Assembly: GCA_016208105.1 (NCBI GenBank) | Contig: JACQYS010000010.1 | Location: 1-64,000 of the forward strand | Direction: 5' to 3' | From: Desulfovibrio sp. | GTDB lineage: Bacteria; Desulfobacterota; Desulfovibrionia; Desulfovibrionales; Desulfovibrionaceae | Length of the DNA: 64,000 nt | In this document: positions 1 through 64,000 of the stretch, in pieces | How the letters are laid out: every line of letters starts with the position of its first letter | How positions within the stretch are numbered: the stretch's first letter is position 1 | Position numbers and translations under genes: made by a program | Notes under the pieces: generated by a model | Told to the model about the DNA's origin: nothing | Databases searched by the model: none | Seen by the model: only the letters and a program-made list of their open reading frames with translations

Positions 1-67
1 AGGCCTTTTCGGTTCCGAACCGGCGCTGGAATGTAATCAGGTCCATATCGTGGTAAGGTTTGGCCAT
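1..67 (-). CDS. IS1595-like transposase, N-terminal fragment (continues off window)
   Basis: Only the first 22 codons are present. The ATG at 65-67 (minus strand) follows a strong GAGGAGG ribosome-binding site at 74-80. The peptide begins MAKPYHDMDLITFQRRFGTE. The LITFQRRFGTEKA stretch resembles the N-terminus that precedes the zinc-ribbon of IS1595-family transposases. The assignment comes from this short match only. No terminal inverted repeat can be recognised because the rest of the gene lies outside the window. Confidence 0.5.
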   Translation of the reverse strand, partial: MAKPYHDMDLITFQRRFGTEKA

Positions 68-143
68 GGCGAGCCTCCTCAACAGTCTAGATTCTTTCTA
101 TAAAGTATGGAAATTGCGGAGCGAAGGCAATAGCCACGAATTC

Positions 144-176
144 AAAAGGCCCACTCTATAAAAGGAGTGGACCTTC
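144..176 (-). terminator. Intrinsic terminator after the HGG-motif gene
   Basis: On the minus strand, 10-bp arms (166-175 and 146-155) pair with one G-U wobble and are followed by a TTTT run. The hairpin lies 16 bases downstream of the stop of the 192-497 gene and would end the leftward island operon. No other signal is seen between it and the transposase start. Confidence 0.65.
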
Positions 177-191
177 TGAATCGATAAGTCT

Positions 192-497
192 CTAGAAGTT
201 TCTTAGCGTTTCCTTCATCAATCTCAAGTGCTCCCGCACCTCCGCTCGCAGTTCCTGTTCTTCCGCTGAGTAATAACCGTGCTTCAAAGCATTCTTGTTG
301 CCTCTTGGTGCTCCAGGTGATTTTCCTCCATGCAGACGGCAACGGCCATTAGCCATCGCTGGTTGCTGGCAGGGTACCCCCGTCCTCTTGCATCTCGCAC
401 CACACCTCTTGACCGTCCTCAAGTCGAAGCGGGATTCCGGCTTTTCCCTGGTCGATGGCCCGCAGGCAAGGGGTTGTATCTCCTTTTTTTTGTCCAT
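192..497 (-). CDS. Small HGG-motif phage/island protein
   Basis: A 101-residue basic protein of unknown function. The ATG at 497 is chosen because it directly follows a GGAGGGGGGAGG ribosome-binding site. The sequence has a small Cys cluster (CGARCKRTGVPC) followed by CRLHGGKSPGAPRGNKNALKHG. HGG-x-GAP-x-GN-x-NA-x-KHG motifs occur in many phage and genomic-island small proteins, and related GN-x-NA elements occur near small terminase genes, but no function can be assigned here. The 5' half overlaps the 3' end of the 349-1194 gene in another frame by about 150 bases. It is the last gene of the leftward operon. Confidence 0.75.
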   Translation of the reverse strand: MDKKKEIQPLACGPSTREKPESRFDLRTVKRCGARCKRTGVPCQQPAMANGRCRLHGGKSPGAPRGNKNALKHGYYSAEEQELRAEVREHLRLMKETLRNF

Positions 498-1194
498 CCC
501 TCCCCCCTCCAGGTTGATTGACGTTGCCGACGATGGCTTGCCCGCCCTGGTAGACGTGGACATGCTCCACGATGACCTTTTGTTGTCCGCCCTTGCGGTA
601 CTTGGTCAGGGCTTCCATTTGGGCTGTGTAGGTTCGCATGAAACGGTCTGCAAACTTGAGATTGAACTCACGCCCGTAGGATGTCTGGTCCTTGAGCATG
701 GCCCGTCGCATGCAGTCCATCGCGGCGTTGTTTGAGGCAAGCATTTGGCCCACAAGTAGGGCTTCCGTGGCGTCTCCAGGCTTTAACTCAAGGAGGTTAG
801 CCGCTGAATCATTCAACGCTTTCTGGACAGTCTCCGCATCTTGCCCGAAAAAAGGGGTTATCGCTTGAGTTACCTGGGCAATAAAATTGGCCCCTTGCGC
901 TACGGAGCTGAAGCCCGTTGAGTTTTGAATTGCTTCTGCCCAGAATGCTAACTTGTTGTCTGGTCCTGCATGGCCGATCTCAAAGCTCTTGCCCTGGGTG
1001 ACTTTGAATCTGGGTGGTTTTGTTTTGGCCTTTTCACGTGAGGACCATGCATCAACCTTAGCTTTCTCTTCCGTTGTCAATTCCTGAACGGGCATGGTTT
1101 CTTTTGGAGGAACACCGGTTTTTTGTGTTTTTGTTTTATTCTTGGTTGAACGGCTCTTTGAAGTCTTAGCAGGGGGCGTCTTGTTTTCTTTCAT
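349..1194 (-). CDS. Conserved phage/island protein of unknown function
   Basis: A 281-residue protein with a Lys/Thr-rich N-terminus (residues 1-40). The central helical region runs through AFWAEAIQNSTGF and FFGQDAETVQKALNDS, and a signature stretch reads TKYRKGGQQKVIVEHVHVYQ then GGQAIVGNVNQPGGG. Proteins ending in this HVHV/GGQAIVGNV block are familiar from prophages and islands, but their role is unknown. The start follows a GGAGG at suitable spacing, and the first 29 bases overlap the end of the Cys-rich gene. The C-terminal 50 residues are read from DNA that also encodes the start of the HGG protein in another frame. Confidence 0.7.
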   Translation of the reverse strand: MKENKTPPAKTSKSRSTKNKTKTQKTGVPPKETMPVQELTTEEKAKVDAWSSREKAKTKPPRFKVTQGKSFEIGHAGPDNKLAFWAEAIQNSTGFSSVAQGANFIAQVTQAITPFFGQDAETVQKALNDSAANLLELKPGDATEALLVGQMLASNNAAMDCMRRAMLKDQTSYGREFNLKFADRFMRTYTAQMEALTKYRKGGQQKVIVEHVHVYQGGQAIVGNVNQPGGGRDGQKKGDTTPCLRAIDQGKAGIPLRLEDGQEVWCEMQEDGGTLPATSDG

Positions 1195-1618
1195 GAGGTA
1201 TTGCCTCCATCATGGGCTTACGTGTGATTCTGAGACCCGATCCAGGCCGTGGAGCAGCAAAATTCATCTGACGCTTGCCTTGTTCCCGGCGTTTCTTTCT
1301 TGTCTCTACTCCGATGTTCGGATTGCCTCCCATGCGGAAGGGCCAGCACGGGCAGGGGGGATGATGTTCTACAGCCTGATAGGCGTCACAGTCCGCCGCG
1401 CCATCGGGCATGCAGTCGAGGCAACGGGCCTTGATGATTCTCACAAGAGAACGGCCAGCCCCTTTCGGGATGGCTCCCCGTCGGTAGAGATGGAAAGCGC
1501 AGGATTTGGACGGACAGGCCGCAATCTCCGACCACTGGCCGCCACAACACCACATGCAGAATGCGCGGATTGCTTCTAAAGGGCTCCGGCGCTTGCCCTC
1601 GTATTTCGTCGGGGTCAT
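1166..1618 (-). CDS. Cys-rich protein with two tandem zinc-binding-like motifs
   Basis: A 150-residue protein whose ATG overlaps the stop of the preceding gene (ATGA, 1615-1618), which implies translational coupling. The sequence shows two related blocks: AIRAFCMWCCGGQWSEIAAC followed by C-x-FHLYR, and IIKARCLDCMPDGAADCDAY followed by CPCWPFRMGGNPN. Each resembles the single AIRA-x-C-x2-C...CP-x-C-x-L-x-PYR-x-G-x-NPN motif of small phage proteins, so the gene looks like an internal duplication. Zinc binding and nucleic-acid contact are inferred from the cysteine spacing only. The C-terminus is basic. The function is unknown. Confidence 0.65.
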   Translation of the reverse strand: MTPTKYEGKRRSPLEAIRAFCMWCCGGQWSEIAACPSKSCAFHLYRRGAIPKGAGRSLVRIIKARCLDCMPDGAADCDAYQAVEHHPPCPCWPFRMGGNPNIGVETRKKRREQGKRQMNFAAPRPGSGLRITRKPMMEAIPHERKQDAPC

Positions 1619-2082
1619 GCTTCTACCTCTTGAAGCCGCAACCGGGCTTCGGCTTGAATGACTGTTACCCACCTGGGGGATAAGTGGCGGGGTTGTCCTT
1701 GGCTTTGGTGGGCAAGCCAGGACACCACGCCACGAGGTTCGCGCTCGAACAGGGCCAGGGCCTCCAGGGGAGGGGCTTCGGGAAGAAGAACCGGAGTGGA
1801 GTTCTCGCGCGCGCGAAGTTGTGTCCGCTCGGTGTCCGCATCGGTCGAATCTGAAGGTTTGGGACGTGGGACAAAACGGCTCGGAAACACGGCGTTCTGT
1901 CCCACTGTTTTGTTCCCTGTCCCACTGTCTGTCCCGGTGTTTGTCCCAGGTGAGACAGTCCGTAACACCTTTTCAGCCAATGATTTGAGGGTGGGTGCCT
2001 TTATTTCTGTCCCGCTGGGTGTCCCACTCTCGGGGGCTTTGTCCCACTGTCCCACGCCATAGGGAATGAGACAGTGGGACAC
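1615..2082 (-). CDS. Hypothetical island protein, low-complexity
   Basis: A 155-residue reading frame with a GTG start at 2082. No clear Shine-Dalgarno lies close to the start, so the start is uncertain. The N-terminal half is rich in Gly and Thr (PGTNTGTDSGTGNKTVGQ), encoded by several TGTCCC-type direct repeats. The C-terminal half (EALALFEREPRGVVSWLAHQ) looks globular. The frame lies between the ATPase and the Cys-rich gene and overlaps the latter by 4 bases, which supports its reality. No known family is recognised. Confidence 0.5.
   Translation of the reverse strand: MSHCLIPYGVGQWDKAPESGTPSGTEIKAPTLKSLAEKVLRTVSPGTNTGTDSGTGNKTVGQNAVFPSRFVPRPKPSDSTDADTERTQLRARENSTPVLLPEAPPLEALALFEREPRGVVSWLAHQSQGQPRHLSPRWVTVIQAEARLRLQEVEA
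2040..2081. repeat. 11-bp inverted repeat at the start of the 1615-2082 gene
   Basis: TGTCCCACTGT (2040-2050) is the exact reverse complement of ACAGTGGGACA (2071-2081), with a 20-base spacer. It spans the predicted GTG start codon, and further TGTCCC copies follow inside the gene. It could be an operator or an mRNA hairpin that masks translation initiation. Confidence 0.6.
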
Positions 2083-2109
2083 ATGGGGTATGGAGGAGGT
2101 GGCGCTCCT

Positions 2110-3459
2110 TTATGCCGCCTCCAGTTTCCGTTTCATTCTCTGGACGGTGGACCTGGGGATGCCGGTCTCTTCGGCAATCTCCCGGACGGTCATCTTTTCA
2201 TCCAGCAAGGCGCGAATCTGGGCTAACCGCGCGTCTTCGATGTCGCGGCATCGCCAGACAAGGGCGTCACCTTGAGTTTCAAGCGTGGCCTCGAAGCTCT
2301 TGGCGTCTTCGCCGCAGATACCCCGAGCCTTTTCAAGGTGGACTTCGAAACGTGCGCCTTCTTCCTGTTGGTAGTCGTGGGGGCGTCTGAGAGCTATCAC
2401 CGTATCAAGCACGTCTTCGCGGCTGGACGTACCCCGTTGCTGGCCGCCTTTCCCGGCGTGGTGGACCATGCATACGCTCAAGCCCCGCTGGCGCAGGCCA
2501 AGCATCCATGCCTGGACCGGCAACCAGCCTTCGGCGTCATTTTCCCGGCCAGCCCGCGCCAAAGTGGCAAGGTTATCCACCACAACCAGGTCAACGCCCT
2601 CAAGGTGCGGCATGATGGCCGCTTGCCCTTCAGGCGTAGCGAGATTGGGCATTCGCAACCCCAGGCCTTGAAGATCGGGTGTGATGAATTGCAGCCAATC
2701 GGGGCCGGGCAGTTCCAGTTCATACCCGGCCACGATGGCGGCCAGCCGTTGCTGCATGGTGTTGGCTGGCATCTCGCCGTCCAGGTAGAGCACCCGGCGG
2801 GGTTTGGGAGCCTGCCAGCGGAACACCCACTGCCCCGAAGCGGCGGCATAAGCCAGGCTCAGCGCCACGAAGGTCTTGCCCACCCCGCGCGGAGCGTAGA
2901 GCATCACAAGGCCCTGGCGGGGTATCACGGGGGTGAGGATGTACTCGCGCGGTGGCAGCTCCAATGAGAGCAGTTGCGCCGCGTCAGCCACCACAAGGCG
3001 CGGCCCGTTGAGCACTGCCGTTGCCCCCGCCTTGTTCGCCAGCCGGGCCAGGGCGGGCAGGTCGCGGGTCATGTCGTGGCCGCCGTCCACAAGGGCCAGG
3101 CCTGTTTCAACAAAGGATCGCCGCGCGGCCATTTCACGGACGATCCGAACGGACTCAATGAAGTTGCCAACGTACCCCGCCGCAATTTCCGCCAAGCGGA
3201 TCGGGCCGCCAACGTCTTCGAGCTTCCCCATTTGCGAGAGCGAATCAGCCAGGGTCACAAGGTCAACGGTTCTAGCTTGCTCCCGCAACGTCAGCATGGC
3301 CTGGTACATGATCCTATGGGAGGGGACGTGGAAGCTCTCCGGGCTCAGTTCTACGGCTGCCTCTTCGATGCGTTCCGGACGGGCCATAATCGCGGCCAGT
3401 ACGGATTGTTCCGCGTCGGGGTTCGAGGGCATGGGTTTGGAATGGTCAATGCCGCTCAT
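2110..3459 (-). CDS. DnaB N-terminal domain / RepA-like AAA ATPase fusion
   Basis: A 449-residue putative replication helicase/ATPase of the element. Residues about 12-110 match the helical N-terminal domain of DnaB (NPDAEQSVLAAI, then MYQAMLTLRE). Residues about 165-400 form a RecA/RepA-type ATPase with Walker A APRGVGKT (189-196) and Walker B LVVVDN (291-296), and HHAGKGG occurs further on. The C-terminus (about 418-445, REIAEETGIPRSTVQRMKRK) is a helix-turn-helix. This arrangement is typical of replication proteins of plasmids, phages and satellites. Its ATG overlaps the upstream HTH gene stop (ATGA). Initiation of element replication is inferred. Confidence 0.85.
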   Translation of the reverse strand: MSGIDHSKPMPSNPDAEQSVLAAIMARPERIEEAAVELSPESFHVPSHRIMYQAMLTLREQARTVDLVTLADSLSQMGKLEDVGGPIRLAEIAAGYVGNFIESVRIVREMAARRSFVETGLALVDGGHDMTRDLPALARLANKAGATAVLNGPRLVVADAAQLLSLELPPREYILTPVIPRQGLVMLYAPRGVGKTFVALSLAYAAASGQWVFRWQAPKPRRVLYLDGEMPANTMQQRLAAIVAGYELELPGPDWLQFITPDLQGLGLRMPNLATPEGQAAIMPHLEGVDLVVVDNLATLARAGRENDAEGWLPVQAWMLGLRQRGLSVCMVHHAGKGGQQRGTSSREDVLDTVIALRRPHDYQQEEGARFEVHLEKARGICGEDAKSFEATLETQGDALVWRCRDIEDARLAQIRALLDEKMTVREIAEETGIPRSTVQRMKRKLEAA

Positions 3460-3812
3460 CGGCAGTCCCCCCGAAGGATGTAGCGGGCCACGTTGTGGGC
3501 GCGGCCTTCGGAGGTCAGGTCAGGGACACGGATGGTCTGGATGTCGTAACCTTGTTTGCGAAGCTCCATGACACGGGCTGCGGGGTGGAGCACGTCCAGT
3601 TCCCGCCGGGCCTCCAGGGTGGTCAGGCTCCGGTTGCGGAGAACTTCCAGAAGGCGCTTGCGCTGGGCGTCGGAGGTGTTGGCCGCTTCGTCGATCTTGA
3701 CCGGAGCGGCGGTTTGGGACAGATTGGGGGTGTTGTTTTCTACGTTTGTGTTTTCAGAAAAGCCCTGGTGCCAGCTGGGGTTTTTCTGTTTCTGGGGGGT
3801 GTTGTTACTCAT
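3456..3812 (-). CDS. Helix-turn-helix protein (HTH_39-like)
   Basis: A 118-residue protein. The ATG at 3812 is chosen because the downstream part alone holds the conserved domain and overlaps the AlpA gene end by 8 bases. Residues 1-50 are polar and Asn/Gln-rich. The C-terminal domain (QRKRLLEVLRNRSLTTLEAR then HPAARVMELRKQGYDIQTI) matches the winged helix-turn-helix seen in phage replication-region proteins. Its stop overlaps the ATPase start by 4 bases, so the two are probably translated together. DNA binding at an origin or operator is inferred. Confidence 0.75.
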   Translation of the reverse strand: MSNNTPQKQKNPSWHQGFSENTNVENNTPNLSQTAAPVKIDEAANTSDAQRKRLLEVLRNRSLTTLEARRELDVLHPAARVMELRKQGYDIQTIRVPDLTSEGRAHNVARYILRGDCR

Positions 3813-4023
3813 GGGGCACCCCCTGACCGGAGGCGAGGCGTTCCACGATGGCGTCGATCTGGCTCTCCGGCCAAGCCACGGCACGGGCTCCGAGTTTCAC
3901 CGGGCGGGGGAATACCCCGAGGCGTACGAGGTCGAGGAAACGGCTACGTTTGTAGCCTACACGGTCAAGGACGGTAGGGAGGCGAAGAAGGCGTTCTTTT
4001 TGATGCTCGGCTTGCATTGGCAA
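3805..4023 (-). CDS. AlpA-family regulator / excisionase-like protein
   Basis: A 72-residue protein with the MerR-like helix-turn-helix of AlpA proteins: LLRLPTVLDRVGYKRSRFLD, then GVFPRPVKLGARAVAWPESQ and IDAIVERL. AlpA proteins control excision or integrase expression in cryptic prophages and P4-like satellites. It is the first gene of the leftward operon and follows the region holding three phased TGTCAC repeats, which are candidate operators. The stop lies 8 bases inside the next gene. Confidence 0.85.
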   Translation of the reverse strand: MPMQAEHQKERLLRLPTVLDRVGYKRSRFLDLVRLGVFPRPVKLGARAVAWPESQIDAIVERLASGQGVPHE

Positions 4024-4101
4024 ACCCTCCTAAAGGTGTTTACCAGTACAAACCAAATAAAACCGAAAGACATAAGTGGCCAGAGGAAGTAATTATTAAA
4101 T

Positions 4102-4180
4102 TGTCACGGTGACATAGCTCACGAATCTTGAGCTTGTCACAGTGACACACTAGTAGTTATATTAAGTTGTCACCCTATTA
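4102..4180. repeat. Three TGTCAC repeats with exact 33-bp period
   Basis: Two 13-bp palindromes, TGTCACGGTGACA (4102-4114) and TGTCACAGTGACA (4135-4147), are followed by a degenerate third copy beginning TGTCAC at 4168. The start-to-start spacing is 33 bp both times, about three helical turns. They lie in the 162-base AT-rich gap between alpA and the AT-rich cargo gene. Operator or iteron function is inferred. Confidence 0.8.
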
Positions 4181-4185
4181 TAACC

Positions 4186-5199
4186 TTAATATTTTCCTGG
4201 GAAAAGTCCGATTTCCGCATTCGCAATTATTCTTTTTGCTTTGTCGATGTCGCGTAATACTACTCTACGGACGTCGTCATCAAGATCCCGCTCATATATA
4301 GCAGATGATATTTCGCGAATTGTTTTGCCTTCTTTCTTTAAGTCAAAAGCACGTAAGTAGCGTCGCAATTCTTCGAGATTTCCTGTTACTGTTGGGTGTT
4401 GGAACTGGAAACTATCATGTAAGCTGTGTTTTTGTTCATATTTTATCTTGTCTTTGTGTGAGTTAATTAAATCTTTTATCTGATTGAATATTTGTTTATT
4501 GCTTAATCCAACAATGTCAATCTCAACAAATAAGTTGTTAGACTCAGAAAACCATTCATGTAAGACAGTGTATAGGTCGTCTATGCTTGGTTTCTTGCCA
4601 TACTTGTCTTCAAACATTTCAATACTGCAATTAACTGTTGTTTGTAGTTCTTTCTTGTCATTCATGTCAATTATTTTGCGCTTTATTCTGTCGTGTCTAT
4701 ACACAAACATTCTTGCAATATTATATATCCTTCCTGTTGGTTTAGTAAAATTTTCTATATACTCATCTGAGAATACATCCCCAAAAATAATGTATGTAAA
4801 AATTAACTCTTCTTTATGTGGGAACTTATTGTATATTGCGTACTCAAATATGTTATCAGGGTTGTAGTTTAGCTGAAGATCACGTGCGTCAGTGTAGATT
4901 ATCTTTAATACTCTAAACGCAGAGCTTAAGTCTAGTATTGTAGTGTAGTTGCCAAATGAATCAAATGGATTATTCAAGCAATCCAAATCAGGATTGTTTT
5001 TCAAGACATTATTTACCCATTCCACAGTTTCCTTATATATAATGCTTCGTTTAAGATATTCAGCCCACAACAGGTAGTATGGTTGAAGTCTAGTCAGCTC
5101 TTCTAGAATAGACGGAAGTGATCCACCCAAATCATCTCTTTTCCCAAAGTCTTCGAGAAATTCTAAAAAAGATATTTCTTCCACAGTTAAGTCTCCCAC
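4186..5199 (-). CDS. AT-rich cargo gene of unknown function
   Basis: A 337-residue acidic, helix-rich protein that matches no family I recognise. Its codons use mainly A/T, in sharp contrast to the GC-rich flanks, which indicates separate and recent acquisition. The C-terminal 70 residues (LRRYLRAFDLKKEGKTIREI, then DDDVRRVVLRDIDKAKRIIA) look like a small helix-turn-helix domain of the type found at the C-terminus of other island proteins. No signal peptide or membrane segment is seen. It lies alone between the integrase and the alpA operon, a position where satellites often carry defence or interference cargo. That role is only a hypothesis. Confidence 0.7.
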   Translation of the reverse strand: MGDLTVEEISFLEFLEDFGKRDDLGGSLPSILEELTRLQPYYLLWAEYLKRSIIYKETVEWVNNVLKNNPDLDCLNNPFDSFGNYTTILDLSSAFRVLKIIYTDARDLQLNYNPDNIFEYAIYNKFPHKEELIFTYIIFGDVFSDEYIENFTKPTGRIYNIARMFVYRHDRIKRKIIDMNDKKELQTTVNCSIEMFEDKYGKKPSIDDLYTVLHEWFSESNNLFVEIDIVGLSNKQIFNQIKDLINSHKDKIKYEQKHSLHDSFQFQHPTVTGNLEELRRYLRAFDLKKEGKTIREISSAIYERDLDDDVRRVVLRDIDKAKRIIANAEIGLFPGKY

Positions 5200-5287
5200 A
5201 GTCCTTGATCCAAAATTTCCTTGTACAGCCAGCAGTGAATCAGGAATTAGGGATGGAGCTACTCCGCCCCTAGGCCGGGAAATGCTG

Positions 5288-6511
5288 CTAATTACCTTTC
5301 ATTCGCTCTTGATGAATCGGTATCACTTTTGCGCCAGACTTCAAGGCGTCCAGGTAATCCGCCCAGGCCTGCATCATCTTCCGCCGCTCAGGTAAGAACT
5401 CAGCATAGTTATACGCCGCTCGGATGTTGTCACGCTCGGCATGGGCAAGCTGGCGCTCGATGGCGTCACGGTTCCAGCCTTGTTCGTTAAGCAGGGTAGA
5501 GGCCATGGACCGAAACCCGTGGCCGGTCAGTTCGTCTTTGGTGTAGCCCAGGCGGCGTAGGGCTCCATTGACGGTGTTCTCGCTCATGGGCCGGTCCAGG
5601 GTCCGCATGGAAGGGAAGAGGTACTTCCCGTGGCCGGTGATTGGGCGCAGTTCTTCGATGATGGCGATGGCCTGCCTGCATAGAGGGACGATGTGCTGCT
5701 CTCGCATCTTCATCTTGTGGCCGGGAATTCGCCACTCCTTGGCCTCCTGGTCGATCTCGCTCCACTCAGCATGGCGAAGCTCGCCAGGGCGCACGAACAC
5801 CAGGGGGGCCAAGCGCAGGGCGCAAGCTGTGACCGGCGAGCCCTGGTAATTGTCCATGGAGCGGAGGAGGGGGGCGATAGCCTTGGGGTCTATGATGCTG
5901 GGGTGGTGTTTTTCTTTGACCGGAGGGAGAGCCCCGCGAAGGTCGGCGGCGGGATTTCTCTCGCATCTGCCAGTGGCGATGCCGTAGCGAAAAACTTGGC
6001 CGCATCCTTGGATGGTTCTGTGCGCCATTTCCAGGGCTCCACGTGACTCGATGCGGCGGGCCAGCGTCAGGATTTCGGGGGCAGTGACGTCCTTGATTGG
6101 GCGCGGGCCGATCCAGGGGAAGACGTTCAATTCCAGACGGCGAAGGATTTGCCCACCGTGTTCCTCGGTCCAGGTAGGTTGGAACTTGGCCCACCATTCG
6201 CGGGCAATGCGCTCGAACGTCTCGACGTTCTCGGCATCCTGAGTCTCAACGGCTTTGCGAACTTGGGCAGGGTCAATGCACTGGGCGAGAAGCCTGCGGG
6301 CTTCGTCGCGCCGCTCGCGGGCATCCTTGAGGGAAACGTCAGGGTAGACCCCGAGGGACAGCATGTTGGCCTTGCCGTTGAAGCGATACCGGAAGCGCCA
6401 ACGCTTTCCCCCGCTAGGGGCGATCTCCAGGGACAGGCCTCGGGCGTCTGCGATCCTGACGAGGGTGGGGCCGGGCTTTGCGTTCCTCACGGCCAGATCG
6501 GTAAGTGCCAT
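5288..6511 (-). CDS. int: Tyrosine recombinase/integrase (DUF4102-type)
   Basis: A 407-residue site-specific integrase of normal length. Residues 1-85 form the arm-binding DUF4102 domain (LTDLAVRNAKPGP, GLSLEIAPSGGKRWRFRYRF). The core-binding domain follows at about 95-190. The catalytic residues are visible: R241 in VRPGEL, K266, H331-x-x-R334 in HGFRSMAS, H357 and Y367. The gene lies just downstream of the ssrA 3' end and is transcribed away from it, as is usual for islands in tmRNA genes. Its start codon is immediately beside the first of five TGTGAGTAAC arm-type sites, so integrase could regulate its own gene. Confidence 0.95.
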   Translation of the reverse strand: MALTDLAVRNAKPGPTLVRIADARGLSLEIAPSGGKRWRFRYRFNGKANMLSLGVYPDVSLKDARERRDEARRLLAQCIDPAQVRKAVETQDAENVETFERIAREWWAKFQPTWTEEHGGQILRRLELNVFPWIGPRPIKDVTAPEILTLARRIESRGALEMAHRTIQGCGQVFRYGIATGRCERNPAADLRGALPPVKEKHHPSIIDPKAIAPLLRSMDNYQGSPVTACALRLAPLVFVRPGELRHAEWSEIDQEAKEWRIPGHKMKMREQHIVPLCRQAIAIIEELRPITGHGKYLFPSMRTLDRPMSENTVNGALRRLGYTKDELTGHGFRSMASTLLNEQGWNRDAIERQLAHAERDNIRAAYNYAEFLPERRKMMQAWADYLDALKSGAKVIPIHQERMKGN

Positions 6512-6646
6512 GTGAGTAACCTCCGGAAAAGGTCGAGAGCCTTGTGAGTAACCTCCGCAGGTGGGAGGCTAAGAGGGGTGCGGCTTAGGTGCGTTACTCA
6601 CAGCACCTTTCCCCGTATGCTCTCATTACTCACAGGGTTACTCACA
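6511..6646. repeat. Five integrase arm-type sites, TGTGAGTAAC
   Basis: TGTGAGTAAC occurs at 6511-6520 and 6543-6552. Its reverse complement occurs at 6593-6602, 6625-6634 (one mismatch) and 6637-6646. Within each orientation group the first two copies are 32 bp apart. Sites of this size, clustered between int and the att junction in two orientations, are what is expected for integrase N-terminal-domain binding. Confidence 0.8.
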
Positions 6647-6663
6647 AAAATATTGGCTGTCAA

Positions 6664-6750
6664 CGGACCAAAACGGACTAAGGCGGACCTTGCGGCCCGC
6701 CTTTTTCCTTAAATTCCTGGGGGATGTGGACTTTGTTGGACTGTACTGGA
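6664..6750. repeat. Helically phased short repeats between arm sites and ssrA
   Basis: CGGAC occurs at 6664, 6674 and 6684, exactly 10 bp apart. TGGA occurs at 6727, 6737 and 6747, again exactly 10 bp apart. Such face-of-helix phasing fits cooperative binding of an excisionase-like protein or core-type integrase contacts. The protein that binds is unknown. Confidence 0.5.
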
Positions 6751-6758
6751 AGTCCTGT

Positions 6759-6800
6759 TGGTGGAGGCGGGGGGAATCGAACCCCCGTCCGAGAACGCTG
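6759..6800. other. Probable attachment-site core (ssrA 3' end)
   Basis: The tRNA-like 3' end of ssrA (T-arm, acceptor strand and encoded CCA) forms the chromosome-element junction. Only this one att copy lies in the window. The exact core length cannot be set without the second copy. Confidence 0.6.
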
Positions 6801-7111
6801 GGGCAAAGCTTCTACAGGCATAGGCCGGAAATTAATCTCGGTTCGGACTTGCCTTCCGGCCGGGCGTCCCGAACCCAGACCATTTAGGTTCTTACGCTCG
6901 CTTCAACAGTCGAACAGCGAACGCCAGCCCAGGGGGGTGTCCTCCACATCCAGCTTACCGGGCGTGTGCTGGAGGAAGGCTGGCCTTAAGCGGCCAGAGC
7001 GTAGTCGTAATCGTTGGCGATTATCTTGTTTTCCGCATTTTTAACGAGGCCATGCGGACCCTCGGCCTGCAACCTTGACGTCGCAATCCCCGTCGAAACC
7101 AGTGCGCCCCC
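6759..7111 (-). ncRNA. ssrA: tmRNA (ssrA)
   Basis: Transfer-messenger RNA that rescues stalled ribosomes. The 353-base gene starts GGGGGCG, followed by CACTGGTTTCGACGGGGATT, and ends with the T-arm GGGTTCGATTCCC, CGCCTCC and ACCA. The seven acceptor pairs (with one G-U) match. The tag frame is at 6986-7018: after an AUAAUC context it starts with a GCC resume codon and encodes ANDYDYALAA followed by UAA. CCA is encoded. The 3' end is the integration site of the neighbouring element, so the native terminator has been displaced. Confidence 0.97.
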
Positions 7112-7129
7112 AGGGATGTGCCAGAGCTA

Positions 7130-7157
7130 CATATAAGACCTTCCCGCCGTTCGGCAA
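7130..7157 (-). promoter_or_regulatory. Candidate sigma-70 promoter of ssrA
   Basis: On the minus strand, TTGCCG (7157-7152) and TATATG (7135-7130) are separated by 16 bases, some 18 bases ahead of the mature tmRNA 5' end. A short 5' leader removed by RNase P would fit. Based on hexamer similarity only. Confidence 0.4.
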
Positions 7158-7236
7158 CCCCTCATTAGTGTGAATAATGCTCGTATTTCTGACCGATTTG
7201 GGATATTTGCGCCCAACAAATGCCTAGGAGGATTTC

Positions 7237-7797
7237 ATGAGCCTTCCGACTTCCTACGACCGCGACATCTCCCGGCGTATCAAGGATTTGCGCGAAGTCC
7301 TAAACCTTTCACCAGAGGATCTGGCCGGGCATCTGGACGTTTCGGTGGAAGACATCCTGTCCTACGAATCCGGGGAACGCGAAGTCCCGGTCAGCTACCT
7401 CTACGCGGTGGCCAAGGCCACGGGGGTGGATCTTACGGCCCTCATCACAGGAACCGAGGCGAAGCTGCACCAGTACTGCCTGGTCAAGAAGGGCCAAGGC
7501 CTCTCCGCCACGCGCCGCAAGGCCTATAAGTACCAGTCCCTGGCGTACCGGTTCAACAAGCCTTCCATGGAGCCCTTCCTGGTAACCGTTCCCCCGCGCG
7601 AACGCGAAGGCATGGATTACAACCAGCATGCCGGAGAGGAGTTCATCTTCCTGCTTCAGGGGCGAATGGAAGTGGTGCTGGGCAAGGACACGGTGGTCCT
7701 CGAACCGCAGGACAGCCTGTATTTCAGCTCCACGATCCCGCACGCCATGCGTGCCCTGGATGGAAAAGAGGCCGTTTTCCTGGACGTCATCATCTAG
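7237..7797 (+). CDS. XRE-family regulator with C-terminal cupin domain
   Basis: A 186-residue transcriptional regulator. Residues 10-68 form a Cro/CI-type HTH (RIKDLREVLNLSPEDLAGHL, SVEDILSYESGEREV). Residues about 115-183 form a cupin (HAGEEFIFLLQGRMEVVLG, LEPQDSLYFSSTIPHAMRAL) that may sense a small ligand. The start follows TAGGAGGATTTC. It is followed after 11 bases by an acyl-CoA ligase gene, an arrangement common in Desulfovibrio-type genomes. It probably controls that operon in response to an acid or acyl metabolite, which is inference from context. Confidence 0.9.
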   Translation: MSLPTSYDRDISRRIKDLREVLNLSPEDLAGHLDVSVEDILSYESGEREVPVSYLYAVAKATGVDLTALITGTEAKLHQYCLVKKGQGLSATRRKAYKYQSLAYRFNKPSMEPFLVTVPPREREGMDYNQHAGEEFIFLLQGRMEVVLGKDTVVLEPQDSLYFSSTIPHAMRALDGKEAVFLDVII

Positions 7798-7808
7798 AGG
7801 GATGGACA

Positions 7809-9473
7809 ATGCAGCCTGAATTTACGCGCTACGAGAGCTTCGATGATTTTTCCGCCCAATTTAAAGTGGATGTTCCCGCCAACTACAATTTCGCGTTCGA
7901 CTTCCTGGACGTGGAGGCGAAGAAGGACCCCAAACGCCCGGCCATGGTGCACATAGGCCCGGACGGAACGCGCCGCGACTACGACCTGGTCTTCTTCAGC
8001 GCCCACTCGAACAGGTTGGCCAACGCCTTCAAGGCCCTGGGCATCGGCAAGGGCGACAAGATCATGATCGTGCTCCAGCGCCGCGTGGAGTTCTGGGTGG
8101 CGGTTCTGGCCCTCCACAAGATCGGGGCCGTGCCTGTGCCTTCGCCGCATCTGCTCACCGCGCACGACGTGGAATTTCGCGTGAACAAGGCGGGCATCAA
8201 GGGCTGCGTGGTCGAAGAGGATTTCGTGGAGCGTGTGGACGCCGTCAAGGCCGCCTGCCCGACGCTTAAGATGTTCGTCCGGGTTGGCGAAAAACCGGTC
8301 GGTTCCGGCTGGAGCGCCTACGAAGCCATCGAGGCGGCCGCGTCCGCGGATTTTGCCAGGCCGGCCGACGCTCCCGGCGGCGACGACATCATGTTCATCT
8401 TCTTTTCCTCAGGCACCACCGGCATGCCCAAGATGGTGGTGCACAACCACAAGTATCCGCTGGGGCACATAACCACCGGCGTCTACTGGCACGACCTGCG
8501 CCCCGGCGACCTGCACCTCACCGTGGCCGATACCGGGTGGGCCAAGTCCATCTGGGGCAAGTTCTTCGGCCAGTGGATGGCCGGGGCCTGCGTGTTCACC
8601 TGGGACTACCGGGGCAAGTTCGTCCCGGCCGAGCTTCTCCAGGTGATCTGCGACCATAAGGTCACCGTGTTCTGCGCCCCTCCCACTATCTACCGTTTCC
8701 TCATCCGCGAGGACCTCACCAAGTTCGACCTCTCCAACCTCCGGCACTGCACCACGGCGGGCGAGCTCCTGAACGAGGGAGTGTTCCACGCCTGGAAGAA
8801 GGCCACCGGGCTCACCATCTACGAGGGATACGGCCAGACCGAGACCACCCTGCAGATCGGCGCCTTCGGCAACATGCCCGTGAAACCGGGCTCCATCGGC
8901 AAACCCTGCCCAGGGTGGGACATCGTGCTTCTGGACGCCAGGGACAACCTCTGTCCGGCCGGTGAGGAGGGAGAAATCTGCATTCGCCTTGGCGACGGCA
9001 AGACCCTGGGGCTTTTCGAGGGGTACCTGTACGAGCCCGAGAAGACGGCCTCGGTGATGTACGGAGGCTACTACCACACCGGAGACAAGGCCTGGGCCGA
9101 TGAGGACGGCTACTTCTGGTTCCTTGGCCGCAACGACGACCTCATCAAGTCCAGCGGCTACCGCATCGGGCCTTTCGAGGTGGAAAGCGCCCTGATTACG
9201 CACCCGGCCGTGGTCGAGGCCGCAGTTACCGGCGTTCCCGATGCCGAGCGCGGCCAGGCGGTGAAGGCCACCCTGGTTCTTGCTCCAGGATACGAGCCGT
9301 CTCCGGAACTGGTGAAGGAGATCCAGAACCACGTGAAAAGCGTGACCGCTCCTTATAAGTATCCCCGGATAGTGGAGTTTCTTCCTGAGCTTCCCAAGAC
9401 CATCAGCGGCAAGATCAAGCGTGCCGAAATCCGGGCCAAGGACGAGGGAAAAGACACAGGCTCGGCCATATAA
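7809..9473 (+). CDS. AMP-forming acyl-CoA synthetase (acetyl/medium-chain type)
   Basis: A 554-residue ANL-superfamily enzyme that activates a carboxylic acid to its acyl-CoA through an acyl-adenylate. The P-loop FSSGTTGMPK is at 199-208. The A5 motif YEGYGQTETT, the hinge region TGDKAWADEDGYFWFLGRND, and the C-terminal catalytic lysine in LPKTISGKIKR are all present, so the enzyme should be active. Length is normal. No signal peptide is seen, so it acts in the cytoplasm. Overall the sequence resembles acetyl-CoA synthetase-like and medium-chain acyl-CoA ligases, but the substrate cannot be read from the sequence. It forms an operon with the cupin regulator and is closed by a terminator at 9510-9546. 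Confidence 0.92.
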   Translation: MQPEFTRYESFDDFSAQFKVDVPANYNFAFDFLDVEAKKDPKRPAMVHIGPDGTRRDYDLVFFSAHSNRLANAFKALGIGKGDKIMIVLQRRVEFWVAVLALHKIGAVPVPSPHLLTAHDVEFRVNKAGIKGCVVEEDFVERVDAVKAACPTLKMFVRVGEKPVGSGWSAYEAIEAAASADFARPADAPGGDDIMFIFFSSGTTGMPKMVVHNHKYPLGHITTGVYWHDLRPGDLHLTVADTGWAKSIWGKFFGQWMAGACVFTWDYRGKFVPAELLQVICDHKVTVFCAPPTIYRFLIREDLTKFDLSNLRHCTTAGELLNEGVFHAWKKATGLTIYEGYGQTETTLQIGAFGNMPVKPGSIGKPCPGWDIVLLDARDNLCPAGEEGEICIRLGDGKTLGLFEGYLYEPEKTASVMYGGYYHTGDKAWADEDGYFWFLGRNDDLIKSSGYRIGPFEVESALITHPAVVEAAVTGVPDAERGQAVKATLVLAPGYEPSPELVKEIQNHVKSVTAPYKYPRIVEFLPELPKTISGKIKRAEIRAKDEGKDTGSAI

Positions 9474-9509
9474 AGCCTTCTCCCATTCCGCTATTTGCCT
9501 CTTCCCATC

Positions 9510-9546
9510 AAAGAGCCGCAGGGTGTCCCGCGGCTCTTTGTTTTTA
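9510..9546 (+). terminator. Intrinsic terminator after the acyl-CoA synthetase
   Basis: Perfect 10-bp arms AAAGAGCCGC (9510-9519) and GCGGCTCTTT (9530-9539), then GTTTTT. Confidence 0.9.
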
Positions 9547-9708
9547 CTCTTCCATTTTCCAATACATTTTCGCGTTAAATACCTGCTTTCCTACCTTTTC
9601 GGAATAGGTTTGGTATGCTAATTATTTGGTTTACAAACAGAGTACGCGCCCGTGGGGGGCATGTAAGCCTGCTGGTTTATGGATCATTTCATTTGGAGGG
9701 GGGGACTC

Positions 9709-11520
9709 ATGCGTTGGGCAGACATGAAAATCGGTCGGAAAATACAGCTGGGTTTTTTCAGCGTTACAGCAATCTTTCTCATTGTGCTTTTGCTGACGTC
9801 GCGGGAAGTCAGCGACGTGAATTATCACGCCAACGGCACCATGCAGAAGTACGACCTCTCCATGAGCCTCTTGCAGCGCGAGATCGACCACCTCAAATGG
9901 GCGCAGGCCCTTGGCCAGTTCGTGCACGACCATAGCGCCACGGAGCTTTCCGTCTCTTCGGACGCCACCAAGTGCGCCTTTGGCAAATGGTTCTACAGCG
10001 ACGACCGCACGAAGCTCGAACAGGCCAGCCCGGAGCTCAAAAGCCTGCTCACGTCCATTGAACAGCCCCACAAGGAGCTTCACGGAACGGCCATCTCCAT
10101 CCAGAAGTTCAAGAAGGAGCAGAACCAGGCTCAAGCACAGGAGGCCTACACCACGCAGACGCTGAAGTCCCTGGCCTCGGTGCAGGAGCTCTTGCAGGGC
10201 ATGCGGGAGAAGGTGAAGGCAGGCATCGATACGGACAAGAAAGCGTTGATGTCCGACCTCGATTTCACGAAGATCCTTCTCTACGCGTCAACCGCCATTT
10301 CCGTTGTGCTTGCCGTGTTGCTCAGCATGTTCATATCCAGGGCAATTTCCAAGCCCGTACGGTTTCTTGCGGACTGTTCGGTGAGCATTGCCGGTGGCGA
10401 CCTTTCCACCAAGTGCAAGCTTTCCCAAAATGACGAGCTGGGCCAGCTTTCCGAGTCCATGGCCACCATGGTGGATGGGTTGAAGGACAAGATCGCCGAA
10501 GCCGACCGCAAGGCCGTGGAGGCTGATGGCCATTCCAAGCAGGCCGAGGAGGCCCTTGCCCAGGCCGAGACCAAGGAACACCAGATCAAGAGCATTCTGG
10601 ACATGATCCGCTCCATCGCCCACGAATCCCTGGAGCTCTCGGACAGCTTGAGCGGCTATGCCGGTAGGCTGTCGACACAGATGGAGCAGGTCAAGCGGGG
10701 CACGGAAGTGCAGAAGAGCCGGTTGTCCGAAGCGGCATCGGCCATGGAGCAGATGAACGCCACGGTTCTGGAGGTGGCCAAGAACGCCAGCGATGCCGCG
10801 GACAGCGCGGGCACCGCCCAGGAAAAGGCTCGCGAAGGGGCTGACATCGTCATCGAGAGCGTCAAAGCCATAGACAAGGTAAGCTCCGTTACCGAGCATC
10901 TTCGTTCGAACATGAACGAACTCGGCACCCAGGCCCAATCCATCGGCCAAGTCATGAACGTCATCAGCGACATCGCGGACCAGACCAACCTGCTGGCCTT
11001 AAACGCCGCCATAGAGGCGGCCAGGGCAGGCGAAGCAGGGCGCGGGTTCGCCGTGGTGGCCGACGAGGTTCGCAAACTGGCCGAGAAGACCATGGGCGCC
11101 ACCCAGGAGGTCGGCGGCAAGATAAAGGCCATTCAGGATTCCGTGGGCCTTAGCATCCGGGACATGGAAGAGGCGGCCAAGGCCGTCAACCACTCCAATG
11201 ATCTTGCTGAAGCATCTGGAAAATCACTCCAGCAGATTGTGGATTTGACCAACGTGAACGCCCAGAACGTGCAGAGCATAGCTGCCGCTGCCGAGGAGCA
11301 GTCTTCCGCTTCGGAGCACATTAACGGCAGCCTGACCGATGTGAATGCTGTGGCGCACCAGACCGAAGCGGGCATGGCCGAAACAGTGGAAGTGGTGGAA
11401 CGTCTTGCGGAAATGGCGGATCAGCTCAAGGGGCTCATCGCTCAGATGCAGAACACCGGCGACGGCGATACGGGCGCTCGCCAGCTGTCCCATGGCATGG
11501 GGCAAAGGCGGTTGAATTAA
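9709..11520 (+). CDS. Methyl-accepting chemotaxis protein with periplasmic CZB domain
   Basis: A 603-residue chemoreceptor. The ATG at 9709 is preferred over 9679 because it follows a GGAGGGGGG ribosome-binding site. TM1 spans about 14-30 and TM2 about 188-209. The loop between them should be periplasmic and carries the zinc-binding CZB signature: H61 in HLKW, C89 in KCAFGKWFY, and H121/H125 in PHKELH. A HAMP segment follows, then a coiled-coil signalling domain with the conserved tip [23 protein letters not shown] domains elsewhere are often cytoplasmic and sense zinc or hypochlorite. Here a periplasmic zinc or oxidant input is inferred. The gene is monocistronic. Confidence 0.93.
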
Positions 11521-11552
11521 CGTAGACTGTCCTGTTTGAAAGTTACCCAATT

Positions 11553-11580
11553 AAGGCGCCGGTTTTCCGGCGCCTTTTTG
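11553..11580 (+). terminator. Intrinsic terminator after the chemoreceptor
   Basis: Perfect 10-bp arms AAGGCGCCGG / CCGGCGCCTT with a TTTT loop and a TTTT tail. The remaining 180 bases up to the convergent aldo/keto reductase hold nothing recognisable. Confidence 0.9.
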
Positions 11581-11761
11581 TTTTCCGGCACCCTGTTCGC
11601 TGCCGCTTTTCGGGAAGCTGGTCCGGGTGGCTGCCCCAGCGGGCCACGTTACATGCGCAGCTAGAGTAATCAAGGCGGCTCCAGTGAAATACCGGAACCT
11701 CCTGGATGGTTCTTCAGAATGCATGGAGGGGGTGGGGTATCCCGCAAAAGCCTCTCACATG

Positions 11762-12982
11762 CTAGGCCAGAAGCGTTTGGGCCTCGCGCATGAGCTCCGC
11801 AATGGCCAGCCCCTGCGGGCAGGCCCGCTCGGCGCCGGAGTAGTCCACTTCCAGAAGCTTGGCGCGGGTTTCGTCAGGAAGCGAGGCGAAAACCTCCCTG
11901 GCCAGATCCTTGTCGCCATAGTCGCGGTAGTACATCAGGCAGCGCATGACGTCGTTCACAGCCACAAGCCCGCCCACCGCGCCCTGGCAGATGCTGCCGC
12001 ATCCGGCGCAGTAGTCGCACTTGGTGTCCTCGGCCAGGGTTTTGAAAACCTCGACGTCCTCGCGGGCAAGAGAAGTCTTGTCCCGGGCAGAGGCCACGTT
12101 GGCCGAAAGGATGGTCAGGTTGGGCATCTGGGAGCAGATGCTGGCGATGAGCGGCTCTTCCCAGACCGCCTTGAGCTTGGCCTGCTTGTCCGTGAAACCG
12201 CGGCTTAGGAACCTGCCGGCCATCTTGAGTTCCGCCTCGGAGTCGGTCTTCACCGGGCCGCCGCCCTGGGTCTTCATGGCCACCACGCCGATGCCGGTTT
12301 TGGCGCAGGCTTCCATGGCTTCGCGCATCTTGGGAGTCTGCATGAGGCGGTAGTTGTAGGTGACCATGACCGCGTCGATCCAGTCGAGCTTGGCGGCACC
12401 TAACATGCAGTCTTCCATGTTGGTGTGGGTGCTGAAGCCGAAGAACTTCATCTTGCCGGCCTTTTTCATGGCCGCTGCCCAGTCTTTGTGCGCAGCCATC
12501 TCGTCGATTCCTGAAATGGCGTGAATGAAAAAGAGGTCCACGTAGTCCGTCTGGAGCCTTTTTAGGGCGGCATCGAGCTTGGCGGTATAGTCGGTGCCGG
12601 CCTTGGGCACGATTTTGGTGACCAGGAAGATGTCCTTTCGTGCTCCCGGGTTGCGGCTGAAGTAGCGGCCGAAACCCTCTTCCGAGAGACCGTTGCCGTA
12701 GGCTTCGGCCGTGTCCCAATAGGTGACGCCCCAGGCGTGGGCTTGTTTGAGCAGCAGTTGGTTGTTGATGGTGTCGAACATGCCGCCAAGGCTCAAGACG
12801 GACACGTCCACGCCGGTTTTACCAAGCTTGCGCTTGGGGATGCCGCCAGCTTGAGAAGCGGCTGGATCGCCTTGCGCGGCGAGAGCCTGGGCCGGGGCCA
12901 TCCCGGCTGCAAGGCCGGAAACTCCGGCAGCTTTGAGAAAGTCCCTGCGGGAGAATCCTGGTTTGTCGTTCTTATTATTCAT
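11762..12982 (-). CDS. Tat-exported aldo/keto reductase with Fe-S cysteine cluster
   Basis: A 406-residue protein. The N-terminus has a Tat signal (SRRDFLKAAG, twin Arg at 12-13) and an ALAAQ-type cleavage region near 35. Residues 48-300 form an aldo/keto reductase barrel with all four catalytic residues: D90, Y95, K123 and H154. The C-terminal part has C322-x2-C-x2-C-x3-C332 and a distant CP (388-389), as in a 4Fe-4S-binding extension. The combination suggests a periplasmic oxidoreductase that exchanges electrons with Fe-S partners. It is the last gene in a leftward set with a NapH/G-like protein and DUF362, 93 bases after the former, with its own AGGAGGGACC ribosome-binding site. The substrate is unknown. 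Confidence 0.88.
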   Translation of the reverse strand: MNNKNDKPGFSRRDFLKAAGVSGLAAGMAPAQALAAQGDPAASQAGGIPKRKLGKTGVDVSVLSLGGMFDTINNQLLLKQAHAWGVTYWDTAEAYGNGLSEEGFGRYFSRNPGARKDIFLVTKIVPKAGTDYTAKLDAALKRLQTDYVDLFFIHAISGIDEMAAHKDWAAAMKKAGKMKFFGFSTHTNMEDCMLGAAKLDWIDAVMVTYNYRLMQTPKMREAMEACAKTGIGVVAMKTQGGGPVKTDSEAELKMAGRFLSRGFTDKQAKLKAVWEEPLIASICSQMPNLTILSANVASARDKTSLAREDVEVFKTLAEDTKCDYCAGCGSICQGAVGGLVAVNDVMRCLMYYRDYGDKDLAREVFASLPDETRAKLLEVDYSGAERACPQGLAIAELMREAQTLLA

Positions 12983-13075
12983 GGTCGGTCCCTCCTAGCC
13001 GTACCTTCAACCGGCCGATTGGCTGTCGTGTGGAGACATGTTTGTTTTCATACATCGAGACTCAGGAAATGCAAT

Positions 13076-14818
13076 TTATATGAGCATCCGCCCCGGGCGC
13101 GAGCGGGACTCGTTTTCGCTGTAGACCCGTATGGCCCGAAGCCCGGAAACCGGGCATTCGTGTTCGCACATGCCGCAGCCGATGCAGCGGGCCGGGTCCA
13201 CGAAGGGCCGCTGCAGCCGCACCACGATGTCCGCCTTGTCTCCGGCGGCAAGGCCCGGCCAGCCGGACGGGGGCCTGTCCAGCGTAAGGCGCTGCCCGGC
13301 CAGGGCCAGTATGCGCCTGGGCGTGGCGTCCGGGCGCGAACTCGGCCGCACGGCGTAGTCGCCACTCCCCAGATTGATGCCGGACGATACGGGTGTGGTC
13401 AGAAGATCGAGGCTGTCCGCCTGGACGCGGGCCACGGCCACCCTGCCGTCGCGTATGGTTTCGAACACCGTGCGGGTGTAGATGGCCTTGGGGCTTACCG
13501 GGCAGAGCTCCTGGCAGACGATGCAGGGCCTGTCCATGACCCAGGGCAGGCAGCGCGAGCGGTCCACGAAGGCCGTGCCCAGGCGTACCGGGCCGAGCTT
13601 GGCGAATTCACCCACCCCGTGCTTTTCTTCCAGGCTCAAGGGCCGGATGGCCGCTGTGGGACACACCTGGCCGCAGGCGACGCAGTTCACCTGGCAGCCG
13701 CTGCGCCCGATGCGGAAGTTGAGATTCGGGGTCCACAGCCCCTGCACACCGGATTCGAACAATGATGGCTGGATGATGTTGGAGGGGCAGGCCCGCATGC
13801 ACTGGCCGCAGCGTATGCAGCGGCTCAAGAAGCGGTCCTCGTCCAGGGAGCCCGGCGGCCGGATGAGCGAGGCGTTGCGGTTCGCCCCGGCCAACGCGCC
13901 CACCTGCCACAATGGAGCGGCAAGGGCTCCGGCGGCCACGGATACGATGAGCCCTCGCCGTGAAACAGAGACCATCGGCAGTTCGCCTGCGGCCGAAGGC
14001 TGGGGTCTGAAGCCTATGCGTCCGCTGGGACAGCTGCTTAAGCAGTTCAGGCAGAGCACGCATTCGCTCTGGATGATCTCGCCCGAGGGGCGGCATCCGC
14101 CCTCGCAGTATTCCTCGCACAGGCGGCAGTCGCCACATTTATGGGCGTCCACCTTGCCGATCCGCCAGGGAGCGAAACGCGCCAGCACCGCGAAAAGCCC
14201 GCCCAGCGGGCACAGGAAGCGGCAGAAGAACCTGGGCCGAAGAAGGTTGAGCCCCACCACGGCGATAAGCACAGCCCCGAAGAGCCAGGCTGATTCGTAG
14301 AAACGGGGCTCGTCGGTCAGAACTCCGGTGCCGGGATCGGCCAGGGGCAAAAGCGTGAAGTTCACGGACCGGTGCAACAGGGGCAGGGGGTCCAGAAGTC
14401 CGGTCTGAACCGAGCCCATGGCCGCGCAGACAAGAAAGAAGACGAGAAGAAGGTATTTGAACCCCTGGAGGCCATGGTGGGCGTTGGCCTTGACCCGCTC
14501 GTCCCTGGAGGCCAGGCGGCGCGAGATCCAGCCGGTGGCCTGGTTTATTGTGCCCAGGGGGCAGGCGAATCCGCAGAAAAAACGTCCAAGCGCCGCCGTG
14601 AGCACTGCCGCGAGCACCGCCCAGATGAGTTGGGAATAGAGTGTCCCAGTGGCCAGAACAGTGGCCAGGGCGGTGAGCGGGTCGAGGCTCAGAAACCAGT
14701 TTATGGGCCAGCCGCGAAGCTGCCACCAGGCCGGTCCCACCGTGGCCACCACGCAGAACCACAGGAACACGGCGAGAAAAAAGGCCTGGCTTATGCGGCG
14801 GGCCGGGACGATTCGCAT
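13076..14818 (-). CDS. NapH/NapG-like polyferredoxin membrane fusion
   Basis: A 580-residue membrane electron-transfer protein. Residues 1-215 hold about four membrane helices and two CxxxCP motifs (FCGFACPLG at 81, FCRFLCPLG at 199), as in NapH/CcoG-type quinol-linked proteins. Ferredoxin-type clusters follow (CGDCRLCEEYC and CVLCLNCLSSCP). A twin-Arg segment (VSRRGLIVSVAAGAL, 285-299) then precedes a NapG-like region with CIRCGQCMRACP, CQVNCVACGQVCP, CIVCQELCP and CIGCGMCEHECP. It looks like NapH fused to NapG in one chain. Electron flow from the quinone pool to a periplasmic partner, perhaps the adjacent aldo/keto reductase, is inferred. Confidence 0.88.
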   Translation of the reverse strand: MRIVPARRISQAFFLAVFLWFCVVATVGPAWWQLRGWPINWFLSLDPLTALATVLATGTLYSQLIWAVLAAVLTAALGRFFCGFACPLGTINQATGWISRRLASRDERVKANAHHGLQGFKYLLLVFFLVCAAMGSVQTGLLDPLPLLHRSVNFTLLPLADPGTGVLTDEPRFYESAWLFGAVLIAVVGLNLLRPRFFCRFLCPLGGLFAVLARFAPWRIGKVDAHKCGDCRLCEEYCEGGCRPSGEIIQSECVLCLNCLSSCPSGRIGFRPQPSAAGELPMVSVSRRGLIVSVAAGALAAPLWQVGALAGANRNASLIRPPGSLDEDRFLSRCIRCGQCMRACPSNIIQPSLFESGVQGLWTPNLNFRIGRSGCQVNCVACGQVCPTAAIRPLSLEEKHGVGEFAKLGPVRLGTAFVDRSRCLPWVMDRPCIVCQELCPVSPKAIYTRTVFETIRDGRVAVARVQADSLDLLTTPVSSGINLGSGDYAVRPSSRPDATPRRILALAGQRLTLDRPPSGWPGLAAGDKADIVVRLQRPFVDPARCIGCGMCEHECPVSGLRAIRVYSENESRSRPGRMLI

Positions 14819-14832
14819 GTTCTGCGGTCTGC

Positions 14833-15858
14833 CTATGCGCCCGCGCTTAAGTACACGGGGTTCAGGGTTTTGTAGTCGATGGTGCCAGCACCCAGGGCCT
14901 GGGCCATGCTGATGTAGGGAACATCGTCCAAAGTCCTGCCCAGCAGCTCCACCCCCAGCGCGTCCGCCGCAACCGGATCGGTGGACACGATGAGGGTCCC
15001 CGTGGCTTTGAGGTCCGAAAGGGAGCCTCCGGTTGGTCCGTTGGTCATCATGGAGACCGTGCCGTCCAGCACGGACAGGGTGGGGCGCACCAAAAGGGAC
15101 AACTCGGAGATGATGCCGTTGATGTCCTGGTGGAAGACATTTCGCCTCCCGCCGAGCAAACCGTACATGTTCTTCAACAGCATGGACGCACCGGCCCGGG
15201 CGTGGTCCTTTACCGGAGAAAGCGCGATCACCTTGGTGATGCCTGTGAAGGCTCCGGCCAGAACCGGCCAGTCCTTGATGAGCTTGCCGTTGGGCAGGGT
15301 GGCCGGGGAGAACAGGCCCGCCCTGGGAATGATGATCTGGGCTCCCGCCGAGCGCGCGGCGCCGGTGATTCCGGTGATCTCGAAGCAGCTTTCAGGGTTG
15401 TTGATGGGGTTGTCCGTCACCGACACCCTGGCCGCCCCGGCCTTGAAACAGGCCCCAGCCACCGCGGCCACCAGTTCCGGGCTGGTGGTGGCCCCCAGGG
15501 CGGCCGGAGAGGCGAACGCGGCGTTGACCTTCAAGAGAACCTTGTCGCCCTTGGCGATGAAGGCCCCCAGCCCGCCCAGGGCGTTCACGCCCTGCTCGAA
15601 CATGGCCGCCCTGTCCGAACCGCGAACAACGGCCATGCGAGGCTTTCCAGCCGCGATGTCCTTTATGGAAAAATCGCCCAGGCCGGCCAGGGCCTTTTGC
15701 TCGGGCACCGGGGGCGGGGGGGAGTGGTCATGAAGGGCCAGCCCGAGTCCGCAGGCTCCCACAGCTATTGCCGAAGCCCCGGCCACGCGCTTGAGAAAAT
15801 CGCGGCGGTTCATTTCCGCATCGATCTCGGATTGTGCCGCGGGGTCGTGTTTGGTCAC
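14833..15858 (-). CDS. DUF362 protein with Tat signal
   Basis: A 341-residue protein. After a short leader, MNRRDFLKRVAGASAIAVG gives a Tat signal, so export with a folded cofactor is expected. The body matches DUF362 (KVLLKVNAAFASPA, SVTDNPINNPESCFEITGI, ALSPVKDHARAGASMLLKN, DPVAADALGVELL). Such domains often accompany ferredoxin-type proteins, and their activity is unknown. Its start overlaps the upstream DUF6599 gene stop by 4 bases, and the NapH/G-like gene follows 14 bases later, so these genes form one operon. No Fe-S motif is present in this protein itself. Confidence 0.87.
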   Translation of the reverse strand: MTKHDPAAQSEIDAEMNRRDFLKRVAGASAIAVGACGLGLALHDHSPPPPVPEQKALAGLGDFSIKDIAAGKPRMAVVRGSDRAAMFEQGVNALGGLGAFIAKGDKVLLKVNAAFASPAALGATTSPELVAAVAGACFKAGAARVSVTDNPINNPESCFEITGITGAARSAGAQIIIPRAGLFSPATLPNGKLIKDWPVLAGAFTGITKVIALSPVKDHARAGASMLLKNMYGLLGGRRNVFHQDINGIISELSLLVRPTLSVLDGTVSMMTNGPTGGSLSDLKATGTLIVSTDPVAADALGVELLGRTLDDVPYISMAQALGAGTIDYKTLNPVYLSAGA

Positions 15859-16877
15859 GGCTGTTTCCCCTCCAGGAACTTGGTCAGCAGGGCGGCAAGT
15901 TCCAGTGCCGCCTCGGCGCTGGCGGCGTCGTGCACGCCAGCCAGTATGCGCCCTCTGGACATCACCACCTGGGCCAGATTGTCCAGGGCCATGACCGTGA
16001 CGCCCGCCAAGCCAGCAGGAGCCTTCACTTGCTTGAAACCATTGGCGGCCAGGAAGGCGGTATAGGCCTTGGCCTGGGCCGCTGCTTCTTCGGCTGTGGC
16101 GCGTACGGCCAGGAAGGCCGCTGCTTCGCCGCCAGGAAGCGAATATTCGGCGGTGTAGACGTTTTCCAGGCCTTCCATGCCCAACGCATCGGTGACGGCC
16201 AGCCGCAGGCTGTCTTTTCTTAAGCCTGTAGCGGGAAAGAGGTCCGCATCGGCCGGCTGGGAATCGTCCCTGGGCAATACCGAAAGGAGCGATTGGGCCA
16301 GGGCCTCCAGGGCCGGACCTATTTCAGGCGTGGCCTTGTCCGCCACAAGCTCGATATAGAAGCGCCCGGAGGTAAGAAACACGGCGTTTTCCGTGGCGTA
16401 GGCGTTTGGAGAGAGCGCAAGGGGCAGGGCTCCCTGGCGGCGCTGCCCGCTGAAAACCGCGAAGGCGTCCTTGGGGGATTCCATGGCGTAGAGGAACGTT
16501 TCCACCCTGGCCTGGCTTGAATCTCCCGAAGAGAACGACCGGCAGGACATCTCCTGGAAGCCGGAGGCCAGATAGAGCTCGGCCTTGCCGTCTATCTTGT
16601 CCGAGAGTGTCTCCGGGGTGTAGCTTTCCACCCCGGACAGGGCGGAATATCCCTGGAGATCGGCCAGATAGGAGGCCGTCTGCGAAGACGCGCCCGCCTG
16701 CTGGCCGGTGAGCAACCTGCCTGCCCCTTTGGGGTGGTTCATGGCCACGATCACCGCGGGGTTGAACTGCGCCTGGCTCAAGAAGAGCCAGACGGCAACC
16801 GCAGCCAGAACCGCCAGAACGCCGTATCCGGCTCTTTTCTCGCCGGTAGTTGCCCGAATTTTTGCCCGCGCCATCAC
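15855..16877 (-). CDS. DUF6599-like membrane-anchored protein
   Basis: A 340-residue protein with one N-terminal membrane segment (about residues 17-34) and a large exported domain. The sequence (YLADLQGYSALSGVESYTPE, KIDGKAELYLASGFQEM, YAMESPKDAFAVFSGQR) matches my recollection of DUF6599 proteins from delta-proteobacteria that occur beside DUF362 and Fe-S genes. No catalytic motif is visible. Translational coupling to the DUF362 gene (ATGA overlap) suggests a joint role in an exported redox complex. The function is unknown. Confidence 0.75.
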   Translation of the reverse strand: MMARAKIRATTGEKRAGYGVLAVLAAVAVWLFLSQAQFNPAVIVAMNHPKGAGRLLTGQQAGASSQTASYLADLQGYSALSGVESYTPETLSDKIDGKAELYLASGFQEMSCRSFSSGDSSQARVETFLYAMESPKDAFAVFSGQRRQGALPLALSPNAYATENAVFLTSGRFYIELVADKATPEIGPALEALAQSLLSVLPRDDSQPADADLFPATGLRKDSLRLAVTDALGMEGLENVYTAEYSLPGGEAAAFLAVRATAEEAAAQAKAYTAFLAANGFKQVKAPAGLAGVTVMALDNLAQVVMSRGRILAGVHDAASAEAALELAALLTKFLEGKQP

Positions 16878-16896
16878 ACTTGTTCGCCCCGTACGT

Positions 16897-17508
16897 CTAT
16901 TTGGATATCTTCGTGCCCTGCTTGAGGTCGTAGCACGGCGTGAAGGTGAGATCCTTGCAGAGGGCGTCCTCGGGAGTCTTGCCTGCGGTCAGTTCACCGT
17001 TTTTCATGATGAAGCGGAGTTCACCAGCGACCTTCATGCCTTCGGAAACCGCTTTCTCAAGCCTGTCCTTGGTGGCGCCGTATTCGCCCTCGGCCTTGTT
17101 CTTGTGGAACTGCCTGCGCCATTCGATCCATTGTTTCGGGGTCATGGCGCTCTGGTCCACGAACACGTAGTAGACCACGCCGTCCGGGCAATCTTCTTCA
17201 AGATACAAGGTGTATTCCAGCGGGGAATCAGGACTGGCCGGTTTGGCTATGCGGGCTTTTTCGCCCTCTTCGATAAGCCAGGCGACCGGGCACTTGCGTG
17301 TGGCCACGAAGTCTTTGACCGAGCCGAACAGGAAGGCCGGTTCCATTTCGTCGGCCAGGAAGAAGCCGGAGAGAAATTGCTGCGGCGGTGAAAAATCCTG
17401 CAAGGCGTTGGCCTTGCGTAACTCGGCGGCTTTCTGGCTGGCTGCGGACACGGGAGAAAAACAGGCCAGGACAAACAGGCTCACAAGGATGGCGAACAGA
17501 CGGGGCAT
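16897..17508 (-). CDS. Hypothetical secreted protein at the head of the redox operon
   Basis: A 203-residue protein with a Sec signal peptide (LFAILVSLFVLACFSPVSAA, cleavage near 22-23). The mature part is mixed, with Cys residues at CPVAWL, CPDGVVYYVFVDQ and C-x8-C near the end, and has no recognised domain. A phrase reads MTPKQWIEWRRQFHKNKAEG. It lies 19 bases upstream of the DUF6599 gene on the same strand and is probably the first gene of the operon. Its GAGGAGCCG ribosome-binding region supports the start. Confidence 0.7.
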   Translation of the reverse strand: MPRLFAILVSLFVLACFSPVSAASQKAAELRKANALQDFSPPQQFLSGFFLADEMEPAFLFGSVKDFVATRKCPVAWLIEEGEKARIAKPASPDSPLEYTLYLEEDCPDGVVYYVFVDQSAMTPKQWIEWRRQFHKNKAEGEYGATKDRLEKAVSEGMKVAGELRFIMKNGELTAGKTPEDALCKDLTFTPCYDLKQGTKISK

Positions 17509-17639
17509 CGGCTCCTCCCAGTTAAGTCGCGCTAATTCAATACCGAATACTACTTTAGGAAAACTAGAAGATCATGGTCAAGTGTCAATTAGGGCGAACG
17601 ATACCGTGAACGAGGGAGCTGGAAATATGAAGCATGTAT

Positions 17640-17672
17640 AAAAAAAGGCGGCTGGGAGTGCCCCAGCCGCCC
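17640..17672 (-). terminator. Intrinsic terminator of the porin gene
   Basis: On the minus strand GGCGGCTGG / CCAGCCGCC arms (9 bp) are followed by a run of seven T. It lies 23 bases after the porin stop. Confidence 0.9.
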
Positions 17673-17694
17673 GCAATGTCCGGCGAATTCGATG

Positions 17695-19143
17695 CTAGAA
17701 CTTGTACGTCAGGCCGAAAGCGACTTTCCAGGGATCGCTTCCGGTCTGATTGACGAACCTGCGGCCCCAGACGGACTTCTGGAACTGGCCGTGGGCCCAG
17801 CCGGTTTCGACAACGGCGGAGAGGTTCTCGTAGATCTTGTATTCGTGGTCGAAGTTGATGCCCACGACGTACTCGTCGGTGGTCAGGTCGCGACCGATCT
17901 GCACGTAGTTGCCGGTGCCCCACAGGGCGTTGGCCTGGCGCAGGGCGCGGGGCGAGTTGGTGCCCCTGGCGTAGGTGAAGGTGATGCGGTGCGTGAAGTC
18001 CTGAATGAAGCTCATCTTGTTCAGGCTTGCCGCGAAGCCCCAGGATCCCGTGGGGTTCAAGGCCATGTTGCCGCTCACCAGCTGCTGGCTGCAGTCAAAC
18101 AGGAAGGAGGTGCTCGGGCCCCAGTTCTGAACCACGGTGGGCATGCGCTCGGAGCCGTTGCGCATGGAGGAATCTTCGCCCGTGGAATACCAGAAGGTCA
18201 GCTGCGGGGTGAGCATGTCGAAGCCGGTGTACTCGGCGGCGACGTCGAGGAACAAGCCGCCGCGACGGTTCTTGCCGCGGTCGTTACCGTTGCCTTCTCC
18301 GTAGATGAAGTCGGCGTAGAACTTGAAGGGATCAAGCGCGGTCAGGCTGAAAGTGGAACCGGCCCACCAGTACACGTTCTGGGTGTTGCGGAAGGTGTTC
18401 GGGGCAAGCAGGGTTCCGGCGGAAAACAGGTTGGTCGACAACGTCTCGGACGAGAAACGGTTGGAACCCGTGCCGATGGTGGTGTACCCGGCGTTGCGGC
18501 CGGCCACGGCGAGCATTGCCCACGGGGTGGCGGCAAAGCCTTCCACGGTGATGGGCAGGGTCAGGAAATAGGCGTCGAATTCGTCGGGCACCTGTGTGGT
18601 GGAAGGATCGAAATCCTTGTTGGTATCCAGGAGCCGTGCAAAGCCGCCGGTGATCTTGAACGCGTCGCACACGGGAATGGACACCGCGGCGGCGGCCAGG
18701 CGGGTGCCGCCGATCACCGGGCTGGAGGCCAGCATGGGGTTGGAGATGGGCAGGTCGAAGTCCTGCATGCCGATGGTGAACATGACGTCCGTACCGGGCC
18801 ATTTGAACTGCAGGAAGGCCTGGTAGACGTCTAGGGCCGTGGTCGGGTTGTCCACGGTGAAGGTGTCGTTACCCCAGACCCGGTTCTGGACGCGGATGCC
18901 AAGGCGGAACTTGAGGTTCTCGTTGGCGATGAAGTCGGTGCGCAGGCGGAAGCGTTCCCAGATGACAAAGGAGTCGGCGGTTTTGGTGCCGTTGTTGTTC
19001 CAGCCGGTGTAGTCGAACTTCGACCAGAAGTTGCCATGGATGCGCGCATCGCCGACCATTTTCACTTCGGTTGCGGCCATGGCCAGGCTCGCGCAGCCGA
19101 GCATCAGGGTGGTGAATAAAAGAAGCCCCCCGAGACGTTTCAT
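17695..19143 (-). CDS. Outer-membrane homotrimeric porin family protein
   Basis: A 482-residue major porin. The ATG at 19143 is chosen because it follows AAAGGAGG and begins a signal peptide (MKRLGGLLLFTTLMLGCASL, then AMA). The mature protein is rich in aromatic beta strands and ends in FGLTYKF, the C-terminal Phe signal recognised by the BAM machinery. Segments such as DARIHGNFWSKFDYTGW and LRTDFIANENLKFRLGIRVQ are typical of the Desulfovibrio porin family. It should allow passive diffusion of small solutes. It is monocistronic with a strong terminator. Confidence 0.9.
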   Translation of the reverse strand: MKRLGGLLLFTTLMLGCASLAMAATEVKMVGDARIHGNFWSKFDYTGWNNNGTKTADSFVIWERFRLRTDFIANENLKFRLGIRVQNRVWGNDTFTVDNPTTALDVYQAFLQFKWPGTDVMFTIGMQDFDLPISNPMLASSPVIGGTRLAAAAVSIPVCDAFKITGGFARLLDTNKDFDPSTTQVPDEFDAYFLTLPITVEGFAATPWAMLAVAGRNAGYTTIGTGSNRFSSETLSTNLFSAGTLLAPNTFRNTQNVYWWAGSTFSLTALDPFKFYADFIYGEGNGNDRGKNRRGGLFLDVAAEYTGFDMLTPQLTFWYSTGEDSSMRNGSERMPTVVQNWGPSTSFLFDCSQQLVSGNMALNPTGSWGFAASLNKMSFIQDFTHRITFTYARGTNSPRALRQANALWGTGNYVQIGRDLTTDEYVVGINFDHEYKIYENLSAVVETGWAHGQFQKSVWGRRFVNQTGSDPWKVAFGLTYKF

Positions 19144-19693
19144 TGAGTTTCCTCCTTTGTATTGTCTACAGTTCGCCGGATTGCCGATGTGGGTTCGATG
19201 CCACCGGATGAACGCAATGAGGCAACGAATGCAGAGAACAGACAGACGTTGCAGCGGCATGTCAGAAAGCATCGGAAGAAAAATGACGTTCGCGACGGTT
19301 GTCGCGTCACGCACGAATTATTCAGTTAGCGGATACAGCGGAACGTTCAGACGAATGAATCCGGCTGCACCATGAACCTGGATGACCGACGTGCCCGGAA
19401 CTGTGAAAAACGCCGTCGTATCATCCCAACTTGGTAGTGTTTTGGGATGATAACTAAATTTTTCACAAATGCAAAGCATTTCCTCGCCAAGGTGCATGAC
19501 TGCTCGCTGATTGGCTCCTTGCAGTTTCAGATTACAGGCAGTGGAAGTACATGAGGCGGGAACAATTGAAGGCATTCATTCTTTGTATCATACTTTTTTG
19601 GTATGGTATTGTAGCGTGGGAATACCGAGATTCTGTACAGTACAGCCAACGACAGGGTTGCCCTGCTGTCCATGATCGGCTAACCAGCCACGC
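19144..19693. other. Intergenic region between porin and membrane protein genes
   Basis: This 550-base stretch holds the leftward porin promoter region (not resolved) and one perfect inverted repeat at 19419-19452. The short reading frames here have no ribosome-binding site and no recognisable sequence. I see nothing else. Confidence 0.5.
19419..19452. repeat. 11-bp perfect inverted repeat, candidate operator
   Basis: TATCATCCCAA (19419-19429) and TTGGGATGATA (19442-19452) are exact reverse complements with a 12-base spacer. No T tract follows, so an operator is more likely than a terminator. Confidence 0.5.
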
Positions 19694-20104
19694 ATGGCAA
19701 TCAATGGAGCTGGCGGCACACCTGGCGGGGCGGGACGTTTTTTCCTGGGGCTCGGGATGATGATCGCTGGCGGTTATCTTTTCCTGAATTCAATCCGGGT
19801 CTACCATCTCTTCAACTTCGGCTATTCCCTCTTTGCCTTCGGCGGAGTGCGTTTCACCACGGGGATGACGCTTATTCCAATGATCCTTGGCATTGCCATG
19901 ATATTCTACAACGCCCGCAATCCCTTTGGATGGTTGCTCGGCTTAGGCAGCCTGGTGGCTCTCTGCGTCGGTGTCATCGCCTCCATCCAGTTCTCGTTTG
20001 CCAGCATGTCGCTTTTTGATCTCCTGATCATTCTGGTTCTTTTCGTTGGCGGGGCAGGGCTGTTTTTAAGCTCCCTGCGGTCCGCCAATTCCGGAACCGC
20101 CTGA
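19694..20104 (+). CDS. Conserved integral membrane protein
   Basis: A 136-residue protein with three or four membrane helices (residues about 16-34, 50-68, 76-96 and 104-122). A Gly-rich N-terminus reads GAGGTPGGAGRFFLGLGMMI. Segments such as FFLGLGMMIAGGYLFLNSIR and GMTLIPMILGIAMIFYNARN are in line with a small conserved bacterial membrane family of unknown role. No good ribosome-binding site precedes the ATG, so the start is uncertain. It lies 87 bases before the glycosyltransferase gene on the same strand. Confidence 0.7.
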   Translation: MAINGAGGTPGGAGRFFLGLGMMIAGGYLFLNSIRVYHLFNFGYSLFAFGGVRFTTGMTLIPMILGIAMIFYNARNPFGWLLGLGSLVALCVGVIASIQFSFASMSLFDLLIILVLFVGGAGLFLSSLRSANSGTA

Positions 20105-20191
20105 CAGACAACCCCCTGCCTTTTCTTGAACGAAGCCCCCCATATGAGCCTTATGGAACGGTCTTTGCTCTGTTTAAGGCCGGGGTAAAAA

Positions 20192-21349
20192 ATGAACACC
20201 GCCGACGTCAGCCTCGTCACCTATACCTACAATGACGGCCACTTCGTGGACGGCCTTCTCGCAGACATGGCGGGCTGGGACGTCCGTCCCCGGGAAGTTG
20301 TGGTCGTTGACGACGGTTCCGCAGAGCCCTACCAAGCGCCGGCATGCCCTGTTCCTGTGAAGGTGATCCGTCATGGCTCGAACTTGGGGATCCCCCACAC
20401 CAAGCATGAGGCCATCTCTTCGGCGGATTCCCAGGTTCTGCTGGCCATGGACTGCGACACCCGCGTGGTTCCTTCCTGGCTGTCCACGTGTCTTCCCTTC
20501 GCGCTCAAGCCGGAAGTCGGGCTGGTTTCAGGCCCTGTAATCTATCTTTCCGGCGACGACCTCGTCTCACGCTATCAAAGGACTTTCGGCGACAACCACA
20601 ATCTGGGCGTGGCCGGGGAAACGGTGTTCGTTCCGGGCAACGCTTTTCTTCTGAGGCGTTCGGTCTGGGCCGCTTCGGGCGGTTTGGCCGGCTTCCAGGG
20701 AGAGGTTTGCGAAGACCATTTCTTCTGCAACAGGTTGCGGGAAATGGGGCTCAAGCTCTGGATAGAAGACAAGGCCAGGGCCTGCCAGGTGCGGCGCATC
20801 ACCCGCGTGGCCATGCTCAGGCGCTATTGGAAGTGGTGCCACGCGCATGTGAAGACGCATGCCCTGGATACTCCGGACATCGCCAAGTACGCCACGGTGG
20901 TGCTGGCCTTGCCCCACGGGGAGCGCGTCCAGACGGCCATCGACAGGGAAGAGCCGCTCTTCATTTACCTTGAGATCGTTTTTCTCAGTTATACCATTCT
21001 GGATACGTTGGATCACCTTGAGGCAAAGGGCATCGACACCAAAAACCTGAAACAAGCCTGGTGGAACGGTCTGGGCGTTCGTTTTTCGCGCTATCCCGCC
21101 TTGTGGGCTTTTTTGCGCATTGACCTTTCCAGGCTTGGGCAGGCGGCATCGCCCTGTACCGAAAGCGGAGGGGATTCGCCGTGGCAAGCGGCTTTCGAAA
21201 CCATGGACGCGCTTCAGGGCAGCGGGCTCTACGAGTGGTTGTCCAGGGCTGGCGTAGCCGCCATGGCTGCCGAGGACAGCTCCGTTGCCTATGATTTCTC
21301 CTTCTATGAAAAGGCCGAGTTTTCGGCTCGGGATTTTCACGCCTCCTGA
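20192..21349 (+). CDS. Family 2 glycosyltransferase
   Basis: A 385-residue GT-A fold enzyme. The N-terminal nucleotide-binding core is clear: VSLVTYTYNDG, VVVVDDGSAEPY (about 37-48), LGIPHTKHEAI, and the metal-binding DxD-type LLAMDCDTRVVP (about 88-99). An acceptor-region motif GEVCEDHFFCNRLREMG follows. No membrane segment is evident. The C-terminal 150 residues are not recognised. It would transfer a sugar from a nucleotide donor, but the acceptor is unknown because no polysaccharide cluster is nearby. Confidence 0.85.
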   Translation: MNTADVSLVTYTYNDGHFVDGLLADMAGWDVRPREVVVVDDGSAEPYQAPACPVPVKVIRHGSNLGIPHTKHEAISSADSQVLLAMDCDTRVVPSWLSTCLPFALKPEVGLVSGPVIYLSGDDLVSRYQRTFGDNHNLGVAGETVFVPGNAFLLRRSVWAASGGLAGFQGEVCEDHFFCNRLREMGLKLWIEDKARACQVRRITRVAMLRRYWKWCHAHVKTHALDTPDIAKYATVVLALPHGERVQTAIDREEPLFIYLEIVFLSYTILDTLDHLEAKGIDTKNLKQAWWNGLGVRFSRYPALWAFLRIDLSRLGQAASPCTESGGDSPWQAAFETMDALQGSGLYEWLSRAGVAAMAAEDSSVAYDFSFYEKAEFSARDFHAS

Positions 21350-21440
21350 TCAATTCGTTCCTGATCCAGTGGACACGAACATTTCGCCATCAGGTTTCTT
21401 GTCCAAAGGATGAGGAAAAATCCTTGAAATATCATGAGAC

Positions 21441-21484
21441 AAAGAAAAGGGAGTCAGGCACGTATGCCCGGCTCCCTTCTTTTC
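21441..21484. terminator. Bidirectional terminator between convergent genes
   Basis: Arms GGGAGTCAGGCA / TGCCCGGCTCCC with a CGTA loop contain one mismatch and one wobble. They are flanked by A-rich sequence on the left and TTCTTTT on the right, so the hairpin can serve both the glycosyltransferase (+) and the outer-membrane gene (-). Confidence 0.7.
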
Positions 21485-21616
21485 GCTTGATCACTGGGGA
21501 AGGATCAATCCGTTTCGTTCATGTTTGCGGCTATCATCCGGCCATCACATCGACGAATCTTTTTGTTCCAGAGAATTCAGGCATCCCCAAGGATCACATG
21601 GCGATCCAACAGCTTA

Positions 21617-22489
21617 TTAGAGCAGGCTCCTGATGATCGGCGTGAAATTGATTCTGAACGTCCACTCGTTGCTGGGCACGTTTCGGGGGCGAACCACCGA
21701 GTAATCCGCCTCGAAAGACATCTTGATCGGAAGCTTGCCCAATCGGAATATCTTGGCCACCCCGAGACCCACCGGCAAAGTCAGACGATCTTCCGCCTTC
21801 TTCTGTTCCCAGTCGATGGTCACGTTGGGGCCCATGCCGATCTGCCAGGTCGGAAAAGGCGAATACCAGAGAAAATACTGGATGTTCGTGTAGCTCACGT
21901 CCTGTCTGGTCGCATCGCCGGCAATGGACCACCAGTGCTGCGGGAAGGCGCCCACCACCCATTTCTCGTTGATGTAGAGCGCTGCCGCCGCCGCACCGAG
22001 CTGCCATTTGCCTTTGCCCAGGGATTTGTCCCCGGCGGTGGGGAAGACCGCGGTTGGGCCCACGCCCCACATGAAGCCAGTCAGGGAGTCTGTGTTCGGA
22101 GCCAGCATGGTCAAAAGCCCGATGTCCCCGAGCCCGAAGGTGTAGTTGATGTCGTTTCTTCCGGTTACGACAGGGACATTCGCCAGAGGAATCACCGGCC
22201 GTACGATCATCCGTACGCTGTCTAAAAGGCTGATCGGCATTATCGGCTGGAAGTTCCAGACGAATTGGTCCTTATGCTCTTTGAAAATGCTGACGGTGTC
22301 GCTTTTCAGCAAGTTCAGGTTGAACTGGTTGGCCAGCATCCAGAGGTTGCCGACGGGGTTGCTCGCCTGCTGGGAAAGCTTTTGAAGATCTTCGCTTGTC
22401 TTTGTTTCTTCAGCCACGCAAAAAGAGGAAATCCCCACAACCAGACAACAGGCCAACAACGCGGAAAGTAACCCTTTGAGAAATCGCAT
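21617..22489 (-). CDS. Putative outer-membrane beta-barrel protein (MetA/neuromedin-U-like annotation group)
   Basis: A 290-residue exported protein. The ATG at 22489 follows AAAGGAGGGGG. A signal peptide (MRFLKGLLSALLACCLVVGI, then SSFCVA) precedes SQQASNPVGNLWMLANQFNL, a conserved opening of proteins often misannotated as neuromedin U. The remainder alternates aromatic and polar residues and looks like a small beta-barrel related to phenol-degradation MetA-type porins. The last residues (FTPIIRSLL) lack the classic terminal Phe. It follows the arylsulfatase in the same direction, 190 bases away, so it may help substrate passage. That link is a guess. Confidence 0.7.
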   Translation of the reverse strand: MRFLKGLLSALLACCLVVGISSFCVAEETKTSEDLQKLSQQASNPVGNLWMLANQFNLNLLKSDTVSIFKEHKDQFVWNFQPIMPISLLDSVRMIVRPVIPLANVPVVTGRNDINYTFGLGDIGLLTMLAPNTDSLTGFMWGVGPTAVFPTAGDKSLGKGKWQLGAAAAALYINEKWVVGAFPQHWWSIAGDATRQDVSYTNIQYFLWYSPFPTWQIGMGPNVTIDWEQKKAEDRLTLPVGLGVAKIFRLGKLPIKMSFEADYSVVRPRNVPSNEWTFRINFTPIIRSLL

Positions 22490-22679
22490 TCCCCCTCCTT
22501 TGGCAGCTGTGGTCAACAAGGCCTTGTCCCGTTCCAATGAAAGCCTGGTGTCGAGACCCGTAAGCGATGAATTCTTGAGTTCTGAGAGCGCGAATGGCTG
22601 TGGCGGCCGATGGGCACGGGGCTGGCCCTTCTTTCTCGGTCCAGCCCCGGCACCAGCGGCAGCCTAAATGCCATGTTGA

Positions 22680-24365
22680 TCAATACGATCCGCCCAGTTT
22701 GAAGTTCGGCGGGTATTTTTGCAGTACCATACGATAGCGGCTGAACTCCTGGACCAGCAGATTCCACATGGGAATATGCCTGATGCCGATGGAGTCGTCC
22801 TCCTGGGGGTTGGTGTACAGGTTGAACATGACCAGTCCCCCGGTCTTTTCCACGATCCCGCCGCTGAACCCGGCGTTCAGGCCCTTTTGGGTGATCATGT
22901 CGGTGATCTGCACGGCCCTGTGGTACTTGAATTCATCAATGCGAACCGCGGCGAACGTTGAACCCATCCAGTAGAAGACGCTTTTGCGGTTGGAATTGCC
23001 GCCATCGGCAAGAAGGAAGGAGGTCTGGTCGATGCCGTCCACATACCTGTTGGCCGGCAACAGCTTTGAGAGCTCGGCTCCCGGTTTGCCCGCCAGCGAT
23101 AGGGCGGTGGGGAAGATGTCCGCCAGGTCGAAGAGCCCTTCTGTTTTGCGCGGGGAGATCATTCCCTTGAAATAGGCGAATGTCGGTACGCGCACGCCGC
23201 CTTCCCAGGTCGTTCCCTTGTAGCCACGGAAGGGGGAGCGTCCATACGGAGCCACTTCACCTTCAGGCCCGTTGTCCGAGGAGAAGATGACCAGGGTGTT
23301 CTCGAGCTGGCCGGAATCCTCGAGGGCTTTCATGAGACGGCCGAAGATGTCGTCCATTTCCACCATGCAGTCGGAAAAGGAGGTGCGGGCCCGGGATTTC
23401 CCGGCGAACTTGTCGTTCGGGTAGTTGTCGAAGTGGCAGCCGCGGGTTCCGAAATAGAGGAAGAATGGCTTTTTGCTGTTGGCTTGCTCCTTGATGAACT
23501 TTTCGCCGTAAGCCGTATAATCCTGGTCCAGGTTTTTGATCACGTCCAAATCGATCTGGCGAAGGTCCTTGCACTCCTTCTGCCCCTTGACGCATTGCAC
23601 ATCGCTTTTGCTGAAGCTGGACTTCTCCATGAAGGCGAAGCGGTCAGGGCTCAAGGCCACCTCGGGGTTCACGTTCACGTCGCGCCATTCGGTGTACTCG
23701 TCCGAGACCGAGAGAAAACCGCGGAAATTGTCGAACCCGACGTTCTGCGGCAGCGAGCCTTCGTTTTCACCCATGTGCCATTTGCCGATGCCCTGGGTCA
23801 CGTAGCCCTGGTCCGAGAGCAGTTTGGCCACCGTGATGGCGCCGTCCAGTCCGCCGGGTTGGCCGTACATGGGGGGGTATTGCAGGCCGTGGTGCACAGG
23901 GAGCTGCCCGGTCAGGATGGTTGCCCGGGTCGGGGTGCAGCTCGGCTGGGAATAGGCCGAGGTCATGATCAAGCCGTTGGCGGCGAATTTGTCCAGGTTG
24001 GGAGTGTCGTTGCCCACAGCGATGCCGCCGCCGTTGAATCCGGTGTCCATCCAGCCGACGTCGTCGGTCAGAAAAACCAGGATGTTGGGCTTTTTCCCAA
24101 ACTTGCGTTCAAGAGCGGCAAGCTTTTCGCGCGCTGCCTTGTCCTGCTCCGGGTGGGGAATGACCGGTTCCATGTTGTCGGCAATTTTTACGGACTGAAC
24201 ATGTATGTATTGGTCCGGGTGGGAGTAGCCTTTGGCCGTGGCCGGGCCCGTGCTTGTTCCGCGAATGTTTTCGGCCAGGGCTGGAACGGTGCACAGGAGC
24301 AAGCACGCCAAGGCCGCAGTGGCGGCAAGCGTTGATCGCAGAGGGTTTGTCAGGTGTCTAGCCAT
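22680..24365 (-). CDS. Periplasmic arylsulfatase
   Basis: A 561-residue type I sulfatase that hydrolyses sulfate esters. The Sec signal peptide spans about 1-31 (ALACLLLCTVPALA). Metal-binding Asp residues are in FLTDDVGWMD (98-107). The active-site motif C143-T-P-T-R is the Cys-type sequence converted to formylglycine, in the context PSCTPTRATILTGQLP. GKWHMGE and SSDNGPEGE supply other active-site residues. Length is normal. A Cys-type sulfatase needs a formylglycine-generating enzyme, and none is seen next to it. The gene has an AT-rich upstream region with a candidate promoter. Confidence 0.93.
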   Translation of the reverse strand: MARHLTNPLRSTLAATAALACLLLCTVPALAENIRGTSTGPATAKGYSHPDQYIHVQSVKIADNMEPVIPHPEQDKAAREKLAALERKFGKKPNILVFLTDDVGWMDTGFNGGGIAVGNDTPNLDKFAANGLIMTSAYSQPSCTPTRATILTGQLPVHHGLQYPPMYGQPGGLDGAITVAKLLSDQGYVTQGIGKWHMGENEGSLPQNVGFDNFRGFLSVSDEYTEWRDVNVNPEVALSPDRFAFMEKSSFSKSDVQCVKGQKECKDLRQIDLDVIKNLDQDYTAYGEKFIKEQANSKKPFFLYFGTRGCHFDNYPNDKFAGKSRARTSFSDCMVEMDDIFGRLMKALEDSGQLENTLVIFSSDNGPEGEVAPYGRSPFRGYKGTTWEGGVRVPTFAYFKGMISPRKTEGLFDLADIFPTALSLAGKPGAELSKLLPANRYVDGIDQTSFLLADGGNSNRKSVFYWMGSTFAAVRIDEFKYHRAVQITDMITQKGLNAGFSGGIVEKTGGLVMFNLYTNPQEDDSIGIRHIPMWNLLVQEFSRYRMVLQKYPPNFKLGGSY

Positions 24366-24428
24366 TTTGCCCCCGGTGTATAGCGGTTTTCAGGTCGCTA
24401 ATGTGTCGTCATTTCTATAAATTATTTT

Positions 24429-24455
24429 TTTATAGTAATGCCATGGCACGGTCAA
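24429..24455 (-). promoter_or_regulatory. Candidate promoter of the arylsulfatase gene
   Basis: On the minus strand, TTGACC (24455-24450) and TATAAA (24434-24429) are separated by 15 bases, shorter than the usual 17. It lies in a locally AT-rich patch about 65 bases upstream of the ATG. Confidence 0.35.
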
Positions 24456-24544
24456 TATATGTAGGTGCGTATGGTCTCTTTGACAGGTATTTGTCAGCTT
24501 AGGGGCAACGGTTGGCCCACAGCTTAAAGGGGGGCATCAATCCG

Positions 24545-24578
24545 GAAGGCCCTCCGGGAATTATCCCGGAGGGCCTTC
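24545..24578 (-). terminator. 15-bp perfect hairpin downstream of the small secreted gene
   Basis: Arms 24545-24559 and 24564-24578 are exact reverse complements with an ATTA loop. A clear T tract is absent on both strands, so its action may be transcript stabilisation or a weak terminator. Confidence 0.55.
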
Positions 24579-24609
24579 TGAAGTGTTGGCGGGATAATGG
24601 CGTTAAGAA

Positions 24610-24864
24610 TTATTGGGTGGCACCCGAAGAATTCTGTTTCTGGGGTTTTACGGGTTTGCCTGTGTTCGCGGTCTTTTGGGTCGTGGCTCCGGTGGAGGTG
24701 CCCCAGCGGCTCTGCACCCTTTCCTTGTCGGTGTCGTTGACCTGGGGGGTATTCGTGGTGGCCGGCTTGGGGGCGGGGGCATTGGCTTCCGGCGGTGAGG
24801 CCTGCGCGTAGGCCAGAGTGCAAAGCTGGGTCAGGATGACAAGAGCAAGAAGTAATGACCGCAT
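24610..24864 (-). CDS. Small secreted hypothetical protein
   Basis: An 84-residue protein. The ATG at 24864 is chosen because it has a GAGGATCAC ribosome-binding region and starts a signal peptide (MRSLLLALVILTQLCTLAYA). The longer reading frame would run through the tRNA gene and is unlikely. The mature part is Pro/Ala/Thr/Gln-rich and low-complexity (PPEANAPAPKPATTN, RWGTSTGATTQ). No family is recognised. It lies just downstream of the tRNA terminator on the same strand. Confidence 0.6.
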   Translation of the reverse strand: MRSLLLALVILTQLCTLAYAQASPPEANAPAPKPATTNTPQVNDTDKERVQSRWGTSTGATTQKTANTGKPVKPQKQNSSGATQ

Positions 24865-24904
24865 GTGATCCTCTTCGGTTGGAGGTTGGGAATACAGCCC
24901 GCTA

Positions 24905-24938
24905 GAAAAAAAGGGACCGGACGATTGCGTCCGATCCC
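24905..24938 (-). terminator. Intrinsic terminator of the tRNA-Met gene
   Basis: On the minus strand, GGGATCGGACG pairs with CGTCCGGTCCC (one mismatch), followed by seven T, 11 bases after the tRNA 3' end. Confidence 0.85.
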
Positions 24939-24948
24939 TGAGTATACG

Positions 24949-25025
24949 TGGTAGCGAGGGAGGGAATTGAACCCCCGACACTGCGGATATGAGCCGCATG
25001 CTCTAACCGACTGAGCTACCTCGCC
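24949..25025 (-). tRNA. tRNA-Met (anticodon CAT)
   Basis: A 77-base cloverleaf: acceptor GGCGAGG pairs with CCTCGCT, D-loop AGCTCAGTCGGTTAGAGC, anticodon stem TGCGG/CCGCA around loop CTCATAT, T-arm GGGGGTTCAATTCCC, and encoded CCA. The acceptor starts G-U and the anticodon stem lacks the three G-C pairs of an initiator, so it is an elongator. The CAT anticodon could also be tRNA-Ile2 after lysidine modification, but the body looks like Met. Confidence 0.95.
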
Positions 25026-25101
25026 ACGTTTGTTGCCTCGCGGCAGGACGGGCTAAATACACACTCCGGCCCTGCATTGCAACCCTATTTTCCATGCTTG
25101 T

Positions 25102-25902
25102 CTACGAAGGCCAGAAGAAGAATACCGCGGCCGCAAGCACGATGCGGTAGATGGCGAAAGGACGAAGCGTCATGCGGCTCACCAAGCCGATGAACCACTT
25201 CACGGCCAGCCACGCCGAGAAAAAGGAGACCGCGAATCCGATGGCCAAAAACTGCAGATCGTCCGCGCTGAATTCTCCCCAACTCTTGTACGTCTCGTAG
25301 CTGGTGGCCGCTATCATGATGGGCACGGCGCTTATGAAGGAGTATTCAACGGCCAGCTTTCTCCTGGCGCCCAGGATCATGGCGCCCAGGATTGTCGAGG
25401 CCGAACGCGAAAAGCCGGGCCAGAGCGACAAGCATTGAAAAAGCCCGATCCCCAGGGCCAGGGCGGGGGAGACGTCGTCCAAGTCGTGGTATTTCTCCCA
25501 GGCCGACTTTTTGCTCTCCACGATGAGAATCATGATGGAGCCCGCTACAAGGGCCAGGGCCACGGGCAGCGGATGAAAAAGATGGGTTTTGATGGCCTTG
25601 TGCGCCAAAAAGCCCACGATCGATGCGGGGAGGCAGGTGAGGGCGAGCAGGATGAGCCCGCGTTTGCCCGCGAAACGCTGCCTGGGCTGGGGAAAGGCCA
25701 GGGCAGCGAAACGTTCCCGGTACATCACGGCCACGGCCAGGATGGCGCCGAGCTGAATGATGATGTCGTAGGAGGCGGCCTTGTCGCCGGAATGGCCGAG
25801 CAGAACGCCGGTCAGAATGAGGTGGCCTGTGGAAGAAACGGGCAAGAACTCTGTCAGGCCTTCCACTATGCCTAATACTATCGTGCTGAGCCAGGGATCC
25901 AT
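25102..25902 (-). CDS. uppP: Undecaprenyl-diphosphate phosphatase
   Basis: A 266-residue membrane enzyme that recycles the C55 lipid carrier of peptidoglycan synthesis by removing the terminal phosphate of undecaprenyl pyrophosphate. The BacA/UppP signature motifs are present: GIVEGLTEFLPVSSTGHLIL near the N-terminus and LWPGFSRSASTI (about 161-172), which supply the catalytic Glu, Ser, His and Arg. About eight membrane segments are seen. Length matches the family. It lies upstream of the tRNA-Met gene on the same strand. Confidence 0.96.
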   Translation of the reverse strand: MDPWLSTIVLGIVEGLTEFLPVSSTGHLILTGVLLGHSGDKAASYDIIIQLGAILAVAVMYRERFAALAFPQPRQRFAGKRGLILLALTCLPASIVGFLAHKAIKTHLFHPLPVALALVAGSIMILIVESKKSAWEKYHDLDDVSPALALGIGLFQCLSLWPGFSRSASTILGAMILGARRKLAVEYSFISAVPIMIAATSYETYKSWGEFSADDLQFLAIGFAVSFFSAWLAVKWFIGLVSRMTLRPFAIYRIVLAAAVFFFWPS

Positions 25903-26121
25903 CTGTCAGTCCTTTTCTCAAACAGCGCTTGCAGCGGGTGGGCTGTGGCGCCGCGGTTTGCCTGGAGTTCAAGCCCCCGCTTCATTCGCTAGGGGTGTGA
26001 CCCAAGCGGAAAAAGCCAGGCGCCGGGGTACGACAGTCCCATGCTCCTTGCAACCCCCATGGGCATACGTTAGATTCATTATTGCCATTTGGTAATGAAC
26101 GACACAAACGGAGTACAGACC

Positions 26122-26298
26122 ATGTCGACCGTCATGCCTCAGTCGGAACTGATGCGAAAAGCCGTTGCCTGGATCAGCGAGCAGAAAGCCGCTGGCCAGG
26201 CCCTGGGCAAAGCTCTGGAAGATGCCGGGATGCGATTCAATCTGGGGCCCAAGGAGCAGGAGTTCCTGCGCGACTTTTTCAAGAATCCTGAAAAATAA
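26122..26298 (+). CDS. Small conserved cytoplasmic protein
   Basis: A 58-residue protein read from the ATG at 26122, which follows GGAG by 8 bases. The sequence (LMRKAVAWISEQKAAGQALG, KALEDAGMRFNLGPKEQEF) resembles short conserved proteins of Desulfovibrio-type genomes, recalled rather than verified. It has no signal peptide or cysteine motif. The function is unknown. An imperfect short inverted repeat (TTCATTA / TAATGAA) lies at 26075-26099 just upstream and may regulate it. Confidence 0.6.
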   Translation: MSTVMPQSELMRKAVAWISEQKAAGQALGKALEDAGMRFNLGPKEQEFLRDFFKNPEK

Positions 26299-26414
26299 CC
26301 CGGCCTTCTTGTCCGCCGCATCAGGCAAGGCGGCCATCAGGCAGGAGCACAACAAGACTCCGTAAGACGAAGGCGCGCAGAGGGCGCCCGCCCAAGTCCT
26401 AGTGGGGCAGGCGC

Positions 26415-27032
26415 TTATTCGGCTGGATCGGTATCATCGTCGGCAGGCAGGGGTTCGGGACGCGCCAGCACGGCGTCGATGCGTTCCCAGAGTTCCTCCT
26501 GCCCCATGCCGTTCACGGAAGAGAAAAGCACGGGAGGTTCTCCCAGAAGCCCGGTCCAGCGCGATTTCTGGGCCTGGCGTTCGCGCTGGCTGCATTTGTC
26601 GGCCTTGGTGAGCACGCCCAGCACCTGCAACCCGGAGGACCTCACCCAGGACACCATGTCCAGGTCGCTGGCCTGGGGGGGCAGGCGGCAGTCGATGAGC
26701 ACGGCCACCACCTTGAGCCACTGGCTGCCTGAAATGTAGCTTTCGATCAGTTTGGCCCATTTGGCGCGCTCCTCTTTGGAGCGCCTGGCGTAGCCGTAAC
26801 CGGGCAGGTCCACGAGGTAGTAGTCCCCGGGGGTTACCTTGTAGAGGTTTATGCTCTGGGTCTTGCCAGGGGTGGAGCTGGTTTTGGCCAGCTGCTTGCG
26901 CCCGGCCAGGCGGTTTATCATGGAGGACTTGCCCACGTTGGAGCGCCCGGCCATGGCCAGCTGGGGGGCGTCCGGCATGGTCAGGTCGGACTGGCTGTAT
27001 ATCGTCTTTTCGAGTGTGAGCGTCTTGCGCAT
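26415..27032 (-). CDS. engB: Ribosome-biogenesis GTPase EngB (YihA/YsxC)
   Basis: A 205-residue GTPase that assists large-subunit ribosome assembly and cell division. The start at 27032 (MRKTLTLEKTIYSQSD) fits the family N-terminus better than the longer frame. G motifs: GRSNVGKSS (G1), TPGKTQSIN (G2), DLPGYGYA (G3), TKAD (G4) and a SSVNG-type G5. Length is normal. It is divergent from aroQ, with only 77 bases between the starts. A GC-rich hairpin without a T tract lies beyond its stop. Confidence 0.95.
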   Translation of the reverse strand: MRKTLTLEKTIYSQSDLTMPDAPQLAMAGRSNVGKSSMINRLAGRKQLAKTSSTPGKTQSINLYKVTPGDYYLVDLPGYGYARRSKEERAKWAKLIESYISGSQWLKVVAVLIDCRLPPQASDLDMVSWVRSSGLQVLGVLTKADKCSQRERQAQKSRWTGLLGEPPVLFSSVNGMGQEELWERIDAVLARPEPLPADDDTDPAE

Positions 27033-27109
27033 GCTGGTTGATTCCGTATAGCGTTGTGCGGGTCCGCAGGATACCTTGAAATCCCACGAAAGCAAGCTAA
27101 GGTGAGATC

Positions 27110-27577
27110 ATGACCAAATGCCGCATATTGGTTCTCAACGGCCCCAACCTCGGCCACCTCGGGCAGCGCCAGCCGGAGATCTACGGTTCTCTCGGCATGG
27201 ACGCCCTGGCGACCATGGTTCAGGAAACCCTCGGCGAGGTGGCCTCGCGCATCGAGCTGTCCACCTTCCAGGCCAACGGGGAAGGGCAGTTGATCGACCG
27301 CCTGGAACAGGCCTGGCGCGACAAGCTGGACGGCGTGGCCTTCAACGCCGGAGCCTACACCCACACCAGTCTGGCCCTGGCCGACTGCCTGGCCTGGATC
27401 GGCGTGCCCTGCGTGGAAGTGCATCTTTCCAACATATTCGCGCGCACCGACCAGCCCCTGCGCCGCCAGAGCCTGATCGGCCAGAGCTCGATCGGGGTGA
27501 TTGCGGGTTTCGGCATGATGAGCTATGTGCTCGCGGTTTCTGCCCTGTGGCAACACTGGCTCAAGAAGAATATTTGA
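27110..27577 (+). CDS. aroQ: 3-Dehydroquinate dehydratase, type II
   Basis: A 155-residue enzyme of the shikimate pathway (3-dehydroquinate to 3-dehydroshikimate) in the cytoplasm. Type II hallmarks are present: [20 protein letters not shown] with the catalytic Tyr, [24 protein letters not shown], and VHLSNIFAR. It is followed after 16 bases by efp, a gene pairing common in delta-proteobacteria. The ribosome-binding region AAGGTGAGATC precedes the ATG. Confidence 0.96.
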
Positions 27578-27593
27578 TCGTCAAGGAGATACA

Positions 27594-28151
27594 ATGCTTT
27601 CCACCACTGATTTCAGAAGAGGCCTCAAGATCGAGCTGGATAACATCCCCTACGAGATAGTCGACTTCCAGCACGTGAAACCCGGCAAGGGCGGCGCCTT
27701 CGTCCGCACCAAGCTGAGAAACATGCTCAACGGCCGCACGGTGGAAAACACCTTCCGCTCCGGCGAGAAGATGGAAAAGCCCGACATGGAGACCAAGGAG
27801 ATGCAGTTCCTGTACAAGGACGGCTCCGGCTACGTCTTCATGGACATGGAAAGCTACGAGCAGTTTTCTGTCGAGGCCGAGGTGCTGGGCGACAAGGGCG
27901 GCTATCTGGTGGACGGCATGGAGCTGACCATGCTCATGTACCGCGGCAAGGCCCTGGACATGGACCTTCCCGCGTCCGTGATCCTGGAGGTCACCCACAC
28001 CGAGCCTGGGGTCAAGGGCGACACGGTCAGCGGCGCCACCAAGCCCGCCACCCTGTCCACCGGCATCACCCTGAACGTGCCGCTGTTCGTGAACGAAGGC
28101 GAAAAGATCAAGGTGGACACCCGCTCCGGGGAATACCTGGGCCGCGTGTAG
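27594..28151 (+). CDS. efp: Translation elongation factor P
   Basis: A 185-residue factor that relieves ribosome stalling at polyproline stretches. The ATG at 27594 follows AAGGAGATAC. The KOW-like N-domain carries the loop KPGKGGAF with the lysine that is modified in many species. The OB domains end with [20 protein letters not shown], the conserved C-terminus. Neither an EpmA nor an EarP partner lies nearby in the window. It is followed by a terminator at 28173. Confidence 0.97.
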
Positions 28152-28172
28152 CTTGAATATCCCGCTTCTTTC

Positions 28173-28206
28173 AGGCCGTGGAGCGCTGCTTCACGGCCTT
28201 TTGTTA
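28173..28206 (+). terminator. Intrinsic terminator after efp
   Basis: Arms AGGCCGTG / CACGGCCT (28173-28180 and 28192-28199) with an 11-base loop and TTTGTT tail. Confidence 0.75.
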
Positions 28207-28294
28207 TGGAATGGCTGGCTGGGGTTGTTCGGGCAAGCCTGTTTACGTGCTGAACCGGCTTTTAATCGTTTACTTTTTCGAGTAATGACAGGCC

Positions 28295-30511
28295 TTGAGT
28301 AAACCTAATCGAGGCGTCGTGGATACAGTTACGGAACGCAAAAAGATTCTCGTGGAACTGGCCGGGGTCACGTTGATATTCGTGGCGCTGTTTTTCGTCC
28401 TGGCCCTGTACTCCTTCGACCCCCTGGACCCCACCTTCAACCAGACCATGGTCAAGGGCCGCGAGGTCGCAAACCTCACCGGCGTTCTTGGCTCCTACAT
28501 GGCCGGACTTCTGGCCGACATGTTCGGCCTGGCGTCCTGGTTCGTGCCCGCGCTCATCACCTATGCGGGCATCCGCAGGCTTTTCCCCCTCATGGGCATC
28601 ACGCGCAGGCACTGGGCCGGGCTTTTCGGCCTGTTTCTGGTCTGCCTGGTCACGCTTGGTTCGGACTGGCCGGGGTTAGGGCTTCGCATAAACCATGTGG
28701 CCGGGGGCGGCTACGTGGGGGCGGCGCTCTACCGCGTCGGCGCCAGGTTCCTGCATCCGGTGGGCATGTATCTTTTGGTCACCTTCCTGGCCGTTATATC
28801 CCTGCAGCTTTTCCTGGGAATATCCTGGGAGGAGCAGACCACCCGCGTGAAGAATTTCCTTGCCGGAATTTGGGACATAATAGGCCCAGGCATCATGCGT
28901 TTCCTGTTCGGCCCTGGCCGTGAAGAACGGGAGCACGGCGAGGAGGATGCTCACGGCGCGTCGTCCGGCCATGAGGGCGACGAGGAATTCCCGGTCAAGC
29001 GCCCCGCCAAGAGCGAAAGAGCCGCCAAGCCCAAGGCCAAGCCCCAGCCCAAGCTTGTTCCCGGCAAGGGCGGTCTGCCTCCCTTGCAGCTGCTCACCCC
29101 GGTTCCGGCCCAGACCGGAGGCCCCTCCGAGGACTTCCTGCGCGCCCAGGCCGCCAGCCTCATGACCTGCCTGACTGATTTCGGCATCCAGGGCGAGGTG
29201 GTGCGCATAGTACCCGGCCCCGTGGTCACCATGTTCGAGATTAAGCCCGCTCCGGGCGTGAAGGTGAGCCGCATTTCAGGGCTCACCAGCGACATCGCCC
29301 TGGCCATGAAGGCCATGGCCATCCGCATTGAGGCGCCCATCCCCGGCCGGGACACCGTGGGTGTGGAGATACCGAACGTCAAACGCCAGACCGTCTACCT
29401 GCGCGAGATCCTCGAATCCGAGGCCTTCACCGGTTCCGCCTCCAAGCTCACCTTGAGCGTGGGCAAGGACATCCAGGGCAAGCCCTTCACGGCCGACCTG
29501 GCCCGCATGCCCCACCTCCTGGTGGCGGGCGCCACGGGCAGCGGCAAGAGCGTGTGCATAAACGGCATCCTGCTCTCCATACTCTACAAGGCCCAGCCGA
29601 GCGAAGTGAAGCTTTTGCTCATCGATCCCAAGCGCATAGAACTGGCCATGTACTCCGACCTGCCGCATCTGGTGCACCCCGTGGTCACGGACATGGCCAT
29701 GGCCAAATCCGCCCTGGACTGGTGCGTGGCCGAGATGGACAGGCGCTACGAGGCCATGGCCGCTCTCGGGGTGCGAAACATCGACGGCTACAACGAGAAG
29801 GCCGCCAAACTGGCCGCCCATCCGTCCCCGGACACCGAAGTGGTTGAGCCCATGCCTTATCTGGTGCTCATAATTGACGAACTGGCCGACCTGATGATGA
29901 CCGCAGCCAAGGAAGTGGAAATAGCCATCGTGCGCCTGGCCCAGCTGGCCCGGGCTTCCGGCATCCACATGATCCTGGCCACCCAGCGCCCCAGCGTGGA
30001 CGTGGTCACGGGCCTTATCAAGGCCAACTTCCCCACCCGCATCGCCTTCCAGGTGACCAGCAGGCACGACTCGCGCACCATCCTGGACACCGTGGGCTCC
30101 GAGCACCTGCTCGGCCGTGGCGACATGCTTTTCAAGCCGAGCGGAGCCAAGATGGTTCGCATGCACGGCGCCTTCGTGTCCGATGAGGAAACGGTGCGCG
30201 TGGTGGACTACTGGAAGGAGCGCCAGGCCCCCAGTTATCTCATCGACCTGGCCAGCTGGTCGGATTCTTCTGGCGGCAACGGCGGCGTCCCGGGCGGGGA
30301 CGGCGACGACGAATCTCTTACCGATCCGGTGTATCCACAGGCCCTGGATTTCGTTATGGAGCAGGGCAAGGCCTCCATTTCGCTCATCCAGCGGCGTTTC
30401 AGGATCGGTTTCAACCGGGCGGCCAGGTTCATCGAGCAGATGGAACGGGACGGGCTCCTGGGCCCGGCGGACGGAAGCAAGCCCCGCGTGGTGCTCAAAG
30501 GAAAAGACTGA
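28295..30511 (+). CDS. ftsK: DNA translocase FtsK/SpoIIIE
   Basis: A 738-residue septal DNA pump that clears and resolves chromosome termini during division. Residues about 20-180 hold four or five membrane helices, followed by a short charged linker (205-255). The RecA-like motor has Walker A GATGSGKS (412-419) and Walker B LVLIIDELADLMM. The C-terminal gamma domain (FVMEQGKASISLIQRRFRIG, then FNRAARFIEQME) would read KOPS sites. The start is a TTG, and a GTG at 28319 after GAGG is an alternative, so the first residues are uncertain. It begins an operon with the next gene and lolA. Confidence 0.95.
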   Translation: MSKPNRGVVDTVTERKKILVELAGVTLIFVALFFVLALYSFDPLDPTFNQTMVKGREVANLTGVLGSYMAGLLADMFGLASWFVPALITYAGIRRLFPLMGITRRHWAGLFGLFLVCLVTLGSDWPGLGLRINHVAGGGYVGAALYRVGARFLHPVGMYLLVTFLAVISLQLFLGISWEEQTTRVKNFLAGIWDIIGPGIMRFLFGPGREEREHGEEDAHGASSGHEGDEEFPVKRPAKSERAAKPKAKPQPKLVPGKGGLPPLQLLTPVPAQTGGPSEDFLRAQAASLMTCLTDFGIQGEVVRIVPGPVVTMFEIKPAPGVKVSRISGLTSDIALAMKAMAIRIEAPIPGRDTVGVEIPNVKRQTVYLREILESEAFTGSASKLTLSVGKDIQGKPFTADLARMPHLLVAGATGSGKSVCINGILLSILYKAQPSEVKLLLIDPKRIELAMYSDLPHLVHPVVTDMAMAKSALDWCVAEMDRRYEAMAALGVRNIDGYNEKAAKLAAHPSPDTEVVEPMPYLVLIIDELADLMMTAAKEVEIAIVRLAQLARASGIHMILATQRPSVDVVTGLIKANFPTRIAFQVTSRHDSRTILDTVGSEHLLGRGDMLFKPSGAKMVRMHGAFVSDEETVRVVDYWKERQAPSYLIDLASWSDSSGGNGGVPGGDGDDESLTDPVYPQALDFVMEQGKASISLIQRRFRIGFNRAARFIEQMERDGLLGPADGSKPRVVLKGKD

Positions 30512-30517
30512 TCTGCC

Positions 30518-31522
30518 ATGCGCATCATTCTTGATTCCGCTGAAGCGGAACATGCGTTTCAGCTCTTCCTGGGCCATTTGAGCCAGGAGTGCCGGCCAGT
30601 GAGCGCGTCCGTTCGCTGGCGCGGCAGCTGGCTTCAAGGCACCGTGTTGTGGCATGCGGGGTTTCGTTTCTGGTTTTCCCACAGATCCATGGAGAACCGT
30701 CATTGGCTTCAGTTCGGCCTGCGAGATCCTTCGGAATGCATAAGCCTTGAACCTGTCTGCGAGATGAGCATTCCCAAATCCGGGTTCGACAAGCGCATGA
30801 ACGGCTTCTTCGTCCGATTCGGCAAGGACGTGCTCCTGGCCAACACGGGCAAGCTGACCCGCGACGAGGCGTCGTTTACCAGGTACCTGGACGAACACGG
30901 GTACGACCTGACCGCACACAGCGTCACCGGCCCGGATGGCAAGGACCTTCAGTCGCTCATTCTTACGAGCATTTTGGGCCCCAGCGTGGGCTATAACGTT
31001 TTCCGGTTCGTGAGCGCCGTGAACGACTACCGGCAATGGAACTGCCAGGGGCTTTTGGCCCAGGGAAAAGGGAGGCTGTGCTTCGGACACAAGGCCGCGG
31101 CGTGCGTCGCGGATTCGTCCTCAACTGGAGATTCCCGGGACCGGCTTACGGACACCGTGGTTTCCGGCACACGCGACCAGCTTGAGAAATTCATCAATTC
31201 AAGGTCTTTACGATATAAAGTGGGGAGTTTGGCCAGCAGCGACATAGTGCTTACGTCGCCGGACAACACCGTGCTGGCCGCTTTTCATGTCACCACCGAT
31301 CTCTCTCCGGCCTCCCTGTATACTGGAGTCGGCCAGCTGCTGCTTTCCCGCTCCAACATCCGGGCCGCGAAATTTTTGGTGATTCCAGGTTCGTTGGGAC
31401 CCTTTTTCACCCAGGCGCTTTTTCGCCATGACATCCACGCCACACCCTACAAACTCACCCCGGACATGGGCGTGGTCCTGGATGCCCAGGCCGTGTTCGC
31501 GGCAATACAATCAATGGAATAG
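30518..31522 (+). CDS. Hypothetical protein between ftsK and lolA
   Basis: A 334-residue soluble protein starting 6 bases after ftsK. No family is recognised. The N-terminal half has repeated Trp and Phe (WRGSWLQGTVLWHAGFRFWF) and a segment NGFFVRFGKDVLLANTGK. The C-terminal region (AAFHVTTDLSPASLYTGVGQ, then LLLSRSNIRAAKFLVIPG) resembles the strand-helix pattern of restriction-endonuclease-like folds with a G-Q-L-L element, but no catalytic PD-ExK triad can be assigned with confidence. Position in the ftsK-lolA operon implies constitutive expression. Confidence 0.65.
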   Translation: MRIILDSAEAEHAFQLFLGHLSQECRPVSASVRWRGSWLQGTVLWHAGFRFWFSHRSMENRHWLQFGLRDPSECISLEPVCEMSIPKSGFDKRMNGFFVRFGKDVLLANTGKLTRDEASFTRYLDEHGYDLTAHSVTGPDGKDLQSLILTSILGPSVGYNVFRFVSAVNDYRQWNCQGLLAQGKGRLCFGHKAAACVADSSSTGDSRDRLTDTVVSGTRDQLEKFINSRSLRYKVGSLASSDIVLTSPDNTVLAAFHVTTDLSPASLYTGVGQLLLSRSNIRAAKFLVIPGSLGPFFTQALFRHDIHATPYKLTPDMGVVLDAQAVFAAIQSME

Positions 31523-31535
31523 AATGAGGATACAC

Positions 31536-32201
31536 ATGCTTTCGCGTTTCATTTCAGCCTTGCTTTTTACAGTGTTCGCTCAAGCCGCCCTTGCGGCCGA
31601 TATCCCGGCCCTGACGGACAAGGTGCAGAAGAATTATCAAACACTCTCCGCTTTTTCCGCCGATTTCACCCAGGTGCTGGTCAACGCGGCCAGCAAGGAA
31701 AAGGAAACCCGCACCGGGCGCCTGGTGTTTGCCCAGCCCGCGCTCATCCGCTGGGACACCGAGAAGCCCGAGAAGGAACTCCTGGTGGTGGGCAAAGATG
31801 TGGTCTGGAACGCATTCCCCGAGGAAAAGGCCGCCTACCGGTACGCCGTGGAGGATGTCCTTGGTTCCAAGACCATGTTGCGGTTCCTCTCCGGCAAGGG
31901 CAACCTGCGTGAGGACTTCCACATCCAGGAGGAGCAGGGCGCTCCGGAAGGCCAGGTGAAGCTCAAGCTCGTGCCTCGCGAAGCCGAACCCAGCATGGTG
32001 CTGGCCTATGCCTGGGTTGATTCCAAGTCCAACATGCTCGCGCGCATAAGCATCGAGGATTTTTACGGAAACATAAACGACGTCACGCTTGCCAACGTGA
32101 AGCTGAATCCTTCGGTACCAAAAGACTTGTTTCAGTACACCCCTCCGAAGGAATACAGCATTTTCGACAACACCGGTCTGCAGGGCAAGCCCAAGCAGTA
32201 A
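31536..32201 (+). CDS. lolA: Outer-membrane lipoprotein carrier LolA
   Basis: A 221-residue periplasmic chaperone that carries lipoproteins from LolCDE to the outer membrane. The ATG at 31536 follows GAGGATACAC. A signal peptide (MLSRFISALLFTVFAQAALA) is present. The mature half-barrel shows LSAFSADFTQVLVNAASKEK, GRLVFAQPALIRWDTEKPEK and LLVVGKDVVWNAFPEE, matching LolA. No LolB is seen. It is the third gene of the ftsK operon, 13 bases after the hypothetical gene. Confidence 0.9.
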   Translation: MLSRFISALLFTVFAQAALAADIPALTDKVQKNYQTLSAFSADFTQVLVNAASKEKETRTGRLVFAQPALIRWDTEKPEKELLVVGKDVVWNAFPEEKAAYRYAVEDVLGSKTMLRFLSGKGNLREDFHIQEEQGAPEGQVKLKLVPREAEPSMVLAYAWVDSKSNMLARISIEDFYGNINDVTLANVKLNPSVPKDLFQYTPPKEYSIFDNTGLQGKPKQ

Positions 32202-32217
32202 CAGAAGGTAGACGGAC

Positions 32218-32691
32218 ATGAGATGCGCATTGAAGGTCAATTCCAGCGTGCTTGGCGTGGAAATCGATCTGGAAGCAACGGACTACGGCTATTCCATCGA
32301 AGTGGTCACCACCATCGACGGCAAGCCGGTGTTCAACCCGGCCCTGCACGTGACGGATGATTATTCCATCACCCGGATGAACCTCTACGCCGACAGCGTG
32401 AAGTACACCCTGGACGGGCTGGAAGCCCTGGTTGGCGGATTCGGCACCGGCCGGATCGACATGATCGATCCGGACGGCAGCATCGTCTTCAACCGCTATT
32501 TCGAAAAGCCCAATACCGTGTATGTGGACATTGAGTTCGACGTCTGCTGCTTCTCGGACTCGCACTGTTTTTCCTCGGAAGGCATAGGCATAAAGACCGA
32601 CATGACCTATGAGGATTTCAAGGATTTCGTGAAGCAGTTCAGCTCCATGCTGGACAAGTTTCACGCCTCCACGGATTACAAGCACCAATAG
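32218..32691 (+). CDS. Conserved hypothetical protein
   Basis: A 157-residue soluble acidic protein ([40 protein letters not shown]) with no recognised domain. A pair of cysteines (CCFSDSHCF) occurs near residue 109. No signal peptide is seen. It lies 16 bases after lolA and 11 bases before pgm, so it is probably in the same transcription unit. The ribosome-binding region AGAAGGTAGACGG supports the start. Unknown function. Confidence 0.65.
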
Positions 32692-32702
32692 GAGCTTTGC
32701 TC

Positions 32703-34352
<1,650 letters not shown>

Positions 34353-34388
34353 GGGCATAAATTCGATGGCCGCAACGGGGAATAGGGC

Positions 34389-34922
34389 ATGAAGAAAGCC
34401 TCCGGCGGCCAAAGGGCTACGCCCTTTGGGATCCCTTTTGGCTTCGCGGCCTGGATTCGCCATGTGGCTGTGCTGGCGCTGGTTTTAGCGCTGTCGGCCT
34501 GCGGCCAATCCGGGGTCGAACTGGTCCAGAACGGCACCGTGCCCGAGAATCCCACCGCCCCGGTGGGCCTGGCCATCAAGAGCTATGCGGGGTTCAAGGA
34601 AGTAACCTGGGAACAATTCACCGATGCCCAGGGAGTTACCCGCGTCCTGGCCACGGGCCAGTACCGCATGGATCTGCCAGAAATACAGGCCTGTCCCAGG
34701 GCCGGGCAGGGCGGCTTCGTGCTGGCCGCACGCGCTTTTCTGCGCATGACGTTCACGGTGGACGAGCAGGCGAAGACCTTCGCCTTCACCGGCGCGGAAT
34801 TTCTGGTCTATTCCCCCAAAGGCTGGTCCATGTCCTACCCGGCCGGGCTTTCCGCCTTCGAGGCCATCCTGCAGGGAACGTCGGGGCTTTCCTGCGGCGT
34901 TCTCTACGCGCCCGGGCCGTGA
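34389..34922 (+). CDS. Hypothetical lipoprotein with repeat-derived N-terminus
   Basis: A 177-residue protein. A lipobox LSAC (Cys at residue 38) follows a hydrophobic stretch (VAVLALVLALSAC), so outer or inner membrane attachment is expected. The first 20 residues (KKASGGQRATPFGIPFG) are read from a dispersed GC-rich repeat at 34398-34435, so the original start may be different. The mature domain (IKSYAGFKEVTWEQFTDAQG, then ATGQYRMDLPEIQACP) is not recognised. A second, inverted copy of the repeat follows the gene. Confidence 0.65.
   Translation: MKKASGGQRATPFGIPFGFAAWIRHVAVLALVLALSACGQSGVELVQNGTVPENPTAPVGLAIKSYAGFKEVTWEQFTDAQGVTRVLATGQYRMDLPEIQACPRAGQGGFVLAARAFLRMTFTVDEQAKTFAFTGAEFLVYSPKGWSMSYPAGLSAFEAILQGTSGLSCGVLYAPGP
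34398..34435 (+). repeat. Dispersed intergenic repeat, copy 1
   Basis: GCCTCCGGCGGCC is followed by the hairpin CCAAAGGGC-TAC-GCCCTTTGG and ATCCC. Near-identical to 34949-34988 in the opposite orientation, with the same opening as 46418. It lies inside the predicted start of the lipoprotein gene. Confidence 0.75.
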
Positions 34923-34948
34923 CGGTTTCAAGAAGCCTCAATATACGC

Positions 34949-34988
34949 GGGATTCCAAAGGGCTAAGGCCCTTTGGCCGCCGGAGGCC
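34949..34988 (-). repeat. Dispersed intergenic repeat, copy 2 (inverted)
   Basis: The minus strand reads GGCCTCCGGCGGCC, then CAAAGGGCCTTAGCCCTTTG and GAATCCC, matching copy 1. It lies 27 bases after the lipoprotein stop and can form a stable hairpin that may end transcription. Confidence 0.75.
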
Positions 34989-35042
34989 TCCCTCACATCA
35001 CATTTCGCCCTTGTTGATAAATCCTACTCCCAATCGGGCAGC

Positions 35043-35702
35043 TCAGCGCGCTATGCCCATAAGCTCTCTGTAACCGGTCCAGACGATTTCCATCCCGATG
35101 CACAGCAGAATGAAGGCCGAAAGCCTGAGCATCACGTTGGTGCCGTTCTCGCCAAGTGCCGCCACGATCTGTTTGGCGAACCTGTAGCTGACGTAGATGG
35201 TGACGGCGATGGCGGCGATTCCAAGAATGGCCGAACTGCCGAGCAGGGTGAAATGGGGGATGTCCATGGAACTGATGGGTCTTCGGCTGCCAAGGGTGAT
35301 GGCCACGGAGAGCGATCCGGGACCCACGGTGAGCGGCAGGGTGAGGGGGAAGAAGGAATCGGCCATGCTCACGGGAATGCCGGTGCTTCCGGGTGTCTTA
35401 TGGTCCTGTATGCGCTCGCCGGCATGGAGAAGCTTCCAGCCGAACGCGGTTACCACCGCTCCTCCCGCTATACGCAGGATCGGCAGGGTGATGCCGAAGA
35501 ATTCCAGCACGTGCGAACCCACGAACAGCGCGCAAAGCAGCAGGAAGAAGCTGTTCACCGCCACGCGCCTGGCTAGCGCCCTGCGGTCGTTCTCGGTGCA
35601 GTCGATGGTCATGCCCAGAAAGATCGGCGCGTTGCCCACCGGGTTCACGATGGGAAACAGGCCCGCATAGACCAGGAGAAAGGTGTTCACGAAGTCGTTC
35701 AT
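35043..35702 (-). CDS. MarC-family integral membrane protein
   Basis: A 219-residue inner-membrane protein with about six helices. The ATG at 35702 (MNDFVNTFLLVYAGLFPIVN) is preferred to an upstream TTG. The family signature LFPIVNPVGNAPIFLGMT is near the N-terminus, with LPLTVGPGSLSVAITLG in the second half. The MarC/YchE/YhgN family has no firmly known transport substrate, and the old link to multiple antibiotic resistance has been withdrawn. It stands alone between convergent and co-directional genes. Confidence 0.88.
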   Translation of the reverse strand: MNDFVNTFLLVYAGLFPIVNPVGNAPIFLGMTIDCTENDRRALARRVAVNSFFLLLCALFVGSHVLEFFGITLPILRIAGGAVVTAFGWKLLHAGERIQDHKTPGSTGIPVSMADSFFPLTLPLTVGPGSLSVAITLGSRRPISSMDIPHFTLLGSSAILGIAAIAVTIYVSYRFAKQIVAALGENGTNVMLRLSAFILLCIGMEIVWTGYRELMGIAR

Positions 35703-35767
35703 GGCGTCGCTGGTATGTTCAGCCTGGAGGCGCGTCAAGGACTGAGTGGGCCTGGGGGGCGGATGCT

Positions 35768-36274
35768 TCAGGGCGCGCCGAGGTCGAGCTCCATGTACCT
35801 GACCCCCGGATGGGGGTTGTGGCAGTAGGCCTCAATGTCCCTGAAGCCCAGGCGCTCGTAGAGCGCGATGGCACCCACCATGCTGGAGAGCGTGTCCAGG
35901 CGCATGGCTTGGTAGCCCATTTCCCTGGCCCTGGCCACGGCAGCCTCGGCCAGAAGAAGCCCGAGCTTTTGCCCGCGATACTCAGGCCGGACATAGAGCC
36001 GCTTCATCTCGCAGATTCCCGGCTCGTCCATGGGTCTCACGGCCACGCAGCCCGCCGCGGGCATTTCGTCATTAGCGTCTTCGGGCATAGCCAGGAGGAT
36101 GCATCCGCCCGGCGGAGCATACTTGCCGGGAAGTCCGGCCAGCTCCTGGTCGAAGCCTTGGAAGCACAGGGAGATTTTAAGCCCGGCCGAGTATTCCAGA
36201 AACAATTCCCGCACCTGATCCATGCGGCTGGCTTGGGCATCCGTAACGAGAAAGTGCGTCATTGGGTGTGGCAT
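35768..36274 (-). CDS. GNAT-family N-acetyltransferase
   Basis: A 168-residue enzyme. The start at 36274 is chosen because GGAAG lies six bases upstream. A longer frame begins at 36382. The acetyl-CoA pyrophosphate loop is EYRGQKLGLLLAEAAVARAR, preceded by the beta-4 strand EMKRLYVRPEYRG and followed by LYERLGFRDIEAY. The N-terminal part (MDQVRELFLEYSAGLKISLC) is typical of small-molecule GNATs. The substrate cannot be predicted. Confidence 0.88.
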   Translation of the reverse strand: MPHPMTHFLVTDAQASRMDQVRELFLEYSAGLKISLCFQGFDQELAGLPGKYAPPGGCILLAMPEDANDEMPAAGCVAVRPMDEPGICEMKRLYVRPEYRGQKLGLLLAEAAVARAREMGYQAMRLDTLSSMVGAIALYERLGFRDIEAYCHNPHPGVRYMELDLGAP

Positions 36275-36385
36275 CGCGGTCTTCCAGAACACGTTACCCT
36301 CGGCCGCCGTCATACCGCAAGCCTGTGAGTGGCCGGGCTTCGCGATGAGCAGTCCGTTCGGGGCTTTCTCCCCCGGGTGCATAAG

Positions 36386-39300
36386 CTAGAAACTGTATTT
36401 GAGGCTCAAGCTGCCGGACAGGGTTTGATATTCCTGGCGGAAAAGGTCCGTGCTGAGCCTCGCGCCCACCGAAAACCGTTTGGAACACTGGATGGTCAGG
36501 GCGGCGCTCATGGCAAGCCAATCCGAGGAAGGCGGCACGGTCCTGGTAGTGAACCGGGCGTTCTCGGAGCCTTGATAATATGCGGTTATGTCCCGGCTGC
36601 CGTTTGCCCATTCGTGCCCCCAGAGCAGGCGGATTTCCGGAGTGAGCCTGCCCCAGGAAGAGTTGACGAGCCTTGCAACTCTTACTCCGAGGGCCGTTTG
36701 CATGGAGATGTCGGCGCGCGGGCGGATGGTAAGGCCTATGGAATCCGCGCCGGACTCACTCCATCCGTTCTGGGCGATGCGCGCGAAATCAAGCGATCCC
36801 ACGGGACCCAGTGCCCATTTACCCAAATGCCACTCATAGCCCGCCCCCAAATTGGCGAAAAAATTCCAGCCGCTCCAGTTCGAGGACGCCTTGAACGATG
36901 CCGCCGGAACCGAAACCGTGCGCCTGGTCTGGTAGAAGTCCAGACCGAAACGTGCCGAGCCTTCCACGAACCAGTTTCTGCTGAAGCGCGAGGCAAATAT
37001 CCCAAGGCTTGTGGTCTCGGCGCGGCCGGTGTCGTTCGCGGGAGCGCCAAGCGCCAGGTTCCGGCTCGCGTAGCCCACGTAGGCCCCGGTCACGATGTCG
37101 TGTGATGGCTGAAAGTCGACTCCTCCCAGCACACCCCACGCGTTGTTCACATACGGCGTGCGCCCTCCCGTAGCGCCCTGGCGTGCGGTCATGCCAAAGG
37201 GTTGCAGGAAAAGGCTCACGCGCGACTGCGGATCTTTCGATTCCACCGTCCTGGATGCTCCGTGCACGGCTTCGGAAAAGGCGAAGGTCTGTGACGGCGC
37301 GGCGTCGAAGAGGCTGGAAAAGGCTCCCTGTGCTTCGCCCGTGCGCAGGGCGTGCAGCCGGGACTGAACCGACGCGGTAAGCAGCCTGCCGGTGTCGAAC
37401 CCGGTCTGGGTGTAGGCGTCGTACGGTTCGGGATGCAGCTGGTTGAGTGCGGAGGCGATGCCCGCCGGGCTGGCAAGGTCCATGGAGAGTATCGCTGCGG
37501 AGAATGTGCCGTTGGCGGTGTAGGCGCCCTTGTTAAGGCCGAAGCCTGCGGAAGCGGCGCGGGAGTTGGGCGCGAACGTGGCGTAGGGGATGCGCGTGGT
37601 CAGGATCAGGGTGGCGTTGGAAGTGTAAACCGGAAGAAAGTTCAGGATGTACGATGGGAACGTGCTGGCAACTCCGGAAAAGGAGCCGGTCAGTCCGTTG
37701 CCGGCGGAAATGGCCGGCCACACCGTGCCGGTTTGATAGAAGGCGATTGGCGCGCTGACCATGAGCAGGCCGCCGTTAAGGGCGACGCTGCCGCTCACCT
37801 TGAGCAGATCGGACCGCCCGGACACATCGATCTCTTCGATAAACGCCGCCGTGGCCCCCTGGGTGTAGTTGCCGCTCACGCTGAGCGTGCCTATGGAGCC
37901 ACCCGGTGAGACGAGGCCGTTGTTGATCACGTTGCCCAGGGTTCCGTACCCGCTAAGAGCCGCGCCCTGGTTGACGGTGAGGCTGCCGCCCAGGGAACCG
38001 GACGAGTTCACCAGCAAGATGCCGTTGGTCAATGTTGCCGAACCAGCATAGCCCGAACCGTTTCCCGAGAAATAGGTCACGCCCTGGCCTTTGAAGGTGA
38101 AGGGGCCGGAACCGGTGAACGTGCCAGTGAGGGTTACGGGATTGCCGTTGTTGTCCAGGGCCCCGCCACCGGGGTTTACCGTGATACTCCTGGCCGTGGT
38201 AAGAGCCGCTCCCGCCTGGAGCGTGCCGCCGTCGAAAGTCACTGTTCCGGATGCGTCGCCCAGGTTGGAGTCCGAGGCGATGTTGAGCGTGCCTCCGTTG
38301 ATGAACGTTCCCCCGGAGTAGGTGTTGTTTCCAGTTAAATAGAGAATGCCCGGTCCGAGCTTGCCCACGGTGCCTGTCCCGGAAATGATGCCGCCGTAAT
38401 ACTTGGTGGTGCCGATATCGTAGGTGAGGCTTCCGTTGTTAAGCGTGTTGCCGCTTATGGTGACGTTTTCGTTGATGGTCAGGGCCGCATATGTGTTTAT
38501 GGTAAGGCTTGCGAACGTGCTGGGGCTGGATGCATCCGGATTGAGGATCCAGTTCGCTTGGTTCACGCCGTCCCCGGCCACCAGATTGGTCACGCCTATG
38601 AATTGAGTGCCGGTGGTGCCGTAACCGTAGAGGTTCAGGGTGTTCGTTCCTGTTCCCAAATCCACCTTGCCGACCAGGATCGCGCCGGTGTTCAGGGTCA
38701 CGGTGTTGCTCGCGCTGCCGGTATTCCAGCCACCCGAGCCGTCCGGGCTGCCGGCCCGGATGGCATACCCCGCCCCGGAGCCGGAAGAGTCGATGCCGCT
38801 TATTTTTCCGGTTACCGTGAGGTTCATGGCCCCAGCGGAACCGACGGCCACGGCCAGGCCGTTGGCGGTGGCCGAAACAGTGCCGGAGATGGTCACGGGC
38901 GAGCCCGCGCTGCCGCCGTTCAAGGTGCCGCTGCTCAGGATTCCCACGGCGGTATGCGTTCCTGCGATGGCGGTGATGTTTCCGGCCATGCCGCTCGATA
39001 TGGTCAGATCGCGGGAAGAGTAGATTCCATAGGCAGCGTTCGTGCCAGCCTGGGCCGTGACGCTTATTGCGCTGGGAATCGAACCGATGGTCAGGGAAGT
39101 TCCGGCGGAGGAGGAAATACCCAGGGCGTTGCCGCTAGTGCTTGAAAGCACCGTGCTTATGACCAGGGGGTCGGTGTTGACGAAGGTTGTCGAGCCCCCC
39201 ACTGTAAGCGCCGCTGTGGAAGCGATAGAATTCGAAACCGTAACCGTTGCGCCGGATTTGTTCTCAAAGGAAACGGACTTGTTGGTATCCGGCAGACTGC

Positions 39301-39568
39301 TGAGCAGCGTGATCGTGCCGCCACCCGTTATGTTATAGTCGATGGTGTAGGACGTTCCAGCCGCGGCGTTGACGTTGGTTATGGCCTGGCGAAGTGAGTT
39401 TGCCCCAGAATCGCTGGTGTTGGTGACGGTATACGTGCCCATGGCCAAGCAGGGCGGCGCACTCATGGCGACAGCCAGAGAAAACACCAGTGCGGACAGT
39501 GTTTTGACAACAGGAGAGGTACACAGAAAGTCCGCGTGAGCAGTCCTGTACGAAAGAGACTGAAGCAT
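36386..39568 (-). CDS. Autotransporter (type Va) adhesin-like protein
   Basis: A 1060-residue secreted protein. The ATG at 39568 is preferred over a TTG ten codons upstream. The signal peptide is long (hydrophobic core TLSALVFSLAVAMSAPPCLA, near residue 40), as is usual for autotransporters. Residues about 45-600 form a Ser/Thr/Gly-rich beta-helix with autotransporter-associated strand repeats (LYLTGNNTYSGGTFINGGTL). The last 270 residues form a 12-strand barrel ending in SLSLKYSF, which has a terminal Phe. No protease triad is seen. A role in adhesion or surface display is inferred. Confidence 0.92.
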   Translation of the reverse strand: MLQSLSYRTAHADFLCTSPVVKTLSALVFSLAVAMSAPPCLAMGTYTVTNTSDSGANSLRQAITNVNAAAGTSYTIDYNITGGGTITLLSSLPDTNKSVSFENKSGATVTVSNSIASTAALTVGGSTTFVNTDPLVISTVLSSTSGNALGISSSAGTSLTIGSIPSAISVTAQAGTNAAYGIYSSRDLTISSGMAGNITAIAGTHTAVGILSSGTLNGGSAGSPVTISGTVSATANGLAVAVGSAGAMNLTVTGKISGIDSSGSGAGYAIRAGSPDGSGGWNTGSASNTVTLNTGAILVGKVDLGTGTNTLNLYGYGTTGTQFIGVTNLVAGDGVNQANWILNPDASSPSTFASLTINTYAALTINENVTISGNTLNNGSLTYDIGTTKYYGGIISGTGTVGKLGPGILYLTGNNTYSGGTFINGGTLNIASDSNLGDASGTVTFDGGTLQAGAALTTARSITVNPGGGALDNNGNPVTLTGTFTGSGPFTFKGQGVTYFSGNGSGYAGSATLTNGILLVNSSGSLGGSLTVNQGAALSGYGTLGNVINNGLVSPGGSIGTLSVSGNYTQGATAAFIEEIDVSGRSDLLKVSGSVALNGGLLMVSAPIAFYQTGTVWPAISAGNGLTGSFSGVASTFPSYILNFLPVYTSNATLILTTRIPYATFAPNSRAASAGFGLNKGAYTANGTFSAAILSMDLASPAGIASALNQLHPEPYDAYTQTGFDTGRLLTASVQSRLHALRTGEAQGAFSSLFDAAPSQTFAFSEAVHGASRTVESKDPQSRVSLFLQPFGMTARQGATGGRTPYVNNAWGVLGGVDFQPSHDIVTGAYVGYASRNLALGAPANDTGRAETTSLGIFASRFSRNWFVEGSARFGLDFYQTRRTVSVPAASFKASSNWSGWNFFANLGAGYEWHLGKWALGPVGSLDFARIAQNGWSESGADSIGLTIRPRADISMQTALGVRVARLVNSSWGRLTPEIRLLWGHEWANGSRDITAYYQGSENARFTTRTVPPSSDWLAMSAALTIQCSKRFSVGARLSTDLFRQEYQTLSGSLSLKYSF

Positions 39569-39867
39569 CGCGTGTACACCCTTGATTCGTCGCTGCAATC
39601 ACACTCTACGGGCCACAACTCTTCAGATGTTGTGTTTTTGCAAGAGGCGTTGGACTCTCCTAACCCGGTATCCTGACATAATCCTTACAGCCTGGGTGAA
39701 TGGATGAAATAATTGCCAGCCCAATGAAGACAATTCCGGCAAAGCCAATGTCCTCGTCTTGTTCTCCAATGCGGGCCTTGCCTGCTCGCGGCTTGGAATC
39801 CCCCTGGCATTGGTGTAACTACCGCCCGACCTTTGGACATGAAACCGAAACACGTCGAGGAGACTGA

Positions 39868-41475
39868 ATGAAGATCAAATTCCTGGGCGCGGCCAAGACT
39901 GTCACCGGCTCGTGCTACATGATGGAAACAGGCGGAACCCGTTTCGCCGTGGACTGCGGACTGCACCAGGGCAACCGCGAGATCGAGGCGCGCAACGCCG
40001 ATTTCTCGGTCTACCAGCCCCGCAAGATCGATTTCTTTCTTGTCACCCACGCCCACATGGACCACTCCGGGCTTTTGCCCCGCATGGTGAGGCACGGCTT
40101 CTCGGGCAAGATATTCGTCACGTCTGCCACAAAGGACCTTCTCTGGCTCATGCTCCAGGACAGCGCCCACATTCAGGAGATGGAGGCGGAGTGGGCCAAC
40201 CGCAAGAATGCCCGTCGTGGCGGCAAGCCCGTCGAACCCCTCTACACCCAGGCGGATGCGGCAGCGGTCATGCCCATGATGCAGGTCATCGAGTACAACG
40301 TGCCCTTCGAGCCCGCGCCCGGCATCAAGGTGATCTACCGCGACGCGGGCCACATCCTGGGCTCGGCCTTCATCGAGATATGGGTCACGGAAAACGGCAC
40401 CACCAGCAAGCTGGTGTTTTCCGGCGATCTGGGCCGCCCGGACCAGCTGCTCATCAAGGACCCCAAGTTTACCGAAGAAGCCGATTTTCTCTTTCTGGAA
40501 TCCACCTACGGAGACCGCGACCACAAGGACCTGGGGTCGAGCCTGGAGGAAATGGCCGAGGCCATCTCCTTCTCATACGCCCACGGCGAGAAGGTGATCA
40601 TCCCTGCCTTCGCTGTGGAACGCACCCAGGAGGTGTTGTACTCGCTGCACATGCTCTCCAAAACCGGAAAACTTCCCCATGACATGCCGGTGTACGTTGA
40701 CAGCCCGCTGGCCATTCGAGCCACGGAGGTCTTTCGTCAGCATCCGGAATTCATGGATGCGGAAATTTCCGGAATGCTGGGCAACGGTGAAGACCCGTTC
40801 AAGCTGCCGAACCTCAAGTTCACCCTCACCGCGGACGAATCCCGCGCCATAAACACAACAGACGGCCCTGCAATAGTCATCTCGGCCAGCGGCATGTGCA
40901 ACGCGGGCCGCGTGAAGCATCACCTGCGCCATAACCTTTGGCGCAAGGGAGCCAGCGTGGTGTTCGTGGGCTACCAGGGCCAGGGCACTCCGGGCCGCAA
41001 GATCGTGGACGGCTCCAAGACCATCAAGATCCTGGGCGAGGATGTGCAGGTGGCCGCCAAGGTCTGGACCATCGGCGGGTTCTCGGCCCATGCGGGGCAA
41101 AGCCAGATTCTCGATTGGCTCAGGCATTTCAAGAAGAACGGCATGGAAGTGTTCTTGGTCCACGGCGAGAACGGGGCCATGAACACCTTGTCGGGCCTTA
41201 TCGAATCGCGTTTCGGTTTCACCGTGCACAAGCCGGAATACCTGGAAGAATGCACGCTCAAACCCGGACTGACCACTGCTGTCACCCTGGACACGGAACG
41301 GGCCATGCCCAAGGTGGACTGGAACTTCATCCTGTCGGACACCGAATCCAAGTTCACGCTTCTCAAACAGCGCCTGGACAAGGCTGGAGAACGCCCCTGG
41401 GTGGATCAGGTGGAAATACGCGACCGGTTGCTCGAGGTGAACAAGGATCTGATGGAACTTATTTCACAGATGTAG
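39868..41475 (+). CDS. Beta-CASP metallo-beta-lactamase-fold RNA hydrolase
   Basis: A 535-residue enzyme of the CPSF/RNase-type MBL superfamily. Residues 1-200 carry the zinc ligands in THAHMDHSG, DAGHILGSA and SGDLGRP. The beta-CASP region follows (PAFAVERTQEVLYSLHMLSK, VYVDSPLAIRATEVF). The RMMBL segment shows VISASGMCNAGRVKHHL, GYQGQGTPGR and the final His in FSAHAGQSQ and LVHGE. The last 70 residues are an extra domain. RNA processing or degradation is the family role. The start follows GAGGAGACTGA. Confidence 0.92.
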   Translation: MKIKFLGAAKTVTGSCYMMETGGTRFAVDCGLHQGNREIEARNADFSVYQPRKIDFFLVTHAHMDHSGLLPRMVRHGFSGKIFVTSATKDLLWLMLQDSAHIQEMEAEWANRKNARRGGKPVEPLYTQADAAAVMPMMQVIEYNVPFEPAPGIKVIYRDAGHILGSAFIEIWVTENGTTSKLVFSGDLGRPDQLLIKDPKFTEEADFLFLESTYGDRDHKDLGSSLEEMAEAISFSYAHGEKVIIPAFAVERTQEVLYSLHMLSKTGKLPHDMPVYVDSPLAIRATEVFRQHPEFMDAEISGMLGNGEDPFKLPNLKFTLTADESRAINTTDGPAIVISASGMCNAGRVKHHLRHNLWRKGASVVFVGYQGQGTPGRKIVDGSKTIKILGEDVQVAAKVWTIGGFSAHAGQSQILDWLRHFKKNGMEVFLVHGENGAMNTLSGLIESRFGFTVHKPEYLEECTLKPGLTTAVTLDTERAMPKVDWNFILSDTESKFTLLKQRLDKAGERPWVDQVEIRDRLLEVNKDLMELISQM

Positions 41476-41600
41476 GAGATCGCCACGCGAGGGGTCTGCG
41501 GAAAACACTTTGGGGAAGGGCGCTCGGCTTGAGAGAGACTCCAAAGGTGGGAGTGGACCGCTAACGAATCGAGTTCAATACAGTCGAATCTTCGATTGGG

Positions 41601-41626
41601 AGAAAGGCCCCCGGAATGGGGGCCTT
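41601..41626 (-). terminator. Intrinsic terminator of infA
   Basis: On the minus strand AAGGCCCCC / GGGGGCCTT with an ATTCC loop, followed by TTCT. The upstream arm begins at the infA stop codon. Confidence 0.8.
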
Positions 41627-41843
41627 ATTTCATGCGGTAGGTAATGCGGCCGCGGGTCAAATCGTAGGGGGAGAGCTCAACCTTGACCTTGTCGCCCGGA
41701 AGAATGCGAATGTAGAATTTGCGCATCTTTCCGGAGATGTGCGCCAACACCTCGTGCCCGTTTTCCAGTTCCACACGGAACATGGCGTTGGGCAGGGCTT
41801 CCTGGACGGTTCCGTCCACTTCTATGGCGTCTTCTTTGGGCAT
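41625..41843 (-). CDS. infA: Translation initiation factor IF-1
   Basis: A 72-residue OB-fold protein that binds the ribosomal A site during initiation. The sequence is typical: [40 protein letters not shown] and [20 protein letters not shown]. Length is exact for the family. It has GGAGGCAGCAG upstream and a terminator at the stop, so it is a single-gene unit. Confidence 0.97.
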
Positions 41844-42161
41844 CTGCTGCCTCCTTCATGATTCTGGAGCAGTGCCGTTTAGTCTATTTTACCTGGGTTT
41901 TCAAGATGCAAGCCCCAGGAATGCATGGAAAGGCCTGAACTTCCACGGTTCCAGCATTGTTGGTGGTCGATCAACCCATCTGAACACAATGATTTTTGCG
42001 ATTCCTTACAGCTCTAACGAGTCCGGAACCATAAGCCGCGACGAGAGCTCTCAACCACGAGCGGAGGGCGCCATGTCCGCTTTACAAGCGGGCGGGTTTT
42101 GGGCAAACGGCGTGGACGTCTCAACCATCTTAATCACATCATCTCCGGGAGCCATCACGCA
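41844..42161. other. Intergenic region between infA and the aminopeptidase
   Basis: A 318-base gap between divergent genes. It should contain both promoters, but I cannot resolve convincing hexamers. The only extra signal is a short reading frame at 42073-42168 with a strong ribosome-binding site. Confidence 0.4.
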
Positions 42162-42168
42162 GTGCTAA
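42073..42168 (+). CDS. Possible 31-codon leader peptide
   Basis: ATG at 42073 follows GGAGGGCGCC. The peptide reads MSALQAGGFWANGVDVSTIL and 11 further residues. Its stop (42166-42168) lies just past the GTG start (42162) of the aminopeptidase gene, so its translation could deliver ribosomes to that start. No similarity is recognised. It may be chance. Confidence 0.35.
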   Translation: MSALQAGGFWANGVDVSTILITSSPGAITQC

Positions 42169-43361
42169 CCGCGAAACTACTCGATAAATATGCCGATGTT
42201 CTGCTCTGGGGCCTGGCCACTTCCCGCCCGAACCCCTATGTGCCCGGCGACAACGTGCTCATTCAGTACGACCTGGCCGGGCTCAAGCTCGTCGAGATAC
42301 TGTTCTCGAAACTCATGGACATGGGCATAAACGTCATACCCAGATTGGCCTTTACCTCGCACATGGAGCTCGATTTCTACCGGAAGGCCGGGGAGAGCCA
42401 ACTGACATTCATCGCTCCCGGCACAAAGGAACTCTACGAGAACCTGCATGGAGCCATCCACATCCTGGCCCCGGAGAGCTTGACGCACCTAAGCGGCGTG
42501 GACCCCAAACGCATCGCCCAGACCGCCATCGCCCGCAAACCGTACCGGGACATCCTGGTCAAGCGCGAGGAAGTGGGCGAATTCGGCTGGACGCTCTGCG
42601 TGCATCCCACGGACGAATACGCCAGGTGCGCCGGGCTTTCCAAAAAAGAGTTCACGGAGCAGATAATCAAGGCCTGCCATCTGCGCGCCGCGAATCCCGT
42701 TGCCGAATGGGAACACATCTTCAAGCAAGCCTCGGAAATTAAGAACTGGCTCAACGGGCTCGCGGTAGAGTCCTTCCATGTGGAATCCGAGCATGTGGAC
42801 CTTGTGGTCACCCCGGGCGAGCATCGCCGTTTCAAGGGGATTTCCGGGCACAACATTCCGAGCTTCGAGCTGTTCCTCTCGCCTGATTGGCGCGGAACAG
42901 AAGGCGTCTATTTCGCGGACCAGCCCTCCTATCGAAGCGGCAACCTGGTCAAGGGCGTCCGGCTGGAGTTCAAGAAGGGCGAGGTGGTGGATGTCCGGGC
43001 CGAGGAAGGCGAGGAGTTCGTCAAGAAACAGGTGGCCATGGACAACGGCTCCAACAAGCTGGGCGAGTTTTCCCTTACCGACCGCCGCTTCTCCAAAATC
43101 GACAAGTTCATGGCCAACACCCTCTTCGACGAGAACTTCGGCGGAGACCACGGCAACTGCCACGTGGCGCTCGGCAGCTCCTATTCCGACACCTTCGATG
43201 GCGACCCCTCCCAGTTGACCGAGGCCCGGAAGGCCGAACTCGGGTTCAACGATTCCGCCCTGCACTGGGACCTGGTGAACACCGAAAAGAAACGGGTCAC
43301 CGCCAAGCTGGTCGGCGGAGGAAGCCTGGTTGTCTATGAGGATGGCCAGTTCGCCTGCTAA
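42162..43361 (+). CDS. Aminopeptidase, M29 family
   Basis: A 399-residue metalloaminopeptidase that removes N-terminal residues from peptides in the cytoplasm. The GTG at 42162 is chosen because the family N-terminus is LT-x-L-x-KYADVL-x-x-GL, which begins here. Conserved metal-ligand segments are seen: NIPSFELFLSPDWRGTEGVY, LGEFSLTD, NTLFDENFGGDHGNCHVALG (Glu and His ligands), and SALHWDLVN. Length matches the family. A 31-codon frame overlaps the start. A terminator follows at 43388. Confidence 0.9.
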   Translation: MLTAKLLDKYADVLLWGLATSRPNPYVPGDNVLIQYDLAGLKLVEILFSKLMDMGINVIPRLAFTSHMELDFYRKAGESQLTFIAPGTKELYENLHGAIHILAPESLTHLSGVDPKRIAQTAIARKPYRDILVKREEVGEFGWTLCVHPTDEYARCAGLSKKEFTEQIIKACHLRAANPVAEWEHIFKQASEIKNWLNGLAVESFHVESEHVDLVVTPGEHRRFKGISGHNIPSFELFLSPDWRGTEGVYFADQPSYRSGNLVKGVRLEFKKGEVVDVRAEEGEEFVKKQVAMDNGSNKLGEFSLTDRRFSKIDKFMANTLFDENFGGDHGNCHVALGSSYSDTFDGDPSQLTEARKAELGFNDSALHWDLVNTEKKRVTAKLVGGGSLVVYEDGQFAC

Positions 43362-43387
43362 TACTAGCACTGTCTAGAAACTTATGG

Positions 43388-43413
43388 AAACGCCCGGTTC
43401 GCCGGGCGTTTTC
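43388..43413 (+). terminator. Intrinsic terminator after the aminopeptidase
   Basis: Perfect arms AAACGCCCGG / CCGGGCGTTT with a short TTCG-type loop and T tail. Confidence 0.85.
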
Positions 43414-43489
43414 ATTGCCAGCATCTTTACACGCGCCACTGGGCGATATAGTTTTTGAAACGTTCGACAATTGCCTTCATGGAGGATTT

Positions 43490-43981
43490 ATGAACCGTTT
43501 TCTTCGCACAGCCATTACGGCGTCCGCACTTGTCTTGGGGATGTTCGCCGTGGCAGTGGCCGCCCAGAGCGGCAAGGATATCGCTGGTTGGGAGAAGGGC
43601 GGCGCCTACGATAAATTCTACGACGCCAAGGAAGCCGATTCCTTCAAGGGACGCGTGGAGGACATCATCGAAATCACGCCGCTGCCGGGCATGGCCAAGG
43701 GCGTCGGCCTGGTGGTGAGAGACAAGAAGGACAACAAGACCGAGACCGTGCACCTTGGCCCCAAGGATTTCGTGGATCTGACCGTTGTCGGCCTCAAGAA
43801 GGGCGACACGGTTAAGGTTGCCGGCGTGTGGGCCAACATCGGCGGCAAGGAAGTGGTCATGGCTTCCAAGATCAAGAAGGACGAGGGCGTCGAGCTGAAG
43901 GTACGCCGGTCCAAAGACGGAATGCCCTGGTGGAACTTAAGCCCGGAAGAGCTGGAAAAGGAAAAGAAGGCGGCCGACTAG
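43490..43981 (+). CDS. Secreted OB-fold-like hypothetical protein
   Basis: A 163-residue exported protein. The ATG at 43490 follows GGAGGATTT. The signal peptide is MNRFLRTAITASALVLGMFA with cleavage near VAVAAQ. The mature domain (FKGRVEDIIEITPLPGMAKG, VGLVVRDKKDNKTETVHLGP, GDTVKVAGVWANIGGKEVVM) has the strand pattern of a small OB fold such as those in periplasmic bacterial proteins. It is followed after one base by a lipoprotein gene, so the two are co-expressed. The function is unknown. Confidence 0.7.
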   Translation: MNRFLRTAITASALVLGMFAVAVAAQSGKDIAGWEKGGAYDKFYDAKEADSFKGRVEDIIEITPLPGMAKGVGLVVRDKKDNKTETVHLGPKDFVDLTVVGLKKGDTVKVAGVWANIGGKEVVMASKIKKDEGVELKVRRSKDGMPWWNLSPEELEKEKKAAD

Positions 43982-43982
43982 T

Positions 43983-44588
43983 ATGACAGCCCGCAATATC
44001 GTTCTCTTATTGTTTTCGATTCTGCTCCTTTCGGCCTGCGGCCCCAAAACAGCTCCGCTGTCGGGGATGCCTCCGGCCCAGGCACCGCAGTGGAAGCCCG
44101 GCGACTACTGGGAGTTCACAACCAAATCCCGCAGCCCGTTCGCCCTGGCCGAACGCATGGAGGTCCAGTCCGTGGGCGAGGAGGTGGTTCTCATCGGCAA
44201 CGGGGACTCGCACCGGAAGCTTCGCCTGGACAAGGACCTCTGCGTCAAGGAGAGTGCCGGAACCCTGCTCAAGTATTCGGTACCCTCCGGCAAGGACGCG
44301 TACGTGTTCTTCCCGCTCACTGTGGGGGCCACCCAGTCCTTCCAGCAGAGCACGGCACTGGCCAAGGGCACTCAAGGATACGTCAACACAGTCATCGTCG
44401 AGGCCTCGGAGCAGCTCACGGTTCCGGCCGGAACGTTCAAGACCTTCAGGATACGGGTGAACAAGAAGAACGATTCTGGCTGGAGCGGCTTCTACTTGCT
44501 CTGGTATGCGCCCGAAGTGGGCTATTTCGTGCGCATAGTGGATACCCACAACAACGTGGCCGAGTTGGTCAAATACGGGCGGAAGTAG
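43983..44588 (+). CDS. Hypothetical lipoprotein
   Basis: A 201-residue protein with a lipobox LLLSAC (Cys near residue 19) after a hydrophobic signal. The mature domain (WKPGDYWEFTTKSRSPFALA, EVVLIGNGDSHRKLRLDKDL, EQLTVPAGTFKTFRIRVNKK, FYLLWYAPEVGYFVRIVD) has the alternating pattern of a lipocalin- or DUF3108-like beta sandwich. It starts 2 bases after the upstream gene stop. It is immediately followed by the cobalamin riboswitch of the next operon. The function is unknown. Confidence 0.7.
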   Translation: MTARNIVLLLFSILLLSACGPKTAPLSGMPPAQAPQWKPGDYWEFTTKSRSPFALAERMEVQSVGEEVVLIGNGDSHRKLRLDKDLCVKESAGTLLKYSVPSGKDAYVFFPLTVGATQSFQQSTALAKGTQGYVNTVIVEASEQLTVPAGTFKTFRIRVNKKNDSGWSGFYLLWYAPEVGYFVRIVDTHNNVAELVKYGRK

Positions 44589-44604
44589 CAACCGCCCATT
44601 CGGA

Positions 44605-44633
44605 TTGACCTTTGTCCGGCTCCTGGTTAGAAA
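44605..44633 (+). promoter_or_regulatory. Candidate sigma-70 promoter of the cbpAB operon
   Basis: TTGACC (44605-44610) and TAGAAA (44628-44633) are 17 bases apart, just upstream of the conserved part of the riboswitch. Because the aptamer 5' border is not exact, the -10 may overlap it. Confidence 0.4.
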
Positions 44634-44795
44634 AGGAACCGCGTTCGGCATAACGGAACACGGTGCGAATCCGTGGCGGACCCGCCGCTGTAACCGGGGA
44701 CGCGAGAGGGCATGGCGATACGCCGGTCACTGGGGAAAACCCCGGGAAGGCTGGCCCCCTCGCGGTTGATCCGGAAGCCAGAAGACCTGTCGAAG
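44620..44795 (+). promoter_or_regulatory. Cobalamin riboswitch
   Basis: All main conserved blocks of the B12 aptamer are present in order: CGGTGCGAATCCG, GCGGACCCGCCGCTGTAACC with GGGGACG, GGTCACTGGGG, CCCGGGAAGGC, and the B12 box GAAGCCAGAAGACCTG (44774-44789). The borders are approximate. It is directly followed by a strong intrinsic terminator and then cbpA, so binding of adenosylcobalamin should stop transcription of cbpAB. The OFF direction is the usual mode and is inferred here. Confidence 0.95.
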
Positions 44796-44821
44796 CGCGC
44801 TATAATTCGGAATCCGATGGC

Positions 44822-44861
44822 AAAGGGTTCCGGCGGAATTTTTCCGCCGGAACCCTTTTTT
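44822..44861 (+). terminator. Riboswitch expression-platform terminator
   Basis: Perfect 17-bp arms (44822-44838 and 44842-44858), TTT loop and six T. It lies between the B12 box and the cbpA ribosome-binding site, so read-through decides expression of cbpAB. The 27 bases before it could pair differently as an antiterminator. Confidence 0.92.
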
Positions 44862-44887
44862 ATTTGCACCCAAACCAAGGAGGCCAA

Positions 44888-44989
44888 ATGAAGAAGACCA
44901 AGAAAGACGTGATCGCCTTCAGGAAATCCTGCAAGGCCGACGGCACAGGCTTGTCCCACTACATCCTCATGGACCCCAAGAAGAGCTGA
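44888..44989 (+). CDS. cbpA: Modified-peptide precursor CbpA
   Basis: A 33-residue peptide, MKKTKKDVIAFRKSCKADG, then TGLSHYILMDPKKS. The ATG follows CAAGGAGGCCAA, a strong ribosome-binding site. It is positively charged, with a single Cys (15), one His and one Tyr in the C-terminal half as possible modification targets. Its stop shares a base with the start of the radical SAM gene (TGATG), which indicates coupled translation. It matches my recollection of the CbpA family of short peptides found after cobalamin riboswitches, partner of CbpB. The final product and its role are unknown. Confidence 0.8.
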   Translation: MKKTKKDVIAFRKSCKADGTGLSHYILMDPKKS

Positions 44990-46398
44990 TGACAGAGCAA
45001 ACCTCGATCAAGGCGGTCCTGAAAACGGGCCGCCTTTACAACACCGGCGAAGGACCCACCCTGCAACCAGTGGACATCGGCCACCGCGACTACATGGCCG
45101 TGGTCGATCCGGACACGGCCTTCTGGGCCCTGGTGCGCAAGAACAAACTCGGGCAGACCCTCACCGGACGCTCGTTCATGGCCGCCTATTCGGAAAAGGC
45201 CGCCGAATTCGCGCAGGAAATGGAGCGCCTTCGGTTCGGCCTCAAGCCTTCGGCGGTCTATTTCAACCCCACCGAGCGCTGCAACCTGAACTGCTCCTAC
45301 TGCTACATTCCGGCGGATATGCGCTTAAACGGCATCAACATGTCCACCGCGAAGCTCCTGGAGGCGCTCGAACGGCTCAAAGCCCACTTCCAGGCCACGT
45401 TGCCTGAAGGCACAAAACCGCAGATAATATTTCACGGTGCCGAACCCTTGATCAACAAGGACGCGGTCTTTGCCGGCATCGAACGCTTTCGCGACGACTT
45501 CCGGTTCGGCGTGCAGACCAACGCCACGCTTTTGGACGACGAGGCCATCTCGTTTCTCAAAGCCAATGGCATCGGCATCGGCATTTCCCTGGACGGCCAC
45601 ATTCCCGCCATCGCGGACAGGGCCCGCAAGGCCTGGGGCGGAAACGGCGTGTCCCGGCAGGTGACCGCGGTCATGGACAAGCTGCGCGGCTATCCCGCGT
45701 TCAACGTCATCTGCACCATGACCAGCCTGAACATGCGTTCGCTGCCAAAAATCGTGGACTTCTTCCACGAAAACGAAGTGTCCACCTGCCTCCTGAACGT
45801 GGTGCGCTGCACCCTGCCCGGAGCCCGCGAGATAAAGCCCGACGAGGACGAGGCCGCCAAGTGGTTCATCAAGGCCCTTGAGCGGTCCCACCAGCTCTAC
45901 GCCAAGACAGGGCGCAAGCTCGTGGTGGCCAACTTCGCCAACATCCTGCTGGCCGTCATGGCTCCCACGGCCAGGCGGCTCATATGCGACATTTCGCCCT
46001 GCGGCGGGGGCCGTTGCTTCTTCGCTCTGGCCCCCAACGGCGACATCTTCCCGTGCAGTGAGTTCATCGGCCTTCCGGACTACAAGGGAGGCAACCTGTT
46101 CACGGACAAGGTGGACGATATCGTTGCCAGCCCCGCGTTCAAGACGGTCACCGGGCGCAAGGTGGAGGATATCAAACACTGCCGCACCTGCGCCATCCGC
46201 CACTTCTGCGGCTCGCCGTGCCCGGCCGAAGCGGCCGAGATGAACGGCGGCATGAACCAGAAGGGCGCATTCTGCCGCTTCTACGAGGAGCAGGTTCGCT
46301 ACGCCCTGCGGCTCATCGCCGATGGCCGCGCGGACGACTTCCTGTGGGACGGCTGGGATGAGGGGGTGGAGACAACGTTCGACCTGACGAGTATGTGA
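44989..46398 (+). CDS. cbpB: Peptide-modifying radical SAM/SPASM enzyme CbpB
   Basis: A 469-residue radical SAM enzyme. Residues 1-85 may form a peptide-recognition domain. The SAM-cluster motif is C98-NLN-C102-SY-C105, followed by HGAEPL (149-154). The C-terminal SPASM-like region has cysteines at 333, 338, 343, 356, 398, 401, 407, 411 and 429, enough for two auxiliary 4Fe-4S clusters. Such enzymes install thioether or carbon-carbon links in ribosomal peptides. Its partner is cbpA, one base of overlap upstream. The pair matches the CbpB/CbpA naming. Expression should depend on cobalamin through the riboswitch. No dedicated protease or exporter follows. Confidence 0.88.
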   Translation: MTEQTSIKAVLKTGRLYNTGEGPTLQPVDIGHRDYMAVVDPDTAFWALVRKNKLGQTLTGRSFMAAYSEKAAEFAQEMERLRFGLKPSAVYFNPTERCNLNCSYCYIPADMRLNGINMSTAKLLEALERLKAHFQATLPEGTKPQIIFHGAEPLINKDAVFAGIERFRDDFRFGVQTNATLLDDEAISFLKANGIGIGISLDGHIPAIADRARKAWGGNGVSRQVTAVMDKLRGYPAFNVICTMTSLNMRSLPKIVDFFHENEVSTCLLNVVRCTLPGAREIKPDEDEAAKWFIKALERSHQLYAKTGRKLVVANFANILLAVMAPTARRLICDISPCGGGRCFFALAPNGDIFPCSEFIGLPDYKGGNLFTDKVDDIVASPAFKTVTGRKVEDIKHCRTCAIRHFCGSPCPAEAAEMNGGMNQKGAFCRFYEEQVRYALRLIADGRADDFLWDGWDEGVETTFDLTSM

Positions 46399-46417
46399 AG
46401 GAATATGAGGTAGGATG

Positions 46418-46540
46418 CCTCCGGCGGCCAGGGGGAGAGCCTCCCCCTGGACCCTGCAATAGCTTCGCGGGATTCACCAGTAACTGGTGAATCCCGCGAA
46501 GCCGTTGAGGGGGTCTGGGGGAAATCATTTCCCCCAGAGA
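46418..46540. repeat. Dispersed intergenic repeat, copy 3, with three nested hairpins
   Basis: Opens with GCCTCCGGCGGCC as in the 34.4 and 34.9 kb copies. It contains CCAGGGGGA / TCCCCCTGG, a 20-bp perfect palindrome with one central base (46462-46481, 46483-46502), and CTGGGGGAAA / TTTCCCCCAG. It lies between the convergent cbpB and lysA genes and probably terminates both. Confidence 0.8.
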
Positions 46541-46547
46541 ATCTCTC

Positions 46548-47795
46548 TTATTTGCAGTCTTTTTCCAAGGCGATCAAATCCTCAAACGTCTCCCGTCTCC
46601 TGGCCAGGGTCACCTTGTCGCCGTCAACAAGCACCTCGGCCGCCCTGGGCCGCGAGTTGTAGTTCGACGACATGGTGAACCCGTAGGCCCCTGCCGAGAA
46701 CACGGCCAGAAGCTCTCCGGGCTCGACAGCCGGGATGTCCCGGTCTTTCGCCAGAAAATCACCAGACTCGCAGATGGGGCCCACCACGTCCACGTTCAGG
46801 TTCTTGCGGCCCTTGGGGGTCACTTCCTTGATGGCGTGGAAGGAGCCGTAGAGGGAGGGGCGGACCAGGTCGTTCATGGCCGCGTCCACGATGATGAAGT
46901 CCTTGGACGGGGTCTTCTTGGTGTAGACCACCTCGGTGAGGAGAATCCCGGAGTTTCCGGCGATGACGCGCCCCGGCTCCAGGATGAGCGTCATGGGATG
47001 GTCCTTCAATACGTTCACAAGGGCCTTGCCGAACTGGGCCGGGTGGGGCGGTTCCTCGTCGTTGTAGGTGATGCCCAGGCCCCCGCCCAGGTCGAGGTAT
47101 TCGATGCGGATACCCATGGCTTTCAGGCGGTCGTAGAAGTTGATGATGCGGTCCAGGGCCTCCAGGAAGGGCTCCAGGGTGGTGAGCTGGGAGCCGATGT
47201 GGCAGTCGATGCCCACGGGCTCGATATTGGGCAGGGTCAGGGCCCGGGAGTAGGCGGCCAGGGACTGTTCGATGTCCAGGCCGAACTTGTTCTTCTTGAG
47301 CCCGGTGGAAATATAGGGGTGGGTTTTGGGGTCCACGTCCGGGTTGATGCGCAGGCTGATCCGCGCGGTCTTGCCCATGTCCGAGGCCACGGCCGAGATG
47401 CGCTCCAGCTCGCCCGTGGACTCCACGTTGAACATGAGGATGTTCGCGGCCAGGGCCTGGCGGATCTCGTCGGCGCGCTTGCCGACGCCCGAATAGACGA
47501 TCTTGGAGGCGGGCACGCCTGCGGTCAGGGCGCGGTGGAGCTCCCCGCCGGAAACGATGTCCATGCCAGCGCCGCAGTCCTTCAGAAGCTTCAAGAGGCA
47601 CAGGTTGGAGTTGGCCTTCACCGAATAGCAGGTGATGTGCGGAAGGCCGCTGAAGGCCGAATCGAAGGCCTCGAAATGGCGGCGCAGGGTGGCTGCGGAG
47701 TAAACATAGAGGGGGGTGCCGTACTGCTTTACAAGCTCAATGGCCGGGACATCCTCGGCATGGAGCTGGCCGTTCTTGTACTCGAAGAAATGCAT
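46548..47795 (-). CDS. lysA: Diaminopimelate decarboxylase
   Basis: A 415-residue PLP enzyme that makes L-lysine from meso-diaminopimelate. The PLP lysine is in CYSVKANSN. Other motifs include DIVSGGELHRAL, the phosphate-binding LDLGGGLGI, EPGRVIAGNSG, and the substrate-contacting ICESGDF. Length is normal. The gene starts 4 bases after mutS, and its ribosome-binding site GGAGACTAA is inside the mutS end, so the two are cotranscribed. It is followed by the hairpin-rich repeat. Confidence 0.97.
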   Translation of the reverse strand: MHFFEYKNGQLHAEDVPAIELVKQYGTPLYVYSAATLRRHFEAFDSAFSGLPHITCYSVKANSNLCLLKLLKDCGAGMDIVSGGELHRALTAGVPASKIVYSGVGKRADEIRQALAANILMFNVESTGELERISAVASDMGKTARISLRINPDVDPKTHPYISTGLKKNKFGLDIEQSLAAYSRALTLPNIEPVGIDCHIGSQLTTLEPFLEALDRIINFYDRLKAMGIRIEYLDLGGGLGITYNDEEPPHPAQFGKALVNVLKDHPMTLILEPGRVIAGNSGILLTEVVYTKKTPSKDFIIVDAAMNDLVRPSLYGSFHAIKEVTPKGRKNLNVDVVGPICESGDFLAKDRDIPAVEPGELLAVFSAGAYGFTMSSNYNSRPRAAEVLVDGDKVTLARRRETFEDLIALEKDCK

Positions 47796-47799
47796 GGGA

Positions 47800-50490
47800 T
47801 TAGTCTCCTTGAGTATTCGTGTCCCCGCTCCACTTGGCCTTCCAATCGCCCAGGATGTTCAGGGCTTCAAGCGGGGTTAATCTGTCGAGTTTGAGGTTCT
47901 TGAGTTCTTCCATCACAGGATGTTCGGGATGGGCAACGGCCTGAGGGTCGTTCGCCAGCCCCGGCAGCATGCTCTGGCACGTGGGAGGGGGCTGGGGCGC
48001 GAAGTTCTTGGCGTCCCTGGCTTTTTTCTCAAGATTTGCCAGGACATCCTTGGCCCGTTGCACCACTTTGCCCGGAACACCTGCCAGCCTGGCCACTTCT
48101 ATGCCGTAGCTCCGGTCCGATGGGCCGGGCACGAGACGGCGCAGAAAGATGATGTCGCCTCGCCATTCCTTTACCGCAATGTTTACGTTGCGCAACCCCG
48201 GAAGTTTTCCCTCCAGCTGGGTGAGCTCATGGTAGTGGGTGGCGAACAGGGTGCGGATGCCGCCCTGGTCCTTGGAGTCCGGTTTGCGGCCCCGGCCGCA
48301 GAGATCCTCCACCACGGCCCAGGCCAGGGCCAGACCGTCGAAGGTGGACGTGCCCCGGCCGATCTCGTCCAATATCACCAGGCTCTTGCGTGTGGCCTGG
48401 CGCAGGATGCGCGCGGTCTCCATCATCTCCACCATGAAGGTGGACTGGCCCTGGGCCAGGTTGTCCGAGGCGCCCACGCGCGAAAAGATACGGTCCGTCA
48501 GGCCCAGATGTGCCTTGGCCGCCGGCACGTACGAGCCGATTTGGGCCAGGAGGGACAGGATGGCCACTTGCCTGAGCACCGTGGACTTTCCGGCCATGTT
48601 GGGGCCGGTGATGAGAAGAAGCCGGGTGTCACCTGTGAGTTGAAGATCGCTCGGGATGTAGTTGGCCGCTCCCTGTACGGCTTCCACGGCCGGGTGGCGC
48701 CCGGCCTGGATGGTGATGTCCAGCCCCTGGTGCAGGGTGGGGCGGCTCCATTCGTAGCGGCGGGCGGCGTCGGCCAGGGCCTGCCAGTAGTCCAGGGCGG
48801 CAAGCGAAGCCGCCATGGCCTTGAAGCGGGGCTGGGCCTGGGCCACTGTGGCGCGCAGCTCGCCGAAGAGCCTGTACTCCAGGTCCTTTCGCCGGTCGCT
48901 GGCCGAGAGGAGCTTGTCCTCGAGCTCCTTCAAGGCCGGGGTGACGTAGCGCTCGGCATTGGCCAGGGTCTGGCGGCGCACGAAGTGTTCCGGCGGATTG
49001 GTGCCCGAAGCGCGCGTCAGCTCGAAATAGTAGCCGAACACCCTGTTGTAGCCGAGCTTCAGCTTCGGCAACGCGTTGGTCTGCTGCTCCTCTTCGAGCA
49101 ACTCCTTGAGCTTGGCCTCTCCGTGCTCGGTGAGCTCCATCAGTTCGTCGAGCTTGGGGTCGTAGCCCGCCTTGAAGAGGCCGCCTTCGGTCATCACCGC
49201 CGGAGGCGTATCCGACAGGGCGCTCACCAAGAGATCCCGGATGTCTCCCAGGTTGTCCCAATTGAGCAGGATATCTGCCACCGCTTTCGGCTTATCAAGG
49301 GAGGATGCCGGCTCGTCGCTGTCCTCGACTGTGAGCAGGCGCAGGATGGAGGGGAGCGCCGAGAGGCTGTGGCGCAGGGCCAGAAAATCCTTGGGCGTGG
49401 CCCGGCCCAGGAAGATGCGCGTGGAGAGGCGCTCCAGGTCGTAGACGTCGTCCAGGGAGCGCCTGAGCCCGTCGCGCAGGCCGTCTTCCTTGTAAAAGAA
49501 CCGCACGGCCTCCTGGTTAACGAGTATGGGCTCCATGTCCACCCAGGGCTTGCGCAGGCGCGTTTCCAGGAGCCTGCCGCCCATTGGGGTCACCGTGCGG
49601 TCCAGAACGTGCCAGAGAGTGCCTGCGCCCTTGCGGCCGTCCAGCCTGCGAAATATTTCCAGGTTGCGTTCGGTCACTTCGTCTATGAGCAGATGGCGTC
49701 CAAGGTTGACGGGCCTGAAAGGCGAAAGGTGGCCGAGCTCCTGTTTCTGGGTCTGGGCCAGGTAGGAGAGTATGGCCCCCATGGCCCGCACCAGCTGCGG
49801 CTTGTCCGCCACGTCCAGGGTGTCCAGGCTGGAGACGCTCTGGGCCTTGAGCACGCGTTCGGTGGCCGCGTTCAAGTCGAAGTGGGGCTTGTGGGGAAAA
49901 TTGGTGATCTGGATGCCCAGTTCGGGCAGGTGGCGCGGAGGCGCCTTCATGTCCGGGAGAAGGAGCTCCCTGGGGTGTATCTTCTCCACCCACTGCCAGA
50001 GCAGGGCTTCCTCGCGCGAGAAGATGCCCTCCCACTCGCCCGTGGAAAATTCGAGCCAGACCAGGCCGCCGGCGCGTTCGTCCGGCTCCCAGAACAGGGC
50101 GGCCAGGAAGTTGTTCTCCTTGGCCTGAAGGTTGATGTCCTCCACCACGGTGCCCGGCGTGAGCACCCGCGTGACTTCGCGCTTCACCAGGCCCTTGGCC
50201 TGGCGCGGGTCTTCCACCTGGTCGCAGATGGCCACCTTGTAGCCCTTTTCCAGGAGCTGGCTCACGTAGGTGGTGAGGGCGTGATGCGGCACGCCGCACA
50301 TGGGCACCGGGGCGTCCGAATTCTTGTCGCGCGAGGTGAGCGCGATCTGGAGCTCCCTGGCGGCCACCTCGGCGTCCTCGAAGAACATCTCGTAGAAGTC
50401 CCCCATACGGTACATGAGCAGGCAATCAGGGTATTCGCCCTTGATTGAAAGGTACTGCTCCAGCATGGGGGTGAGCCTGACGGTGCTCAT
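47800..50490 (-). CDS. mutS: DNA mismatch repair protein MutS
   Basis: An 896-residue protein that binds mismatches and starts repair. The mismatch-reading N-domain has the Phe-x-Glu motif within MGDFYEMFFEDA (about 28-40). The lever and clamp domains occupy about 250-560. The ATPase has Walker A GPNMAGKST (about 625), the signature VGASDNLAQGQSTFMVEM, and Walker B LVILDEIGRGTSTFDG. A C-terminal tail ends with a dimerisation-like segment (LDRLTPLEALNILGDWK). It is cotranscribed with lysA. No mutL lies in the window. Confidence 0.97.
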   Translation of the reverse strand: MSTVRLTPMLEQYLSIKGEYPDCLLMYRMGDFYEMFFEDAEVAARELQIALTSRDKNSDAPVPMCGVPHHALTTYVSQLLEKGYKVAICDQVEDPRQAKGLVKREVTRVLTPGTVVEDINLQAKENNFLAALFWEPDERAGGLVWLEFSTGEWEGIFSREEALLWQWVEKIHPRELLLPDMKAPPRHLPELGIQITNFPHKPHFDLNAATERVLKAQSVSSLDTLDVADKPQLVRAMGAILSYLAQTQKQELGHLSPFRPVNLGRHLLIDEVTERNLEIFRRLDGRKGAGTLWHVLDRTVTPMGGRLLETRLRKPWVDMEPILVNQEAVRFFYKEDGLRDGLRRSLDDVYDLERLSTRIFLGRATPKDFLALRHSLSALPSILRLLTVEDSDEPASSLDKPKAVADILLNWDNLGDIRDLLVSALSDTPPAVMTEGGLFKAGYDPKLDELMELTEHGEAKLKELLEEEQQTNALPKLKLGYNRVFGYYFELTRASGTNPPEHFVRRQTLANAERYVTPALKELEDKLLSASDRRKDLEYRLFGELRATVAQAQPRFKAMAASLAALDYWQALADAARRYEWSRPTLHQGLDITIQAGRHPAVEAVQGAANYIPSDLQLTGDTRLLLITGPNMAGKSTVLRQVAILSLLAQIGSYVPAAKAHLGLTDRIFSRVGASDNLAQGQSTFMVEMMETARILRQATRKSLVILDEIGRGTSTFDGLALAWAVVEDLCGRGRKPDSKDQGGIRTLFATHYHELTQLEGKLPGLRNVNIAVKEWRGDIIFLRRLVPGPSDRSYGIEVARLAGVPGKVVQRAKDVLANLEKKARDAKNFAPQPPPTCQSMLPGLANDPQAVAHPEHPVMEELKNLKLDRLTPLEALNILGDWKAKWSGDTNTQGD

Positions 50491-50585
50491 GGGATGAAGG
50501 GCTTCTTTTTGACGAAAATGTTATAATTTGCCGTGTGGGCCGATGCTTCCACATTGCCCGCACAATATCGCCACGTCAACCGTGA

Positions 50586-50621
50586 ATAAAACGGCCGGAC
50601 ACGAGATGTCGCATCCGGCCG
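50586..50621 (-). terminator. Intrinsic terminator after the LapA-like gene
   Basis: On the minus strand CGGCCGGA / TCCGGCCG arms (8 bp) with a 14-base loop, followed by TTTTATT. Confidence 0.8.
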
Positions 50622-50647
50622 CAAGCTCGTCGTTGTAAGGCCCGGCG

Positions 50648-51013
50648 CTAGGCTTTGGCCTCGGAGGCGGAAGCCGGAGCGGAAGCCGGAGCGGGAGCGG
50701 GGGAGGAGATGCTCTGCTTGGCTTTGAGGGAATCAAGCTCGGACTGGAGGCTCTGCGCCTTGGACTGGGCTTCGCCGCAGATGGAGCCGATGCGGATGCG
50801 GTCGATGACGAAAAAGATCGTGCTGAAGAGCGAGCCCAGAACGAAGAAGATCAGCACCACCAGGTAGAACGGCAGGGGCTGGCTCTGCCAGTTCAGGGTG
50901 AAGAGGTTGAACTTGAGCTCAAGCGCGGTGGAGAGCTGCGCCTGGTTCTGGACGAAGAATACCATGAAGAACAGGAAGAACAGCACAAGCAGAACGAATT
51001 TGATGAAACGCAT
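50648..51013 (-). CDS. LapA-family inner-membrane protein
   Basis: A 121-residue protein. The ATG at 51013 follows GGGAGGCGGGT. Two membrane helices (about 5-22 and 48-68) flank a short loop, and a coiled coil follows (AQSKAQSLQSELDSLKAKQ). The tail is Ala/Pro/Ser-rich (SSPAPAPASAPASASEAKA). This layout matches LapA (YciS), which with LapB tunes lipopolysaccharide synthesis through LpxC turnover in enterics. The same role is plausible here but not shown. It follows the HIT-protein gene by 14 bases. Confidence 0.75.
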   Translation of the reverse strand: MRFIKFVLLVLFFLFFMVFFVQNQAQLSTALELKFNLFTLNWQSQPLPFYLVVLIFFVLGSLFSTIFFVIDRIRIGSICGEAQSKAQSLQSELDSLKAKQSISSPAPAPASAPASASEAKA

Positions 51014-51027
51014 ACCCGCCTCCCTCG

Positions 51028-51528
51028 TCAGATGTTGCAAAATGGGGCCGCGCTATCAAAGCGCGGTTTGATCCTGTCGTATGTCTCGAGCAGAAGCTCG
51101 GGAATAACGTGGGTCTGGCCGAAAACCGCCATGAAGGAGTTGTCGCCGTTCCAGCGCGGCACCAGCTGAAAGTGCAGGTGCGCGGCGATGCCGGAACCGG
51201 CGGCTTCGCCCAGGTTCAACCCGATGTTCACTCCATGGGGGCGGAACATGTCCTTAATTATGGACGTGGTGGTTTGCAAGGCGGTCATCATCTCGGCGGA
51301 TTCCTGGGGCTCGAGCTCAGTCAGACAACTTACGTGCCGGAACGGACAGATCATGAGGTGCCCGCTGTTGTAGGGGTACTTGTTCATGATCACGTAGCAG
51401 CGGCCGGCACGGGCCAGGACCAGACGTTCCCGGTCCTCCCCGGTGTGATCCGGGAGGCAGAACACGCAGCCGTCCGGCTTGGGGCCAAGGATGTACTGCA
51501 TCCGCCAGGGGGCCCATAGCACATCCAT
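51028..51528 (-). CDS. HIT-domain nucleotide hydrolase/transferase (H-x-H-x-Q variant)
   Basis: A 166-residue HIT protein. Residues 1-30 carry CVFC with a later H and C pattern as a zinc site (CVFCLPDH). The nucleotide pocket shows RCYVIMNKYPYNSGHLMICP. The catalytic strand is AHLHFQLVPRWNGD, where the third histidine of the triad is Gln, as in Ap4A phosphorylase- and GalT-like members, whereas the common bacterial form here is H-x-H-x-H. Action on dinucleoside polyphosphates is a fair guess. It overlaps the LOG-like gene by one base (TGATG) and precedes lapA. Confidence 0.85.
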   Translation of the reverse strand: MDVLWAPWRMQYILGPKPDGCVFCLPDHTGEDRERLVLARAGRCYVIMNKYPYNSGHLMICPFRHVSCLTELEPQESAEMMTALQTTTSIIKDMFRPHGVNIGLNLGEAAGSGIAAHLHFQLVPRWNGDNSFMAVFGQTHVIPELLLETYDRIKPRFDSAAPFCNI

Positions 51529-51983
51529 CAGCGGTCCACCAGAGCCTTCACCGTGTTCATGGCTTCGTCCGCGTCTTTGGCGGGATGCACACCCTCTATG
51601 ACGGACCAGCGCCCTATGGCCACCACGGGTATGCCGGACTTGAGGGCCAGGCCGATTTCCGAGAGGGTTCCGGCGCCGCCTTCCACGGCGATGGCCGCGT
51701 CCCCGTTTTTTACCACCAGAAAATTGCGCATGTGCCCGAGCCCGGTGATCACCGGGACATCCACGAATTCATTGGCCTGTGCGAAATCGAGCCCGGGAAG
51801 AAGCCCCAAGGTGAAGCCGCCGGCCGATTTGGCTCCACGGCATGCGGCGCGCTGCACCCCCATGCGCCCGCCGCAGACCAGATCGAATCCGTTCTGGGCT
51901 ATGAGCACGCCGAGGCGTTCGGCCACGGCTTCCGTTTCCGGACCACACGTGCCGGCACCGATGATGGAAATGCGCTTTTTCAT
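51528..51983 (-). CDS. LOG-like Rossmann protein (TIGR00725-type)
   Basis: A 151-residue single-domain protein with an N-terminal dinucleotide-type loop (ISIIGAGTCGPETEAVAERL), a phosphate-binding GGRMGVQRAACRGAKSAGG and a GGAGTLSEIGLALKSG motif. These mark the lysine-decarboxylase-like/LOG fold, whose better known members cleave nucleoside monophosphates. The PGGxGTxxE motif of true LOG enzymes reads EGGAGTLSE here. It begins a three-gene unit with the HIT protein and the LapA-like protein. A nucleotide-related role is inferred. Confidence 0.8.
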   Translation of the reverse strand: MKKRISIIGAGTCGPETEAVAERLGVLIAQNGFDLVCGGRMGVQRAACRGAKSAGGFTLGLLPGLDFAQANEFVDVPVITGLGHMRNFLVVKNGDAAIAVEGGAGTLSEIGLALKSGIPVVAIGRWSVIEGVHPAKDADEAMNTVKALVDR

Positions 51984-52088
51984 TCTCTATTTCCCCAGGG
52001 TGGGCTCCTGTTTTCTACACGCTTGAGGCGCACAGGGCAAGATGCACCGGGGCTTGCCCTGTGCGTCCGTTGGAGGCATTCTGGAGCC

Positions 52089-53918
52089 ATGTTTTCATTC
52101 GTTCCGAAGGATTTCCCCGTTGATCCGGGCGTCTACCTGATGAAGAACGCCCAGGCAAAGGTGCTCTACGTGGGCAAGGCCGTGAACCTGCGTTCGCGCC
52201 TGTCGTCCTATTTCCGGGCCGAGGTGGCCCATCCCAAGACCAGGGCGCTGGTGGCAAAGGTGGCGGGAGTGGACGTGCTGGTCACGGCCACGGAAAAGGA
52301 GGCCTTGCTCCTGGAGGCCAGCCTTATAAAAAAGCACAGGCCGCGTTACAACATCGTTCTGCGCGACGACAAAAGCCACATCCTGTTCAAGCTCGATAAA
52401 TCCCAGGAATTCCCAAAGATCGCCTTCACCCGCAGGGTCGTTCGCGACGGCTCCACCTACTTCGGCCCGTTCACGTCCGCCCAGGCGGCGAGAAAGACAT
52501 GGAAGGAGCTCAACAAGCTTTTCCCCTTGCGCAAGTGCCGGGACGCCTCCTTCAAGAACAGGGTTCGCCCCTGCCTGTATCATTTCATAGGCCAATGCCT
52601 GGCGCCATGTTCCGGCAACGTCTCCCGGGAGGAGTACGGCGTGCTGGTCAAGCGGGTGGAGGCCTTCCTGTCCGGGCGGTCCGCCGATGTCCTCAAACGC
52701 CTTGAGCGGGAAATGACAGAGGCGTCCGACGCCCTTCAGTTCGAGCGGGCGGCCGAGCTTCGGGACCTGCTTAACGCCATGCGGGCAACCATCGAGGGCC
52801 AGGCCGCGGTCCTGCCCAACCACGCCGACATGGACGCCATTGACGTTTTTGCGGCTGACGCAGGCATGGGGCTCACGGTGCTGTTCATTCGCCAGGGAAG
52901 GCTTCTGGACAGGGCCAATTTTTTCTGGCCCGATTTCGCCGAGGACGAGCTGCCGGAGGCGCTGCCCAGCTTTTTGACCCAGTATTACCGGCCGGAGAGT
53001 TTCGTGCCGGCCCGGATTCTCTTGCCGGTTCGCCTCATGGAGACCATGGGCGAAACAGGAGCCGCACTGGCGTGCGAAATTCTGGCCGAACGCCGGGGAA
53101 GTAAAGTGACCCTTGGTGCCCCGAAATCGCGCGAGGAGGAGGGGCTTTTGGAGATCGCCTCGGCAAACGCGGCCAGGGCCGTCTCGGAGGCCAGGGAAAA
53201 AGGCCGGGAGGAATCCGTTCCTGCTCTTCTGGGGCGAAAGCTCCAGATAGGGCGCGAGATAGGGCGCATCGAGGCCGTGGACGTCTCTCACCTGGGCGGC
53301 AAAGGCATGCGCGTGGGCATGGTGGTGTTCGAGGACGGACGCTTCGCGAAGGATGCCTACCGCCAGTACGCCTTTCCTGAACTGGAGGGCTCCGGAGACG
53401 ACTACGCCGCCATGGCCAAGTGGGTGGAGAAGCGGATCGACTCGGGCGAACCGTGGCCTGATCTGGTCCTTATTGATGGTGGTAAAGGACAACTGGCCAC
53501 GGTGGAGCGGGCCCTGGCCCAGGCCGGCCTGCCTCAGCTGTGGGAATTGGCCTCCATAGCCAAGTCCGGGAGAAGCAAAAATTCCCAGGACGACCAGGTG
53601 TTCAGGCCGGGCCGCAAGAACCCCTTGGCCCTTCGCCCCGGCAGCCGGGAGCTTCTCTTTTTGCAGCGCCTGCGCGACGAGGTGCACCGCTTCGTCATCG
53701 GCAGACAGCGCCAGGCCAGAAAGAAAACCGGCCTTGCGAGCGAAATACTGGCCATCCCCGGCGTGGGGCCCAAGACAGCGAAGCTTCTCTGGGATGCGTT
53801 CGGCACGCTGGAACGCATTCGTGCGGCAACCCTTGAGGAGCTTAAGGGTGTGGAAGGACTTGGAATCAAGAGAGCCGAAAGTGTCCACGCCTCGCTTCAG
53901 CAGGAAACACCACATTGA
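52089..53918 (+). CDS. uvrC: Excinuclease ABC subunit C
   Basis: A 609-residue subunit that makes both incisions in nucleotide excision repair. The ATG at 52089 begins the GIY-YIG domain (PGVYLMKNAQAKVLYVGKAV, NLRSRLSSYF), so the much longer open frame upstream is not coding. A central UVR motif (FERAAELRDLLNAM) binds UvrB. The RNase H-like domain has VDVSHLGGKGMRVGMVVFED and LVLIDGGKGQL. Two helix-hairpin-helix motifs close the protein (IPGVGPKTAKLLWDAFGTLE, VEGLGIKRAESV). Confidence 0.96.
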   Translation: MFSFVPKDFPVDPGVYLMKNAQAKVLYVGKAVNLRSRLSSYFRAEVAHPKTRALVAKVAGVDVLVTATEKEALLLEASLIKKHRPRYNIVLRDDKSHILFKLDKSQEFPKIAFTRRVVRDGSTYFGPFTSAQAARKTWKELNKLFPLRKCRDASFKNRVRPCLYHFIGQCLAPCSGNVSREEYGVLVKRVEAFLSGRSADVLKRLEREMTEASDALQFERAAELRDLLNAMRATIEGQAAVLPNHADMDAIDVFAADAGMGLTVLFIRQGRLLDRANFFWPDFAEDELPEALPSFLTQYYRPESFVPARILLPVRLMETMGETGAALACEILAERRGSKVTLGAPKSREEEGLLEIASANAARAVSEAREKGREESVPALLGRKLQIGREIGRIEAVDVSHLGGKGMRVGMVVFEDGRFAKDAYRQYAFPELEGSGDDYAAMAKWVEKRIDSGEPWPDLVLIDGGKGQLATVERALAQAGLPQLWELASIAKSGRSKNSQDDQVFRPGRKNPLALRPGSRELLFLQRLRDEVHRFVIGRQRQARKKTGLASEILAIPGVGPKTAKLLWDAFGTLERIRAATLEELKGVEGLGIKRAESVHASLQQETPH

Positions 53919-53973
53919 TTTTCCTCGAAAAAACTTGTATCCGCGCCTCGTCACGTTACGCCAAGGAGAATCC

Positions 53974-54660
53974 ATGCCCCGCTTCGAGCGGTTGCGCGAG
54001 CTTGTGTCCGGTCTTGATCCCGAGCACGTCTACCGCACCATCTACGACGAACATCTGCGCCCTGTGATCGAAGGCACCGAGCCCCTTGATCCCCAGGGCC
54101 TCGAAGACTTCAGCAAAGTGGACTTCACGAACAAAAACGTGGTGGACCTGGGGTGCAATTTCGGTTTTTTCGCCTTCCAAGCCAGGAGATTGGGTGCCAA
54201 TCACGTTCTTGCGGTGGACCGCGAGGACAAGGTGCTGGAAGGGGCGTCCATCCTGCGCTCCATATTCAACCTTGACGGTGTGGATTTTCTCTCCTGCGAT
54301 ATTGAGCACGAAAGCAACTGCCTGTCGGGCAGGAAGTTCGACCTGGCCATGCTGGTGGAATTCATCGGAAAGACATTCGTTCGTTCCGGGCTTATTCCCC
54401 AAACCCTGCATTTTTTGGAGTCGTTATCCGACAAGGAACTTGTTCTTTCCGTTCAAAAGACCTATATGATCCGCAAGGAACTTGGTTCCACAGTAGACGA
54501 GATGCGCCGTTACTATCCGGATGCATACTTGAAGGAAGGCGATGTGCTGGTCTTGGATTTCGTTCGGGACTTCTTCAGTGACCGCTGGAATCTGGAGATG
54601 CTTTCCGAAGTGAACCGAGGCTACGAAAAGCCTCGAAAATTCCTGCGGCTTTTCAAGTAG
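53974..54660 (+). CDS. SAM-dependent methyltransferase
   Basis: A 228-residue class I methyltransferase. The ATG at 53974 follows AAGGAGAATCC, and the longer frame overlaps uvrC. Motif I is VVDLGCNFGFF (56-66), with LAVDREDKVLEGAS as the acidic loop and FDLAMLVEFIGK as post-I strand. The N-terminus (LVSGLDPEHVYRTIYDEHLR) is helical. The C-terminal part is not assigned, so the target is unknown. It lies 55 bases after uvrC and may be cotranscribed with it. Confidence 0.82.
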   Translation: MPRFERLRELVSGLDPEHVYRTIYDEHLRPVIEGTEPLDPQGLEDFSKVDFTNKNVVDLGCNFGFFAFQARRLGANHVLAVDREDKVLEGASILRSIFNLDGVDFLSCDIEHESNCLSGRKFDLAMLVEFIGKTFVRSGLIPQTLHFLESLSDKELVLSVQKTYMIRKELGSTVDEMRRYYPDAYLKEGDVLVLDFVRDFFSDRWNLEMLSEVNRGYEKPRKFLRLFK

Positions 54661-54697
54661 TACTGCTGCAGGGCTTCCATTGAAGAAGGAGGCCTGC

Positions 54698-55129
54698 GTG
54701 CATACATTCCGCTCCTTTGTGGCATTGGCGCCGCTTTTCTCCATTCTCATTGTCCTGGTCACCGGTCCCGCACTTTCCCAGCATTCCACCCATCGTTCCT
54801 ACGACAAGCATGGAGCCTTTACAGGCCAGACCCAGAGCAACAAGGGTGAAAGCCGCTTCTACGACTCGCACGGGAGTTTTACCGGAAAGTCCGAAACGAA
54901 CTCTTCCGGTGAAACCAGAATGTACGACTCCCACGGGAACTTCACGGGCAAGACCTCTGCGGACGGCCGCATCTACGACAGCCACGGAAGCTACCAGGGG
55001 AAGATGGAACGGGATTCGTCGGGCGGACAGAGGTTCTACGACGCGCACGGCAACTACACCGGGCGCATCGACAAGGACGGCCGCAAGTACGATGCTCACG
55101 GCAGCTATCAGGGCCAGATCAAACAGTAG
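54698..55129 (+). CDS. Secreted YD-x-HG-x-(F/Y)-(T/Q)-G repeat protein
   Basis: A 143-residue exported protein. A GTG start at 54698 is preferred because AAGGAGG lies five bases upstream; the frame extends to a TTG at 54680 without such a site. After a signal peptide (ending near TGPALSQ), six copies of a motif follow: YDKHGAFTGQ, YDSHGSFTGK, YDSHGNFTGK, YDSHGSYQGK, YDAHGNYTGR and YDAHGSYQGQ, spaced by 16-20 residues with Ser/Gly-rich links. The repeats resemble short beta-hairpin repeats of RHS-like or DUF-type secreted proteins. Function unknown. Confidence 0.75.
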   Translation: MHTFRSFVALAPLFSILIVLVTGPALSQHSTHRSYDKHGAFTGQTQSNKGESRFYDSHGSFTGKSETNSSGETRMYDSHGNFTGKTSADGRIYDSHGSYQGKMERDSSGGQRFYDAHGNYTGRIDKDGRKYDAHGSYQGQIKQ

Positions 55130-55241
55130 ACACGCTCCGCCTTTTTCGAACCATCAGCCTTGGGGAAGAGTGCGTCCAGCCCTTCGATTGGGCGGCTTCC
55201 AGCTCCATCCCGGAACAGCCGCCCTTACCGTCCCGGCCATA

Positions 55242-55973
55242 TCAGACCACGCAGCCGCAGTCCTCGCCGAAGATGTTCTTTTCCAAAGCGATGGTCTGGC
55301 CGGGTTCGCTGCGCACAAGCATGGTCTCCACCCCGAGGTCTTCCAGGGCCAAGCCAAAGGCGCGGGTGTTCTTTTCCAGAACCGGGAATGTCCCCCAGTG
55401 CATGGGCAGCACCTGACGGCAGCGCAGGAGCTTGCAGGCCACGGCCGCCTGGCGTGCGTCCATGGTGAAGGTGCCCCCAACGGGCAAAAGGGCCATGTCG
55501 ATGGAGAAGAGCTTCCCATAGAGTTCCATGGTGGCGAATATGGCCGTGTCTCCGGCGTGGTAGAGGGTGAAGCCGTTGCCCAGGGTTAATATGTATCCCA
55601 CTGGCAGGCCGGATTCGCTGGAGTGCACGGCCTGCGTCATGGTGACCCGGACGCTGCCCAGGTCGATGCTGCCGCCGATGTTGATGCCGATTCCGTTCAC
55701 TATCTGCTCTTGGGGCAGCCCCTTGCTCTGAAGCTTTGCGCACGTTTCCACTATGGCCAGAAGCTTGGCCCCGGTGGCCTGGCATATCTCGAGAGCCTGG
55801 CCCACATGGTCGCCGTGGTCGTGTGTAACCAGAACGTAGTCCACATGGGTCAAGTCCTTCGAGGCCAGGACGGCTTTCGGGTTGCCGTCGAAGAACGGGT
55901 CGATGAGAAAGGTGGTTCCGTCGGTACGGAGTGTAAAGTTGGAATGGCCGTTCCAGGTGAGTTCGTGACGCAT
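55242..55973 (-). CDS. UPF0173-type metal-dependent hydrolase
   Basis: A 243-residue metallo-beta-lactamase-fold protein. The zinc ligands are in [12 protein letters not shown], in TQAVHSSES, in YHAGDTAIF and in PMHWGTFP. The N-terminus [20 protein letters not shown] and DPFFDGN match UlaG/UPF0173 members. Length is normal for the family. It lies 33 bases downstream of ubiX on the same strand. The substrate is unknown; related proteins hydrolyse lactones. Confidence 0.9.
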
Positions 55974-56006
55974 GGGAGGATCTCCTGTCTTGGGGTAGGG
56001 GACGTC

Positions 56007-56576
56007 CTAGCCGTCCTTCCAGCGGTTGGAGATGGCGTGGGGAATGTCCAAGAGGTCCAGGGCCCGGGCGGCGATGAACCCGGCCAGATCGTCGATGGTT
56101 TTCGGTCTGGAATAAAATCCCGGGCAAGCGGGCAGGATAGCCGCCCCGGCCTGCTTGGCCGCAAGGAGATTCTTAAGGTGTATCTCGCTTAACGGTGTTT
56201 CGCGGGGCACGAGCACCAGCTTGCGTCCTTCCTTTAGGGCAACGTCCGCAGCGCGGTGAATGAGGTTGGAACCCAGCCCGTTGGCGATGGCCGCCAGAGA
56301 GGCCATGGAACAGGGGCAGACTATCATGCCCGCATGGCGCCAGGAACCGCTGGCTGGGCCGGCGGCCAGGTCGTCCTGAGGGTAGGCCGTGTGGGCCATT
56401 GCCGAAAGTTCATCCGCGCTGACGTCCGACTCCAGTTCCAGCACCTTTCTCGCCGCATCGGAGAGAACAAGGTGCAATTCCAGATCGGCGTTCCGGGAAA
56501 TCTCCTTGGCCAGGGCCACGGCATAGGGCATGCCCGAGGCGCCGGTCACAGCCAGGATGATGCGCTTTTTGCTCAT
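56007..56576 (-). CDS. ubiX: Flavin prenyltransferase UbiX
   Basis: A 189-residue enzyme that joins dimethylallyl phosphate to FMN to make the prenylated flavin cofactor of UbiD-type decarboxylases. The ATG at 56576 starts MSKKRIILAVTGASGMPYAV with the flavin-binding loop. Other signatures are MIVCPCSMASLAAIANGLG, RKLVLVPRETPLSEIHLKNL and ILPACPGFYSRPKTIDDL. No ubiD lies in the window. It is divergent from clpS. Confidence 0.95.
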   Translation of the reverse strand: MSKKRIILAVTGASGMPYAVALAKEISRNADLELHLVLSDAARKVLELESDVSADELSAMAHTAYPQDDLAAGPASGSWRHAGMIVCPCSMASLAAIANGLGSNLIHRAADVALKEGRKLVLVPRETPLSEIHLKNLLAAKQAGAAILPACPGFYSRPKTIDDLAGFIAARALDLLDIPHAISNRWKDG

Positions 56577-56748
56577 GAGCCATCTATATCCTGGCCGGCC
56601 CGGAAGTCCAAGGGGCTTTTGCCATCCTTGCCTGACTGGCGTTTTTTCAGTACCAATTAGTTGCTGAGTTGGGGTGGTAAAGCCTCGACAACGCCCAAAC
56701 ACGACTTATCTCAGTGGCCGACCTGGCCTCTTCATACGGAGTCGAGAA

Positions 56749-57063
56749 ATGACCGGACCTTTGCATCAGGATGAATCCGAATCCGGCACGGGGCTTCAAG
56801 ACGAAGTCCGCGAGCCCAGAAAATACAAGGTGCTCCTGCACAACGACGACTACACCACCATGGAGTTCGTGGTGCAGGTGCTTATGACGGTCTTTCACAA
56901 GACGGAAACCGAGGCCACCCAGATCATGCTCGCCGTGCACAAGAACGGACTGGGAGTGTGCGGAGTGTTCACCGCCGAGGTGGCTGAAACAAAAGTTGTC
57001 GCGGTGCGCCAGCTGGCCCGCCAGGGCGGGTATCCCCTCAAGTGCACCATGGAAGAGGAATAA
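56749..57063 (+). CDS. clpS: ATP-dependent Clp protease adaptor ClpS
   Basis: A 104-residue adaptor that delivers N-degron substrates to ClpAP. The ATG at 56749 (MTGPLHQDESESG) follows CGGAGTCGAG. The core has YKVLLHNDDYTTMEFVVQVL, the residues that bind the substrate N-terminus, and VHKNGLGVCGVFTAEVAETK. Its stop is directly followed by the clpA ATG, so the two form an operon. Confidence 0.96.
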   Translation: MTGPLHQDESESGTGLQDEVREPRKYKVLLHNDDYTTMEFVVQVLMTVFHKTETEATQIMLAVHKNGLGVCGVFTAEVAETKVVAVRQLARQGGYPLKCTMEEE

Positions 57064-59364
<2,301 letters not shown>

Positions 59365-59373
59365 GATACCATG

Positions 59374-59404
59374 AGGGACCGGGCGTAACCCCGGTCCCTT
59401 TTTA
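59374..59404 (+). terminator. Intrinsic terminator after clpA
   Basis: Perfect arms AGGGACCGGG / CCCGGTCCCT with a 6-base loop and TTTT tail. The next gene starts 8 bases later. Confidence 0.88.
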
Positions 59405-59411
59405 TACGAGC

Positions 59412-60179
59412 ATGCATCTCTTCCCCCTCTTCATCGTCCTCCTCTTGCTTTCGTCAGGCTGCGACTCGGCTCCCTATACCGAGCGCAGGCAGCTCATCGT
59501 CATCCCCGAGCGCCAGGAACGGGCCATGGGCGTTCAGGCGGCCCGCGACATCCTTGCCACGGAGAAGCTCTCAAGCAATCAGGCCCAGGTGGAGGCGGTC
59601 AGGCGCGTGGGGCAGCGGATTGCGGCAGCCAGCAACGAAGCGGACATGCGCTGGGAATTCCACGTCATCGACAAGGACTCCGTGCCCAACGCCTTCTGCC
59701 TGCCCGGCGGGAAGATATTCGTCTATTCGGGACTCTTCAAATACGTGCAGGATGAAGCCCAACTGGCCACGGTGATCGCCCATGAGGTTGCCCACGCCAT
59801 GGCGCGTCATGGTGCGGAGCGGGCTACCGTTGAGCTTGGCGCGCAGCTTGGCGGCGCGGTTCTGGGGCTGGTGCTGGGGGACGAGGACCCCAGGCTTGCC
59901 CAGATTGCCTCGAAGGTGTGGGGGTATGGCGCGAGCCTTGGGGTGATGCTGCCCTACAGCCGCAAGCAGGAGTACGAGGCTGACACCATCGGCCTGCACC
60001 TGATGGCCAAGGCCGGTTACGACATGGACGCCGCGCTCAAGTTCTGGGACAACATGCGCAAGAACCCGCAATCGCCCAAGATATTCGCTTTTCTTTCCAC
60101 CCATCCCACGGACGAGAGGCGCATCGAACGCATCAAGAAGACCATCTCCGAGATACGGGCGGGGCAAAAAACTTCCTGA
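59412..60179 (+). CDS. M48-family metalloprotease lipoprotein
   Basis: A 255-residue protein with a lipobox LSSGC (Cys17), so it is probably attached to the outer membrane and faces the periplasm. The protease domain has FCLPGGKIFVYSGLF, the zinc motif HEVAHAMARHG (about 124), and the third ligand Glu in YEADTIGLHLM. FLSTHPTDERR near the C-terminus is typical of the LoiP/YcaL group rather than BepA, and there is no TPR tail. A role in envelope protein quality control is likely. The start lies just behind the clpA terminator. Confidence 0.92.
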   Translation: MHLFPLFIVLLLLSSGCDSAPYTERRQLIVIPERQERAMGVQAARDILATEKLSSNQAQVEAVRRVGQRIAAASNEADMRWEFHVIDKDSVPNAFCLPGGKIFVYSGLFKYVQDEAQLATVIAHEVAHAMARHGAERATVELGAQLGGAVLGLVLGDEDPRLAQIASKVWGYGASLGVMLPYSRKQEYEADTIGLHLMAKAGYDMDAALKFWDNMRKNPQSPKIFAFLSTHPTDERRIERIKKTISEIRAGQKTS

Positions 60180-60193
60180 TCGTTTTGAAAACG

Positions 60194-60216
60194 GGGCGGC
60201 TCTGTACCGCCTTTTT
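60194..60216 (+). terminator. Intrinsic terminator after the M48 gene
   Basis: GGCGG / CCGCC arms with a seven-base loop, then TTTTT. The stem is short. Confidence 0.7.
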
Positions 60217-60551
60217 CAATTCCCGGATGGAGTCGGCTTCAAACACATCCCCGGCCGTACCTGTCACTTCCGATTCAGGTTTTCAACGCGGCTTATAGTA
60301 AAAGAACAGAATTGTACTATGATTGTTCAGTTGAGATAACTCCATGATGAATCAATGGAGCTATCTGCATGGGGGAAACTGGAAACGAAGAAGTGGGGTT
60401 GAAGCAACGTTTTAATTTGCTACATGGTTAATTGTACAGGCCTCAGCGAAGTCTATAATAAACAGAATCAACCGTAGCCGATGCTTCTCAAGCATGGAGA
60501 GGAAGCCACGCCAGTGTGGAACCGGATACAATGGGTAAGGAAGGCCGAAGC
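60217..60551. other. Intergenic region upstream of the diguanylate cyclase
   Basis: A 335-base moderately AT-rich stretch. One imperfect inverted repeat lies at 60334-60366 (AGATAACTCCAT / ATGGAGCTATCT, one mismatch, nine-base loop) and could be an operator. I see no gene or RNA family here. Confidence 0.5.
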
Positions 60552-62330
60552 ATGATTTCGGACCAGACCTCTGCCTCCGCCCATATGACGCTGAAAGCGC
60601 TCGTGACGGCGTGCATGCTGATGCTGTTCTGGTGGTGCCCGGCGTGTCCCAGTTCCGCCTCTGAATCTCCCGATGTGAAGGTTCTGTACATAAATTCATA
60701 TCATCGCGGGTATTCCTGGAGCGACGGGATCGAGGAGGGCTTGCGGGAACGCCTCAATCGATCAGGCAAAAATATCGAGTTGTCCCTCGAATACCTGGAC
60801 AGCCGCCGGTTTGCTTACGGCAAGCAGATCGAGCCAATGGCCCAGGCCATGGAGATCAAATATAAGAACTATAAACCCGACGTTGTCGTTGTTTCCGACA
60901 ATGCCGCCTTCGATTTCATCAAACAATACCGCGACCGCCTGTGTCCGAATGCGCCCATAGTCTTTTGCGGGTATAATGATTTCAGGCCCGGCGTTATACA
61001 GGGCATGGCCAACATTACCGGGGTGAACGAAGAGATAAGCATCGAGGAAACCGTTGCCATGGCCCTCAAGGTGCACCCGGGAACCCGAACCCTGGCGTTC
61101 ATCATGTCCACGGGTGACTTGAGCAGCAAACGCATCGTCGAGGCGGCGGAAGAGTCGATCCTTCCAAAGCTTCGGGAGCGTTTCAACGTGGTGGTGCTTC
61201 TGGACGCCTCGTTGGATGAAATCAAAGAGGGTTTGGCCCGGTTGCCGCGTGAGACAATTCTGTTTTTCTCCGGCCAGACTCGCGACATCGCTTCCGGCAG
61301 GGAGCTCTCGCCGATTGAAAACGGCAGGCTCATCGCTAGCTTCAGTCCTTTCCCGGCGTACACCTTCTGGGATTTCCACCTCAACACCGGGGTGCTGGGC
61401 GGCCACGTTCTCACTGGTCAGGATCAGGGACGTGCGGCGGCCGATATGGTTCTTCGCATCCTGGCCGGAACTCCGGCGGACTCCATACCGGTCCTCATGA
61501 CTTCACCCGCCACGAATATTTTCGACTACAATGTCATGAACAGATTCGGCATTTCCCCTGGCGATCTGCCTCTGAACAGCGTCATAATCAACCAGCCGTT
61601 CTCATTGTGGAAACTCTATCGGTGGCAAATCATCGCCCTTTTCGCTTTCATTGTAGCCGAGAGCATGCTGGTCGTTTATCTTTTGAAGGTGGTTCGTGAC
61701 CGTCGCAGTGCGCATGCCACGCTGGAAGAAGAACGGTCTTCATTGGAAAAACACGTTCACCAGCGTACGGAAGAACTCAGGGAAGCCAATCAACAGCTTT
61801 CCCTGCTGAGTTTTCATGATTGCTTGACGAATATCGCCAACAGACGCCGTTTTGATGGCGTTCTCAGTGCGGAGCTTTTGCGAAGAAAAAGATCTGGAAA
61901 GCCTCTTTCACTTATCATGCTGGATATTGATTTTTTCAAACAATACAACGATACATATGGTCATATTGCAGGCGACGACTGTCTACGGAAGATCGCCGGA
62001 CTCTTGGTCGACAAGAGCAATCGAACTACAGATTTAACAGCACGCTATGGTGGAGAGGAGTTCTCAATAATCCTGCCGGAAACCAGCGCGTATGGGGCGC
62101 AGGTCATTGCGGAACGTATCCGTAAGGGAGTCAAGGACCTAGCCATACCACATTCCTCGTCGAGCATTTCCGATCATGTCACGGTAAGCCTTGGCGTGGT
62201 GACGATCTCAGAGGCCAAGCCGGTCTCTCCAAAGGAATTGATTTTTTTGGCGGACGAACTGCTTTACGAGGCGAAATCCGGGGGGCGCGACCGGGTGGTT
62301 GCGAAAGAATACGCAGAGAAGCAACCCTGA
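60552..62330 (+). CDS. Periplasmic-sensor diguanylate cyclase (ABC_sub_bind-like + GGDEF)
   Basis: A 592-residue protein. The ATG at 60552 follows AAGGAAGG; an upstream ATG at 60516 is possible. A signal-anchor is followed by a periplasmic domain (VLYINSYHRGYSWSDGIEEG, PDVVVVSDNAAFDFIKQYRD, GRAAADMVLRILAG) that resembles ABC-type substrate-binding (PF04392-like) sensors. A membrane helix (IIALFAFIVAESMLVVYLL, near residue 370) and a coiled coil (EEERSSLEKHVHQRTEELRE) lead to a GGDEF domain with the active RYGGEEF. It should make cyclic di-GMP when its ligand changes. No EAL domain is present. Confidence 0.9.
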   Translation: MISDQTSASAHMTLKALVTACMLMLFWWCPACPSSASESPDVKVLYINSYHRGYSWSDGIEEGLRERLNRSGKNIELSLEYLDSRRFAYGKQIEPMAQAMEIKYKNYKPDVVVVSDNAAFDFIKQYRDRLCPNAPIVFCGYNDFRPGVIQGMANITGVNEEISIEETVAMALKVHPGTRTLAFIMSTGDLSSKRIVEAAEESILPKLRERFNVVVLLDASLDEIKEGLARLPRETILFFSGQTRDIASGRELSPIENGRLIASFSPFPAYTFWDFHLNTGVLGGHVLTGQDQGRAAADMVLRILAGTPADSIPVLMTSPATNIFDYNVMNRFGISPGDLPLNSVIINQPFSLWKLYRWQIIALFAFIVAESMLVVYLLKVVRDRRSAHATLEEERSSLEKHVHQRTEELREANQQLSLLSFHDCLTNIANRRRFDGVLSAELLRRKRSGKPLSLIMLDIDFFKQYNDTYGHIAGDDCLRKIAGLLVDKSNRTTDLTARYGGEEFSIILPETSAYGAQVIAERIRKGVKDLAIPHSSSSISDHVTVSLGVVTISEAKPVSPKELIFLADELLYEAKSGGRDRVVAKEYAEKQP

Positions 62331-62358
62331 AGACACGGACAGCATGGATACAACAGAA

Positions 62359-62392
62359 CGCGCCGTTCAACGGATGTCCGTTGAACGGCGCG
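62359..62392. terminator. 16-bp perfect hairpin between convergent genes
   Basis: Arms 62359-62374 and 62377-62392 are exact reverse complements with a TG loop. The hairpin lies 29 bases after the cyclase stop and 74 bases past the ACT gene. No strong T tract follows, so it may act mainly as a bidirectional barrier. Confidence 0.6.
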
Positions 62393-62465
62393 ATTGCGTT
62401 AAAGTATTCCGGATCGGTCGCGAGGGGCCGTCAAGGGCGGACCGGTCGTGGAACCTCAAGAACGG

Positions 62466-62897
62466 CTACAAATTGTACAGCGTCTCGCCGGGGATGATCT
62501 TTATCCCTTTCTGCCCGAGAAGCTCGATGGCCTGGTCGGTCTTGTCGAAGCGGAACACGATGATGGCCGTCCGGGCGCTCTGCTGCACGAAGGCGTACAT
62601 GTATTCCACGTTGACCCCGCCCTGGGAGAGAATCTGCAGAATGGCGTTCAAGCCGCCGGGCTTGTCGTCCACTTCCACGGCCACCACCGAGGTGCGCCCC
62701 ACTGTAAAGCCCTGTTCTTTCAGGGCCTTCTTGGCTTTCTCGTGGTCGGAGACGATCAGGCGCAGAATGCCGAAGTCCGAGGTGTCGGCCAGGGACAGGG
62801 CCCGGATGCTCACCTCGTTCTCGGACAAGATGCGGGTCACTTCCTCCAGGCGTCCGGCCCGGTTTTCCAGGAAAATGGAAATCTGCTCGACTTTCAT
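62466..62897 (-). CDS. Tandem ACT-domain protein
   Basis: A 143-residue protein made of two ACT domains (about 3-66: [20 protein letters not shown]; about 71-138: [33 protein letters not shown]). Such proteins bind amino acids or related acids and are often found beside phenylacetate- or indolepyruvate-linked CoA ligases. It lies 14 bases after the paaK-type gene, so an allosteric or regulatory role for arylacetate metabolism is inferred. It has no catalytic domain. Confidence 0.9.
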
Positions 62898-62911
62898 GGG
62901 TTCCCCCTAGC

Positions 62912-64000
62912 TTATTGGCTCTTGCGCAAATCGAGAATCCGCTGGGCCTTGCCTTCCGAACGCTGGATGCTCCTGGGTTCAACCAGCTTCACATGCGCTG
63001 TCACGCCCAGGTAATCCTTGATGTTCTTGATTATCTTGCCTTCGATGCGTTGTAAATTCTTGATTTCGTCCGAGAAGAGCTTCTCGTCTACCTCCACCTG
63101 CACTTCCAGCGTATCCAGGTTGCCCTCGCGCTTCACCACCAGGAGGTAGTGGGGCGACAGTCCTTCCGTTTCCAGGAGGATGGATTCTATCTGGCTGGGG
63201 AACACGTTCACGCCTCGGATGATGAGCATGTCGTCGGAGCGGCCCATCATGCGGTGCACCCGGGCGAAGGTCCGGCCGCAGCGGCAGGGCACAACGTCCA
63301 ATTTGGTGATGTCGCGGGTGCGGTAGCGGATGAGCGGCTGGGCTTCCTTGGTGAGCGTGGTGATGACCAGCTCGCCGACCTCGCCCGGAGGCAGAACCTC
63401 GCAGGTGTCGGGATCGATCACCTCGATCAGGAAGTGGTCTTCCATGATGTGCAGGCCCTTCTGGGCGATGTTGCACTCGATGCCCACGCCCGGTCCCATG
63501 ATCTCCGAGAGGCCGTAGATGTCGATGGCCGTGATGCCCATGCGCTCCTCGATGTCGCGGCGCATCTCCTCAGTCCAGGGCTCGGCCCCGAAAATGCCGA
63601 TCTTTAAGGGCAGGTCCTTGATGTTGACCCCGGCCTCCAGTGCCGCCTCGTGCAGCACCAGGGCGTAGGAGGGGGTGGAGCAGATAACGGTGGGGCCGAA
63701 ATCCTTCAGAAGCATCACCTGGCGCTTGGTGCCGCCGCCCGACACGGGCACGATGATGGCGCCGAGTTCTTCCGCGCCGTAGTGGGCGCCGAGCCCGCCG
63801 GTGAACAGGCCGTAGCCGTAGGCGTTGTGGATGATGTCGCGGGTGGAGGCGCCGGAGGCCACGAAGCAGCGGGCCATGAGCTTGGCCCAGTTGCGCACGT
63901 CGCGGTGGGTGTAGCCAACCACGGTGGACTTGCCCGTGGTGCCCGACGATGCATGGATGCGCACCACGTTCTCCTTGGGAACGGCGAAGAGCCCGAAGGG
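62912..64000 (-). CDS. paaK: Phenylacetate-CoA ligase family protein (5' end off window)
   Basis: The reading frame stays open to the right edge, so only the C-terminal 362 residues are seen. The visible part starts [20 protein letters not shown] and contains the P-loop [17 protein letters not shown]-loop [15 protein letters not shown], hinge-region [17 protein letters not shown] and ends [12 protein letters not shown]...[15 protein letters not shown], the family C-terminus. It activates phenylacetate or a related aryl acid to a CoA ester. In anaerobes this enzyme often pairs with indolepyruvate oxidoreductase in aromatic amino-acid fermentation. It is cotranscribed with the ACT gene. Confidence 0.93.

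Follow-up and report, generated by a model that had tools for sequence, protein, structure and literature searches.

We found that the gene pair cbpA–cbpB, which encodes a short peptide and a radical SAM enzyme, is associated with bacteria that have corrin-ring genes and nearly always has a B12 riboswitch upstream, which gives the CbpA/CbpB family a sharp context. We tentatively favor the reading that CbpA is induced by B12 scarcity, modified by CbpB and kept inside the cell, where it would support cobalamin production, likeliest as a small ligand or chaperone for Co(II). The starting point was a 64,000-nucleotide stretch of a Desulfovibrio contig (the window). Its CbpA matches the NCBIfam model TIGR04164 (‘modified peptide precursor CbpA’) with 60.3 bits (cut-off 35), and its CbpB matches TIGR04163 (‘peptide-modifying radical SAM enzyme CbpB’) with 711 bits (cut-off 375). 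As both genes exceed existing cut-offs, the kind has already been named; by sequence, the window pair is a member of this NCBIfam family and no different from it. The family is apparently named yet unstudied: full-text searches, which most subscription papers lie beyond, found no literature on cbpAB and no paper mentioning TIGR04163, TIGR04164 or cobopep. New here are the link between the pair and corrin makers, the evidence from terminators and operons, CbpA types with a long loop or tandem cores, the inheritance of CbpA and CbpB as a matched pair, and a predicted docking strand.

All features of the window locus lie on the forward strand. The B12 aptamer proposed in a first-pass annotation of the letters was matched by the covariance model RF00174 over its whole length (model positions 1–189) with 80.5 bits, exceeding the gathering score of 31.5; it occupies 44,600–44,808 and thus starts at 44,600, not at 44,605. 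The 17-bp terminator hairpin of the same annotation was recovered with 17 pairs at 44,822–44,858, with a loop of three and a following T run (TTTATTT), and reads as the expression platform of the riboswitch. The region 44,780–44,880 folds with −38.5 kcal/mol (z −3.53), a value equalled by 2 of 200 shuffles. An antiterminator pairing between CCGGAAGCC in the aptamer and the 5′ arm of the terminator looked plausible by eye in the window, but it was rejected as it is not kept in relatives, for example L049. A Shine–Dalgarno-like AAGGAGG, read from the sequence (44,877–44,883), precedes cbpA (44,888–44,989 including the stop codon; ATG at 44,888, stop at 44,987–44,989), which encodes a precursor peptide of 33 residues. 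The ATG of cbpB (44,989–46,398, stop codon included; 469 residues) overlaps the cbpA stop in TGATG. CbpB matches both the Radical_SAM (PF04055) and SPASM (PF13186) families of Pfam over their cut-offs; these coordinates and the TIGR04164 and TIGR04163 matches bear out the annotated order of a 33-residue peptide and an overlapping SPASM radical SAM gene, and the names CbpA and CbpB given there were already in use in NCBIfam.

Among the ORFs of the window, no same-strand exporter or protease gene lies 3′ of cbpB, as had been noted before; the next long ORF (46,548–47,795), which we take to resemble lysA, is on the opposite strand. Between cbpB and this convergent ORF lies an inverted repeat (46,442–46,522) with 40-nt arms that are 83% complementary and 1 nt apart, followed by a second, 12-bp inverted repeat (46,514–46,538); one or both are perhaps a two-way terminator. 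The sequence CCTCCGGCGGCC-AxGGG occurs three times in the window with at most 3 mismatches (46,418–46,435, 34,399–34,416 and 34,969–34,986; 0.27 expected) and is perhaps part of a dispersed repeat. Rfam models also place a tmRNA at 6,759–7,111 and one tRNA gene at 24,952–25,025, both on the reverse strand.

CbpB over cut-off was found in 25 of 297 genomes of Desulfobacterota (the phylum name being taken from family members), in 11 of 398 genomes from the phylum to which a Rhodopseudomonas record belongs and in 3 of 246 from that of a Planctomycetota record, the centre genome included each time. Nine named relatives include records labelled Desulfovibrionaceae (73% identity), two labelled Planctomycetota, and others labelled Nitrospinales, Burkholderiaceae, Neptunomonas, Sedimenticola and Rhodopseudomonas, and a Methylovirgula plasmid (L152) carries an annotated cbpA–cbpB pair. 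Our 45 distinct loci comprise one per genome in 44 genomes (the window genome, G000, included) and this plasmid; two further genomes of the Planctomycetota phylum and a second, partial cbpB of G060 were left out. G060 has its CbpB matches on contigs C96 and C108; the second of them is over cut-off, lies on another contig than the first and covers model positions 172–428. The window genome (4.18 Mb, 31 contigs) has a single cbpAB locus, and its next match to CbpB reaches 54 bits with 26% identity. At all 45 loci, cbpA adjoins cbpB.

An RF00174 element lies upstream of cbpA at 43 of the 45 loci: the window, 23 of the 24 other loci of its phylum, all nine named relatives and ten further loci of the Rhodopseudomonas phylum (L101, a duplicate of L043, is not in this count). 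In G140, the element heads a long operon containing cbpAB instead of directly preceding cbpA, and the Methylovirgula plasmid has no RF00174 match over the gathering score. An intrinsic terminator was found within 150 nt upstream of cbpA at 32 of 44 loci, against 1.0 expected from shuffled two-base blocks (40 shuffles per locus). The stems vary in sequence between loci with the pairing kept. This leader layout is that of a transcription-terminating OFF switch, from which we infer OFF behavior: scarce cobalamin would let transcription pass the terminator, and cbpA and cbpB would then be made. At L126 and L127 (the same loci as L038 and L039), a pair of cobalamin riboswitches is arranged back to back, one before cbpAB and the other before a divergent run of CobU, CobT, CobS and CobD/CobQ genes.

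CbpA has the motif R-x-x-C-x(5–7)-GLSHY. In an alignment of 43 rows (the plasmid and 42 of 44 genome loci, without the two tandem forms), the residues invariant besides the start are R12, C15, G21, L22 and H24, while G19, S23 and Y25 are conserved in at least 90%; the first-pass annotation had proposed such conservation among relatives as a check. Scanning for the motif gave a CbpA at all but one of the 44 genome loci (43, duplicates L038 and L039 uncounted); CbpA of G140 has GLAHY in place of GLSHY, and with the plasmid CbpA, taken from its annotation, the total is 45 of 45. The spacing from Cys to GLSHY is five to seven residues. In Neptunomonas (L042) and Sedimenticola (L140), a single ORF contains two tandem VIAxRKxCxADGxGLSHYILMDK units, which the 25 positions of TIGR04164 do not cover. 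This model recovers 16 of the 25 pairs of the window’s phylum at E 1e-6, of which 10 are over its cut-off. All seven CbpAs with a five-residue loop pass the cut-off, versus 3 of 18 with a longer one (the loop type of G042 was read from its sequence); thus, most CbpAs in which six or seven residues separate Cys from GLSHY (15 of 18) fall below the curated value. No orphan cbpA was found by TIGR04164 in 297 Desulfobacterota genomes, where all 16 genomes matched at E 1e-6 also have cbpB. Orphan long-loop CbpAs could escape this search, since TIGR04164 failed to recover 9 of the 25 known pairs. Among solved proteins, CbpA gave three matches (antibody chains and an RCC1-like protein; best E 0.086), which we regard as chance.

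We placed five peptide types on a phylogeny of 43 CbpBs (IQ-TREE; the partial gene of L069 omitted). The types need 4 changes, the minimum possible, compared with a mean of 17.3 when types are shuffled, and none of 200 shuffles was as low as 4. CbpA and CbpB are thus inherited as a matched pair, although common ancestry by itself would group the types as well. These observations bear on the idea that cbpA is merely a regulatory leader ORF and that the substrate of CbpB is encoded elsewhere. As might be expected of a leader ORF, the gene is short, sits before cbpB and, in the window, runs into it. However, the five invariant residues, a cbpA–cbpB distance ranging from overlap to more than 400 nt, the tracking of CbpA types on the CbpB tree, the tandem cores and the peptide-maturase kind to which CbpB belongs make such a role most improbable.

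CbpB has 11 invariant cysteines, three in the radical SAM motif (CX3CX2C) and eight in the C-terminal part, in 39 rows (38 of the 44 loci and the plasmid; L065, L067, L069, L127, L133 and L136 were left out). Its closest solved structures are those of CteB, the SCIFF maturase (Z 33.9 for 5why and 33.8 for 5wgg), followed by anSME and ChlB. CteB has the same fold and is closest to CbpB by both structure and profile, at about 22% identity. The alignment begins at residue 1 or 2 of CteB, and CbpB therefore likely shares a CteB-like N-terminal recognition domain. Other NCBIfam models match CbpB with 113–129 bits or less, far under their cut-offs; the next after TIGR04163 is that of PapB, a ranthipeptide maturase (NF047865, 129.1 bits, cut-off 340). 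The thioether made by PapB follows a spacing rule between Cys and an acidic residue. Unlike in the setting of PapB and the SCIFF maturase, the peptide here has one conserved Cys and no conserved acidic residue at a fixed distance from it. A thioether of the PapB kind in CbpA is thus not favored.

In the structure predicted for a CbpA–CbpB read-through of L139 (34 rows; mean pLDDT 85.2, pTM 0.86), CbpA residues 11–20 have a mean of 88 and include a strand (15–19) that ends on the invariant Cys, while residues 23–68, comprising GLSHY and the linker, are below 50. A model of L061, from another branch, again has a strand ending on Cys, now with lower confidence (means of 58 for residues 1–10 and 77 for 11–20), and GLSHY unplaced. 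CbpB would accordingly grip CbpA by the [VI]IxxR-x-x-C stretch, which the two fused models predict as a β-strand and which would dock, probably on the CteB-like recognition domain. The radical SAM/SPASM site may then modify the GLSHY segment, the invariant Cys or both.

The operon of G140 begins with the riboswitch, a TonB–B12 receptor gene (below the cut-off of its model), CobD–CobQ, CobA, CobB/CbiA, CbiC, cbpA and cbpB, and continues with a CbiX-family chelatase, CbiM, a small ORF, ThiC, CbiQ, one unscanned gene and CbiD. In at least this operon, cbpAB thus adjoins a CbiX-family chelatase gene. A BLAST search showed 8 of 44 loci to have B12-synthesis genes at most about 8 kb away (L042, L047, L048, L058, L126, L127, L137 and L140; weak single matches at L050 and L059 are ignored). 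The remaining 36 have none nearby, and several of the contigs end early. Late-pathway genes are among these neighbors: CobU, CobT, CobS and CobD–CobQ at L126, and CbiB at L048 and L042. There is no fixed neighbor gene, as the largest clusters beyond CbpB reach 6 of 46 rows with duplicates included, and these clusters contain no exporter, protease or immunity gene common to cbpAB loci.

Radical SAM-modified peptides studied so far are mostly exported, and tandem cores, as at our two loci, occur in peptides that are cut into several products. CbpA might by analogy be exported to scavenge cobalt as a metallophore, or to serve as a signal or antibacterial peptide. With no common exporter, protease or immunity gene among the loci, none after cbpB in the window, and a charged CbpA N-terminus that by eye lacks a signal sequence, we consider export very unlikely.

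We then investigated the other B12 riboswitches of these genomes. The 22 cbpAB genomes of the window’s phylum that were surveyed (G000, G005 and G042 left out) have 111 RF00174 elements, of which 89 do not serve cbpAB. Sixty of these were examined, namely 59 of a random draw of 60 and G040:C5 in place of one that had no downstream DNA. The first ORFs after them include 11 CbiK matches, 11 TonB–B12 matches, 4 with a CbiX domain (possibly overlapping with CbiK), 3 FecCD, 3 periplasmic-binding proteins, 3 CbiC, 2 CobT, 2 CbiM and 1 CobN; the rest are singletons or of no listed family, partly due to crude ORF choice. By eye, ORFs behind B12 riboswitches at L161–L163, L167 and L173 start with signal-peptide-like stretches, so some of the 11 CbiK matches may be periplasmic, though the tally does not tell which. 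In the window genome, one of the three remaining elements is followed by a CbiK-family gene with a BtuCDF-like transporter and CbiL, another by an NrdG–NrdD pair and the last by CobT. The cbiK–cbiL layout with btuCDF and the nrdDG layout were both described for Desulfovibrio cobalamin regulons in the accessible part of a 2004 study, which leaves cbpAB without mention (PMC545781).

CbiC/CobH (PF02570) catalyzes a corrin-ring step of both cobalamin routes. We found it in 41 of 44 cbpAB genomes versus 40 of 80 cbpB-negative genomes (Fisher p 4e-7, kinship ignored). Within the window’s phylum the numbers are 24 of 25 versus 15 of 40 (p 1e-6, again ignoring kinship), and in the Rhodopseudomonas phylum (Pseudomonadota) they are 10 of 11 versus 25 of 40, where the excess is not significant (p 0.14, kinship ignored). 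The cbpB-negative controls come from a random draw of 80 and 100 genomes, of which the 40 with the lowest numbers were taken each time; among hand-picked cbpB-negative genomes, 11 of 32 have CbiC. The three cbpAB genomes without CbiC are G005 (79% complete), G299 and G430, which have 5, 2 and 3 TP_methylase matches, respectively, against 2–4 in three cbpB-negative genomes without CbiC. In one family (f8), only G140 of nine genomes has cbpAB, and only G140 has CbiC. In the window’s family, all nine cbpB-negative genomes carry CbiC, so cbpAB is not necessary for corrin synthesis. As the pair goes with B12-making bacteria, it probably helps them to obtain or use cobalt on B12 shortage. A single cobalt-insertion route for cbpAB is not supported: CobN is over cut-off in only 6 of the 44 cbpAB genomes, with a match below cut-off in 9 more, and the pair is thus present both with and without it.

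Two roles had been suggested in the first-pass annotation, cobalt or corrinoid supply and a substitute for a B12-dependent function. The CbiC co-occurrence, the G140 operon and the co-regulon favor the former, and cbpAB more likely serves cobamide supply than replaces a B12 enzyme. Under the latter, mature CbpA, or an enzyme using it as a cofactor, would take over on B12 shortage, as NrdDG does for NrdJ. That suggestion keeps one supporting fact from the window genome, whose B12-independent NrdG–NrdD likewise follows an RF00174 element. It has a precedent in the B12-element control of B12-independent isozymes in Desulfovibrio vulgaris and Desulfuromonas, as described in the accessible text of PMC545781, and would suit the stand-alone position of cbpAB at most loci. 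On the other hand, cbpAB lies inside the B12-synthesis operon of G140 and beside B12-synthesis genes at seven more loci, no enzyme gene travels with it, and 41 of 44 carriers have the corrin-ring gene, although B12 makers can also lack cobalt. We thus judge a substitute role unlikely.

In the supply reading that we prefer, the modified CbpA would remain intracellular and aid cobalamin production; most likely, it would act there through its invariant Cys and His as a small ligand or chaperone of Co(II). We infer the modification, the cobalt binding and the cytoplasmic location, as we do the OFF behavior. Two points favor cobalt handling: the peptide is small, keeps an invariant Cys and His and has no exporter linked to it, and chelatase and cobalt-uptake genes are frequently in company. 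In a narrower version, CbpA would be a cobalt chaperone of about 30 residues that is ribosomally made under B12 limitation, modified by a radical SAM enzyme and able to hand Co(II) to the corrin pathway; this is conceivable but rather doubtful. The accessible part of PMC7689651 reports that CbiK inserts cobalt unaided at in vivo cobalt levels, which counts against a cobalt chaperone. The cobalt chaperone CobW, described in the same source, has the role suggested here for CbpA, namely to provide Co(II) for corrin metalation under cobalt scarcity. CobW differs in being a GTPase that belongs to the late (CobNST) route (PMC7689651), whereas CbpA would be a modified 33-residue peptide, and CobN over cut-off is absent from 38 of the 44 cbpAB genomes.

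Alternatively, modified CbpA could serve a step of cobamide synthesis or salvage other than cobalt supply, for example as a cofactor or helper of a reductase, in lower-ligand attachment or in corrinoid remodeling. This shares the links to corrin genomes, to the G140 operon and to neighboring genes; the late-pathway neighbors at L126, L048 and L042 and the independence from a single insertion route speak for it. A reductase gap would fit as well, since the accessible part of the 2004 study reports that just one of the δ-proteobacteria examined had cbiJ (PMC545781). Yet no single pathway gene accompanies cbpAB, and we regard this alternative as possible without being probable. If CbpA does handle cobalt, it would represent a new route to B12 metalation and an unusual intracellular use of a RiPP.

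A few further observations concern the riboswitches and the plasmid. One genome (G214) has twelve RF00174 elements, including on contig C1 an equal-score pair at 900,982 and 903,214 and a divergent pair at 927,939 and 928,411. RF00174 elements at L193, L199, L201 and L213 (G214, G236 and G278) are followed by small ORFs of similar kind, which start near ...GVIVYL or GVIIYL. On the Methylovirgula plasmid (L152, 8,319–16,753), cbpAB, which has no RF00174 match there, lies near pqqA–pqqD–pqqE, and the same region encodes a further radical SAM protein, which is related to TIGR04463 but scores below the cut-off of that model.
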